Shown here: in pieces, positions 1 to 64,000 of the stretch
How positions within the stretch are numbered: position 1 is the stretch's first letter
How the letters are laid out: every line of letters starts with the position of its first letter
Assembly: GCF_000203815.1 (NCBI RefSeq)
Contig: NW_004457718.1
Span: forward strand, 434,001 to 498,000
From: Cavenderia fasciculata
Taxonomy: Eukaryota > Evosea > Eumycetozoa > Acytosteliales > Cavenderiaceae
Length of the DNA: 64,000 nucleotides
Direction: 5' to 3'
Made by a program: the position numbers and the translations under genes
The notes under the pieces: generated by a model
Databases searched by the model: none
Told to the model about the DNA's origin: nothing
The model's input: the letters and a program-made list of their open reading frames with translations, nothing else

Positions 1-807
1 GTTATTCACTCTTGTCGAATCATAATAATAATAATAATAATAATCTGTCAATCTATCAATCTGCCAATCTAAATCTATTTGCCAAAGCTGGTAACACCAT
101 CCATCATTCACTTTGATCGTTTCTATTTACTGGATCCATCCTCCTCTTTTTTTTTTTGTCAACATAATATAAACATTATTATTATTATTATTATTATTAA
201 TATTAATATTATTGTTATCTATCTACCCTACACTACATTACCTACCCTACCCTGTTTGTTCACATAATCTTAACCAAACAACGACAAGTTGTCCTTTGAA
301 TATATTCATCAACAATCACAATAATTAAATTACAATATCAAAAGTAAAAATAATAGTAATAATCGTAAGAATAATAATAACAACAACAAGGTAGCTATTT
401 GGAAAAAAGAGGAAAATAGGTGAGTTCTTGCAAAAAGAAGAAATACACGACTCATGGACTGACTGACAGACGTGTTAGATATCCAAAGGGGTTGAGGCGA
501 GTGGACAAACACATCTATTGAATGATGACAAATCATACAGACACTGTGACTATTATTACTATTACGATTATTATTATTATTGTGATGAATACAGATTCAT
601 CAGCCATCCATCCACTGCCCTTCCATATGTCCAATTGATTAATTGATTAATTGATTGATTGATTGATTCGTGTGGTAGAGAGAGAGAGAAGGACGGAATG
701 CTATTTATATAATAGTATCAACCAACAATAACAAGAATCTTTTTTACTTTTTTGTATAATATTAATTATTCATTTAATTATCAAACATTTTTCAATTAAT
801 TATAATC

Positions 808-843
<36 letters not shown>

Positions 844-1133
844 CGCATATCATATCACATACTCTATTCAAATATCCATGAATTAATGAATCAATTCCAA
901 TAATTGATTGTTCTTCCAATTCCAATTTTATTTACTCATCATCTTTTTTTTTTTTTCAAACAATAATAATAATAATATTTAGATTGATAAAGAGAAGAGA
1001 AGAGGAGAAAAGATAGAAATAGAGAACCCATTAATTTAATTTAATTTAATTGACCAATCAAATCAAATCAAATCAAATCATATCAACCAATAATAATAAT
1101 TATTAATCATATCATATCAATCAATCAATAATA
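1..1133. other. AT-rich intergenic / 5' flank, no gene seen
   Basis: This stretch holds AT-rich spacer with ATT/AAT microsatellites (around 31-44, 178-198 and 811-843), short GATT and AATC runs (about 637-666 and 1060-1080) and oligo-dT tracts. Open frames here are short and low in complexity. It probably contains the promoter of the gene starting at 1134, but no specific element can be named. Confidence 0.6.
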
Positions 1134-4100
1134 ATGCAATATGTTAACGGACATGATATAGCAACACAGAGTATTACCGAGGTTCAGACATTGGCATTGT
1201 CAAACAGAATTCCATGGACTCGATTACAAGCCGAATCATTTGATCCGGACTCTTCGATTTGGGGCTACCATAGTCACGAAAAGGGTATTTATCTAAACAG
1301 AGGTATATGTGATTTCAACATATCCCCAGAAAATATGTTTGAACTTCTTTATAATTTAAAATCTAGAACTCAAGTAAGAAAAAGAAAAAATGAAATTTTG
1401 ATCGAAAAGTTACAAAAAAAAAGAAATATTAACTTTACTTTACTTTTCTATTTATTTTTAGTGGGATATACATTGTAAAGAAGCAGATATTATGGAAGAA
1501 TATGATCATTTAAATCATATAATTAGAATGATGATGACACATCCATTGGGAACCATTAAAATGAATCTTTATCGTAGTTGTCGATATGATCCTCAAAAGA
1601 GATTGTATGTGATTGCAATGCGATCCATTGAATTGGATGACCATGATCCAATGGAAAATTGGTTTGAGTGTTTACCAAATGGTTGGATCATTCAAGGTGT
1701 AGATGGAAGTCGTGATCGATGTAGATTAATATTTGTTCAACAATGTCATATGCGTGATATTGAACTTCAATCAATTCCTGGTTACAAAGTAAATATTAAA
1801 TACAAAACAAAATAATCATAATAATAATAATATAACGATATATTTATTTTTGTTTATTTTTTAGTCATTTGAAACAAGTGAACAATTAGGGGATTTTCAT
1901 TATTTGACAATATTTCCTGCAAGTGTTGGAGGTAGATTAGGAAAGATTTTCGAATGTTTGAAGGATTTTATTCTACTCAATGTCAAACAAATTGAAATCA
2001 AAGATACTCGATTAAAAATACTAGAACAAGCTGAAAGACAGGTCAATGAAATGTTTGGTACTTCAACAATCGATTATGGTTTCACTAGTAATTTTAAAAA
2101 ATATGGTACGCGAAATGAACTCTGAGTTTGAAAAAAAAAAATCAAAGTATATTAATTTTCATTTTGATTGTTTTTAGATATGGAAATATTAGTTAAAAAG
2201 ATTGGAGACATTTATTATATGATTGGAAAAGGAAGTTTTTCATCACTTTATACACCGATGGAAATTGCCGATTTGTTGTATTGCGATGATCCGTGGGGAT
2301 GGGACACATTTTATGAAAAGAGCTCGGTCGTTGAGAATATTACGCCGACTGCGCGAGAGGTGGAGTTGTTCTATCGAATGTGGCATGAGTCGTTTACAAT
2401 GCGTGTGTTGCAGTCTGTGAGAAAGGGCCCGGGCAACTGCTCGGCCGTGTTGTGGCGCTCGGTCGACTCGCACTCTTCCGAGCCGCCCTCGCAGCTGGAC
2501 ATGGAGCTCGGGTTTCTGCCAAGCGGTATATTCAGCTACGGACTGGGCGAAGGCAGCTTCACGTCGTTCCTCGTGGGTATTGGCGTGAAGGGTGCCAAGA
2601 CGTCGGACGAGGAGAACTTGATCGCCAAGTTGTTTGCGGCACGAGTCATCTCGACGCAGAACCATATCATCAATGTGATGAGTTTGAAGAGTAGTCGTGC
2701 ACAGACTAACAACCCGACGCTGCCCGTCATTCCAACACCCCTCAAACACTCGGAAATCAACGGATACGCCTACGACGATGACTCGGTCGGCGGGTCACCC
2801 GCCGTCTACAACAACATGGTCGAAGACTTTGCCAACCTGCTTCTCGCAGACTCGGTCGCCGTCAACCAGAAAAAGGCACAGCGCGATGTCAGCGAAAGCA
2901 CAAAGAGCAAGAGAAAGCGCAACTATGTCGATGAGAGCGAGTCGGATAATGCCAATGTCCCCTCCCCATCCCAGCCTGCACAGACGCAAATGGACATTGA
3001 CCAAGAGACGGCGGCCATCCAGGCACAATTCCAGCAGCAGAGAATACTCCATTTGCAACAGCAGCAGAGACAGCGGTACCCGTCAATCCAGTCCAAGCGT
3101 CCAGTCCTTCGCATTGCCTCGAATATCGCAAAGGACGGCCACGGACAACACCTCCAACAACAACAACAAGATGAAACATCTCTGGAAAACATGCCCATCT
3201 GGAATTCAACCAAAAGACAACCCTTTTTGTTTTTGGTGTCAGAGAGTAATGATGTCAAGAGACTGACGCGCAAGGAGCTCAGTCTCAGCAACTCACACTT
3301 TGACAACTTACCAGAGGAGATTGTGCAGACTATATTCTCGTTCCTCGGAGCCAGCGACATTTTGTGCGCGTCAATGGTCTGCAAGCGATTCAAACTCACC
3401 ACAGACTCGAGTATCCTCTGGAAACAACTGTATCTGTCCAACCCAGTCTTTAACAAGGCTGTCCCCAAGCGTTACCGTCCCGCCAAACCATCCTCTCCAC
3501 TCGCTGTCAACCCCGAGGTCATCGCTACACTCGCTGCTGTCCTCGGTCCCGAGTTTGACCTTTCCCAGCTCGCACCCCTCCTCTCGGGCGGCCAAGTCGA
3601 CCCCGACGTCATGGTCAGTGTCACAGCCAAGCTCTCCAAGCAGTTCCCCGAGCCTCCTCCCCCCGCATCCCCTCCCCCCGAGCAAGCCGTCCCCTCTACT
3701 CCTACCGCTGACAATTCCAATCCCAATCCCAACACACCAAACCCAACCGAACAGTTTATGCAGATGATTTCAATGCTAACAAACAGTTTGGCCAAGGAAC
3801 AACACAGTCCTGCCGACTCTACCAATCAATCGGGGAGTTCATCGGGTTCCAGTGACGAGGGTGGAAGTGGAGTGGCGCGAATGTGCGGGTGCAGAAAACA
3901 ATGTATGTGCGTGTGTCAAAAGGGATGCAACTGCGAGTGTCTCAATGAGGATCTGGCAGGCATCACTAATTGGCGCAGTCAGTACTTGCATCTTGTCAAA
4001 CTAAATGACCGATGGAAAATGGCCGTGCCCAAAAAAACAATCGAGCTTAAAGGACACAGCAAGACGGTACGTCAGGTGCGCTCGGAGCAAAGCTCGGCCA

Positions 4101-5080
4101 TCTCTGTGTCGGCTGACAAAAAGGTGCGTTTCTGGAACCTCAATAGTGGCCAACACATTGGCACGTACGAGGAGCCTGGCACAACCGTCCTCTCCATCGA
4201 CTATGACAAGACATCCAAAACATCGGTTATATGGCCACTATCAGACTACACCAAAGTGCATATCGGCCATAAAAACGGTCTAGTCTCACTCGTTGACTTT
4301 ATGGAGCGTCCACATATCATTGTCTCTTCGCAACGTCCTGTTCTTTTAGCAGACGGTTTTGATTTCTCATCCCCCGGGAGATATGTTATTTGGGAGAATA
4401 ATTCGGTTGATTGCTGGGATGAAGAGAAAAAAGTGAGGTTGTGGCAGTCGGTCGAACACACCAAAAAAATACAACAGGCTCGTGTTATATCCAGCACACT
4501 CTTTGCCAACGGGCTCGTTGGAACAGCGTCGTCTGACAAGACTGTTAAACTGCGCAATATGTCGGATGGTGTGACAGTCGCCTCTCTGGCCGGATACACT
4601 GGTGTCGTCAACTGCCTGGAACCTGTTGGAGACTACCTGCTTGCCAGTGGGTCAAGTGACAAGTATGTCAAGTTGTGGGATCTCCGTAAACTAACTACCC
4701 CCATCTTTTCAAGTAACGCTCATTCCTCTCCAGTACGTGCCGTCTCGTACGAAGAAAATGGTGGTCGTCTCATCACTGGTGGTGACGATGGTACCGTCAT
4801 TCTTTGGGAGTTGGATAATTGGAGTAGAGGTCGTAGAGAATGTCTTGGTATGGTTACTTCACAAACATCACAACAACAACAAACATCAACCTCTTCAACT
4901 TCAACTTCAACTTCAACCTCCACCTCAACTCATCAAAATACAACCATTTCAATTGGAACAGTCAAAGAATCAGGTAGACTTGTCAACTTGAAATCAGGAA
5001 TCACTTCTATTGATTCCGATGAATCTGGTTTAATTGTTGGTTGCCAAGATGGATTAATTTATAGATATGATTTTGCCTAA
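1134..5080 (+). CDS. START-like / F-box / WD40-repeat protein
   Basis: Four exons fit consensus splice sites and keep frame: 1134-1373, 1462-1788, 1865-2105 and 2178-5080, giving about 1236 residues. Residues 1 to about 260 resemble a START-type lipid-binding fold (WDIHCKEADIM, then PNGWIIQGVDGSRDRCRL). An F-box lies near residues 643-690 (FDNLPEEIVQTIFSFLG, then SILWKQLYL). A Cys-rich patch (CGCRKQCMCVCQKGCNCEC) follows. From about residue 888 there are roughly seven WD40 repeats (IELKGHSKTVRQV; SSDKYVKLWDLR; TGGDDGTVILWEL). Gln-, Pro- and Ser-rich linkers lie between domains. F-box plus WD40 proteins normally act as substrate receptors of SCF ubiquitin ligases; a lipid-sensing role for the N-terminus is inference. 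The large last exon is markedly GC-richer than its flanks. The F-box and WD40 calls are firm; the START call is moderate. Confidence 0.88.
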
Positions 5081-5274
5081 ATTAAAAACAACCAAATGTG
5101 ATGTGTTACCAAATTGATCCTAAAAATGTATAATAATAATAATAATAAATAAAATAACATTCTATTATTCTTTTAAAGTACTATTCTCTATTCTATTCGA
5201 TTCTATTCTGATATCAGACTCTTTTATTATTATTATTATTATTATTATATTATTATTGTTGGAGGTGATGATTA

Positions 5275-6446
5275 CTATAAATTAATTTCTTCATGTAAAG
5301 CATCTGTTGAACTCATAATATCCACAACAGGTGCACCTTGATCCATACTATCATTCATACTATCCATAAAACTAGCAAAATCTTGATTACTTGGGGTTGT
5401 AGGTGTTTTACCTCCAACAACAGGAGTTGATTTAACTGGGAGTTTTAATAGGTGATAGTATAGTTGAAGGTGTATTATTATTATTATTATTTTGATTAGT
5501 ATTAGTATTATTATTATTCTTTATATTATTATTATTATTATTTTTAATGTTAGTATTTGGTGTTGTTGGTGATTTTGCCTTATTATTATTATTTGTATTT
5601 GGAGAAGTAGTATTTTCATCACTACTACTTTGACTTGAAAGTACTGGAGAACCATCTAAATTTGGAGTAGAAGGATCATTGATTGAATTGTATTCGTTAT
5701 ATTTTTGAGTGATACTATGAATATTGTTTAGATGATCTGTCGATTGTCTTTGAATCGATTCTTTGATTTTAGAAAACACATATATATTGTTAGAGTAGTA
5801 ACTGTCTTCATCATCATCGATACCTTGATCAAATGTCATCTTTTGTTTTGCATATAGTTGGTCCAATTGTGATTCCAATTGTTCAGTTGCTGTTAATTCT
5901 GGTTGTTTTTCTGAAAAGAAAGTAAAGGTTTAAGAATCAACTAACGATTATAGATAGAATAATAGAATATAACATACTACTAATATTATTGTTGTTATTG
6001 TTGTTATTATTATTGTTATTATTATTGAGTTCAAATGAAATAGGAGCAACTTTTGAAATATGTATAAAGTAGATCATCCAAAACTGTTCATCTGTCATTC
6101 GTGAAGGACATAGACTAAACCTCAATGCATCTAATGGTTTGACGATTGATATTATCTTTTTGACGTGTCTTTGTTTTATGCTATTCAATTTCATATCTTA
6201 TGTTTGAGATGAAGTTTGAGTTAGTGTAAATTCTTCTATATATATCTATATATCTATATATCTTTTCTTACTAGTATTAGCAGGTACAGTATGTAAAGGA
6301 AAATCTTGAAACGATTGAGGAAACTTTGATATCTTTTCAACAAACTGTATCAACTCTTCACTGATACCCAACTCTTCTCTTTCTTTAATCTCTTCATCGC
6401 TCTTTATCTCTACTAAAGGGTCGAGTAGTTTCTTAAAGAAGTTCAT
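5275..6446 (-). CDS. BSD-domain protein, one apparent frameshift near the C-terminus
   Basis: Three exons on the minus strand: 6446-6272, 6196-5978 (an alternative donor gives 5981) and 5910-5275. Residues about 25-110 match the BSD domain seen in plant and protist proteins: a GISEELIQFVEKIS helix, LRFSLCPSRM, then the hallmark FW pair in MTDEQFWMIYF. Asn-rich and Ser/Pro-rich tails follow. The frame breaks near 5445: a run of three C's makes the protein stop early, whereas with one C fewer the reading SPIKTP continues into VKSTPVVGGKTP and on to a stop at 5275 with a coding-like tail (QDFASFMDSMNDSMDQG). This may be a consensus error or a real one-base lesion. BSD proteins are linked to transcription factors and synapse-associated proteins; the function here is not known. 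Total about 340 residues. Confidence 0.75.
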
Positions 6447-7075
6447 CTTTTATGTAACTCGATCTTAAAAGTTTCTTATATAACTATAAGTTATACTATA
6501 ATAAGTTCGATATATCTTTTTGAAAAAGAGATAAATCTTGGCACTCTGCTGGCAGACAGAGATAGAAAAAATATTTATTTTTATTTTCTTTTTTTTTTAT
6601 TTTGGATCTGATCAGCAGATGGAGGTAGGTCTTTCTATAGACTGCATTATAATAATAAAAATATTATAACTAAATAGTCGACTATCTATCGATTTTTAAA
6701 TTATTATTATCTTTGTTTTTTTTTTGAACTTCCCATCAGATGTTGTGATGAGATGATGGTTTGATTTTTTTGTTCTTTAAATTGTTTGTTTTTTTTTAAT
6801 CTGTTATTTTTATATATATATACATAGATATTTATTTATTATTATTGTTGTTGTAATAGTTAGTTTATTTTGTTGTTGTATTATAGTAGTTAGTATTAGT
6901 ATTAGTATCATCATATACATATATATATATATAAAGTAAAAAGAAGAAGAAAAAAGAGGGAAGAAGAAGGTTGATACACACAATCTTTCTTTCTTTCATT
7001 CTTTTACAAAACATCATCAAACAACAAAAGAAGAGATAAATATATAAAGAATATACACAACATACGTATAGATAG
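6447..7075. other. Divergent intergenic region
   Basis: AT-rich spacer between the divergent BSD-domain gene (-) and the Furry-like gene (+). It holds poly-T tracts and TA-rich microsatellites near 6810-6840 and 6915-6932 and probably carries both promoters. An antisense Pro-rich frame that reaches into it comes from GC-rich Gly/Ser codons of the Furry-like gene and is not a gene. Confidence 0.6.
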
Positions 7076-10000
7076 ATGGATGCTAGATTAGATGTCAACT
7101 CATCGGGGTTGACATCCACTCTGATATCAAAGTTGTTTGATAGTTTGTCGGCATCGTTGGATACGACGTTGATCAATGTGATCAATGAAGACCGTGTGAT
7201 GGGGATGCCGACACCGATCAGCAGTTCGACGTCATCGAGTTCGTCGTCGTTGCAGGTGGGTGGCGCGATTACTGGCTCGGCGTCGGCATCGTCGTCCAAC
7301 CTGCAGGGTGGCGGCGGCAGCGGCGGTGGAGGTGGTGGAGGCGGGTCGGGCAGCGCAGCATCGACGATACTTAGCGGCTCGCAGTCTCTGCGTATGTCCA
7401 AGAGCAACACACTTATCCGCAAGCTAGCCAACAGCGGCAAATTGCTCAACGACCAAACCAACGAGCGCGACTGGGCCAACTTTGCACGCGACTTTTGGTT
7501 CTACTACCCCTCTCTCATGCTCATCTCCGAGTCTGCCAAGTACTGCAAGACACAGTCGTTGCGTCTAGTACTCGACTTTTTACCACGCCACGTGCAGTTG
7601 TTGCAACACAGTCAGACAGCCACCACCTCTACATCTACCACCTTTTCAGCATCGATTGTGTCTAATTTGGCCATGCCCGTTGTCAACAGCAGCAATCAGG
7701 CCGGCGCTGGCGGACTCAATAACAGTGGTGGCGGCGGCAGTGTTGGACGGTCGACACTCAACGGCCAATCATACCTAGTCAACCCGGGAAGCACGCCATC
7801 TAGCACGTTGGTGACCGTGTTGTCGTCGGGTCAGAATAGTCAGACCAAGATGTTCTCGTTTGACTCGTTCCTCCATCAGATCAGTCCGTCCATCTACCAG
7901 TCGGACGCCAAGTATCTCGACCTCATAGAATCGACCGTCGAGATTGTCGTCGCAGACATCATCACGCATATCCTTGGCACGGGTGCCAACTCGATCAGCG
8001 AGTCGCTGGTCAACCGTCTGCGCGACATTGCATTCTACTACTTTAAACCCCTCACCCCACGTTCTCTCAACCAACAATCTTGGCAATCCCTACGTTACTC
8101 CATCTCTGATCAATGGTCACTTATCCTTGGTCAAATTTCAAGAATCTCGTAAGCAATATGATACATAATCATTTCTACAAGTTTACTAATCTTTTTTTTG
8201 TTTAATTTTTATTTTTTAGGTTGATATCAATTACAGGACACTTAAACAAGGTGGTATCTTCAACACCAGGTACGACAATGGAAGATTTAATATCATATTT
8301 TAAAGGGATTCGATGGATTAGTTTGCAATTGAATGACAAGGATCGTATGATAGAGGTTGAAAAATTGATTGTACAGGTGTTGATGTGGATCGAGGGCAAT
8401 AAAAAGAGTGTACTTCGATTGGCACAACTAGAGTCGTTGGATGGTATGGTGTTGTCGATGCCCGATTACACCATCTCTACAGGCATTGTCGAAAAGATGA
8501 AACTACTATACAAGCGTGCCGAAAAGCTACTCAAACATGACGACTTTGAGGAACGGTCACTCAAACTCATGACAACGATCTTGACACGTGGACCCAACTC
8601 GGTGTTTGAAGAAGAGTATGATAATGTACTCAAACGGTTACTCAAGACGTTGTCGGTGCAAAAGAAGCGTGATTTCTCGCTAGAGTGTATCTTGCGTCTG
8701 TTGCAGGGTCGTTTTGTGCCACCTCGTCGTATCACTGGTATCCAGGCACACCTGTCAGCCAGCTCGTCGGACCAGTCGTCCATTGCAGCTCAGTTGCAAC
8801 AGCGTCTGGATAGAGTCTACGAGAATCAGGGTAGTTACCCGTACGCTGGGTTATCCAATAATCGCGCCAAGATGATTCCACGTCTTCAAGATATTATCCA
8901 GGTACTCTATGGAAAGAAACAGATCGTTCCCAAGGTGATCGAGTGTATTGACCTATTGGTCGCCATCACCGTACATATTGCAGTGCATAGTCTCAAGTTG
9001 TTGACCGACACGATACTACCCACACTCTTTTCCAACGCCTCTCCACTCATGCACGTCATTGCCTTGCGCACCCTCTCCATCATTCTCGATCCGTCCGACG
9101 TATTTTGGAACACGTCACCATCGGCCAACTCGCGCAACACAGTCGTCATTGGCGACATTACCTATGTCAAAAAGGAGGATATCCAACTCACCTTTGAAAC
9201 ATTCCTCACCAAATCCTTTAAATACTGCGAGGAGCAGTCTGGCGGCGAAGCTTCCTCCTCCTCTCAAGATCCACTCATCATCTCTACTCAATTTGAACCA
9301 ACCATCTCTTTATATTCTTTAATTTCTGATCAAACTAGTGTTTATAAATTTGAAGTAAGAAGAAGAAGAAGATTAAAAAAAAAAAAGAAAAAGAAAAAAA
9401 GAATAATTTATTAATATTCATATTTATTTTATTTTTAGAGCGAAACAACAGTTGAAGCAATTAAAAGATGGTATGATGTTTGTACAAAAACTCCAGAACA
9501 AAGAGAAAAAGAATTCTTTGATCAATGTCGTGTTATGGTATGAAACAAAAAAAAAAAGGAAAAGAAAAGAAAAAATGTATTTACTTTATATTTATTTATT
9601 TTGATTTAGGGAATTAATTTAATGAGTAAGATTTATCAATGGGAAAGTTCAAATCAACTTGTAAATATACCATCAGAACCATACCCAATGAAAAAGAAGT
9701 CAATCAAGAAAAAGACGATTAATCCAGAATTGTTGGAACTTTTCAAAGAGACTATTCGATGTGTGACATTTGTACCCAAGACATTTGTGTTGCACAATAC
9801 ACTGCATAAACTAGTACTACATGAAGAGGAGGAGATTGCGACGGCGGCATCACACGCCATTCAGGTGATTATGTGCGATTATCCAAACTTTAGAACCAAC
9901 TTGGTGCAGGGATACACTTCACTCATTCTACAGTATGTTGGCAAGGACCATGTGTCTTTGCAGACATTGTTGTCACAGTTGCTTGGGTTGATCGATTTGT

Positions 10001-13000
10001 GGAACGAGCGATCGTTTATCGAGTCGCGTCATTCAAGTGTGCCGCTCGACTCGTCATTCTATCCACCCAAGCTGCTCGAGACTGAGATTGAGGGTATTGG
10101 GTTGGTACATTTGTGCAGTCCTAATCCACAAACTAGAATCATTGCATTGCAGTTGATTCGTAGTATTAGTGGTATTAGAAATACAGAGACGACCAACACG
10201 CAGGTTGCATCAGTACTACATACTCAGTGGAAGACGATTGTGCAGCGTGCACGTCACCAACTTTTGCTTGACAATGCGTATGGTATTGACCGCGACCTCA
10301 AGCTCAATCCAAATGATGAGTTGCCATCGGCAGAGGAGATCGTGTCGAGTACGCATGACCGTCTGTGGGCGTTTATCCTCGCGGAAATTGGACGTTCACT
10401 CGTCGAGCAAGATTGCGTGCGCACGCTGTCTAAAGCACGTGGTATACTGCTCACTATCCTCTCGAGCATGCCACCCATCCCCACACCTGAAGTGTTGGGT
10501 GCGGCGATCATGGTGAGTGGCGGCAGCGGCAGCGGCACGACAGCCGACGACCAGAAACGGTACGCGTCGTACACACTGCGTCACCTCTGGATCAACTGCC
10601 ACGCACTGCTGTTTGCATGCTCGGGTATCCCCTCTATCTACCCGCTCAAGCCAGACCCCGGCTGCACCGAGCAGCTCGTCTGGGACATGATCAACTTTGA
10701 GCACGCGCTCCAGGCCAAGGTCACCAACTACCTCCCCAACTTTTGGGCAGCTCTCCTATCCGACTATAGTTGGATTCGCGAGAAGCTGTCGTTTATCTGC
10801 GGGTTGTTGCATTGGCGTCTGCTGCCTTGTGTGATCGACTCGCTCAACAAGTGGTGGACTGACAACCGCCAGAATAAAAAGCTGGCACGTGTACGTGTCG
10901 ACCTGTCCAACATCTTTAGACGTATCTCGCAGCACAAGGACTTCCCACGCGCACTCAAAGAGTCCAATGACTTGATCCAGGTATTTGTGCAGTTTATCCA
11001 GCAGATCGACCCCATCTTTGGCGACGCTACCAAGCTGCCATCTGTCGTCAACGAGAGCTATTTCAACGACAATGCAGTCGTCGTCTACAACTTTTGCAGC
11101 TCGTTGTACCAGCCCACTCCGTGCTCGATCGTCGGGCCGGTACGCAAGTCGCTTGCCAGCTCCATCCGCAGTATTCCATGGACAGTCGGCGAGCGTTACA
11201 AGACGTTCAAGGCGATCCTGCAGTGGTCGGGTCACCCCAAGGTATCACAGGCTCGTATGCAATTGGAAGCGATTGAAATCAACAAACGTCTGTCCAAGGC
11301 AAAAGATTCGAGTGCACGTGACGAGGAAAAGGATCGTATCGAGAATGCGCTCAAAAAGATCAGATATTGCTCGCGTCTCGCCGCCGAGAGTATCCTGCGT
11401 CTTGGCACGTTGTTTGAAGAGGGACGTCTCCAACAAGACGTGCTTGAATGGGTGGTCGACTCGGAACACAAAGGCAACCGTATCCTTAGATGGGTGTTGT
11501 CCTATCACTTTGACGAAGCGTACGCCTATTTCCTCAACAAGTGTTATTCAGAGAACCCAGCTGAATCAGTACTCTACTTGCACTCAATCTACGATCAGTA
11601 TTTGCCTATCCCACCTGCCAACCCTCCAACACTTGGTATCACACAAGATATCTTTCAGTTTTATGCAGATCGTGCATTAGAGGAACGTGCACAAGTCGAG
11701 CTTGAAGACGATGTTGTCACGGCAATTGACCGAAACTTTTCACGTAAATTGACCGAGATTGGGTCATCGCTTCTTTTCCTTTCTAGTCTCAATCTTCTCC
11801 ATCCAGCATTCCTTGCACGTATTCGATCATTTGACATTATTGCCCGTTTGTCGCCGTGTGCGTTTGGTCTGCTCCTCGAAGAGGACGATGAGGTGCGGTC
11901 GGCACTCCTACCTCGTCGTCAGGCGTTTGCATCGCGTATCGCCGCCACCAACAAGCTCAACGCCCTCGCAGTGTCTGATATCGTCTCCAAGAGCTGTTCG
12001 CCGTGGACTGAACGACTGTTTGAGGAGGCGTTTGCCAGATTCGGCACACTCAACGCCACCAATAAAAAGTGGGTGGTACAATTCCTGCTGCCGTGGTGCG
12101 ATAATGTCTGGTTGGCGGGTGGCGAGCATCGTCTGACTCGGTTCACATCGATTGGATTCCTCAAACTGTTTTTCGGCGTCTTTACAGAGTCGATGGCCAA
12201 CATGGCGACCAACGAAGTGCCACCCGAGCTCATCGAGCTGTGGTTGGCACTCGCTCGCCGCGACCCACAGAATCTGACGTGTATCATCAACTTCCTCATC
12301 AAGAAGGGTATCGCGTCCAAGGATGCCATGCCTATCTGCAAGCTCATCATCTTGCACATCTACCGATCCAACCCTGCGGCCACCCTTGAACCTCTTATCT
12401 ACCAACTCAGCTACATGGGTGTTGTCACATCTGAGAAGCGTAGTTTGTCAGAGGACGACCTTCTCAATCAGGGACTACAAGGGTCCACTTCTGCAGCTGG
12501 AGGAGCTGGTGGAGCAGGCGGACTGACTGCCAGCGGGTCAGCCGATGAATCACGTAAACTGTCCAAACAACAGTCTGTCAAGATCCGTGAAGCGTGCGTG
12601 CTCACCATCACTGACCTCGTCAGCGAGAATCTCGGTCCTATCATGAGTCACCTTCACATCTTGTTCAACTATAGTTTGTTGCGTATCGATTCGACCGAAG
12701 CACCCACCCTCACCAAGATGATCACCGTCCTACTGTCGTCGGTGCGTAACAGCATGTTTTCGCATATGTTTGACGAGCCCGACCTCAAACCAGCACTACG
12801 TAACGTCATCCGTTCAATTGACACTATATTGACTGCGTTCCGTCTGCCTACATTCCAGATTAAATTCAATTTCCACAATTTCAACCAGGATGGTAGTAGT
12901 TCAGCATCATCGCCATCCTCGAACAAGTCTAGTGGTAATGGTGGATTCTCCAAGAATGCAAGCACTAGTTATATATTTGAAGAGCAACGTACGAGTTATC

Positions 13001-16000
13001 AACAACCACTCAAATCATCGTCGTCGAGTTCCATCACCAACTCGAGCTCGACCGTTACATTTGGTAAAAAGAGTTCGGTTGGTTCACCGACTTCGAGCAA
13101 TGGTGGTATGGGAGAAAACAAAGATGATTTGATCGAACACAGAGACGAGATGATTAAATGCTCCAATGGATACATCTATGTCAACGAGTTGATCAAAGTG
13201 TTGTGCAAGTACTTTGAGTTGCTGTCGCCAACCACCATTGACAAGTGGGAGAGTGAAGCACTCATGTGGATCAAAAACTACAAAGACCCGAGAATATCGA
13301 TCAAGGCGTGTCAGACGTACCGCTCCATCATCCACTGTCAACAACAGTTGCCTGACCATTTGCGAGACTTGTCCAAGTCACAAACACTCAAACGTCAGAA
13401 AACACGTTGGGCATCGTCGGTCGAACTACTCGCCGTCCTCTTGCAAGAATGGAGTGAAGATTTGGAGAATAGTATGAATAGTATTATCAAGATTCAACAA
13501 CAGCAACAGCAACAACAACAACAACAACAACAGAGTAATAGAACACTACTCTATGAACAAGGTATAGCAACTTTTAGTCGGACATTGTGCATAGAGATAT
13601 TGTTGGCGATGCGACAGATTGTAGAAAGCAAGAATCTCGATGAACATTCGATATCTTTGATCTTTTGGAGTTCGATTTCATTCTTGGCAACTAGTAATCC
13701 ATTCTACGAACCATTGTATAATACAGCGTTGGATATTGTTCGTTTGATTATTATCGAACTTAAGATATTCAGCTCGGACCCACTCGTCATGATGCCGTCC
13801 ATCTCGGATCTATTGCACAAGCAGGCGACCGAGGTGGTGACTATACCACGTGGCATACAGTATCATCTGTTCAAGGGTATATTGAAACCAGGCACCGAAG
13901 AGTTGGCAGGTGAGTTGTTGGTCGAGTTTTACGGGTTGACTGACGACTCGCTGGTCGATCCACTTGGCGCACCACAACGATATTTACTACCATTGATTGC
14001 GCTGACTCCATGGCTACACAATAAGATTCTGAGTAGCAAGTCGTCCATCATCTACAAGGAGCAGCGTTTGGTAGCCGACAAGATTGCCAAAAAGTTGGCA
14101 GAAACTATGATGTTGATCGTAGAGGATGAAGAGAATGGAGAGGAGGATTTGGCCGGTCTCCCAATGCTCAAACTTTCCAAGGTGTTTATGCAATACTCTC
14201 AAGGATCGTTCAACTCTAATCCAGACGAGTTTTTGGTGCAAGTGACATCACTCATTTGCAAACTATGTCTACCTGATTTTGCCAACGAGTGTGCCGATCT
14301 CATTGGCAATATGCTCGATAATACAGCTCAGCTATCTACATCGATTCTCAAGATGACCAACATGCTGCTCAAGGAAGCACCCGCCGGAGTCATCCCTCTG
14401 TTCAAGAATATCGTGCGTGTCGCATGCGAGTATGGGTCGTCGTCACCCGTTGCCGGCGATCTCATCCACATTGTATCATCAACCATGAAGAACAACACAG
14501 TTGCACCGTCTTCACTCCCTCCATACCTCCCACCCGTCGAAAAGGCACCTCCCGAGACCATCAAGGCTGTGCTCGGTCCCAAGTCGGGTGGCAAGGACGG
14601 ACAGAGCGAGCTCGCGCACAAGCGTCCCCGTAACGGGCACCGTCGCAACAAGTCGGCCATCACAGACCACCCATCACTCAAGGAAAAGGCAATCAACGAA
14701 AAGAAGATGCAGCCACTTTCACCTCCAAAATTCTCAAATGTATTTAATCAACAACAACAACCTCAACAACAACCTCTTCAACCTCAACAACAAACTCAGG
14801 TTCAAGTACCACATATTACAACCAAACCATCTCAATCATCTCAACCTCAACCACAACCATCTCCACAACAACCACAAAAATCAGGGTCAAATCAATTATT
14901 GCATCCTGGTGCAAATACACCTGGTAAACCATCTTCAGTGTCTTCGACATCGTCGCCATTGCAAACAGCGGATTCTGAAGACTATGAATTTGAATTTGGT
15001 GATGACGAGATGATCAATGATATTATTGATCACGATCCATTGACCGTTTCGATGATGCAAAAGGCTTGGAGAAACTCAGACGAATACAATGTCTACTTGG
15101 ACATGGAAGAGAATGATTTTGAGGGCATTGACGAGCTCAAAGAAGGATTGGAAGGTCTCGACACGGGTGCACTCCTCTCTAAACTCGGTCCAACTGCCTC
15201 TATGATGCAAATCAACGTTCCCAAGAATTTGATTCAAAAGCATGCTCCTCAATCCAAACCTGCAGCACCTCAACAATCACAACAATTGAGACCACCCCAC
15301 CAACAGCAACAACAACCATCGACCACCACTACTCAACAACAACAACAACAACAACACGCTCCAACTCATATTGTTTCTCATACTGAAACTCATACTCATA
15401 TTCAAAAGACACCAGTTACAAGCAGTGTAGTACAAAACATCAAGACGGGAGTAGCCATCTCAAGAAGTTCAAGTGATTTGGATAGTCTTCGTGAATTACT
15501 TCATAGCAAGGATGGAAAGAGAGGTAGTGTGACATTGGCAGACTCATTCCAAATCGATCAGTTATTATCACACCTCGATTCACTTGATCTCAACAGACTC
15601 GATGCAACTTTGGAAGACATGTCAAACGATTCACCGTCCAACTCATTCTTGAGCTTTTCAACAACCACTGGTCCACAAACTCCACAGACTCAAGTTGCGC
15701 CTGCACCACAACATACTGGAGTACAAGCAGTTTTGGCTGATGCCAAAAAACGTAGATCATTCCTCGACTTTTTGAAAAAGAATCATTACCAAAAGAGTGT
15801 CAACGATGTATGCTTTGTCGAAGTGGTCAATGATTTCCGTGCCGAAGGTGGTGGTGATGAAGACATTGGAGGCGACGGTCTCCTCTATCTGATGCGTCAT
15901 ATTGTCGAAGGGTTTGTCGTTGAGAGTGCTCGCCACCAAATCTCCATCACCGATTCAGCTCGTACCAACATTATCAACTCGTACCAGGAATCCATCGATC

Positions 16001-16101
16001 AAGGTCACTGTGTCAACACTAAAATGTTTGATGAAGCTCTATCAACCATCACCAAAGAACTAGAGTCTAGTGTATTGGACCAATTTAAATCAATTAATTA
16101 A
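7076..16101 (+). CDS. Furry / Tao3 / Mor2 / PAG1-type cell-morphogenesis scaffold
   Basis: Four exons join in frame: 7076-8148, 8220-9354, 9439-9537 and 9610-16101, giving about 2932 residues, the usual size of the family (Tao3 and Mor2 are 2200-2400, animal Fry about 3000). The N-terminal third carries the Furry N-terminal signature (FSFDSFLHQISPSIYQSDAK; LRDIAFYYFKPLTPRSLNQQ). The central block beginning NPELLELFKETIRCVTFVP aligns with animal Fry, including LHEEEEIATAASHAIQVIM and GLVHLCSPNPQTRIIALQLI. Armadillo/HEAT-like helices continue to about 14700, followed by low-complexity Gln/Pro stretches (a Gln run near 13495-13531 and others near 14750-14880 and 15300-15355) and a conserved tail. 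Furry proteins scaffold NDR/LATS kinases with Mob cofactors and control cell polarity and cytoskeleton. The last exon is a 6.5-kb intronless frame with notably GC-rich codons. Confidence 0.93.
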
Positions 16102-16317
16102 TCATCATTTTAATTAAAACAAATTATTATATTATATATTAACCAAAACAAACAAATTTGTTATTTATTATTTATTTATTATTATTTAAAAAATAGAGAG
16201 ATATTTAATATAAATTAACACTTTTTGTCAATATTGATATTTTTGCACACATATATATATTTGATTATTTGTATTGTATTAACATGTTGTACAGTACTAC
16301 TATTGTTGTTAATAATA

Positions 16318-19300
16318 ATGGATCAATTACTTTATACATTATGTGATCAGAAAGAAGATAAAATAATATTGAAAGCAGCCAAACAAGCTTTGAAACTAGC
16401 TCATAAACAACAACCAAGTCAATTGGTTCAAGAATTATTAAACTCTTTAACAATCAAACAACAAGATGAAAGAGTATGTAATATAGTTGATTGTGTGTAC
16501 AACTATTACAGCTAACGAACTTATATATAATGTACATTTTACAATTACTTTATAAACGTAGATTAAATCAAAAGCATTACAGTTATTAAAACCTCTAGTT
16601 TCACCTTTGAAACCAACTTGGCAAAAGATAACAGTAGATGTAAAGAATCAACTTAAAACCAATCTAATATCAATCTATTTTGAAGAAAAATCAATTGCTA
16701 ATAGATATAAATTGGTTGGTCTCATGGGTTTGATTGCATCTGATTTAATTCCAAAAGGTAACAACACAAACAACACATAAATCAATAATAATAATAAATA
16801 TTAATCTAACTCTCTTTTTATTCTTAAAATAGGACAATGGAATGAATTCAAATCATTATCTATAGAATCAATTAAATCAAATAACAATAATAATAATAAT
16901 AATGAATTAAATAGAGAATTGGGTGTATTGGTAATGGAACAACTTGCAAAGTTGGTTGGTGGCCAAACAGCTGCAAATATAAAATTGTACAGTCAATCAT
17001 TGGAGAATGGGTTAAGAGAAACTAGTGAATTGGTTAGATTAGCGTCGATCAAAGCTACTCTATCATTACTCGGGTTGGATAATATCGAGTGTTACAATCA
17101 ATTCAAGATATCGGTCATTCCATTGATGTTTGGTGTTGTCGCTGCATCGGTACCATCCAGTAGAAGTCTGGAGAGTACACTAAAAGAGGTTGTTCATCCT
17201 CTTGAAGAATTGGTTGAAGAGAGGTGTCCTAAACTACTCAAAGATCACAACATTGCTCTAGTCGAATGTTTTATCAGAGTGTTGACACTGTCAACCGATG
17301 ATTTATTGAAATACCAAGCAACATACATTCTCACACTATCAATAGAATCATCACCAACCATATGGGAAACCAACCCAACCTATATACAATCATGGGTTCA
17401 AGTACTAATTAAATGGTGTTCAACAGAGGAGAAGGAGGATAGTGAAACCAATCTACAAATTTGGGAACAAAATACAAGTTCTGGTAAAAACCATCAAAAT
17501 ATAGCTAGACTTTCATTTGACAATATTGTAAAGTCACTCCCAAGTACAATACCTAGTTTTATTCAAATAATCAACCAATTATTCAAATCCCAAGATGACA
17601 AGGATAAGAAGGCATCTTTAATTTGTTTATCATCTATTTCAAAATATTTGAAAGAAGAAAAAAAAGAAGATATTGAATCTTTATTAAAGTATGTTAAATT
17701 ATATATATTAATATTAATCAATATCAAATTATTAATAATAACTACCATTTTTAAAATTAAAGATTAATAGTTGAAGGAATATCTAATATAAATCCAATGG
17801 TTAGATATGAATCATTTAAATGTTTGACTAGTTTTTCGATACATCTAAAAGATAAACTGGTATCAAATATTAAATTATTTGAATCACCAGTTGCTTTGGG
17901 TCTTGCTGATAAATACCCACTCATTGCAGGTGCTGCTTGTGATTTTATTTATGTATTATTGGATAATAATGATGAACAAGAAGAAGAAGAAGAAGAAGAA
18001 GAAGAAGAAGAAGAATACCTCGAACAATTAAGAAAATCAATTCCATGGAATTGGTCAAATGTATTAAAATTGGTATCACGTCACTTTGAATCATCGGATC
18101 CATCACTTGTCAAATGTGCATTATTATCTTTTTCATCAATTGTTGAAATCATTGGTAAAAAATTTGAACCAGTAAGCAAATCAAAAAAAAAAAAGAAAGA
18201 AAGAAATAATATAAAGTAATATAATTAATTATTATTCTATTTTTTTATATATTTCTTTTAGTTTTATGAAACATATAGTTTATTATTATTTTCAATAATT
18301 GAAAAGAATAATGATCATTCTATAATGGATCAAAAAGACATTTGTTATACTGCTATTCTAGCAGTGAGTAGAATGGCCGTTCATAGTTTAGCATCTAAAA
18401 AGTCATGTATAAGGGATTTTGATAGAATTTTATCCAACCCATCTGTATTGAACTACAAAACAATACCAGATGGAAGAGACCCCTTTATGGAAGACCTTTT
18501 AAATGCAACTATCAATTTTTGTAAATGTCTTGGAAAGGATTTCAGCAAATTCCTTGTCAAATTTCAAGGAGTCATAATTTTCATTCTTCAAACCAAAGAT
18601 TCTAAAATAATAGTTGGTAGTGATGATGATGATGATGATAGTGATAGTGATGATGATTATGATGGTGATAATGATAAATTGCCAAATATCAATCCAATAC
18701 TATTAGAGAACAAGACATTGGCATTGGAATTAATGTGTGAATGTGTTGATAGTATGCAAGAAGGTCTATTTCCAGGACATTATGGATACTTTGAACAGAC
18801 TGCATTGAAATTGGTCAATCATCCATTCTATTCACCTATTAGAGTGGAGGCGTCTCGATTATTGGCAAAACTATTCAATTTGCATGTCATTATTGCAAAC
18901 AAATTTAATGATAAAACAAGGGCCGATAAGAATTTCAAGAGATACTTGAAATCTTGTCTAAGAGCCAACCCCATCTACGATGAACCTGAATCTATCGTTG
19001 CCAACTTTGATTGTGTAGCCGATATGATTGCTTGTTTGGGTCATGGTCGTATGACTCATCAACAAGTTGACTTGTGTTACAATACTTTTTCTTCAACTGT
19101 CCATATGTTGGAAACCATTAAAAGAATTAATTTGGGCAAACATGGCGATGACAAAGAGGATGATGAAGAAATGGTGGATGAAGATATGGAAGATGAAGAT
19201 GAAGAAGAAGATAATGTTATTAGTAGTGGTCTAAAGATGATATCAAATATACTTGTTTTCAATGGTGACGAGACCGCCCATATCGGAGCATTTTTCCTTC

Positions 19301-19944
19301 CAAATATAATTAAATGGAATTGGATTAAAAAGGATTCGATTAAAGGTGATATCATTGATATGCTATCAAAATATTCCCAATTTGGAGAAAGAAATACTGG
19401 TGCGTTTATAAAAGATTTCATTCCAATATTGGTTGATCATCTTTTGGTAGATGATAGACAAATTAGAAAAAATGCAGCAAATGCCATTGGTTTTATAGCA
19501 CAAAGTACAAAAGAGCAGTTTGCACCAGCTGAGTACGCAGTCGATGCACTCCAAAAACTCAACAAACTCATTCAAGATCAAGAAATAACAGAGGTTTCAG
19601 ATGTAGCAGTATCTGCAATTGGAAAACTCATTCTCTATATTCCACAATTAAAACCTCATGCCAATAGAGTCATTCCAATATGGTTGTCTAAACTTCCATT
19701 GCACTATAGTGAAGAGGTCTCGACCTCAATTCATACTCTTTTAGAATTATTAAAGGTGTACCCAGATATCACCCTAGGAGCCAATCTCGTTCATGTTGGC
19801 CATATACATAACTTGTTGTTGTCTGTTCCACGTGAGACCTATAGGTTCATCAAAAATCTAATTCAAAAAACAACTACTTGGAAAACTCTTTCACAATCTT
19901 TAAAAGATGATTTTAAAAAGAATTGTCCTAACTTTCAATTATAA
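16318..19944 (+). CDS. Importin-5 / karyopherin beta-3-like nuclear import receptor
   Basis: Five exons join with consistent phase: 16318-16473, 16562-16757, 16833-17688, 17763-18171 and 18262-19944. The product is about 1099 residues, essentially the length of IPO5 and Pse1/Kap121. HEAT-repeat helices run throughout. The C-terminal third is diagnostic: LALELMCECVDSMQEGLFPG, HPFYSPIRVEASRLLAKLF, and IRKNAANAIGFIAQ match the corresponding IPO5 segments, and the protein ends ... IPIWLSKLPLHYSEEVST and a final helix. Acidic runs (Glu near 17980-18015, Asp near 18623-18650 and 19150-19215) fit the acidic loop used in cargo release. Members carry ribosomal proteins, histones and others through the nuclear pore under RanGTP control. 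I place the start at 16318; an upstream in-frame ATG would add a hydrophobic leader not expected in an importin. Confidence 0.92.
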
Positions 19945-20326
19945 TCATTGGAAGCAATAAGAGTATTGTAGTAATAAATCTTTTTCTTAACCAAAGGGTA
20001 TTCAAATTTCTAATTGAAAAGAAATTAATCAATGCCAACACTTTTAAAGGACAATTCAACCCCATCTTTTACTTTGTCATGCTGGTTTAGAGAGTGTTGG
20101 ATGGCTTTATGAAAATGTTTAACTTGATTGTCATCATCGATCCTTTGAAAAGATATCTAAACTAAGCAACATTTATACAATTAAATTGTACTATTATTAC
20201 AGATCAATAAAAGAATATAGATATAAATTAATATATCAATTTAAACTTAATATTTATTTTCAAATTAAATCTTCATAATATTATGATAGCTATGATTGGA
20301 CAAGAATTATGAAATAATAATGTCGA
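19945..20326. other. Intergenic region with a decayed gene scrap
   Basis: Mostly AT-rich spacer. About 20080-20140 resembles 25720-25780: both contain a block reading GGCTTTATGAAAATG followed by AACTTGATTGTCATCATC, with WLYENV in one frame. About 20205-20290 (AAAGAATATAGATATAAATT, then CTTCATAATATTATGAT) resembles 26750-26830. These are short relics of sequence shared with the pseudogene block around 25.7-26.9 kb. Confidence 0.6.
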
Positions 20327-21136
20327 TCAACATAAATAAACTTTTGATATTTTTTTGATTGGGGTACGACAAATTGGACACGATTTTAGTCTACCAGTGT
20401 TGTGACAATTGGAACAACTAACAAGATGACGACACGGTTTGATAAATACATCGGTGACATTGGTAAAACAGATACTGCACTTGTTTTTTTTGTTTTGTGG
20501 ATGCCCAATTGGTTGCATGGTGCCCGATGGAAAAGCAAGATCTTGAATCTCTTTGACATCGTCGACCGATAAATTTTTCATGGCCATTGTTGCAATTGAT
20601 TTTAATTGTGTCTTTAAATCTGCATTCTCTTTATCGAATATACCGTTCTCTTGAATGTCTTGCAACTCGCCTTCCAGTTCCTCGTTTATATCTTTCAAGA
20701 CATCGTTTTCCTTTTCCAACTCTTGTATTCTCGACTCTTTTTCTTTGTTCTCCTCTCTTTGTTCCCTTAATGCTCCCTTTTGTCGAGTAATTGTTTTCTC
20801 TAATCGATAAATTTGGTCTTGTAGTAATTCCAATTGTTGGTTATGTTCAAATTTCAATAGATCCAATTTCTCTTGGAGATGTTGATTCGTTTCCCCTTTT
20901 ATATTCTTGTACATTTTCTGTTGTTGTTGTAGAGGTTGTTGGTGTAGTTGGTATCTTCTTGTTGTTGTTGTTGTTGTTGTGTTAGAGGTTGTTGTTGTTC
21001 CCTCATCTCTTGGTGATGGAAGTATTGTCTCTTTTACTAAAAATGGTTGAAACTAATGAATAAATCATAAATTGTTAATATATTGTTTTAAAAATAAAAT
21101 AAAATAAAAAAAAAGGTTTTCTCTTACATTGAACAT
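20327..21136 (-). CDS. Coiled-coil protein with C-terminal RING finger
   Basis: The core reading frame starts at an ATG at 20914. An upstream extension fits splicing rules: a 9-nt first exon (21136-21128, ATG TTC AAT), a GTAAGA...TTAG intron, then exon 21052-20327, giving about 244 residues. A long charged coiled coil (residues about 50-150, e.g. RLEKTITRQKGALREQREEN) leads to a C3HC4 RING at about residues 195-231: CSIC, PCRH, CSNC and CPIC with spacing C-x2-C-x11-C-x-H-x3-C-x2-C-x8-C-x2-C, the compact C-terminal form seen in IAP/MGRN-type E3 ligases. A ubiquitin-ligase role is therefore likely; substrates are unknown. The start is uncertain because the Thr/Gln-rich leader reads as a poly-Gln run in another frame. 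Confidence 0.8.
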
Positions 21137-21372
21137 GATTATTTATCTATCTATCTTATATATATATAACTAACTATTACCATTATTGTATAAATTACCA
21201 AATCCATCAATAATTGATCGATCCATGTGTTTAAAAAAAAAAAAAAAACTTTTAAAATGTGTGTGTGGGGGTTGATTGACCGCTCAACCCGATCCATGGT
21301 TACGGTGGTGATGGTGTGATCGATTATATGAATCATGTTTCCTAATTGGGTATTCCCATATAGATTGGATCA

Positions 21373-23590
21373 CTATATGGCTACTTCTTTTTGATTGAAT
21401 TTAGTCTGGACATAATCCAAAAATTCATAGTACCCATTGACACTATAAAAATTAATGACACGATTGTAAATGTCTGGATCATACAAATTGACAAGTTTGT
21501 GTTCCACGATATACTCAAAAGTAAGGTTAAACTTTTGATTATCATTCCAACCTAAAAGAGCTTCAGCCGTACACCCCTCTGTTCGATTCTCATGAAGCCA
21601 TTTGACCATTTCAAAATGTGAATTACGTGCTGCACATGTCATAGCTCTAACAGTACATCCTTCTGTACGATTCTCATGTAAGAACTAAAGTAATAAATAA
21701 ATAAATAAATTTGATTGATTGATTGTTTTTCTTTTTTTTTTTTTTTGACATACTTTAACCAAATCTAGATTTCCCTTTTCAGCGGCAGTATCCATCGCTG
21801 ATGTACCACAAACCTCTGTACGATTGTAATGAAGGAATTTAACGATATCTATATTATTACTAATGACGGCGTGATTCAATATACCTGCATTCCACAAACT
21901 GTCCGACACTGGAAACTGCTGATGAAAATATTCGATCATGTCTAATCGACCATTCATTGCGGCTCTTTGAACAGCCTCTCTTGTAATACCCATCTTAAAG
22001 TTTTCATTTATGTATTTGATGATCTCTAGATTTGCAGATAAAGACATAAGATTTCTATCAATTGCATCTATAGTACATCCTTCTGTTCTATTTTCTCGTA
22101 AAAACTAAATAAACAATCAAAAAAAAGTAAGTATTATTAATTAATTAATTAATTAATTAATTTCTTTTTCTTTTTCTTTTTCTTCTTTACCTTTAAAACA
22201 TTTAAATGAATATTTGAATCTCTAACATGTATTCTATCAACTGCATTTGTAGTACAACCTTCGGTTCGATTGAAATGGAGGAATTTTAAGATATCCAAAG
22301 CCCCCACGTTAGCCGCATAGTCCATTGCCTTTGAAGTGGCACCTTCAGTCCTACACTGATGCAGGAATTGTAGAATCTCTAATGACTTTGCGTAATCCAT
22401 TGCATGGTGGGTGCACCCCTCGGTTCTATTAAAATGTAACCATTTTACAACATCAAAGTGTCCCAACCGCGCAGCCCTTGTCATTGCATCTTTTGTACAT
22501 CCTTTAATACCATTCTCATGAAAGAACTATATATAAATATAAATATAAATATATAAATATAAATATATATCTCTCTATTTGTATTTGACATACCTTTATA
22601 ATATCTAATCTTCCAGTTGCGACAACTTCATTAAATGTACTTTTAGAGCAACCTTCAGTTCGATTAAAATAAAGAAACTATTGAAAATGAATATTAATGT
22701 TAATGATGTATGATTGTTTATTAACAATTAACATACATACCTTTACCACTTCCAAATGTCCACCTATTGCAGCCTTTGTCATTGCCCTTTCAGTACATCC
22801 CTGTGTACTATTTGCATGTAGAAACTAAATAAATCAAAAGAGTCAGTAATCTAGTACAATGTATTGAATTGAATTAAATTGAATTGTATTATATGATCTA
22901 TTTAAAACATACCATAACTACATCTAAATGACCATTTGAAGCAGCACCATCCAAAGCTCCTTTTGAACAACCAGCCGTACTATTTTGATAAAGATACTGA
23001 ACCATTTCCAAGTTACCTCTAAATGAAGCTAGGTCCATACAACTATATGTCCAGGATGAAGAGAGTTGTTTGAGAATATTCATGTTTCCAAGTTGTGCTA
23101 CTCGATTAGCTACTATTTTCAGATCGACACACACCGACGTAGTAGCCACATACTCTAATATCTCCATATTTCTAATACTCTCCAACTTGTACAAATAGTA
23201 TCTTGAACTTTTAATCCAATCGGCACTGTATGTATAATCGTATCGAGTCCACTCTAACAAACGGTTGAATGTATCGATTGTAGCATTGGGATGTGCACAA
23301 TAACGAGTGATGACATCCATTCTTCTTGCAAACAATACATTGTCTCTTGGTGGTAGATAGTGTTTGATAAAGTCCCATGGCATTGCAAAACTTGATATCA
23401 TCACTAAACGTGATTGATTGATAATATCTCTTCCCTTGGTGTAAGTGATACCACTGTCATTGCTGTATCTCTCTTGTTCTGGTTTTGTCAATACTGCAAT
23501 ATAATCAAATATCAATCGTTTCAAATAGGTTGTTCTATATATTGTTAGGAATGTTGTTTTAGTTGTAGTAGTTGTAGTAGTTAAAGACAT
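21373..23590 (-). CDS. Short-repeat ankyrin-type protein with exon-per-repeat structure
   Basis: Six phase-0 exons on the minus strand: 23590-22913, 22824-22741, 22677-22594, 22526-22191, 22104-21754 and 21684-21373, about 614 residues. The first exon encodes a lineage-typical N-terminus (IYRTTYLKRLIFDYIAVL, then AMPWDFIKHYLPPRDN). The remainder is built of 28-residue ankyrin-like units, e.g. FLHANSTQGCTERAMTKAA... ending GHLEVVK. Exons 2 and 3 are exactly 84 nt (one unit each) and exon 4 is 336 nt (four units). Introns fall just before the Phe-Leu/Phe-Phe that opens a repeat. The N-terminus and repeats are paralogous to the gene at 37753-39304. Such proteins are abundant in dictyostelids, without assigned function; protein binding is the likely role. 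Confidence 0.85.
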
Positions 23591-23910
23591 TCTTCAAAAA
23601 TGTAAACTAAAATGAACTAAAGTATTTCGATGAATTGTATAATTAAGTAATATAGATGATGTTGTTGTTTGAGACAAAAGAGAGGGATATCTTGATAGTC
23701 TGTGTCTCACACATGCACTTTTATAAACAATCTTGTTTTTTTCTATATTTAATTTTTTATTTATTTTTGACAGGTCTTTTAATATCTTTCTATCCATCTC
23801 TATCTACACCTTAAAATGCTTCTTTATATTTGATCAAATAAACTTTTTGATGATATTTACTCTATCTATTTTTTTGGATCCATTTGTATATTTGTATAGA
23901 ATAAAGAATA
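23591..23910. other. Divergent intergenic spacer
   Basis: AT-rich spacer between the ankyrin-type gene on the minus strand and the pseudogene on the plus strand. It contains short T-rich tracts. No gene, RNA or repeat is recognisable. Confidence 0.5.
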
Positions 23911-25800
23911 ATGGATATACAACTATTTCAATCAATATTTATTGTAAATTCTTACACTCGTGTGATTATCAAACATGTACAACAAATCAATCGATTATTA
24001 ACAACATCATCATCATATGATCAATCAGCTGCAAATGCTGCTCCGGTGGGATACTACAAGTGGTATCAATTAAGTGATGATCCATTCAACTTGCAAGACA
24101 TGGATACTTTGATCAACTACAATCAACTATACTAGCACTAGAACAAAAGTATGAAAACTATAAATGGTTTAAAGATGATGATCATCAACAACAAGACATC
24201 AAAGAGAACCGTAAATGGATACCAAATTTAAAAGATATCATTGAATCTTTAGTCAAATATCCTTTGATATTAAAGAATCATGGTGATCTATTAAACAAAC
24301 CATATCAAGATAATCATCAGAGTATTACAAAGAAGAACCAATTCATTCAAGAGTTTATGTATAAAAGATATGGTTTGGACAACTTGAAAGAGTTTATGAA
24401 AGCGATAGTTTCATTCCTTTTCCTCGCTGGCGATTTAGATCTCATCGAATGGATAGATTCACTTTACAATGGCAACGTATTGCATTTGATGGTGAGATAC
24501 AAGTTTGATCTCTGTCAAACACCCTTTCAATCTTTCGATCAAGACTTGATGTTTTATTGTTTCAAAAAGTTTAATTCTGCATACAGAACTGCATATTGGC
24601 ACAAAGAATATTTAATTTTCTCCAAAGAATTTCTCACATATATCAGGGATAGAGAATGCACAACCCTTATCAACCAGTTATTTGACAAATATGATTTACA
24701 TGAAACAAACGCTGTGGCAATCATCAAGAAATGCATCAAAAGTAATCATCCTCGAGTCATCGAGATCATTCAATTCTATGCACAGAATGAACCTTATCAA
24801 AAGATTCTCTTTAAAGAATGCAAATTGGATATTTTGAATTTTCCAGATGCATTACCTATCGTTCAACACTTGGCTGAGAAATTCTCGGGTACTACCTCCG
24901 AGGATGAATCACTTTGTACTGAAGACTCAATGAAAAGTGCTATTGAAGATGGAGATGTAAATCTGGTAAGACATCATTTGGAACACACTTCATTGACAGT
25001 CGATATGGAGTTGGCAGCAGGGTCTGGAAACATTGAAATATTGGAGATGGGAAAGAATCTTGGTGGATCATGATGTCAAAAGAGTCTTTGAAATGTGTTA
25101 TCGAATCTGGACATTTGGAAGCATTTAAATGGATTATTACAAATTATCCATCATGATTACAAGAGATTGATATTGGTTCGTTGATATCAAATATAAAATG
25201 CGCTCCAGAGATGCTTGAATACTTTGTGTCAATATTTATGGCTTTAAAAATAGAGCTCGAATCAAGTTTGGTGACAAAAATTAATTTTAATCATTGGATG
25301 GAAATGGCAATCAACAATGAGAGATTAGATATGGTTGAATCGATTGATCAAATGGTCAATCTTTATGGATACTCTTTAAAACCAACACTATTATCACAAT
25401 TTTTCTATTTCGAACCAAAATCTAAATCAATTAAATCAATGATGATCATTGAATCATATTCATGTATCTCTTTAATCAAGGATACAAAAAGTATTTTGGA
25501 GAAACTATCAAAGAATATGAAGATGTATTTAGAGATTGTTTATTTTATGGATTATATGAACCTGCTAAAATAGTTTATGGTATCTTGACAGGTTGTGATC
25601 AAATAGCAGAACCAAATACTTTAACGAAAACATATATTGCAATGCAAAATGTAGCTACTATCAATTCCTTCTCCAACATTATTCAATCAAAGAGTTGCTA
25701 TCGATATATAATAGAATTGGATTTCAATACGTATGGCTTTATGAAAATGTTCAACTTGATTGTCATCATCAATCGAAAGTATTCAAGACACATGAAGAAC
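23911..25800 (+). pseudogene. Decayed ankyrin-like dictyostelid gene
   Basis: An ATG at 23911 opens a frame typical of dictyostelid ankyrin-like genes (IVNSYTRVIIKHVQQINRLL) but the coding signal moves between frames. The first frame ends at about 24135 while a second frame carries on (ALEQKYENYKWFKDDDHQQQ). That frame runs to 25073, and the signal then resumes in a further frame (SKESLKCVIESGHLEAFKWI) with a stop at about 25154 and another shift near 25470. Internal segments such as AGDLDLIEWIDSLYNG and SGHLEAFKWI look like degenerate ankyrin repeats. At least four lesions make it a pseudogene. Its 3' end runs directly into sequence of another family (next entry), so the locus is also chimeric. 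Confidence 0.7.
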
Positions 25801-26643
25801 TACGATCATTAAAGGTATTTCATCCAACGGATTCTGGGGAAGGACGATGTCGTATTGTTATTGATTTTAACGAAAAGAAAAGTGTTGTTGATAGACAAGT
25901 AGAAAAGGTCAGAAGAATCATTCAACAATCTAAATTGATCACTAGTTTATATCTTTCCTTTAGGATGGATGAAAAGACAATTGAACAAGGTATGTATGTA
26001 TGTGGTTTAATTATAATTATCTGATAATAAATTAATCATCTTTACTATCAAATCTCTATAGTGAGACCAATAATGAACTTAGTCTATCAAGATCTAAAAG
26101 AGAATACAACCATCACAGAGTATTCTTTCTATCAACCATTATTTGCAAGAATGGTCTATGCAGAGAGACCAAGTACAAGATTCTTCATCTCTTCCATCGA
26201 TAATGGTAACTTTAAAAATATTGAACCTCACATACCCATTTGTTTACCATCAATGATTCCACACTATTGGTAATCTCAATGTATTACAATGTCAACAATT
26301 ATTCAATGATGGTATCAAAACAAACAAATCACTCATCTCTTTGAAAATTGGTCGTATGTTGTTTCACTTGACCTTTATCTTTATTTATTAATTTATATTT
26401 TACCATTCTTTTATCTATCTATTTTATCAATCTATTTCTATAGTCGCGAGCGAGCATATTCCAATTTCAGAGATTTTAAAAGAGATTCAAAGTTACACAA
26501 CATTGAAATATATTTATTTTAAAAAAACATTTATTTACAAACCAGATAATCGGTTCTTCAATTCTCTACAAGATGACTGGGGATACATGATAAAATATAT
26601 TCCCGATAGCAAATATAAATTTGGTAAAATACATACACCATAG
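25801..26643 (+). pseudogene. 5'-truncated paralogue of the UBZ-type gene at 59142-60712
   Basis: The reading SLKVFHPTDSGEGRCRIVI, then VEKVRRIIQQSKLITSLYL aligns with the minus-strand gene at 59-60.7 kb (SLGAFVKDSNGEGRCLDMI; VRTVIQKSKLVTYLSIYV). The intron after IEQ (about 25992-26061) is conserved in position and phase, as is the one after the IKTNKSLIS block (26353-26444). The last exon encodes ILKEIQSYTTLKYIYF and ends in KIHTP before a stop at 26641-26643, as the intact copy ends KLHTP. The zinc-finger N-terminus is missing, a stop follows SMIPHYW at about 26271, and much of the middle exon is gone. It is a truncated pseudogene joined to the preceding ankyrin-like relic. Confidence 0.7.
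26470..26519 (+). repeat. Left arm of a 50-bp perfect inverted repeat
   Basis: This 50-nt stretch (starting GAGATTTTAAAAGAGATTC) recurs exactly, in inverse orientation, at 26974-27023. Both copies encode the same piece (EILKEIQSYTTLKYIYL/F) of two convergent UBZ-family pseudogenes. Perfect identity in otherwise diverged copies suggests a recent duplication or gene conversion. Confidence 0.85.
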
Positions 26644-26649
26644 ATAGAT

Positions 26650-26850
26650 TGTGGTTCAGTAGATGTTGTTGTTGTTCCCTCATCTCTTGGTGATAGAAGT
26701 ATTCAATATTCTTATCAGTGACTGCTTCTTCATCCGACCAATAATCAAAAGAATATAGATATAAATTATTAATACTAGTATCAATTTAAACTTAATATTT
26801 ATTTACAAATTAAAGCTTCATAATATTATGATATCTATGCGGAGGAGTAC
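26650..26850 (-). pseudogene. Relic of a RING-locus duplication
   Basis: About 26665-26705 closely matches the 5' coding part of the RING gene at 20.3-21.1 kb (GTTGTTCCCTCATCTCTTGG, then AAGTATT). About 26750-26835 matches the 3' flank of that same gene (AAGAATATAGATATAAATTA; CTTCATAATATTATGAT). On the minus strand the order is 3'-flank then 5'-coding, as at a junction between tandem copies. The piece lies between two convergent UBZ-family pseudogenes. Confidence 0.5.
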
Positions 26851-27330
26851 GAATTTTTTTGGGACCTTTATTTTCCCAACTATAGATAACGATTTTATAA
26901 CCATAATCATCCTCCAATGGTTTAAATAGTTTTTCATCATTGTTTGATATGTCCGGACCAGTCATCGCACTTTAAATAAATATATTTCAATGTTGTGTAA
27001 CTTTGAATCTCTTTTAAAATCTCGTATATAAATTTGAGTTGAATCTCTTTACTTAAATTACTTTTTTTTTTATAATCATCACCTATACAGTTAAAAACAA
27101 CTACACAATTTTAATTAATAAATATGATTAGTATTTTTGAAAATAAAAGATCAACAACAACAACATACGACTGAGTTTCAAAGAGATGATTTGTTTGTTT
27201 TGATGGCATTGAATAATTGTTCAAATTGTAGCTGGGTGCCACATTTATCAATGGTCAAGTGTTTGATTTGGTTTCTATTTAATTGTTCAATGGCCAATGG
27301 TACCTACCTTGTAACGTTGTCCCCCGTTGG
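26810..27330 (-). pseudogene. Second decayed paralogue of the UBZ-type gene
   Basis: On the minus strand LNRNQIKHLTIDKCG and LFNAIKTNK match the intact gene's LNKNIIKHLTIS and LLDAIKTNR; a few bases are lost next to the conserved SLISLK. After an intron the last exon reads ILKEIQSYTTLKYIYLK, and a frame change precedes LEDDYGYKIVIY, corresponding to LQDDYGYIIQDI in the intact copy, with IRTPP in place of the usual LHTP end. The 5' half is absent. It is a truncated, frame-broken pseudogene convergent with the plus-strand relic. Confidence 0.65.
26974..27023 (-). repeat. Right arm of a 50-bp perfect inverted repeat
   Basis: Reverse complement of 26470-26519; see that entry. It lies in the final exon of the minus-strand UBZ-family relic. 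Confidence 0.85.
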
Positions 27331-27363
27331 CAATCGTTGGCGTGAATAATAAATAAATCCAAG
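27331..27363 (+). repeat. Direct repeat, copy 1, flanking a 223-residue orphan gene
   Basis: Thirty-three nt beginning CAATCGTTGGCGTGAA followed by AATAAATAAAT recur at 28742-28774 with three mismatches, same orientation. The two copies enclose about 1.4 kb containing the orphan gene at 27816-28545. Confidence 0.75.
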
Positions 27364-27815
27364 TATTGGCCTTGTCATATCTAAATAGGTACTTGGTAAA
27401 TATATAATTAATTGGGAGGTATAATTTAAATAATAAAAGATTTAGATTAGATTGTAGTGATAATATTTATAATAATTAATAAGAATGAATTATAACTAGT
27501 AATAATTAATAATAATGAATAGAATCAATTAGAATTCAATCTCTTTATTGGATTATTGTCTAAATCCTTGACTTATTTGACTTGTTCTAACCAGGATTGG
27601 ATTTGAGTTCAACGATTTTAAACAATCTAGATTGGTTCAACGAATGGGATGCAGCTGTCGAATTTCCTCCCCTTGTCACTTGCGCCACTTTAACCCGTAC
27701 ATTTGTTTTTATTTTTTGTCTGAATTAAATTTGTTTTTGTTCCATTTCGATAGATTTTTTTCATTCACAATCGATCATCAATTCATTCTTTACACTCAAT
27801 AGAACATCAATTAGA
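27364..27815. other. 5' flank of orphan gene
   Basis: AT-rich spacer with AATAATT-type repetition (27430-27540). It probably holds the promoter of the gene at 27816. No other feature is recognised. Confidence 0.5.
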
Positions 27816-28545
27816 ATGAATGAGATATTAGAAGTGAAAGTACTAGGTTTGGCCCCACGAGAGACACTCCTCTCAATAAATGGAGAAAATTGGGGATCTA
27901 ACTCCCCAGTAAAGTCTCTAGTGGTAAGCTATGTTTACATTGATTGTTTGGACGATCTGATAAAACGAGCAAAGAAAAAAGGGGCCACCTTAAGGTGGGA
28001 ACCTGTAAAAGTTGATAAGTAAGTTGACTATATTCTTTAAAGAGCGAAGAATAAATTTATTAATCCTTTTTTTCAGAAAAAAACCTGCATGTTTAATGTA
28101 CCATCGACCAGATCACAAATTGGAAAAAGGTACTCTAAAATGTAAATTGGTATTCGATATTGGTTCTGACAATATAAAATATTGTTATGTTGTCCCTTGG
28201 GATTACGAGGTCCCCACAGGACCCCAAAACTTGTCTTCTGTTCTGCAAAAAGAAACTTTCGTTCCAGTATCTCCACAGGCACAAGAACCAAACAATCAAG
28301 CAGTGGTTAATTCATTGGTCAAAAATGGTCCAGAAACACAGAAAGAGAAAGAAATCGAACAGATACCTAACGAAATTGATGAAGACAAAGATAATACAAT
28401 AGAAGATCTTTCTCAAAATATGAATTCTCTTCGTATTGATCAAGAATTTGAATACTATCTGACCAAGAGGAACTTTTTTTTAATGAAGTATGAAAGAGCA
28501 AACAGCAAGTATCAAGCTCTCCTTGAAAAAAAGGCAGCCCAATAA
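27816..28545 (+). CDS. Unrecognised two-exon protein between direct repeats
   Basis: Exons 27816-28018 and 28077-28545 (acceptor TTTTTTTCAG) give 223 residues. The N-terminal half is compact and mixed alpha/beta in character (ILEVKVLGLAPRETLLSING; WGSNSPVKSLVVSYVYIDCL) with a basic stretch KRAKKKG. The middle (KLVFDIGSDNIKYCYVVPWD) looks like beta strands. The C-terminus is charged and probably coiled coil. I do not recognise the family. It is enclosed by a 33-nt direct repeat in the second accessory gene graveyard, so it could be cargo of a duplication or a mobile segment, but no transposase motif or inverted termini were found. Confidence 0.6.
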
Positions 28546-28996
28546 ATTACAACCCTGTACACCTACTACTATTGGCCCAATCAAAGCCACTTTAAATAAA
28601 TGATAATGAAATTATACATTCCTTTACCTTTAATATTTGAATGTCTGTATTCCGCGCACTCACTAAATACGCTGTCACCGATTACTCCATGGATTCTGTG
28701 GAATATCGTCGATCTCTGTTTGTGCCTTGGTGAAAAAGTGCCAATCGTTGGCGTGAAGAATAAATAAATTTAAGTTGCATGATAACAATTGTTTTGTTTA
28801 TTCAATAATATTATTATGTGCTTTTATCATCAATTAGATTTTTGTCTAGCAACGGAGGCGATCGCATTCCAATTATTAATAACTAAATTGATCATGATGG
28901 TTATGATGAATCCATCTTCATAGATCTATAAATATCACGATCACGTTTACTAGCCCTAAATCAATTGACATTGTTGATTAATAATAAATTAATTAA
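28546..28996. other. Spacer downstream of the orphan gene
   Basis: AT-rich spacer containing the second 33-nt direct repeat (28742-28774). A slightly GC-richer patch at 28640-28740 shows no convincing coding frame. No RNA gene was recognised. Confidence 0.5.
28742..28774 (+). repeat. Direct repeat, copy 2
   Basis: Second copy of the 33-nt repeat found at 27331-27363 (30 of 33 positions identical), same orientation. Confidence 0.75.
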
Positions 28997-29425
28997 TTAT
29001 TGGTTGTATCCAAAGTCAGTTGAGTTGGATGTTAGTTTGAAACAATCACAATTGTGTACATACCTATCGATAGACTTTAATTTACCTTTAAAGGTATAAT
29101 GAGTAGTAAAAGTATATCCCCAACGATGATTATGTAAAAACTTTCTAAAGCTTTTATAGTGTTCACTACCATCATGATAATCTTCTTGACATTGATATAC
29201 TCGTTCTATATTATCCAAGTATTCATCAGAATTACTACCATTATTACTATTATTACTAATATTACTATCACTATCACTACTACCACTATCACTATCAACA
29301 ACGACGACTACACATTTATCTAAACTATTATCACCTGAAAGCATATGTATATCTATCTTGATTGTGTTGTTTGTTGGTAGTGAATATACTAGTTGATAAT
29401 TTGATGATGATTGTCTCTTACACAC
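28997..29425 (-). CDS. Small hypothetical protein, Ser/Asp/Asn-rich centre
   Basis: A single-exon frame of 142 residues starts at an ATG at 29425. The first part (YQLVYSLPTNNTIKIDIHML) and the last part (HYKSFRKFLHNHRWGYTF; KGKLKSIDRYVHNC) have ordinary composition. They are separated by a Ser/Asp/Asn-rich linker typical of dictyostelids. I do not recognise a family. Mixed composition outside the linker supports a real gene, but there is no independent support. Confidence 0.5.
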   Translation of the reverse strand: MCKRQSSSNYQLVYSLPTNNTIKIDIHMLSGDNSLDKCVVVVVDSDSGSSDSDSNISNNSNNGSNSDEYLDNIERVYQCQEDYHDGSEHYKSFRKFLHNHRWGYTFTTHYTFKGKLKSIDRYVHNCDCFKLTSNSTDFGYNQ

Positions 29426-29816
29426 AACTAGATTTATAGTTGATCATCTTTGTAATAGAAGAAGAAGAATTCCTCTATCTATCCTGGTATCCATATCTCG
29501 AAGTAAGTATAGGATAGTTGAGAAATCAATCAAGAAATAACTAATAATCTTGAATGTCAAAGAGAGAGTGTCAAACTAAAGAAAAACAAACAAAATTACT
29601 TTTTTTTGTTTTTTAATAATTTTTTTAATTTAATTTTTATTTTTAAATTTAAAAAGAATGATTGATTCGACTATCCCTTATATTGATCATTCCCAAATGC
29701 CCACCGTAGTTGTAGTAGTAGTTGTTGTTGTTGTTATTGTTATTTGTTATTTGTTGTTATGTTATTTGTTGTTAGATGGTTGGTTGATTGATTGAAAAAA
29801 AACTATACTTTCTATT
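29426..29816. other. Intergenic spacer
   Basis: AT-rich spacer with poly-T and GTT-type repeats (29705-29790). Nothing else is recognised. It includes the 3' flank of fibrillarin (minus strand). Confidence 0.5.
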
Positions 29817-30975
29817 TTATTTGTCACCCTTTGGAGTAACTCTGTATTGTCCAACAACCAAAGCATGATGACGTTCATATGGATCGAGTGTCTAAAAATA
29901 AAAGAAAAAAGAAAAAAGAAAAAGATAAGTTAGTTATTGTTAAATAGATTGAATAGATATATATGTGTATGTATGTATATGTATCTATATGTATGTATAT
30001 GTTAATGTTTTTGCTTACCTTTAACAATTGTTGTGGTTTAAGCTTTTCAGCCTTTAATTTTTCAATTTCAGCAGCGACGACGACTTCAGTTGGGGCGGTA
30101 GAATCGATACAGTTGGCCTTGATAGAGATGATAAAGTGACCTTCGTTCTTGAGGAAATAGGCGGCGTTTTGGGCGACGATTTGGGCTTGGTTGGGTTGGG
30201 CAACGTCGGCAAAGAGGACGTCGACCATACCGATCAACATTCTGTACTTTTGTGGGTGACGGGCGTCTTCGATGATTGGGATGACATTGTTACGCTTCTT
30301 GGCCATGCCGATGAGATCACGACCGGAACGATGCGAGATTTCGACACCATAGACAACACCGGTGCTGCCGACAACGTCAGAGACGTGGGACACGGTGGTG
30401 CCGTTGGCAGCACCGAGGTACAAGACCTTGCATCCGGGCTTGATGTAGAGGTTCTCGATACCTCTGTGGATGGCGGCGGCAATCTTGGAACGGAATGGAT
30501 TCCAGATTCTGTATTCCTTCTTCTCGGTACCGACTTCGATAGCGACACGCTTCTCGCCGTACACTGACTCTCCTGGGGTAGAGTTCAAAGTGGCATAGGC
30601 GTCTTCCTTGCCCTTGACGACAAAGACACCGTCGAAACGTGGGTGACGCTCGACCATGACCTTGGCACCGCCACGGCCTCCTCCACGGCCTCCTCCACGA
30701 CCGGCAGATCCGAGTCCACCACGCGAGCCTCCACGACCACCTCTGTCGCCGAAACCACCACGGGAACCTCCACGACCACCTCTGTCACCACCGAAACCAC
30801 CACGGGAGCCTCCACGACCACCTCTGTCGCCACCGAAACCACCACGGGATCCACCACGACCACCTCTGTCGCCTCCTCCGCTGAAACTGCCTCCACGGCC
30901 TCCACCGAAACCACCACGGCCACCTCTGTCACCTCCACCAAAGCCTCCACGGCCTCTACCTCTCATTTCAGACAT
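29817..30975 (-). CDS. fbl: Fibrillarin, box C/D snoRNP 2'-O-methyltransferase
   Basis: Two exons: 30975-30019 and 29891-29817 (acceptor TTTTTAG), 343 residues. Residues 1 to about 100 form a Gly/Arg-rich GAR domain built of repeated RGGRGG/GGFGG units. The methyltransferase domain follows: [44 protein letters not shown], the SAM-binding motif [20 protein letters not shown] (near residue 183), [14 protein letters not shown] and [15 protein letters not shown]. The short second exon supplies the conserved tail ([15 protein letters not shown]). Fibrillarin methylates pre-rRNA in the nucleolus, guided by C/D snoRNAs with Nop56, Nop58 and 15.5K. The repetitive GAR codons create long antisense frames that are not genes. 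Confidence 0.97.
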
Positions 30976-32082
30976 TATTTTAATATATCGGTTTGTTTTG
31001 GTCTTTTCTAAAAAAAAAGATCAAATTGACTAAAGTTATTTGTTGGTTGTTAAAGTCTAGGTTTGTTTGTTTTGACTGTTACTACTGTTGGTAAATTAAT
31101 AATAATGTTGGTTGATGGTTGTTTAAAAGATGATCTTTGTTTAAACAACGGTTGCTATTATTATTATTATTATTCTTGTTGTTGGGAGGCTGAACGAAAC
31201 AAGTCTGTCTGTGTTATGTGTATGTGATAGTCGAGACGTAGATATAAAAAAAAAATACCAAGAGAGCAATAGAGCTGGTGAAAAAAAATGATAACGAGCG
31301 AGTCGTCTCGCAAAAAAAAAAAACAATTTTTTTTAATTTTTGTCTTTTTTCATCAACCGCTAGCCCAACAATTGTTGAAGGGCATTTTTTTTCGATTCAC
31401 GAAACCTACAAGAAAAAAAAAAAAAACCAAACTACCAACTTTCGATCTTTGAATTTATTCTCACAAACAATGGCATCGATACTATATATATATATATATA
31501 TTATCAAATATATCTATCACTATCAATCAATACATCAGACAGAGAAAGTGAAATATAAATATGAATATGAATGAATGAATGATTAGAGAACAAAAAGAAA
31601 GAAAATGAAAGGTGAAAAGTGTGTTGTGGTGATGTGATGAAGAGAGAGACATAATAAAAAAAAATTTGTGGTCGGTCAGTCGGTCGGTCCATGTGTGTCA
31701 GATATTATTATCAATGAAAAAGTACCACACCACATGTGGAATGAAAGAGAGAGAGAGATAAAAAATAATATAAATCCAATGATAAATGTACCACACACAC
31801 ATGTATACTGCATACTGCATACTGACAACAATCCAGATCCAAAGTGGGGAAATAAAAAAAAAAAAAAAACAAGTACTTTTTTAAAATTTATTTATTATTA
31901 TTATTAATTTTTATTTTCCAATAATAATAATATACTATCATCCCTCATCCCTCATCCCTCATCCTCATCCCTCTTCTTTATTTTCATACTACTATATAAT
32001 AAACAAATTTGACAACATTAAATCAATCTTTCTTTTTTGCACACTCAATATATTTATATTTACATACATAGAGAGATAATTC

Positions 32083-32115
<33 letters not shown>

Positions 32116-32275
32116 GTTTTGTTCAAATAATTTTATATTATTATTATAGTAGTAGTATAGTATATATTATTGTCAATAAATCAATTTTCATCCATCATTT
32201 CTATTTATATTTCTATTTATTTATATTTATATTTCTATTTATTTATAATTGGTTGATTTTTGTTTTTAAAATTTA
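30976..32275. other. 1.3-kb intergenic region, no gene seen
   Basis: Low-complexity spacer with poly-A/T tracts, AG and TA microsatellites (31485-31502, 31745-31760), CATCCCT repeats (31941-31975) and an AAT run (32081-32116). It separates the divergent fibrillarin (-) and cation-exchanger (+) genes and probably holds both promoters. The open frames in it are simple-sequence artefacts. Confidence 0.6.
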
Positions 32276-34608
32276 ATGGAAAATAATAGTAGTACGACGA
32301 CAGATGATGTACTATGTCATAGCTATTTACCATGTTCAGGGTCCATAACATCTGATATATTCCTTCAAGTAGTCTATGCATCATTACTTGGTATAGGGTC
32401 AAGGTTAATTGCTCAAGGCAGTGAATATTTATTAGAGGTGTGTAGACAAACGGACAGAGACAGACAAACAGACACCAATCATGATCAACTACTAATTCAA
32501 AATTTATTCATTTTTATAATTTATATTTAGATTGCATCACCAGGTATAATAGGTGGTTTAGTATTACCATTATTAGGTTCATTACCAGATGCTGCCATTA
32601 TCTTGGTAAGTTGTCTTGGTGGAACTCCAGTTGAAATTCAACATAAAGTTGTATGTATCAAACTATAGTCCTATAGTGTTTAGATTACTAATGTTTATTT
32701 TTGTTTCTTTTTACTTTTATTTTATTTTTCTATAGACAGTTGGAATTGGTAGTTTATCAGGAAGTAATACATTTTTAATTACTATACCATGGGTAGTATC
32801 AGCATTTGTAGGTAAATGTGATATATCTCAAGTGACTGGTACTGCAAAGAACAAAACTTATACGGGATGGTCATGGTCAAAGACTGGTATATCTGTGATG
32901 AACTATACAACCATTCTGTGTCGGATGATGATTGCATCACTGTTTCCCTATTTCATCATCACACTGGCATTTATCATTTCACAGATTCGAGGAGAATCGA
33001 TTCAACAACGAGAAAAGTATTGGGCATTGAGTACAAGTATCATATGCTTTCTTGGGTTTATAGCCTATAGTTGCTATCAAATGTACGATGTAAGATACCA
33101 AGAGAGAAAGTTGAATCTGGCAAGAAAGAAATTCCTTTGGGATCAATTCTGTAAACATGTTCAAATTCAAGTAAAGAGTAGAATGAAGTATCGGTCCATT
33201 GAACGAACATTTAGTTTACCTTCAGTTAAAAAGAATCTACCAAAATCACAAGATGATCAACAAATACCTCATCCAAAACCTCCCCTTTCTCCTACTATTA
33301 GTAATAATAACAATAATGATACTCAACAAGTAAATGAATTACAATTAAAAGATTTAGAAAATAATAATAATAATAATATTGATAATAATAATAATAATAA
33401 TAGTATTGATAATAATAATGATATAAATTCAATAATAGATATTGATGTACCAAATTTAACTTCATCTCATACGATTGGACCATTTTCACAACATCAACAA
33501 CAACAATTACAACAATATTTACAACAACAAAAATTACATCAACAACAACAATTACAACAAACAAAACAAAATACCGACGACCAAATTAAAGAACCATCAG
33601 AACCATCACAACAAGATCATGACCTTGGACAAGATAGACCAATTCAATTAAATAGAAGTGAATGTTTACATGATAAAAAGATGAAGAGAATGTTGAGTAG
33701 AGAATATGCAAATGCTAGTGGTCAAAATCTACCTCTTCATTCATCATTCCCAAGAAGAATTAGAGACTCTGTTCATATTCCACCACCACCAACACCGGTT
33801 CAAGATTCTTCGTCGTCGTCGACGAATAGTATGAAGCATAGTATCGATGGATTAAATTATTCTTCCTATCATTCTCGGCACCATGATATCCCATCTCATC
33901 AACTCTTCCAAGGTTTGCGTGACAAGATCAACGATTTGGATGAGGATGAGATCATGATGATGTCGTTTCCATCAAACCAACATCCTCAGATGGATATTAC
34001 CATTGACGCATTCTCCAAAGACCAACAGCCAAAAAAGAAAGATGTTAGAACGATCATCATAAAGGCAGTGTTGGTACTCATCCTAGGAACCACCCTCACC
34101 TTTTTATTTGCCGATGCTTTTGTCGAATCAATCACCCAGTTTTCTCAAAGAGTTGGTATCCCTCCCTTTTACATTTCCTTTATCATTGCTCCATTTGCTC
34201 TGAACTCTAGTGAGTTGGTTGCTGCCTATGTTCTTTGTCAAAAGAAAAAAAGAAAAAATATTTCTCTTGTGTAAGTCAAAAGAAAAAATTATATATATTA
34301 GATAAGAGTAGGAGTATTAATTAATCTTTTTTTAATTATTTTATAGACATTCATCATTATATGGAGCAGTAACAATGAATAATTTAATAGCACTTGGTAT
34401 TTTATTATTTATGATTTATTATAGAGGATTGATTTGGAATTTCTCTGCCGAGACTTTGGTTATCTTTATCGTCACGTTGACGGTAGGAGCAATGGGGTCG
34501 CTTAAAACCACTTTTACCATGATTCATGCGGTGGCCATTGGTTCATTATTCCCCGTTTCAATCATTATTATAGCAGTCTTGGAAAGTAGTAGTATAGGTT
34601 GGGCATAA
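32276..34608 (+). CDS. Na+/Ca2+-exchanger-family (CaCA) membrane transporter
   Basis: Four exons join in frame: 32276-32437, 32531-32650, 32736-34270 and 34347-34608, giving 692 residues. Two hydrophobic halves flank a long cytosolic loop. The first half contains the alpha-1-like sequence GSLPDAAIILVSCLGG (about residues 70-85) and GIGSLSGSNTF (about 97-107). The second contains the alpha-2-like PFALNSSELVAA (about 579-592) and a Gly/Ser segment GAMGSLKTTF. This is the layout of cation/Ca2+ antiporters of the plant NCL/NCX-like branch. The loop (about residues 230-510) is rich in Asn and Gln and carries basic/serine clusters, so it may be a regulatory region. The likely role is Ca2+ or Na+ export at an endomembrane or the cell surface; the ion is not deducible. 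Confidence 0.85.
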
Positions 34609-35231
34609 ATGAAATGGAAAAGAAATAATGTTCAATCTAGATAGATTTAAATAAATCTATCAATCCAAATAACAAAGTACATTTTTATTAAAAGGGGATT
34701 AAATCATAAATAATTATTTCTTAGTTATTTGTATTTGACATTTCTAAAACATATCCAATCATTTGGTAATCTAAATGGCATCCGGATGACTCTTTTGGTA
34801 TTGACAAAAATCTTTAAGTATCTCTGTTTTGCCTTGATCTTTCTTTATCTATAAGCCCAAAACATAGAGTGAATTTGGAATACCAACATTTACCAAATCT
34901 TCCAAAATAAGTTTTAACAGATTAATATTTTATTTTATGATCTCTCTCATCTTAATATTCGGTTCATTTTCCAAAGGAGGAGGAGTGGAACTTTATAACT
35001 ATGGGAAAATAACATGTATAATAGTTTTCTTTTTAATGATTTTTGTATCTTTAGATTTTAGATATGGTTTTTTTTTGACAACAACACAACTTTTCATATT
35101 ATTTATTTCAGATCATTGATCATCAACGAAATCAAAACTGTATTCTTCAATCAGAACATTCAGTCCAACTATTATCCAAATATCAACTACTTAGTTAAAA
35201 AAACCATTAATTATGGCCGTAATTAATTTAT
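34609..35231. other. Spacer with a small coding-like remnant
   Basis: AT-rich spacer. On the minus strand about 34727-34815 reads LKIFVNTKRVIRMPFRLP, then NDWICFRNVKYK and a stop; it is too short and isolated to assign. The plus-strand frame at 34937-35119 is hydrophobic simple sequence and unlikely to be real. Confidence 0.4.
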
Positions 35232-36650
35232 TTATTGATTTTTTGTATTGATAATGACTAAACCAATATTATACTCTAGGGATATTAATTTAGATCTACG
35301 ATGAGAAATTTGGTGTTGATGAAAGGATTTTAACAACCCAATTTTATCTACTAGAGATACATTGAGTTGTAATCGTCTTAGTGATGTACTTGAAGAGATG
35401 GCTTCAATAAGATTATAATTGTGAGTTTCGATTGTGGATATTTTAAAATCTGTTACAACTTGATTGATACTCTTTGACTTTTATATAAAGTGTATCAAAT
35501 AGTCGCAACAATCTCTGATCCCCTTGATAGCCAATTTCCTTAGACTAGGCAATTTCTCCAAATCAAGTGTACGTAGATCAACATTTCCAAAAGAGTAGTC
35601 AATCATTAGATACTCTAGTGTCAATGAAAAGATTGGTCGAATGTTGCCTCTAATCTCCAAACCCAATTTTGTAAGTGTAGATTGTCCAACTATAAAAGTC
35701 CATTCACGATCGAGAACAAGTACCTCTAATGATTTCAATTGTTTGGCATTCAAAACATACTCTTTAAAATCTTCCAACAAAGTATCGTATCGTGCTGATT
35801 CAACCGATATAGATGTAATGGTATTTGGGAGTGTCTCTGTGAATAATCCGAATCTATTCATTGACAGCTTGGAAAGACGAGGTAATGATGAAAGACTTGA
35901 AATAAAACCATGACTTGTATGTCCAAAATTATCACTCAACTCGACTGATTCCACTGCTTGGCATTGTTGAAATAGTTTGATACATTGATCAGAGTCTTTT
36001 GGATATACTGATCTAAATTTGAGACTCTTTAAATTTTCCAACTTTGGTGATACTTTGTCAGTGTCCAACAGAACTTGGACGATATCTCCAGTCGGGGAAA
36101 GCCCTGGTGTAGTCTCCCTATAGAATGGGTGTTCAATACAGAGATGTTCATTGGCAATTCCAACAATTGATTGTTGACAAGAATATTTTCTTTCAAGGAT
36201 TGGATCATTAGGGATTGTATCTTTAATAGGTAATGCTCTAATTGCTTGGTTTTGTCATTTGAAAGATGGGATTCTTTACTCCCAGGTAGAAATGAAAGAT
36301 TGGGTGGAAATTGATACAAGAATGATGTCATTTCCCAGTGTATGAATTGGGGACTCCAATTTAGGGAATAGGACTGTCCGTACGATAGATTAGCAGGTAC
36401 ACCAAAATTTTTTTTTAAATCAGTTGATTGTGATTGGAGGACCGCTTTGACAATATCAAACCATCTCTTGTTCACACTTGCCAATGGTACTATTAGAGTT
36501 GTATCATCTTCAATGATACAATCTCGAATGACTAGATTGACCATGATACCTTGTACATAACCGGGGATATAAACTAACCTTTTACAATATTCCCTTGCTA
36601 TTCTCAATTTATTTCTTTGTCTTCTTCTTTTCTCTTGTCTTTTCTTTTAT
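35232..36650 (-). pseudogene. Decayed F-box-like / leucine-rich protein gene
   Basis: This is a paralogue of the intact gene at 40779-42290. The 5' part reads YVQGIMVNLVIRDCIIEDD and SVNKRWFDIVKAVLQS, matching YVHGIILNLVIRDCIIDDD and VSKRWFDIVKNVLQS there. The start ATG is missing: the basic leader (RRRQRNKLRIAREY) runs back into a stop. The frame breaks at about 36080, the leucine-rich part continues from about 36068 in another frame (SLPRLSKLSMNRFGLF; LPNTITSISV), and a stop near 35481 precedes a still-recognisable tail (LIEAISSSTSLRRLQLN) down to 35232. It is clearly a pseudogene. Confidence 0.75.
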
Positions 36651-36980
36651 TTTATTGAAATATTTATTGTCATGATTATAATAATAATAATAAAAATGAA
36701 AATATAAATATACATATATATTTATTTTAGAAAAAATATACAATCACCAACTTGATTCATTTCTAGTTTTTTAATTTACCAACCTTTCGAAAAAAGGTTT
36801 AAAAACTTAAAAAATTTAAATCTGTATATAATTAAGGTTCCTTTATTATCTTCTGCATCTTAAGAGGGTAAAATTAATTGTAAAAGATTGATCAATCTCT
36901 ATAAAATTTATTAATTAAATTATTTAATAATTATTTGTATTTTTAATGACAAAACCAATATCAAGATTGTGATAAATTAA
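36651..36980. other. AT-rich spacer
   Basis: Simple AT-rich sequence between the F-box-like pseudogene and the GGDEF relic. Nothing is recognised. Confidence 0.5.
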
Positions 36981-37648
36981 ATGGGGTGTTGGGAAGGTCA
37001 ATTTTCACCAAGTGACGTACAAATCAAGAGCAAGAGCTGCTCTTCATACTATCGTCTCACTGGAAAGTATGATGCCTCGACCAGCGTCTTCCAAGGAATC
37101 ATGATTGACAACACTTAAGAAAAACAACAACTCAAGAAACTCAAGAACACCTTGACTCACGACGCACTCACCGGTCTCCAAAATAGATACCATCTCAACA
37201 ACAAGATTCAAAAGTTTTATGCCAAGTCTTCATCTGAACAATGCTCAATCTACTTTATCGATCTCAACAAATTCAAACAAATCAACGATTCCCACGGACA
37301 CGACAATGGTGATGTTGTCCTCAGATCAGTTGCCGATCGTTTCCAACAATTCGCCGACGAATCAGTTCTCCCAGTCCGCCTCTCTGGCGATGAATTCCTC
37401 ATTGTCAAACGCAATGTAGAATCAAACACACAAGCTGACCAATTCATTTCCAGCTACCTCTCAAGTGTCCAATGCGACACTGTCCAACTCAACGACCCAA
37501 CCACCTCGATCAAAGTCACTCTTTCAACAAATCACAATTAACCCAAACCGACAAGTTGATTAAATGTGCCGATGAAAGAATGTATCAAATGAAAAAGAAC
37601 CTTTTACCAAACGGCAATACTACCGTTACCTTTACCGCTGATATTTAA
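36981..37648 (+). pseudogene. Decayed GGDEF (diguanylate cyclase-like) gene
   Basis: From an ATG at 36981 the frame reads through a start-proximal segment to a TAA at 37116, then continues in the same frame with the classic GGDEF-domain opening (THDALTGLQNRYHLNNKI), the metal-binding loop FIDLNKFKQINDSHGHDNGD and the active-site loop RLSGDEFLIV. The first Gly of GG(D/E)EF is Ser. After TSIKVTLS the frame is lost at about 37520-37540, but the expected domain end is present in another frame (DKLIKCADERMYQMKKN) up to 37648. Codons are GC-richer than the surroundings, as in expressed genes here. Dictyostelium DgcA makes cyclic di-GMP, a stalk-inducing signal; this looks like a related gene or fragment that has lost its N-terminus and carries two lesions. 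Confidence 0.75.
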
Positions 37649-37752
37649 ATTAATAAATATTAATTAACAAAAAAAAAAAGAAAGTAGTATCTTCTTTATT
37701 CTTTTTTTTTTTAATAACTTCAACATTCAACAAATAATATTATATTGTAATA

Positions 37753-39304
37753 ATGACTACTACAATAATAACATTTCAATCTATCTATAGAATGAAATAC
37801 ATTAGACAATTGATATTCAATCATATTAATGATATATCACAGCAATTGTATAAAGGCAGTATTTATGATGATGGTAGACAACGATCATTAGTCGGAAGAG
37901 ATATCATCAAGTTAACATTACCTCGACTTGAAATGGTATCAAAGTTTGCAATGCCATGGAACTATATTAGTCATTATCTACCAACAGATGTTGATGAAAT
38001 AGAATTCAAACAAAGAAAAAGAGCTATTACTCAATACTGTCATCATCGTAATGCAACGTTGGATACACTCGTACATCTATTGGAATGGTCTCCCACCGTT
38101 CAAATTGAATGGAAGTACTTGAAAAACAGTGGTTGTGATATAAAGTAATCAAGAGATATTAGAGTATCTCATCAAGAGGTGTTCTGTAGCTGTTGCTGGA
38201 GATTCGAATGACTTTCTCGTTTGGGCAATGAATAGTGCATGCCTGAATGGGTATCTCGAGATTGTCAAGTTGTTGCACTCGAGTATCAATGGTTTAAAAA
38301 TAGATAAAACAACAATGGACAGAGCTAGTAGAGTATCAATTGACATTGTAAAGTATTTACATGATAATAGAACTGAAGGTTGTAGTCATAGTGCGATGGT
38401 AAGAATCCAACCAAAAAAACAAAAAGAAAAAAGTAAAAGATAGACTTATATTCTTTTTTTTATTTGATTGTAGGATAATGCTTCAAGAAATGGTCGTTTA
38501 GATATTGTCAAGGTGAGTGTGAGTCATAAGATATTAACATTAGATATGAAAGAAAAGTTCCATTAACCCTCTCAAAAATATTTATATTAGTTTCTTCATT
38601 CTCATAGAACTGAAGGTGCATCAAAGAATGCTTTGGTTTGGGCATCTGAAAACGGACACATTGAAATTGTAAAGTTCCTTTCCGAGCATCGTACTGAAGG
38701 TGCAACATCCAGTGCTATCGATTGGGCTGCTCAAAATGGACACATTGAAATTGTAAAGTATCTTTCTGAGCACCGTAGTGAAGGTGCAACAACCAATGCT
38801 ATGGATGGGGCATCTAGAAATGGACACATTGAAATGGTAAAGTATCTTTCAGAGCACCGTAGTGAAGGTGCAACAACCGATGCTATGGATGGGGCAGCTA
38901 GAAATGGACACATTGAAATTGTAAAGTATCTTTCTGAGCACCGTAGTGAAGGTGCAACAACCAATGCTATGGATGGGGCAGCTGGAAATGGACACATTGA
39001 AATGGTAAAGTACCTTTCAGAGCATCGTAGTGAAGGTGCAACAACCGATGCTATGGATTATGCAGCTAGAAATGGACACATTGAAATGGTAAAGTATCTT
39101 TCAGAGCACCGTAGTGAAGGTGCAACAACCGATGCTATGGATGGGGCAGCTAGAAATGGACACATTGAAATGGTAAAGTATCTTTCAGAGCATCGTAGTG
39201 AAGGTGCAACAACCAATGCTATGGATGGGGCAGCTAGAAATGGACACATTGAAATTGTAAAGTACCTAGAGCATCGTAGTGTGGTGACGATACCTCACTT
39301 ATAA
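37753..39304 (+). CDS. Ankyrin-type protein with near-identical 28-residue repeats, one apparent frameshift
   Basis: Exons 37753-38398, 38474-38512 and 38591-39304 fit splice signals. The N-terminus (IYRMKYIRQLIFNHINDI; AMPWNYISHYLPTDVD) is paralogous to the gene at 21373-23590. The frame breaks once near 38146: one extra T in AAAGTAATC separates NSGCDIK from the expected continuation NQEILEYLIKRCSVAVAG. Beyond it, ankyrin-like repeats follow, and from 38654 eight 28-residue units (NGHIEMVKYLSEHRSEGATT...) are nearly identical. The third exon opens with FLH exactly at a repeat boundary, as in the paralogue. The protein ends soon after the array. This is either a working gene with a consensus error or a very young pseudogene. 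Confidence 0.65.
38654..39265 (+). repeat. 84-bp tandem repeat array inside the ankyrin gene
   Basis: The string GGACACATTGAAAT recurs at 38654, 38738, 38822, 38906, 38990, 39074, 39158 and 39242, always 84 bp apart, equal to one 28-residue ankyrin-like unit. Copies from the third on differ at only a few positions, mostly alternating between AAC/GAT in the ATT(N/D)AM segment. Confidence 0.95.
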
Positions 39305-39990
39305 AAACCCATGTTCACCGTGACATAATCAAGTCATTATTATACCTCTACAAATACAAATAAATAATGTTAATTAACACCCCAACACAGTAACCTTTAT
39401 CACAGTCGTAATATAATAATAGTAATTCTGTTTATTCCTAAATAAGAAATTAGATTATTCCACCCTCAACATGTTCCCTCCCTTTCTCTCTTGCAACCTC
39501 ACACACCCACCAATTGTATTAACACCACCACCACTCCCTTGCTAAAACAATAAAAATAATAGATACCCATTTTAAGTGTGTATTTTAAAACAACGAATGA
39601 TTCATTGTTATAAAAATCTGTATATGCTCGATCACCACCATCATCATCAAGTTTTCTTGACCTCCCAATCAAATTGGATACATTGTAATTATCGCTTGAA
39701 CGATCTGTGTCAAAGTAGTTGATGATACTTTTGGAGTAGAATGATCAACATCCACCAACCAGTAGATATTGATCATCATCAGGCATAGCAGATCATTGTT
39801 GGTCGATAATTATTATCATCTGACCAGATATAGATATCAGTCCTTTTTGGATGAAAATGGTAATCATTGGAATTATCTCTACCCAAAACTAGAGCTGCCT
39901 CATCATTATTTTAAATCACAAATCAAACAATCAACAGTTTAATAATTAAATTCACAACAACTACCATACACTATAATAATAATATTAAAA
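39305..39990. other. Spacer with minus-strand coding-like remnant
   Basis: AT-rich spacer. On the minus strand about 39596-39912 has coding character in changing frames (AALVLGRDNSNDYHFHPKRT, then DIYIWSDDNNYRP; later IINYFDTDRSSDNYNVSNL and AYTDFYNNESFV), interrupted by stops. It is probably a relic of an unidentified gene. Confidence 0.4.
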
Positions 39991-40311
39991 ATGGCAATTG
40001 AAATCATCAACTTTAACCAACTCATCCAAAGACAATCTTTGGATAGATTCCCAAACACACTATTCCCAACCAACTATTACTACATTGTATTTTGTATCAT
40101 TGTTTTCTTATATACCATCCAAAAGCGTGACAAGAAGTCGTCAAGTCGCTTTATGGACATTCTCTCATCAACTCAATCAATCAGTATTTTACAAAATGTT
40201 TGTAAAAATCCAGCTTTATCTCTGACTAGAGATAGATTGAGTTGTAATCGTTTGAGTGTCAGACTGGACGAGATGGCATTAAAAAGTGGATTGAACTTTT
40301 CGGATGTATGA
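39991..40311 (+). pseudogene. Probable truncated gene start running into an F-box-like relic
   Basis: The ATG at 39991 opens 106 codons. The first 60-70 residues look genuine, with one hydrophobic helix (YYYIVFCIIVFLYTI) followed by basic residues, like an N-terminal membrane anchor. From about 40195 the frame overlaps, antisense, the F-box-like relic, and its codons there are the shadow of that relic. I read it as the 5' end of an unidentified membrane protein gene cut off by the junction. Confidence 0.4.
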
Positions 40312-40720
40312 AAATCCGTTACAACTTGATATCCTTTGACTAGATTTTTAAGGGTTGGGAATTTCTCCAATAGAAAAAAATACAAATAAATACCATCGCT
40401 ACCCAATTCATAGGTAAAGTCAAGAGTTAAATGTTCTAGTGTCCTTGGTAAACATTGAAATGTAAACACTTGACTCTTTATCTCCAATCTTATTTTGGTG
40501 AGCGTGGTTTGATCAAGTTTAAGCCCCCAAAAGTTATCGAGGACTAGACCATCTAGTACTTTGAGTTGTTTTGAATTCAAAAGATATTTTGTGAAATCCT
40601 CTTTATACAATTAGTCAACGTGATTTGAAGTGATATGGATGTGATTGTATTTGGGAGACATACAAATAATGACCCTTTTCTATTGAGGGGAAACTTTGAC
40701 AAGATGAGGTAATATGAAAA
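40173..40720 (-). pseudogene. Fragment of the F-box-like / leucine-rich family
   Basis: The minus strand reads FTKYLLNSKQLKVLDGLVLD, then LDQTTLTKIRLEIKSQV, LPRTLEHLTLDFTYELG and NAISSSLTLKRLQLNLSLV, parallel to the C-terminal half of the gene at 40779-42290 (YVLNSKQLESVKGIDLD; DAISSSLTFKQFKLD). Upstream (about 40620-40720) the family signature LPNTITSISL survives in other frames. Only the C-terminal half remains. It lies just downstream of the intact paralogue in the same orientation, consistent with a decayed tandem duplicate. Confidence 0.7.
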
Positions 40721-40778
40721 GTGAAACGATTTGAGAAAATGATGAAAAAGTCTTTTTTTTTTTTTTAATAATTATTTT

Positions 40779-42290
40779 TTAATAATGATTATTTGTATTT
40801 GTAATTGTGAAATTATTTCCAACTTTGAGGTAAACCAGATTAGATCTGGGATTGACCCTTTCATTTTTAAAAAATGAACCTGGAATCACCGAATCTAGTT
40901 TAAATTGTTTAAATGTCAGACTTGAAGAGATGGCATCTAAAAGAGCAAGATCCTTTTTAATCTCGAATCTACGAATAGATGTTTCTGCGCGCCTAAGACT
41001 CTTTGACTGTGTTATGAGGTGTGTCAAATAACCACAACTATCCATCGTAGCACGAATGACCAATTTTCTTAGACGATTTAATTTCTCCAATCGAAATGTA
41101 TTTGGATCATGGTCTCCCCAACGATCTATTGTTAGAGACTCTAGTGTTGATGGAAATATCTGTATCTTTGACGTCGTGTCGTCAATAAGTTGTAAATGAT
41201 CACTTATAACCAATCCTATTTTTTTTAGTTTTGTATCTACAAGTATTCCAATCCATTCTTGGTCAAGGTCAATGCCCTTGACAGACTCTAGTTGTTTTGA
41301 ATTCAATACATAATCTTTCAGATCTTGTTGTGAATTGTCACCGTCATTGTCTCCATATCCGACCGATATCGATGTGATTGTGGTTGGGAGTATCCCATAG
41401 AAAGGACCAAATCGATTGAGTGATAATTTAGTCAATCGAGGTAATGATAAAAGTGTTGAAACGACTGTTTCAAATCCCACGGGATTAGAATGGTCCATTT
41501 CATACTCGAATATACCGACTGATTCAACAGACTGACATTGTCTAAATAGTCTAGCACATTGATCTTCATCCAATGGAAACACTGATATAAACTCGATACT
41601 CTTTAAATTTGCCAAATATTTTGGTGATACAACTTTGCCACGATGATTCATGTCTATTAGAACCTCAAAGATATCGTGTGTTGGCTTATCAGATGAAATA
41701 GGCTTTTCGGATGGGAGTTGAATGCGTAGGTGTTCCAGTGCAGGCATTGGTAGTGCCAACAACTGCCTGTTGATGGTGTTGTCCCTAAATGGTCTGACTT
41801 TTAGTTCTTGTATCTTTGGCAAGACGTATTTCTCGAGTGCTTCGACGACATCTTTTGAAAGTTGTGAAAAGGTTCTAAAACTACAAGGCAAGAAATCAAG
41901 CTTGATTGGGTATTGGTACAAGTAGCAGTGGTAGTAGTAGTCTACCGGTATCTCATACTCTGTTGATGGATATGCCAGAGGTTGTTTGGAATACATATCT
42001 TTGTCAAAGAGTAAGTGTGCCGCGTTACTAAACTTTGGTAGCAAGTTTGATGACCTTGATGATTGTAGTACATTCTTTACAATATCAAACCATCTCTTAC
42101 TCACTATTGCAAGTGGTAATATCGGACCTGTATCATCATCAATAATACAATCTCGAATGACTAGATTAAGTATAATACCGTGTACATAGACAGGTACAAG
42201 TATACGCTCTAATCTTTGTTGCACCAATTCTTGTGCTTGTAATCTATTTCTTTGTTTTTTCCTTTTATCTTTTCTTTGTTTTTCTTTCAT
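40779..42290 (-). CDS. F-box-like / leucine-rich dictyostelid protein
   Basis: A single-exon frame of 503 residues starts at the ATG at 42290. A very basic leader (KEKQRKDKRKKQRNRLQAQE) precedes an F-box-like helix pair (LVIRDCIIDDDTGPILPLAI, then VSKRWFDIVKNVLQS), the N-terminal design of many dictyostelid F-box/FNIP/LRR proteins. The rest has irregular leucine-rich units (SLPRLTKLSLNRFGPF; LPTTITSISVGYG; RLRKLVIRATMDSCGYLTHL). It is the intact member of a family with decayed copies at 35232-36650 and 40173-40720. A role as substrate adaptor for ubiquitin ligases is plausible from the F-box-like helix; no direct evidence. Confidence 0.75.
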   Translation of the reverse strand: MKEKQRKDKRKKQRNRLQAQELVQQRLERILVPVYVHGIILNLVIRDCIIDDDTGPILPLAIVSKRWFDIVKNVLQSSRSSNLLPKFSNAAHLLFDKDMYSKQPLAYPSTEYEIPVDYYYHCYLYQYPIKLDFLPCSFRTFSQLSKDVVEALEKYVLPKIQELKVRPFRDNTINRQLLALPMPALEHLRIQLPSEKPISSDKPTHDIFEVLIDMNHRGKVVSPKYLANLKSIEFISVFPLDEDQCARLFRQCQSVESVGIFEYEMDHSNPVGFETVVSTLLSLPRLTKLSLNRFGPFYGILPTTITSISVGYGDNDGDNSQQDLKDYVLNSKQLESVKGIDLDQEWIGILVDTKLKKIGLVISDHLQLIDDTTSKIQIFPSTLESLTIDRWGDHDPNTFRLEKLNRLRKLVIRATMDSCGYLTHLITQSKSLRRAETSIRRFEIKKDLALLDAISSSLTFKQFKLDSVIPGSFFKNERVNPRSNLVYLKVGNNFTITNTNNHY

Positions 42291-42641
42291 TTATAAATGA
42301 AATTAAATTAAATTAATATTACAAATAAATAATTATACAAATAAATCAATAAATAAATAAATAATTAAGTTAATAAACAATGATTCAATAATTCGATGAA
42401 CACGCATGTCTTGTCTTGTCTTTTTTGGTTTTTTTTTTTGAGAAACAAGAAGGGTACATCCTTTCTTTTTTTTTTTTTTTTTTATTTATGTTGTTGATTC
42501 AAAACTTTCTATTATCCTTATATCTATCTCTCTCTATATCTCTACATATTCGATCAAATATATAATATTGTCTATATCTGCGGCCGTAATAATATTATTT
42601 ACTTTTTTACTTTTCATTTCATTTTCTCTTTAACCTTGGGT
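42291..42641. other. AT-rich spacer
   Basis: Spacer with AAAT repeats (42320-42375), a poly-T tract (42467-42483) and a TATC-rich patch. Nothing is recognised. Confidence 0.5.
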
Positions 42642-43772
42642 TTATTGAGTTGGACTGTTGGTACCGGTCATTGGTTCCGTATAATTTCCAGGGAATAGTC
42701 CAGTTGTAGTTTGATTGTTTCTAGTGACTGAACCCAACCACCAACCAGTTTCGTGGTCTTGAGTGATGACCGAGATGATCTCATCTTTATAAAACTCCAA
42801 GTCTCCCTCTTGCTCAGAGATGCAGTCCCAGACAGCACGAACCAATCGTTTGTTGGGAGGAGGTGGTGGTATTCTTCGAGAGAGGGGGCGTTTCATGGGT
42901 TGTGGTTGTTGTGGTTGACCACCGCCACTATAGTCGACACCACTGTCAAACGCGTTGGTGGCCATCGTGTATGGCGACCCACTGTCTGCAGAGGAAGGAG
43001 GTGTATTAACAGGTGAGACAGTGCGCATCGGCCCGCCCTTGGTAGGAGTTCCAATATTAGATGATGTAGGTGTAGAGGTGGAAACAGGTGGACGAATAGG
43101 AGGAGACGTGGTATTGGACGATGACGACGATGTAGAAGATGTAATGGTAGTGGTGGCGGTAGTTGTAGTGGTCATTGAAGCGGGAACTGACATTCTGTCG
43201 CCCTTGTTTGGTGTAGGTGGAAGTGGATGGCTTGGTGGAGCCGGTGTTGAGTGTATTCTTGGTCGCGTATTATTATTTTGATTATTGTTAGTATTATTAT
43301 TCGTAGTATTATTATTATTTGGATTATTATTTGGATTATTATTATTATTTGTAGGTGGAGTACCAGATGGATTAGAAAATGAATTGGTTGGTGGTGAAGA
43401 AGTAGATATATGTATGTTATTGCCATGTAGGTTATTCATGCTGCCACCTCCAGTGGACTTGATAGCAGGCACACTCGTGTGTCTATTAAGTGGTGGTTTA
43501 TCTTGACCAAATCCAGATGCAGATGATAATGATGTTGTATGTGATTTTGTAAATGGTGTGTATCCTCCCTAAATCAAATAAAAATCATATTAGTACTTTT
43601 GAAAAGAGATAGATATATGTCAATATCAATTCTAAAGACTTACAGAACTATTTCGATGTCGTAGATACTTTGCTATACTATCTGGTATATCATCTGTAAA
43701 GGCAATTCTACATTTAAAGCAATACTTTGCTTCCTTTTCATACTCTGTTTGACATTCTGGACAAGTAATCAT
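42642..43772 (-). CDS. Zinc-ribbon plus C-terminal SH3 domain protein
   Basis: Two exons, 43772-43644 and 43568-42642, give 351 residues. The short first exon encodes a four-Cys zinc ribbon (CPEC, then YCFKC) and a helix ending RHRNSS. A long disordered linker rich in Asn, Thr, Ser and Pro follows. The C-terminus is an SH3 domain at about residues 284-345: RLVRAVWDCISEQEGDLEF, WWLGS and GLFPGNYTE, with the acidic RT loop, Trp pair and PxxY positions present. A proline-rich stretch (RRIPPPPPNKR) lies just before it and could be an internal or external SH3 ligand. An adaptor role in signalling or actin/membrane traffic is likely; partners are unknown. Confidence 0.85.
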
Positions 43773-44840
43773 TTTTTAATTAATCTCTCTCTTTGTTTTC
43801 TAAAAATATATGATGATGTTCAAAATGAGAGTAGGTTAGAATATATATATATATATATAGATAGACAACAGTTTCTTCTTGAACAGTAGTACTTACTTGT
43901 AGTCTAACAATATATCTATTTATCTATATATATACAATATCACAAGACTTTTACGCTCTATAATACAACAACAATGTAGTGATGGTGATGTCTGACAATA
44001 CCAATACAGTAACTTGTTTCTTTCTCTCTTTACCAACTCTTTACAATCTCTTTCTCTTCTCTTTCACTTTCTTTCTTTCTCTTTCTCTTCTTTCGTGTTG
44101 ACAGTTTGAACTATTGAAACAAGCTTTGAATGATGATGATAATAATAATCATCCCACACCCAACTCCAATATTATCATCAAAAAATTATTTTATTTTAAA
44201 TTTAATTTAAAATTGCGCTCACCAGCTAGTCTGCAACTTCACAAGTGTCCACTTTCTTTCTGCTTCGACGACTACTACTACGTATTTAGACTGATGTGAT
44301 GATATCATCATAATCATCTTCTTCTCTTTGGATATGAACTATCACCTTCACCTCCACACTATTCTTCATACCTCCAAGTGTTCTCATCTCTTGATCAACC
44401 ATCAAGATCAAAGATCAATAATAATGACAAAATGATGCACCTCACTCTTTCTTATTTTCTTTCTTTCTTTCTCTCTCTCTCTCTCAAACTCTCAACTACT
44501 TGTATCCTTTGAACTAAGACTATATATTTAAAAGATGATGATGATGATGATGCCCATTCCATTTTATGTATTCTCATCCAACAATACACATTAACAAAAA
44601 TAAAGGGGGTTGTTGTGTAAAATGTGTAGGATACTTTTAAAAACAAGTAAGTATAATACTATTTAATATTATTATTATTATTATTATTATACATGAATAA
44701 CTAATACATATATATTTATATATATTACAACAATTGTTAGAAATGTGAATTGGAAGATGAATTGGATGGATTGGATGACAAATGGAATTATAAATGACTT
44801 AATAGTATTATTATTATTTATTATTGTGGAAACTATTTAA
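43773..44840. other. 1.1-kb intergenic region, no gene seen
   Basis: AT- and CT-rich spacer with TA, CTTT and GAT microsatellites (43841-43860, 44060-44095, 44535-44552) and an ATT run (44671-44691). It lies between divergent promoters. Open frames here are simple-sequence artefacts. Confidence 0.6.
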
Positions 44841-46253
44841 ATGATGAAATTACCATTACTATTTATATTATTAATAATAGAAGTTACTTTATCATTACCA
44901 CCAACAAACCAAAAACATGGTATTAATAATAATCATAGATTGATAGTAATTTCAATCGATGGATTTAGATGGGATTATTTAAATAGAAATATTACTCCTA
45001 ATTTAAACAAGATTCATTCTGGTGTTAATAGTTGCCGTGCATCTTATTTATCACCTCAATTCCCTTCAAAAACATTTCCTGTATGTTCATAAAACAAAAC
45101 AACTTAAAATCAGTTTATAATAATATTCTCTCATTTGTTTAGAATCATTTTACATTGGCAACAGGGTTATACCCAGAAAGTCATGGAATCATTAGTAATG
45201 AAATGATTGATCCAAAATCGAAAAGGAAGAAGTTTTCGTATGCTACAGACTCTGTATACGACGCTCAATGGATTACAGGTGAACCTATTTGGGTTACAGC
45301 CATTAAACATAATCTTAAAGCTGCATGTTGTCTTTGGCCAGGTTGTGTTGTCCCTATTCAAGGTATTCTACCAAATCCTATCATTTCTCCTGTATGCAAT
45401 TTTAAAAAACAAATTAATAATTAATCATTTGATTTACTAATATGCCATTTTTGATTGATTGGGATAGTATAAAAATACAAAATCACCATTAGTATTGGAC
45501 CAAGTATTTAAATGGCAGGTACAGGATAACCCAGACTTGACAATGGCGTATTTGTCAGAGGTGGATACTGCCAGTCATAAATTTGGAGTAGATTCAACCG
45601 AGACACTACAAGCTATAAAAGATGTGGATCGAGCCATCGGACAATTTATGGAGAATATGACAAAGAGTGGATTGATTGATACGACCAACCTGATCATTCT
45701 ATCGGATCATGGAATGACCAATGTAAAACATACAATTGATATAACTAAATACATTGATATGTCTAAAGTATTTATGAGTGGATCTCCAACACCTATCCTA
45801 TCACTCTATCCACTTCCACATGTTGATGGACCATCTGATTCTCTTTATACTGGACTTACAGTAGACGAGATATACAATGCTCTACACGGTAAACATCCAA
45901 ACCTACAAATCTATAGAAAGGAGGATGTACCCAAACACTACCATTTTAGTCTGCACTCCAATACTGCTATCTCACCAATAGTGGGTATTGCAGATTTAGG
46001 GTATTCCATCTTTACAGGAACCGTACTGCCAGTTGAAAAGGGTACTCATGGATACGACCCATCCTATCCAGATATGAAAGGTATCCTTATTGCCAGTGGC
46101 CCAAATATCAAATCTCAATCAAAACCATTCGACTGTGAAAACACAGATCTATTCAATGTCTACACTACTCTTTTAAATATACCATCCAATTCTCCACACC
46201 TACCAAAAACAAATAGTACTACTTATTTAAAAGATTTAATTCTCCAAAAGTAA
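44841..46253 (+). CDS. Ectonucleotide pyrophosphatase/phosphodiesterase (ENPP family)
   Basis: Three exons: 44841-45080, 45143-45391 and 45468-46253, about 424 residues. A signal peptide is evident (LPLLFILLIIEVTLSLP). All catalytic elements of the alkaline-phosphatase-superfamily fold are visible: first metal Asp in VISIDGFRWDYL; nucleophile Thr in FPSKTFPNHF (the Phe-Pro lies at the exon 1-2 junction); Asp and His in YLSEVDTASHKFG; Asp-His in LIILSDHGMT; and a late His in KGTHGYDPSYPDMKG. Length fits the single-domain ENPP4-7 type without somatomedin or nuclease-like domains. It is expected to be secreted or lysosomal and to hydrolyse nucleotide or lipid phosphodiesters; the substrate cannot be read off. 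Confidence 0.93.
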
Positions 46254-46504
46254 AAAGTAAAAAGTAAAAGTAAATTAAATAAATAAATAAATAATCCAGT
46301 TCCACATTCAGGATGTTCCAGGGTGGAAATATAACAATAAACAATAAACAATAAATAATAATAATAAATAATAATAATAATATAATAATGATATATGATA
46401 TACCATTTTCTGTTCTTTTCTTTTCTTTTTAATCTGGAGATAGTTGTTTTTGGTTTATGTTACTGTGAAGTTATTTATTAGACCTAAGTTTATATTAAAT
46501 CCTT

Positions 46505-47114
46505 TTACATCTTCATGGCTTCACCCTTCTTCTTCTTCTCTCCACCGAGTTCGAAACGCTTGCAACGCTTGAGGACGGTTTGCTTCTTTCTACCGCAACC
46601 ACATTCCATACGGAGGACGATCTTCTTGGTGGTCTTGGCCTAAATGTTATCATGAGATTGATGATTTGATGATAGGGTATAGTATGGATGAAAATGATGA
46701 ATTAGATACTATGTCTAGACTACAAACCAACTATATTTTCTATAACTATATTTTGTTGATAACATACCTTCTTGTGGAAGACTGGCTTCTTTTGACCACC
46801 GAAACCCTTTTGCTTACGATCGTAACGTCTCTTACCTTGGGCCATCAAGGATGGTTTACCGGCCTTGTATTGGGTTACCTTGTGTTGGGTGTGCTTGTTG
46901 CACTTGACACAGTGGGTCTTACGGGCTTTTGGGATATTGACCTACATAATAGATAGAGTATGGGTGAAGGATTAGATAAATGTACTAAGAGTGCTGTTGA
47001 GAAGATGAATAGAGATAGATAGAGCAAGTGATATACTGATTCGCTGTCTGATCTCAATTCTATTCTATTCTACTTCTCTATTTCCAAATGTATGCTATGC
47101 TATGATAAGTACCA
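46505..47114 (-). CDS. rpl36a: Ribosomal protein eL42 (L36a/L44)
   Basis: Three exons: 47114-47112 (the ATG alone), 46941-46768 and 46639-46505, giving 103 residues. The sequence is unmistakable: [56 protein letters not shown] and [11 protein letters not shown]. Two CxxC-type pairs form the zinc site (CVKC; CGC, with a later Cys). eL42 is a 60S protein near the E-site. The first intron (GTACTT...TGTAG) splits directly after the start codon, an arrangement common in ribosomal protein genes. Coding DNA is GC-richer than the introns. Confidence 0.96.
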
Positions 47115-47565
47115 TTTTGACACAGTTTAACAGTGATGAGAGACAAGAAACTGAATAAGCAGAGAAGCCGATATCGTTCAGCTGCGCAGAGCCAAGAGAG
47201 CGCAGAGGGATTCAGCTCGATTTCTGAATTTCTTTTTTTTTTCAAATTTAAATTTTGCTCTTTTTTCTTTCAAACCGACAAAATTTTTTGCCCCATATCA
47301 TTTGGTTTGATTGAGCATACTGTGAACAACCCACCAAAGCAACAAGAGTAAATAAGAAAGAATGAAGTGTACTCAGTGAAATTGGATGAGGTTGTCAGTG
47401 CAGCGATGGACAAGAGAGAAAAGGAAATACAGATATTGAAAGAAGAGAATGACAAATTAAAAAAGCAGCAAATTCAACGGTCATCTCTATGATAGCAAAC
47501 TCATACATACATACACTTGATGCAGCATTGGATTACTATTTACAACACGTTTTAATGCCAGAGAT

Positions 47566-47588
47566 CAACAAGAAAATCAAAAATGGAG
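47566..47588 (+). repeat. Inverted repeat arm, 23 bp
   Basis: This 23-nt segment (starting CAACAAGAAAATC) is exactly the reverse complement of 47656-47678, with 67 bp between. Both arms encode the same NKKIKNG piece. Confidence 0.85.
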
Positions 47589-47655
47589 TTTATCGGATGA
47601 GTATTTTTTGAAATTGAGACGAGGAATACATATGGTTCGACTTGTTGATAGACTT

Positions 47656-47678
47656 CTCCATTTTTGATTTTCTTGTTG
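47656..47678 (-). repeat. Inverted repeat arm, 23 bp
   Basis: Perfect inverted copy of 47566-47588. Confidence 0.85.
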
Positions 47679-47820
47679 AACTCTGTGTAAATTTGGTCAA
47701 GCTTGCTGCAATGATACCCGAAAATAGAGACCGTGTTTCCCATCCCTCAGTGGACAGAGAGTTCTTCAAGTAGTGAAGCAGCCAATCAAAGACAAAATCG
47801 GAAGCAGAGACCAAAGCACG

Positions 47821-49181
47821 AAGTGTAAACTATTGGGTAATAATATAATATAATAAATAATTGTGAAATAGAATCGATTTGGTTCACGGCTGTCTCTGAT
47901 TTCATTCGATGTGAGCCTGTGAACTTGTGAGTGAGTGATGATATCATCACATTATAGATAGACCCATATTATATAATTAGACAGGGGACATGTTATAATT
48001 ATAACGGTTACTTTGAGACTCACCACACCAACTTGGGTTTTCGAGAATGATCCCTCCCCCTGTTTTGCACCACATTATATTGACTCTCGGCTCCATCCAA
48101 TCACCCAATTTTTTGAATTTTTTTCTTTTAATTTAAATGAGCTGTGTACTCTCTATATTTTGAACGAACCCCTCCTTGCACCAACCTAACGTCTTTAATT
48201 TACACATCGCAGCTCCAACATTGTCGATATCTCTTTTTATATAATATAATAATAATATTTATTTATTTATAATTTAATGTAAGTTTCTCTCTTCTCTTCT
48301 CATCCATCATAATTATCTTTATCTATCTGATCACCCCCAAAGTGATCACATACACGCAATGCATGCATTGTTGTTGTTGTGTTTGGTTTGGTTGTAGATT
48401 GTGTGTGGGTGGTGTTGGTGGTGGTGGTGGTGTGATTTATTTGTTTCTTTAGATGCATATACACACAATCAATGATATATAGGCTGCATTCCGTTCGTTG
48501 TTCATTCTATCATCTCTCTCTCTCCCTACCCTACCCTCACACTATACACCATCTAAATGTTTACCTTCACAACCAACAACAACAACAACAACAATGAACA
48601 CCTATGATTCACAACACTCTCTCATATGTTGTTGAATTTTGAAATATAAGAGAGAGAGAGAGAGAGTAGGGGGGGAGTAGAGGAGAGTAGAGACTATCAA
48701 CTGGGTGCTTGCAACAACAACAAATGTTTTTTACAGCAAGCAGACCCCACCCCCTCTACTCTATAAAACAAACAAATCAATGAGAGCAAAGAAGGATGAA
48801 AAGTATTTTTTAATTTTTTTTTAATTAAAAAAAGACCACTCTGCTATGCTCTGTCTCTCTCATCTTTTTGGGGTAGTTATAGTAGTAGTAGTAATCTAAC
48901 CTATTCATTCTCAATCATATTCATTCACTTACCCCTTCCTCACATCACACATTTCATTTCATTCTCTCATTCACTGTTCCTACTTGTTGTTGCTTCTATT
49001 ACTTATATTAATTATTTAATTATTACATACAATATATAATATAGATTCAATAGTTCAACTATACCTATATCTTTTTTCATCTCGATTCTTCTACGCAAAT
49101 TCAACTTCTTACAAGTAAAAACATACATACATACATACATACTACATATACATACAGATAACAGATAGATAGATAACAAAA
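47821..49181. other. 1.4-kb intergenic region, no gene seen
   Basis: AT-rich and CT-rich spacer with GGT and GTT repeats (48400-48435), ACA repeats (48574-48594), an AGAG run (48650-48666) and CATA repeats (49121-49140). It probably contains the tetraspanin promoter and 5' leader. No tRNA-, rRNA- or protein-like sequence was recognised. Confidence 0.6.
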
Positions 49182-50001
49182 ATGGTCGATACATCTGATC
49201 TCCTCCCAAAAACCCCAAGATACTTAAAAGTCCCATTAATTATACTCAATGCAGTCCTTTGGGTATGTATACATCATATACGATGACAACAACAACAACA
49301 ACAACAATCGATTATAAGTAGTAGTCAGTAGTAGTCAGTCTAACAATCATTACTTAATATGATCATATTATTTATAGGTATTGGGTATTATTTTAATTTC
49401 ACTTGGTGGATATGCTAGTTCTAAATTATCAAATCTCAAGGAACTTATTAATATTTCGTTGCCAGTTGGTATTATTGTGATTGGTGTCTTTTTCGTGATT
49501 CTCACAATTGTAGGTTGCGTTGTCGCCTACAAGGAGAAACTCGTTGGTTTGGTCGTCTACACTGTATTCATGTTGATTCTTTTGGTCTGTTTGATTGGTG
49601 TCGGTGGTGGTGCTTTTACCTACCGTAACGACGCCGAGACTCCACTCCTCAAGGCTTGGAACCTTGCCACCCACTCTGAAAAGGGTCTCATGGAAGACTA
49701 TTTCGTGTGTTGTGGTTGGTCTGCCGAGGTCATTACCACCAGCAAGAATGTCAGTGGTATCTATGACCCATGTCTCACCTATGCCCCCGAAAACGACCCA
49801 ACTCCAACAGTCCGTAACTCCACATACGGTCCAGATTATGCCTGGTGCGGTGAGACTATTGTCGACTTTGTCCAAAAGAACCTCTACATTGCCGGTGCTG
49901 CTGGTCTCTCGATCGGTATCATTGAATTCATTGCCATGCTCTTTGCCCTCTTCTTGATTGTCCGTATTTGCAACAGTCCAAGATCAAAGTCATACGATTA
50001 A
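49182..50001 (+). CDS. Tetraspanin
   Basis: Two exons, 49182-49262 and 49378-50001, give 234 residues. Four hydrophobic segments are arranged as in tetraspanins: TM1 (LKVPLIILNAVLWVLGIILI), TM2 (LPVGIIVIGVFFVILTIVG), TM3 (LVVYTVFMLILLVCLIGVG) and TM4 (near residues 196-224, GLSIGIIEFIAMLFALFLI). The large extracellular loop contains the hallmark Cys-Cys-Gly (DYFVCCGWS, about residues 138-140), with further cysteines (DPCLTY and WCGE). N-glycosylation sites NVS and NST are present. Tetraspanins organise membrane microdomains; D. discoideum has a small family. A polar-to-Gly pattern (GGYASSKLSN) follows TM1 as usual. Confidence 0.93.
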
Positions 50002-50512
50002 TTCGTCCGCTGACACACAAAAGTCCCCATCCCAAAAAACAAGCAATCAATCTAAACAATCAAAAAGAGTAAAGTAGTAAAACAAAATAACCAAATCAAA
50101 ATAATACGTATAACAAATAACAAATAACAAATAACAAACTACTATGTTTTACAAACAATACAATTTTAATTGTCGATTTTCAAAATAATAATAATACAAT
50201 TATAAATAATAATAATAAATAAAAATGTTTTAAATAAAAATAATATAATATATAATTATAAATCAACTACATAGTTTGCAAAGTAGAGTAGTTATCCATG
50301 CCATAAAGTAGTTTAATTTGTTTATACTTACTATTCTATTGATTTTCCCAATGTCGTGTTTGGGATAAGGAAATAATAAAAAATCAGATGTTTGATGATC
50401 ATTCATTTCATTCATTTCATTTCAGTCATAGACTAGGTATATAGTTGTAATATATATATATTTGTTTAGTTTAATTGTAGAGTATAATAAATAATAATAA
50501 TAAATAATAATA
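50002..50512. other. AT-rich spacer
   Basis: 3' flank of the tetraspanin gene and 5' flank of the TRIP4-like gene, with AAATAAC and AAT repeats and a TA run. Nothing else is recognised. Confidence 0.5.
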
Positions 50513-52902
50513 ATGTCGGGAGGAGAACAAAAGTTAACATGGGAATTACTAGAGAAATGGACAGGAGATAAACTACAAAAGATGGTTGGGTGTCAACCCG
50601 ATGATATAGTACAACATGTATTCTCATTGGAGAGTGTTAGAGACATTGAAAACTATCTATCTGATCTACTCGGTAACACAAGACAATCAAAACAATTTGT
50701 TGAAACATTCTTAAAGAAAATGAATTCTCTACCCAAGAGAACAAAGGTAAAAAGAGATATGATAGATAATAGTATAGAGTATATGAATATATGATATTAA
50801 CAAATCAATTCTATTGTTCTATATAGAAAAAACAATCACTTGCACATACAATACAAGTTAAACAAGGACAACAAGGACAAGGACAAGGACAAAAGGGAAA
50901 CAAACAAAAAGTAAAGATATCATCATTTTCAGAGATACAAATTGATGGTACTATAGGAGATACATGTGAATGTCAAGCTACCAAACACAAGTTGATTGGA
51001 AACTGTTTGAATTGTGGAAAGGTGATTTGCGAGCATGAGGGTAACGGACCATGCAAATTTTGTGGAACTGCTCTCAACTCCAAGATTGATCATTCCAAAC
51101 CGATTGTCATGTCTGACAAGGAGACAGCTGCCATTCAATACAAGGATCGTATCTTGGGCTACCAAAAACATGGTGTTCAACGTACCATTGTCTATGACGA
51201 CCAAGAAGATTATTTCTCCAATGCCAACAACAAGTGGATATCGGCCGACGAACGAAAAACCATTCAACTCCAAGAGCAAGAATACAATGACAAGATGGAA
51301 AAGGAAAAGAAAACAATTAGAATTCAATTGGATTTTGTCAATGGTCGTATTCTACCTGCCACAACTCCCATCGCTCCACCAAAGATTGAAAAGTTAAATT
51401 TAACAAATCAATCAAATATAGAGAAAAATAATAATAGTAATCAAAACTCGGTTGAATCTTTGAAATTAAAAGATGGTGATCAAGTAGTAAAGAATATGCA
51501 TTATGTAACTGAACATCGTAGACATATTCCAAAATCAAAACAACAACAACAACCAAAAGGAGGAGTACAATCTAAACAAAGTTCAGTCGTACAACAATAC
51601 TATGGTATAGAAGACGATGGATTCATCTTGAATAATAATCAAGAAAATGAAAATCAATTTAAATTTAAAGGTATTATTGAAGGTTTATGGTTTAATAATT
51701 TTCATCAACAACAACAACAACAAAATAATCAAAATAACCAACCTAATCAACTGAATCAAATTAATTGTAAATTACCAAATTCAAATATTTATAATAATTA
51801 TTTAAAGACATTGGGAGAAAAGAATAATAATTATTTTATTATTGGACCTGATCAGTATCATCAGGATACTGTCTTTTCATTGACATCGACCGTTCCAAAG
51901 AGTACGTTGGAGTTTGTAAAGTCGTTGGTTGACCAATCCACCAAATTCAAAGTAATGATCAATGTTGCACTGCAGATACCAATGGATTTTGTATTTTCAG
52001 CTAGCGATTCAGTTTCAACACTGAAAAAGAGAATAGAGAGTTATTGTAGTGTTGGAGTCAGTCAGTTTACATTGGTTCTACCGTATGGTTTCAATGACAC
52101 TTTTACAACCATTCCTACATCTGTTCAATGTGCAGACTACAATACTGCCAAGACCTATGCTTCATGCCAGGTGACAACGATCAATCAAGTGTTGCAAGAG
52201 CTTAGTGGCAAGGTCAAAGACATGTTGGTGTGTCCTAGTTACTTCCAAGTTGATTTGGCCAAAGCTCCAACACGACAACACATTGAGTATTGGAGAGAGC
52301 TGATTAGAGGTCTAGACACTAGATGCACATTGGCCATCTCAACACCAAGTGGTCGTTGTGACAATTACATCCTCTCCAAACTCTCCAATCTGTTTGATAA
52401 ACGTCAAATTGTGATTATCGAAAAGTTCCCCTACCGTTCACGTGTCGACAAGAATACTGTCTTGCTCGATGCCTACCAACCACTCTTTTCAGACAATGAT
52501 CGTCGGTTGGCAGGTGTCTTGGCCACACCGTACAACCATAGTTTCCTCCTAGACCGTTTGGATCTTTTAATCCCTTTGACCACCTTTTCACAGTACCTTC
52601 ATTCGCCACACAGCTATCAAGACGAGTTGACCATGAGAGCCAATCTCGCCGAGATGATGATGAATGACTCTTTGGCCGAAGATTTTGCAGACGTTATCAT
52701 TTCACTCTCCAATGGTGTCCTCGATACTATGCTACTCGATATTAGCACATCGATCGATGACCGTGGTCGTGTATTCATCTCCAATCTAGTTCAAAAGGCT
52801 CAAAATGTCCTCACATTCTTTTCATCCAGTAGTCTAGAATTATCAAAATCCATTCAAAATATTATTAATATTTTATTACGTATTTTAAATAAAAATAAAT
52901 AA
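50513..52902 (+). CDS. TRIP4/ASC-1-type zinc-finger protein fused to a GH84-like domain
   Basis: Two exons, 50513-50746 and 50827-52902, give 769 residues. The N-terminus (DDIVQHVFSLESVRDIENYL) and the C2HC5 zinc finger at about residues 126-160 (CECQATKHKLIGNCLNCG, then CEHEGNGPCKFCGTAL) match TRIP4/ASC-1, subunit of the ASCC complex for ribosome rescue and alkylation repair. YDDQEDYFSNANNKW is also a TRIP4 signature. Instead of the usual C-terminal ASCH domain, residues about 357-700 resemble the GH84 (O-GlcNAcase/hyaluronidase-like) barrel: FKGIIEGLWFNNF corresponds to the GVVEGFYG strand, FVFSASDSVSTLKKRIESY with VGVSQFTLVLPYGF to the strand that normally ends in the catalytic Asp pair, then VLATPYNHSFLLDRL to the NPM motif and YLHSPHSYQDE to its end. 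The Asp pair is not seen, so this part is probably not an active hydrolase. The TRIP4 call is firm; the GH84 call is my inference from motif order. Confidence 0.82.
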
Positions 52903-53408
52903 TCAAAGTAATATAATATAATAAATATAATATAATATGTAATGTGCAATAGGTGACAGAAACCCCATAAAGAGTTGAAGGAATTGGTTTGTTATTCAAA
53001 CATTTGGATCCAATTGCTTAAAAGTTAGAACCAAATATATATAGGTATATTATAGTATTTCCAATTTAATATATATACCTTTCTTCCCCTGTGTCAGTAA
53101 AAAACATAATTATCTTATGTAGTACAGAGTCGTGCGAGTACAATAGATATTATTATTATCTGGATAGATATCTATTATTTGGACAAAATAATGAACCTGG
53201 TGATTGGCTGTGAACGAACGTCACGTGGTCGTTTAATGGGGGGATGGATATTATACAACAATAGCAAGATAGATTGATTAATCGGCCAATTGTTAGAATA
53301 GAATCTATCAAAGAATATCTCTCGGGATTGATCATGAATGGTTGTCATGGTGTGTGGATAGAATGTTCTTTCACTATTGCACCACCACAAAGAGATAGAT
53401 AAATAACC
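52903..53408. other. AT-rich spacer
   Basis: Contains AATATAAT repetition and mixed sequence. A minus-strand frame at 53175-53390 has no family resemblance. The probable promoter of the next gene lies here. Confidence 0.5.
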
Positions 53409-56400
53409 ATGTATTCTAGGTATAATGTATGGTTATACATTACCACATTGATATTATTATTAGTATCATCATATCCTAACTATGTTCAGTCACAACTTGA
53501 CCAAGCTGAATGTATGTATTATAAGCAAACAACCCCTTCATAGACTTTTTGAAAATCATTTTATAAAAATAACCTAACACCATCATACTTCTTCATCTTC
53601 ATCTTAATCTTTACTTTATCAATAACTCTATAGTGGATTCTGCAATATGGGTAATCAAGCAGTATGTATATCTCTTACTCGATAACAGCACTAAAGCAAT
53701 AGTGATTTATTAATTAAATACTTTCAATATATAGGTATAAACTTGATGTTCCTTTAGATCAAAATCTATGTGATGGTGTTACCTTTTATTGTATTGGTAA
53801 CCATGTCTTTGAGATGTATGTGATGTATACTATAGATATCTATCTAACCCATATACTTATACTTACTTACCTTTTATGTTATTAGTAATATAAAGTATCC
53901 AGCCTTTTCAATTGATCACGGACCTCCCGACACTACAGTATTGACCTTCCCAGAGTTGTATTCCTTCTCTGTTGAAAGATCAGCTGATCCCTCTCAAGTG
54001 GCACTTCCAGAGCACGATATTATTGTTGATCTTATAACTTGTTGTCCTAAACTTGGTATTGTCAAGTATGATAAGATAAAGATAAAGAAAAGAAAGAAAA
54101 GAATGACACAAGACGAACAAGTGAAAGAAATCTAATCTATGTTTGTTATTTATTTATAGTTTTACAGATGATCCAACTGTTCAATCTTTAGGTGCTAGTT
54201 TTTCATTGTTACCAGAGACTTTGTTGTATGCCAGTTTTATAATGTCGGGTGCTCAAACCATTACTTTACAAAGTCATGCAAATATGACACAATTGACGAT
54301 ATTTGGATCAGAGTCACTCACTGACTTTATCATTCCATCGACTGTTTCAATGCCAGAAATGACAATATTGAATTTTGGAGTTCGACCAACTAGTCCTGGA
54401 AGTATGCCTCTATTACAAACTGTTGGTAATCTAACAGTACCTTCATTCCCAAAATTATATTCACTGTATGTTGTTGTTGTTGTTGTTGTTAGACACATTT
54501 AAATTATAAGATCGATATCGTGATTAACATGATTTTTTTCTATTTCTATTTATTAGTAAATTGAATTTCCCTCCACAAACATCACCTCTTCAGCTCTATT
54601 TTGATGTACCTGTTATGGGATTATTAGAATTTACAGCACCTACCTTTGCAACTGTGAATTTCATCAATTCCATCTTTTCTTTAATTATTTTGTATGTACA
54701 TATTAACGATTATATATTGATCCATGATCACATCTAACACCTGTACATAATTAATTTACAAACATTTGTATTTACAGGAAATACATTGGAGGTGGAATAA
54801 CCTTTATTCCTTCACTTGGTGAAATCAACACACTTTTGTCAATGTATGTAATAATAATTATTATGATTATGTTTTATTATTATTTGTGTTAAAACAAGAA
54901 AACTAATTGTTACTTTAGAACTGCAACAGATTATAATCCTATTGTCCAAGATACATATCCATTTGTAAAGTTCCCATCAATTCTCGTATTGGCAGAGTTT
55001 TCAACTGGAACTTTAAATACTGTTCCAAATGTTACAGTACCTCCAAGTCTTGTTAAATTGTATGTTTTATTATTTTGAAAAATATATATTAATTTTATTA
55101 ACAAAACATACATTACTTTTTAGGGATTTAAATTCAAATCAAATTCAAGGAGATATGGATTTTGATAATATTTTAAAAAATACAACTGGTGCTTTGGAAT
55201 TAATACTTAGTAATAATACTCAATTATCAGGACCACTAGACCACGAAGTTGCATTGTGTCGTTTAAAAAGGTTATATTTGGATTTAACAGCTGTGACAAC
55301 TGTACCTGCTTGCTTTTGGTGTTATTTTGATCAAAACGTGTTGACTATACCGGCAGCTGTATCACAACCATCAGGCTTTTCATGTGTGTTGTCGGTTGAC
55401 AATACAACAATCTACACGGTATTCCAAAGGGGTATTGTGACAGGGTCGTCTTTGGGATGGGGGTCAAATGTAGGTGGAATCACAGTTACACCAATCATTC
55501 CAAATGAAAAGATGGAAGTATACATTCCAACCGTCCCATCATCAGGTGCACCACAACCATACACTGTACAATTTAGTGATACTCAATCAACCTACACTAT
55601 TCAATTCAATGTTGTAGAGGTTGGATTCATTCCAGCCACTACTTCACTTTCACAGTACCCCAATCAAACTGCTCTTCTTGCAGTCACATTTTCATCGGTC
55701 AATAGTTATTTCGCGCACTATGCACAACTCAATGGAACCTCATCAACAAACTCTAATCCTATTGCCAATGGATACTCATTTCAAATTCCAATTTCGCAAC
55801 CCAGTCTTTATACACCAATGGTTTATAATGATCATTATAGTGTATACCTATCATCTATTAATTTAGTTCATTGTAAGCTTATAAATAATCTAATAATAAT
55901 AATATCAATATATAGCTGTATTAATTATTAATTTCTATTTAGATTATCCAAAAGTTAGTCAATTAACTGTTGGACAAGGTGGAGTTGCAGGATCAACCAT
56001 TAATATTATTGGAAACTTTGGACCATTCCAAGATAGTATCAATATCGTTGTGTTTAATAATGGGACACAGAGTCAATCCAACTATTCACCATGTACACCC
56101 ACATTGTTTGCAAGTGGTACTATCAAATGTGTACTTGATCAATCTATTGCACCAGGTCTTGTCACATTCAACATTACAGTTGATGGATACTTGGTACAAC
56201 ACCAAGTTACATTGGAATCATTACAACAAGAATGTGAAATTGAAACAAATCATTGTCATGGTAATGGTCAATGTTCAATATTTGGTGATTGTATTTGTAA
56301 TATTAATCAAGGAAGTTATTATAATGATTGTTTATATCGTATGTTTAAATATAAATAATATATAATATAATATAATATAATATAAATAATATAATCAATC

Positions 56401-57951
56401 TTTATTATTTACATTTTAGCATATCCATTTATTACAAGTGGAGTTGTAAATGATGCTGATGGTGAACAAAAATCAATTAGTTTGTATGGTGATTTTGGAC
56501 CATTGGAAGAATACACAAATGCAACGGTCACTTTTAATAATACAATTAGTTGTATTGTGGCTATTGGTTCATCTGGTCATTATAACCTCGACTGTTTATT
56601 AGATGAATCACCAACTTCATTTGGATATGTCTCTGTTCAATTAAACCTAGATGGTCTATTGTATAAAAGTGATAGAGTATTCCAATTTATTGATCCTTCA
56701 TCCCCAGGTGGTTCAACTTCAACTGCTACCACCTCAGGTTCATCATCCTCTTCTACTGCCACCCCAACATCTTCACCAACATCTTCTTCTTCAACCGGTG
56801 TAACAACCAACACTGCCACCACAACTACCACAGGTTCATCTTCCCCAACATCTTCTTCTTCAACCTCTGGAGGAGGTGGAGGTGGTGGAACTCCAAAAGA
56901 GCTATGTCAAAAAAGAACACAAAATTGTTATGGACATGGTGAATGTGATGATAATGGAGTATGTCAATGTGAAGAGAAATATAATCCTGTTGATCATTGT
57001 GCAACTAAGTGTATGTAGTTATTTAATTTATTTGGATTTTTTGATTATTAACTTTGTAATTTATTTATTTTAGTTGTTGATAATTCAACATTTACACCAA
57101 ATACAACATCACCATCATCAAAGATTGAAGTTGATGGAGTTGAATTTGAATTTGAAATTATTGCTATTCAAGAAATTGGAATTGATAATGATGAGATTGT
57201 CAAGGAGTTGTTTACAGTTGATTGGTTGTCAAATATTAGCAAACCAAATAGTACAATGATAAATGCAGCGTATGAGTTGGTTATTTCCAATACTAGTCGT
57301 CTTGCAGATACCAAAGTAAATGTTAATATTACATTCTCTACGTTACCAAGAACTGTAGTGTTTGGTGATCAACAACTCATAACCAATCCAAATTCTATCA
57401 AGATGTCAGTATCCATCACAGATTGGAGATTTTCAACTAATATCGGTACACTTAGATTGGTACTTAAAACAACAATCAATAATCAACAATCGATGAAATA
57501 TGATTGTAAAGAGACTAATGTGGATTCATTTGACTATGATGATATTGGTGATGTCCAGTATCTAAGAGTTATCAAAGACGGTGTTCAATTCAATGGTAGA
57601 TTCATTGATTTTGCATTGGCAAATGGTAGATCAACTTATTCAAAAACATTTGTTATCAATCAAACTGAAATCATTGATAGTGGTGATCAATCAGTAGCAA
57701 TGATTGGTATAACTCTACCACAATGTCAAGAGTGTATTCTCGATCCTGATTTCACACCATTATTGGTTGTCAATGACAAAAATGACGATTGTGATGGTTC
57801 GAGTAACACTTGGAAGATTATCGTTGGAGTTGTTATTGGTGGTATTGCATTAATCGCCATCATCATAGGTGCAGTAATGTACACTAGAAAGAGAATGGAA
57901 TTCAAAAAACATAACAAGATTATGCAAGCCAAATTAAGAGCACTTGGTTAA
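53409..57951 (+). CDS. Type I membrane protein with LRR-like, IPT/TIG and EGF-like domains (ComC-like family)
   Basis: Twelve exons join in frame: 53409-53511, 53634-53661, 53735-53815, 53886-54065, 54160-54465, 54557-54691, 54778-54843, 54919-55059, 55124-55872, 55943-56338, 56420-57010 and 57074-57951; about 1217 residues. A signal peptide (VWLYITTLILLLVSSYP) is followed by irregular leucine-rich-like units (residues about 40-430), Ig/IPT-like segments (VSQLTVGQGGVAGSTINIIG; SISLYGDFGPLEEYTN), EGF-like modules at about 693-726 and 889-918 (CHGNGQCSIFGDCIC; CYGHGECDDNGVCQC), a Ser/Thr-rich stalk, one membrane helix (about 1173-1196) and a short basic tail. This is the layout of the dictyostelid ComC/LagD-like surface proteins. 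A role in cell-cell recognition or adhesion is inferred from family. Eight introns are phase 2, splitting codons at LRR-like boundaries. Confidence 0.88.
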
Positions 57952-58635
57952 ACCCAAAACAAAAACAAAAACAAACCCAAACAAACAAACAAATATAATT
58001 ATTACAAACACAATATTGTGTTGTATTATTTTTCATCATTAATAATAAAATACAAACATACAAACAAAAGAGTTACTAGTATATTCTTTTCTTAAAAGAT
58101 CTTTGTGAAGTTGAAATTTCCAAATATTCCAGCTCAACTCGGGGTCTTGAGAATATTTGCATTGATTGCTATTAGAGAATTAGGTTTAATTTCCACAAAT
58201 GATGTTGATGATGTAATCACTGTCCTTTTATCAATTGCCAAAGATACATTTGTATTGTTTACTTGTAGAGGTGGTGATGTTGGTCGTCAACCAAAGTTAC
58301 AACAATTGAAATCAATGCATATTAACAAATCTAAAAAATACATTCATTTTGTTTGTGTATGTATATGTAGTAATAATACATATGTAGTAATATAATAATA
58401 ATAATTCTGCTGGAAATGTTAATTAACATATTTTTTTTATTAATTTAGAATGAAAAATTTAGAGTATTTGCAAATTTAACAAATAGTTTTAGTTGAAGCA
58501 GTTGCTGCAAGAAGAGGAAAAGAAGAGGAAGATGTATTACAATTCTTACGATACCCATTTAACCAATTTTTTATATTTGTTTTTTTTTTTACCGTTTATT
58601 ATTTTAATATTATATTATTATTATGTGATTTGTTA

Positions 58636-58666
<31 letters not shown>

Positions 58667-58711
58667 GCCTGTCTATCTATAATATTATATTATACTATTA
58701 TTATTAGTTGG
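57952..58711. other. Spacer with an unassigned coding-like fragment
   Basis: About 58100-58320 on the plus strand reads FVKLKFPNIPAQLGVLRIFA, then GLISTNDVDDVITVLLSIAK and DTFVLFTCRGGDVGRQPK, with conserved-looking composition but no start. After an intron-like gap NEKFRVFANLTNSF occurs at about 58450, then a stop. It looks like the inner part of a lost gene, family unknown. The remainder is AT microsatellite (58610-58700). Confidence 0.45.
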
Positions 58712-58861
58712 TTATTTTGAATCGAAATAGGGATTTAAAGATTCCTTGCAAAATTCATAAACACCCCAAGTAATGGCAGCGCTCATACTGTGAAAGACTA
58801 TACGCGGACGAATGCCACACAGATAGCCCTTGGGACCTTCCTCCCGCCAGATGGAATGGAA
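58712..58861 (-). pseudogene. Orphan C-terminal fragment of a mitochondrial carrier (SLC25) gene
   Basis: The minus strand reads WREEGPKGYLCGIRPRIVF, then HSMSAAITWGVYEFCKESL and ends NPYFDSK plus stop at 58712. This is the last third-repeat segment of mitochondrial carriers: the WxxEGxxGxxxGxxPR motif followed by the final membrane helix. The codons are GC-richer than the flanks. No upstream carrier exons or acceptor site are visible in the adjoining sequence, so it appears to be a displaced gene tail. Confidence 0.7.
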
Positions 58862-59141
58862 GGATCAATGATGATGTTGTTGGTTGTTGAGTTGGTTAGG
58901 AAAAGATATAATTATATTTAATATTAAATAAATAGGCTTAGGCAGTATTTGATCGACACGACTAGTTGTAGGAGCTTATAATAATAATAGAGAGAGAGAG
59001 AAGAAGAAGTATCTCTAGATTTATTTGTGTTGTATAGTTTCCTTCTTTTTTTTAATTTCAAAGGGGGGGGGGGTCACTTACTTTTAAAATGTTCTCAGGT
59101 GCGAGGAACCTATGGGTACAAATACAATGGTTTCTTCTATT

Positions 59142-60437
59142 CTATGGTGTATGTAATTTTTTAAAAAAGGTTGCGGGGGGAATGTCTTGTATTATGTAAC
59201 CATAATCATCCTGCAACGATGCGACCGGTTGTTTGTCAACATATATACTTTGATACAACAAGTAAATATATTTCAGAGTTGTATTATTATGATTGGTACG
59301 TATCTCTTTTAAAGCTTGATAAACAAATGGGAAACACTCTTCGCGAACTAAATAATAAATGAATGAATTAGAGACCTGGAAATATATATTTCACACATCG
59401 ATCAGTACTTACAATGGATTTTAAAACTAATAAGTGATCTGTTTGTCTTGATGGCATCTAATAGTTTTCGACTCTGTGCAGGAGTTACCGCGATATGGCT
59501 AATTGTAAGGTGTTTGATTATGTTTTTGTTTAATAATTTGATGACCAATGATAATATTCTGGCACCACCAACACCTATTAGTCTGAGACACTCAAGATTG
59601 GGTAACCCGAGTATGAATCGATTTAATACTTCTTTATCGTATGTCATTCGATTGGATGCCGTTAGTTTGACTGTTTTAATATATGGTGATCCATTCAATA
59701 CATCACATGATGGTTGAATATCAACTGGGTGTTCTTTGAAATATATAGAGGTGGTGTAAGTTGATTGCGTTGGATAATGAATGGTAATAATATAATATAA
59801 TATATATTGTACATACCATAACCTCTAACATCGTATTTATCGATATGTGGAATCATTGATGGTAAACAAATGGGTGTATGAAGTTCTTGGTTGTTTTTAA
59901 CATTGGCTCCATAGACACAGAATCTTGTACTTGCTCTCTCGGCATAGATCATTCTTCCAAATGGAAATGATACAAAGCAATACTCTGTTATTATTGTATT
60001 CTCTTTTAGGTCTTGATAGATCAACCCCATAGTTGTACGCGCTTTGACAAAAGAAGAGAGGACAAGAGTGGTGAGCATGATAAATATTTATACTCGATAG
60101 ATAAGATGTTGACATACCTTGTTCAATTGTGTTATCATCGAAAAGAACATATATTGATAAGTAGGTAACCAACTTTGATTTTTGGATGACTGTTCTTACC
60201 CTATTCACCGCTGATTGTAGTTCCTGTTGACTTCCGACAAAGTTGATCATATCTAGGCATCTTCCCTCACCATTTGAATCCTTAACAAATGCACCCAATG
60301 ACTTTAGTTCTTCATCAGACCTTATTATCTTTTTGTCGTCGTTGTTGTTTGTTTCCATCTTTTGTCTCTTCACATTGATGTCATCATCATCATCAATCAC
60401 AATAATATTATTGTTATTATTATTATTGTTGTTATTA

Positions 60438-60477
<40 letters not shown>

Positions 60478-60712
60478 CATTGTTGTCAATTGATCTCTTT
60501 TTGTTGGAATGATTTGCCATGACATCATTTACAACTTGCAAGACATCTATTTGATTGTCCAACATGAAATAGACAGAACATTGAGCAATGTGATTGTTGA
60601 GTGTTGCAGTATCACATAGTTGACTATCACATAACGGACATTTGTTATCTTTGAATGTTTTGAATTGTTTGGTGATAGAATGATATTTATCTGTCTCTTT
60701 TGTTGTTGTCAT
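59142..60712 (-). CDS. UBZ-type C2HC zinc-finger protein, lineage-specific family
   Basis: Four exons on the minus strand: 60712-60118, 60041-59817, 59733-59413 and 59347-59142, giving about 448 residues. Residues 25-45 form a Rad18/UBZ4-like finger: Cys25, Cys28, His41 and Cys45 (CPLCDSQLCDTATLNNHIAQ followed by Cys). A basic patch and an Asn run of some 25 residues follow. The rest is a conserved but unnamed region (SLGAFVKDSNGEGRCLDMI; IYQDLKENTIITEYCF; THTPICLPS-like HTPICLPSMIPHID; LNKNIIKHLTIS) with leucine-rich character near residues 280-370, ending KLHTP. Two decayed copies lie at 25801-26643 and 26810-27330 and confirm the intron positions. UBZ fingers bind ubiquitin; the function of the remainder is unknown. 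The transposon at 60741 sits 28 bp upstream of the start codon. Confidence 0.78.
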
Positions 60713-60740
60713 CTTCTTTGTAATTTGAAATAATCAATTA

Positions 60741-60778
60741 CACCCACTATCTTTTGTTTGCAAAATTGGTTTTTTTTT
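60741..60778 (+). repeat. Left terminal inverted repeat
   Basis: Matches the reverse complement of 62931-62968 at about 35 of 38 positions; shared core TTTTGTTTGCAAAATTGG. Confidence 0.88.
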
Positions 60779-60946
60779 CAATGAGTAATTTAATTTCTTT
60801 AAGTCAAACATCTACTATGGCAGTTACGGGTAGTAGTTGGAGTACAAGATTAAAATAAATAATAGAAAAGATTTTTACAACAAATGAATGTCATTATTAT
60901 ATTCAGCACATATATATAGATATTATTGGTATAAGATAAAGTCAAA

Positions 60947-62867
60947 ATGGAGGAATTAGCAAGCACAAAGCAAGATCAGAAACAGGTGTATGGAGAGATT
61001 TTAGGTGTTTTAACAGTCTTTTGGGAATGTAAATCAAGGCTAACATTACAAAAGGTCTTGGTGAGAGAACAAAAGGAGCGATTGGAAGCAGCTGTGATGC
61101 TTAGACTAGAGCACGGGGAGATTAGCAACAAAAATATTAGCTTCGTTTTGGGATTAGAAGAATATGAAGTATCAAGGGCACTAAAGAAGAAATCTATAGT
61201 ACCTCGCCAAAAGACACTTACACAAGAGGAAGAGGAAAAGATAATAGCCAAGATCAAGATATCTATTCAGCAGAATAGACCTATGACAAAGACAGATGTC
61301 AAGATTTTGGCACTCAATCTCTGGAAAGAGTGAACGGGCACAAAGAGAGAAAAGATGCTGTCAGACTCTTGGTGGAGAGGTTTTAGATCGAGATACGTAG
61401 ATCTCAAGCTTAGATATGTTCGCTCTCAAGATTATAAAAGGGCACTTGCTGAACAAAAAGGTGGTTCTGACGCATGGATCAAGGAAACTAGAGATTTCAT
61501 AGTAAAACATGGTATCAAACAAGAAAATATATTCAACATTGATGAAAAGGGAGTTCTCTTCACAGATACTAAACAAAAGGTAACTATAGACAGTAGTGAT
61601 TATACACATGCAATTGATTAGAGTTTACTAATAATTCAATGTCTTTGTCACAGGTTGTCATGTTTGTTTATAAAAATGCAAGGGAGACACTCAAACCAAA
61701 AGTTTTTAAACAAACTCAGTCCCAACACTTTACATTGGTAGGAGGAATAACAGGATTAGGTGGTAGTCTAAAGCCTTATTACGTTTTGCAGTTTCCAATC
61801 AAAAAGAATTGGTCCATTACTAGTAAAAATGAATATGGCTATCTGGAAGTTAATAAGAGTGGCTATGTAAGATGATTTTTTAAAAATTTTCTTTTTCTAC
61901 AAAATCTAAATATTATAATTAATTAACACACTCTTGTCTATAACTAATCGTATATAGGTAGATGAGTCAATCAAGCTAGACTGTGTCCAATTTTTTGTTA
62001 AACAGCTGACAACACCTGGCGACAAGTTACTTTTGGTCGACAATCATGGAAGTAATTTTAGTCCTGAATTACTTCAATGGGCCAATGAAAACAAGGTTCA
62101 CATTAAGAGCTTTCCATCCAATATGACACATATCTTACAACCTTTGGATCTTGTCATTTTTTCATCATTCTCTCAATCACTAAAGAATATGATACTAAAA
62201 CAACTTCAAGACAAACCCAACTTTAAAATCGCACCCGAACACTACCAACAGTTTTCATACTTTGCATGGGTCGAAGCAACAAAGCCAACCAACGTAATGG
62301 CTGCTTGGAACAAGTCAGGTATCATTAATTGTTCGCCACTCTCACCACAAGATCAGGGATTGATACCAAAACCACCCAAGGCAACAAAAAAATCTTCAAA
62401 GGCTCTTGCTCTTGTTCAAACCACTTCTAATGCATTGGTAACGACAGATTCTTTACCACACAAGCAAAGATCAATGATGATGAGAGATAAGATGAGTACA
62501 GGCACTGTCTGGACCGACGACACAAATCGGTATGTTTAAACGATAACAACTACTACCCATTTTTTACTAACCTAATTTTCATTTAAATCAAAGAGACTTG
62601 GTTATTCATTATAAAAAAGAGACACGAAAGAGAAGACAGCCAAAAAAATCAGACTCTGGAGATGTTAACCTGAGCCAAGTTAACAATTATAACACCTTTA
62701 ACCAAATTAATGTGGCTACCGGCGAAATGCGAGATGAAAATAATAGACCAGCTAAAAGAATAGCCTATGAAAGCAATACCAACTCATCATCCCAACTGTC
62801 AACCACTATTCAAAATCCTTCCTTTGTCTCTTCCGTCAAATCCCTATGTAATAAATTCTTGCATTGA
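60947..62867 (+). CDS. Pogo/Tigger-type DDE transposase, multi-exon, one in-frame stop
   Basis: From the ATG at 60947 the coding signal follows exons 60947-61579, 61654-61866, 61958-62529 and 62594-62867, with proper donors and acceptors. An N-terminal helical region with helix-turn-helix character (ERLEAAVMLRLEHGEISNKN; NISFVLGLEEYEVSRALKKK) is followed by DSWWRGFRSRY as in pogo/CENP-B-like proteins. The DDE catalytic residues are recognisable: first Asp in IFNIDEKGVLF, second in LLLVDNHGSNFSPELLQWAN, third in MTHILQPLDLVIFSSF. A single in-frame TGA at 61331-61333 interrupts the frame between the N-terminal region and DSWWRGF; everything else is open, so the copy is either barely inactivated or the stop is a sequence error. 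A basic tail (KKETRKRRQPKK) could be a nuclear signal. Introns are unusual for a pogo element. Confidence 0.8.
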
Positions 62868-62930
62868 ACTGTCTTCCCCCATATTCCCCATATAAATTGG
62901 GTCACCCCAAACTTTTTATTTTCCTCTTTG

Positions 62931-62968
62931 CAAAAAAAACCAATTTTGCAAACAAAAACAAGTGGGTG
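62931..62968 (-). repeat. Right terminal inverted repeat
   Basis: Inverted counterpart of 60741-60778; it ends AGTGGGTG next to the flanking TTA. Confidence 0.88.
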
Positions 62969-62992
62969 TTAATTGTTCAACAAATATTGGTT

Positions 62993-63418
62993 ATGTTTGA
63001 AAAAGTAAAAAGTGAACTGGTTCAAATTTATAGATCAACCTTTTATATCTATGAAAGAGTCATACAATCCAAGATTGAATGGAGAGATTTAATTATCGTT
63101 CAATATGGAGCATTACAATGCATCATTGAAAAGTGTAGAGACTTTGAAACATACGTGGCACCATTTGCCAATGAAGTTGTCTCTTTTTATACTGTATCTA
63201 CTGCTCCTCTCAGCGCCACCCAAGTGGATGGAGAGCGGGTTTCCCCACTTGCATGGGAAGAAATCTATCTCTATATCATACCAGTTTTAGAAGATTGGGT
63301 GACCATTGAATCACTCAAAGATAGACTCGTCAGATTATTTGATCAAATATCATCACACCCATCATTTGACCCAAAAATCCTATCAAGATATCCACCACTT
63401 ACTCAATTACAAAAGTAA
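62993..63418 (+). CDS. Small unrecognised protein next to the transposon
   Basis: The ATG at 62993, 24 bp beyond the transposon end, opens 141 codons of well-mixed composition (ELVQIYRSTFYIYERVIQSK; WRDLIIVQYGALQCIIEKCR; PLAWEEIYLYIIPVLEDW; VRLFDQISSHPSFDPKILSR). It looks helical and cytosolic. No family is recognised. The frame is open further upstream through the transposon's right end, but those residues are not coding-like, so I take 62993 as start. The transposon has replaced its upstream region, so expression may depend on the element or be lost. Confidence 0.6.
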   Translation: MFEKVKSELVQIYRSTFYIYERVIQSKIEWRDLIIVQYGALQCIIEKCRDFETYVAPFANEVVSFYTVSTAPLSATQVDGERVSPLAWEEIYLYIIPVLEDWVTIESLKDRLVRLFDQISSHPSFDPKILSRYPPLTQLQK

Positions 63419-64000
63419 GTAAAGAAAGAGTGTTTGTACTGCAAACAAACTATTATTGTAACAAATTTGAATAATATCAACACTTCATTCAAAATAAATA
63501 CCTTTAAATAAAATCTGAAGAGGAGGAAAATGGAATTCAAACAAAACGGTAATATTGTTATGTATTTAGTTACTGTGCCCATTCAACGCACACGTCATTT
63601 GATTTAGGATACCCTTGATTCATAAAATCTAGATGAATTGGCCCCAATGTTTACCAGATTAACTATAGTTGCAAACAAAGTATTATAATAATATGTTTCG
63701 AAACAGTAAATAAATATCTTTCGGAAATATTGAATTGTACTGCTGTACTGGTAATAATATCAGGAGTACTGTACTGGTGGTCGACGTCATCATTGATCTT
63801 TTTATAAAGATTTTTCTACAAAATCAATTTGATAATAAGATCTTGGAATGGGCTCAATTCCAAATCAAGATAATTATCTAAACACTCAACTCTGTCGGTT
63901 TGAGTGCACATCATCAACCGAAATTTCACCATCCTATATATAGGATCCATTTCGTTAGTATTAGAGATACATTCAATATACATACAGATACAGATAGATA
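63419..64000. other. Spacer to the window end
   Basis: AT-rich with mixed patches and a near-repeated string around 63740-63780 (GTACTG at several positions). No gene, RNA or repeat of note was recognised. Confidence 0.5.

Follow-up and report, generated by a model that had tools for sequence, protein, structure and literature searches.

How should one read a gene that begins as a TRIP4 homologue, a candidate subunit of the ribosome-rescue machinery, and ends in what looks like an O-GlcNAcase barrel deprived of its active site? The question is raised by a locus on the + strand of Cavenderia fasciculata, within the window, by which we mean the whole stretch of 64,000 nucleotides analysed here (contig NW_004457718.1, positions 434,001 to 498,000), taken from an assembly of 31.0 Mb in 21 contigs. 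The initial annotation had described a TRIP4/ASC-1 homologue without an ASCH domain, whose C-terminal half resembled a catalytically dead GH84 module that might serve as a glycan or protein reader, and it had suggested structure prediction followed by a Foldseek search as a check. The coordinates it gave, 50513..52902, were correct: the ATG lies at 50513, the last base of the stop codon at 52902, and one intron separates the two exons of a gene whose product has 769 residues. The features, in window coordinates, are the following.

50513..50746, + strand: exon 1, 78 codons
50549-50725, + strand: TRI4_N domain, residues 13-71 (Pfam TRI4_N, 5.1e-20)
50747..50826, + strand: predicted intron, GT...AG, phase 0, GC 0.20
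50827..52902, + strand: exon 2, 691 codons followed by the stop; frame uninterrupted between the zinc finger and the barrel end
50962..51087, + strand: C2HC5 zinc finger (Pfam zf-C2HC5, 1.9e-12; 8alz, 1.4e-22)
51199..51351, + strand: TRIP4 third domain (Pfam TRIP4_3rd, 1.9e-11; aligns to human TRIP4 in 8alz)
51352..51654, + strand: low-complexity linker, 101 residues of which 26 are Q or N, net charge +1
51655..52602, + strand: predicted pseudo-GH84 (beta/alpha)8 barrel, residues 355-670 (Pfam, AlphaFold2, Foldseek)
52063..52110, + strand: strand 4 and loop, the site of the catalytic Asp-Asp in GH84 enzymes; here QFTLVLPYGFNDTFTT
52621..52893, + strand: predicted C-terminal helical bundle, residues 677-767, placed as in GH84 enzymes (AlphaFold2 helices, Foldseek)

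The coding style is AT-rich and Q/N-rich, with a GC content near 35%. Measured in blocks of 150 bases, the GC of the TRIP4 gene lies mostly between 0.31 and 0.46, with drops to 0.20 where the protein is Q/N-rich and to 0.11 at the extreme end; the flanks stand at 0.19 (5') and 0.26 (3'). Elsewhere in the window, a frame of 2163 codons at 9610-16098 (+) carries a MOR2-PAG1_C domain (Furry-type cell morphogenesis) and a near-terminal RGS domain, both above cut-off, and is thus predicted to encode a Furry-like protein with an RGS domain fused to it. An open frame at 2168-5077 (+) combines an F-box-like domain with WD40 repeats downstream of it, and a ComC supersandwich domain is found at 57052-57948 (+).

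The N-terminal half is that of a TRIP4 protein, as the initial annotation had held. The TRI4_N domain, the C2HC5 finger and the TRIP4 third domain follow one another in the order that defines the TRIP4/ASC-1/Rqt4 family, the same as in human TRIP4 (8alz chain A) and yeast Rqt4, and in the profile search of the protein all three exceed the Pfam cut-offs, as does the NAGidase match described below. The top PDB match to exon 2 is human TRIP4 (8alz, 1.4e-22), and the profile search of the assembly found the sole zf-C2HC5 match above cut-off in this gene, with two weaker ones below it. With NCBIfam, the protein gave nothing above cut-off and only a sub-cut-off match. Human TRIP4 ends in an ASCH domain, whereas here none was detected and a pseudo-GH84 module of about 415 residues stands C-terminally instead. 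That this module has replaced ASCH, as the initial annotation proposed, is a claim about evolution which, from one genome, stays no more than a possibility. The absence of ASCH claimed at the outset holds for the 769-residue protein (Pfam search, E<=10) as well as for the 31.0-Mb assembly (six-frame search, E<=1), although a short domain split by an intron could escape the latter, because it reads the genome exon by exon. In the available text of two studies of the yeast RQT complex (PMC9831982, PMC9938168), ASCH is not named for Rqt4 (0 occurrences); a TRIP4 without ASCH may therefore not be unusual, and for the same reason we did not treat ASCH as a defining feature of the family.

The C-terminal part, about 415 residues long, resembles GH84 enzymes. 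The Pfam NAGidase (GH84) profile matches residues 402-692 (51796-52668) at 1.1e-13, and the matches of the region to PDB sequences include 5diy (2.9e-6) and the O-GlcNAcase 9ba8 (9.6e-5). To place it among its relatives we used an OGA-like set of at least 596 stretches gathered with two patterns, at least 570 of which encode relatives, and took the best 80 prokaryotic proteins. An HMM built from these 80 scored 59.9 bits on the barrel region, against at most 2.0 bits in 200 shuffles; the first barrel strand by itself is matched weakly (2.0 bits). Three GH84 matches were found in the genome, namely the TRIP4 gene and a neighbouring pair on another contig, C3, and on this pair the same HMM scored 66.1 and 58.5 bits. 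Identity between the barrel region and the prokaryotic proteins ranges from 14 to 21%, over the 79 of the 80 rows retained in the alignment (L048 was excluded for an undetermined residue).

With an alignment of 80 rows, AlphaFold2 predicted a TIM barrel followed by a helical bundle (pLDDT 79.1, pTM 0.82). In model numbering, the strands are found in barrel order at 18-23, 74-77, 115-121, 151-155, 203-207, 238-243, 266-271 and 299-305, and the helices at 337-349, 352-366, 369-377, 383-403 and 408-427; a Q/N-rich insertion follows strand 1, and pLDDT falls below 50 at residues 1-10, 25-31, 49-51, 81-86 and 309-313. Foldseek returned 1590 matches at E<=10, 213 of them at E<=0.001. The best 50 of the 1590 are all GH84 by title, over alignments of 398-460 columns, though for a few of these 50 structures the family is our presumption. 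The best is 5diy (E 1.0e-16, TM 0.69/0.64). The model leans on the prokaryotic GH84 alignment, and the same sequence folded without it gave a pLDDT of 42.1 and a pTM of 0.31. Because this single-sequence prediction fails, the fold rests on homology and on the alignment-based model rather than on an independent prediction. We nevertheless regard it as almost certain that the protein contains a pseudo-GH84 domain. The GH84-type barrel proposed earlier is thus borne out by the profile match and by the suggested structural check, and the four GH84-like motifs quoted in its favour are present in the protein. The T. terrenum OGA (5diy), human OGA and C. perfringens NagJ (2cbj) are homologous in sequence and share the barrel and bundle predicted here, and several of their structural Gly, Pro and Tyr positions are also kept. 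In contrast to the barrel studied here, these O-GlcNAcases are not fused to TRIP4, and here the catalytic and GlcNAc-contacting residues have been lost.

This loss is extensive. According to the available text of PMC10636738, GlcNAc is contacted in human OGA by D174, N280, K98, G67, N313 and D285, and D175 is the acid/base; we assigned these residue numbers to the alignment columns ourselves. None of the seven is kept in the main alignment of the TRIP4 barrel (G67 to F, K98 to a gap, D174 to T, D175 to T, N280 to K, D285 to S and N313 to T), which leaves 0/5 for the contacts outside the Asp pair, whereas in the prokaryotic proteins six of the seven columns are invariant (79/79) and the glycine column holds in 78/79. 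For control, five of the seven, both Asp included, are kept in each of the genome's other two GH84 genes, G67 and K98 being the positions that differ; the chain of 5diy, a D120N mutant according to its title, keeps 6/7, and the human OGA fragment keeps all five of the positions that it covers. At the place of the Asp-Asp pair the barrel reads TT in the MAFFT alignment, ND in the HMM alignment and PY when aligned by eye without gaps. The first Asp is absent from all three readings and no adjacent catalytic Asp pair is found, but one Asp might be kept, since the HMM alignment places N-D at D174-D175. The Gly, Glu and Gly of the GIIEG motif (Glu363) remain, together with several Pro, Gly and Tyr positions of the fold. 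Outside the pocket, 11 of 32 conserved columns are kept; the difference from 0/7 is not significant (Fisher p 0.16), so that the loss may reflect a generally fast divergence. An active GH84 enzyme is rejected on the loss of the pocket residues. The missing Asp-Asp, already reported in the initial annotation, turns out to be accompanied by the disappearance of the other documented GlcNAc contacts. With all seven pocket residues gone from the main alignment, where each of the other two GH84 genes retains five, the barrel is unlikely to be catalytic or to read O-GlcNAc in the ordinary manner; as far as sequence can tell, it very probably neither hydrolyses GlcNAc nor binds it in the canonical way.

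Where the barrel came from is less clear. The neighbouring GH84 pair (contig C3, 1232309-1237538) belongs to the same Pfam family, above cut-off, and differs from the TRIP4 barrel in its pocket, as described above; both genes have an intact Asp-Asp and hydrophobic starts, of secreted type by eye. In a tree of 32 sequences, 27 drawn from the 80 prokaryotic proteins together with five others, the end branch of the TRIP4 barrel is extremely long (7.14) and its placement is unsure. A clade uniting it with the pair is only marginally disfavoured (AU p 0.054), and one uniting it with human OGA is marginally rejected by the same test (p 0.035). The possibility that the barrel is a duplicate of the genome's own GH84 genes is unsupported, given this branch length and the p value of the common clade. 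Among viral contigs, single-protein queries, which detect close relatives only, found no relatives of exon 2 or of the barrel alone.

The genomic setting bears on what the protein may do. On contig C1, a homologue of ASCC3 is carried by an open frame of 2087 aa that scores 1947 bits to ASCC3 versus 1564 to Brr2, and its counterpart frame on contig C9 is Brr2-like (first Sec63 domain). As a ZNF598-like gene is also present (match to the ZNF598 PAH domain), the ribosome-quality-control-trigger setting looks intact. On the glycosylation side, these genome searches scored the best candidates only, so that counts for large families are lower bounds; they detected one GT41 locus (L088, contig C3:2459687-2460745), with two matches within one open frame. 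This frame scores 280 bits to SPINDLY versus 182 to the bacterial TPR protein 5djs and about 155 to the 110-kDa subunit of OGT. No OGT-type transferase was seen in the genome search, and because the sole GT41 locus detected resembles SPINDLY, an O-fucosyltransferase, rather than OGT, nuclear O-fucose may occur here in the absence of O-GlcNAc cycling. Excerpts of PMC11853108 describe nucleocytoplasmic O-fucose made by Spy in Dictyostelium.

How might such a fusion protein work? The relatives have been described as follows. Yeast Rqt4 requires residues 3-70 for binding K63-linked ubiquitin and attaches to Slh1 through its zinc finger (PMC9831982), which packs onto the C-terminal cassette near uS10 (PMC9938168). 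The zinc finger of human TRIP4 alone suffices for stable binding to ASCC3, while its lasso and ASCH dock near the ASCC3 C-terminal cassette and are required to raise helicase activity (PMC10076317). We consider it probable, though far from assured, that the gene encodes the organism's TRIP4/Rqt4, an accessory subunit of the RQT/ASCC complex, equipped with a non-catalytic pseudo-GH84 docking module, that is, a barrel and helical bundle of O-GlcNAcase type that would have retained the predicted fold and lost the active site. Its homology to the human and yeast proteins implies the same docking, which would carry the barrel to the same neighbourhood. The N-terminal domain would bind ubiquitin chains on collided ribosomes, as its yeast counterpart does, and the C2HC5 finger would dock on the ASCC3 C-terminal cassette, as in human and yeast. 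The linker stands where human TRIP4 carries its lasso peptide, and no sequence match between the two was found; being Q/N-rich, it might set the dead barrel beside the cassette, roughly at the location of the human ASCH domain. There the barrel, rigid and non-catalytic, could present a surface on which a protein docks, be it a client, the 40S head or ASCC3. Protein docking is our best guess because the composition is close to neutral (net charge +1 and pI 7.7 for barrel plus bundle, +1 for the linker) and there is no sugar pocket; we would give such a role in RQT about an even chance.

Alternatively, the barrel and bundle could form a nucleic-acid-binding module doing the job of ASCH, with a surface that holds the mRNA or rRNA leaving ASCC3. 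The barrel does occupy the ASCH position in the protein, and the available text of PMC10076317 reports that ASCC3 binds DNA about ten times more tightly with full human TRIP4, an effect not seen with a fragment lacking lasso and ASCH. However, the near-neutral composition just described is atypical for a nucleic-acid binder. Moreover, we know of no GH84 protein that binds nucleic acid. We hold this explanation to be unlikely.

A glycan reader, one of the functions first suggested for the barrel, is not supported as a reader of GlcNAc, with the pocket residues gone and no OGT-type transferase in the genome search. The idea may be recast: a non-hydrolysing barrel that still binds a protein sugar, such as the O-fucose added by SPINDLY, and targets RQT to glycosylated proteins. 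The GH84 ancestry of the barrel and the SPINDLY-like score of the GT41 locus are in keeping with it, as are the Dictyostelium O-fucose mentioned above and the human OGA D175N mutant, catalytically impaired yet retaining substrate binding in the portion of PMC5610315 available. On the other hand, all seven documented residues are altered in the main alignment, including the deleted lysine and the glycine replaced by phenylalanine, and no result supports fucose binding; we find this version rather improbable. Equally speculative is a scenario in which a dictyostelid lineage, whose ancestor had lost or never had OGT-type O-GlcNAc, took an O-GlcNAcase barrel as the C-terminal effector of a ribosome-rescue subunit. 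The dead pocket and its surface would by now read some particular trait of proteins, perhaps disordered segments, Ser/Thr-rich or O-fucosylated, of which this proteome has many, and RQT would thereby be directed to certain stalled ribosomes or clients.

A wrong gene model could also have merged two adjacent genes, a TRIP4 that stops beyond the third domain and a pseudo-GH84 protein in its own right. The fusion is predicted from DNA, and a low-complexity AT-rich stretch (51352-51850) separates the two halves. Nevertheless, the zinc finger and the whole barrel lie in a single stop-free frame of 691 codons, and a separate barrel protein would have few starts, because the next Met after M302 is M455, already inside the barrel. 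We infer that both halves are made from a single transcript and regard the merger as very improbable. As for a divergent glycosidase still active through other residues (the N-D pair or the Glu of EGLW), we give it scarcely any credence: Glu363 is kept and, in the HMM alignment, the acid/base position still holds an Asp, but the acetamido-orienting Asp is lost in three of three readings, as are Lys98, Asn280, Asp285 and Asn313.

In conclusion, we favour a TRIP4/Rqt4 subunit whose pseudo-GH84 module docks a protein. The titles and beginnings of abstracts that we searched contained no description of a TRIP4-GH84 fusion, and OGA is described, in the part of PMC4424335 available, as a metazoan-specific gene lacking in protists. 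If our reading is true, the occurrence in a protist TRIP4 of an OGA-family barrel devoid of its active site would mean that ribosome rescue has put a glycosidase fold to new use. Furthermore, the C-terminal part of TRIP4/Rqt4, which is poorly understood, could then be probed by deleting the domain in an amoeba amenable to experiment.
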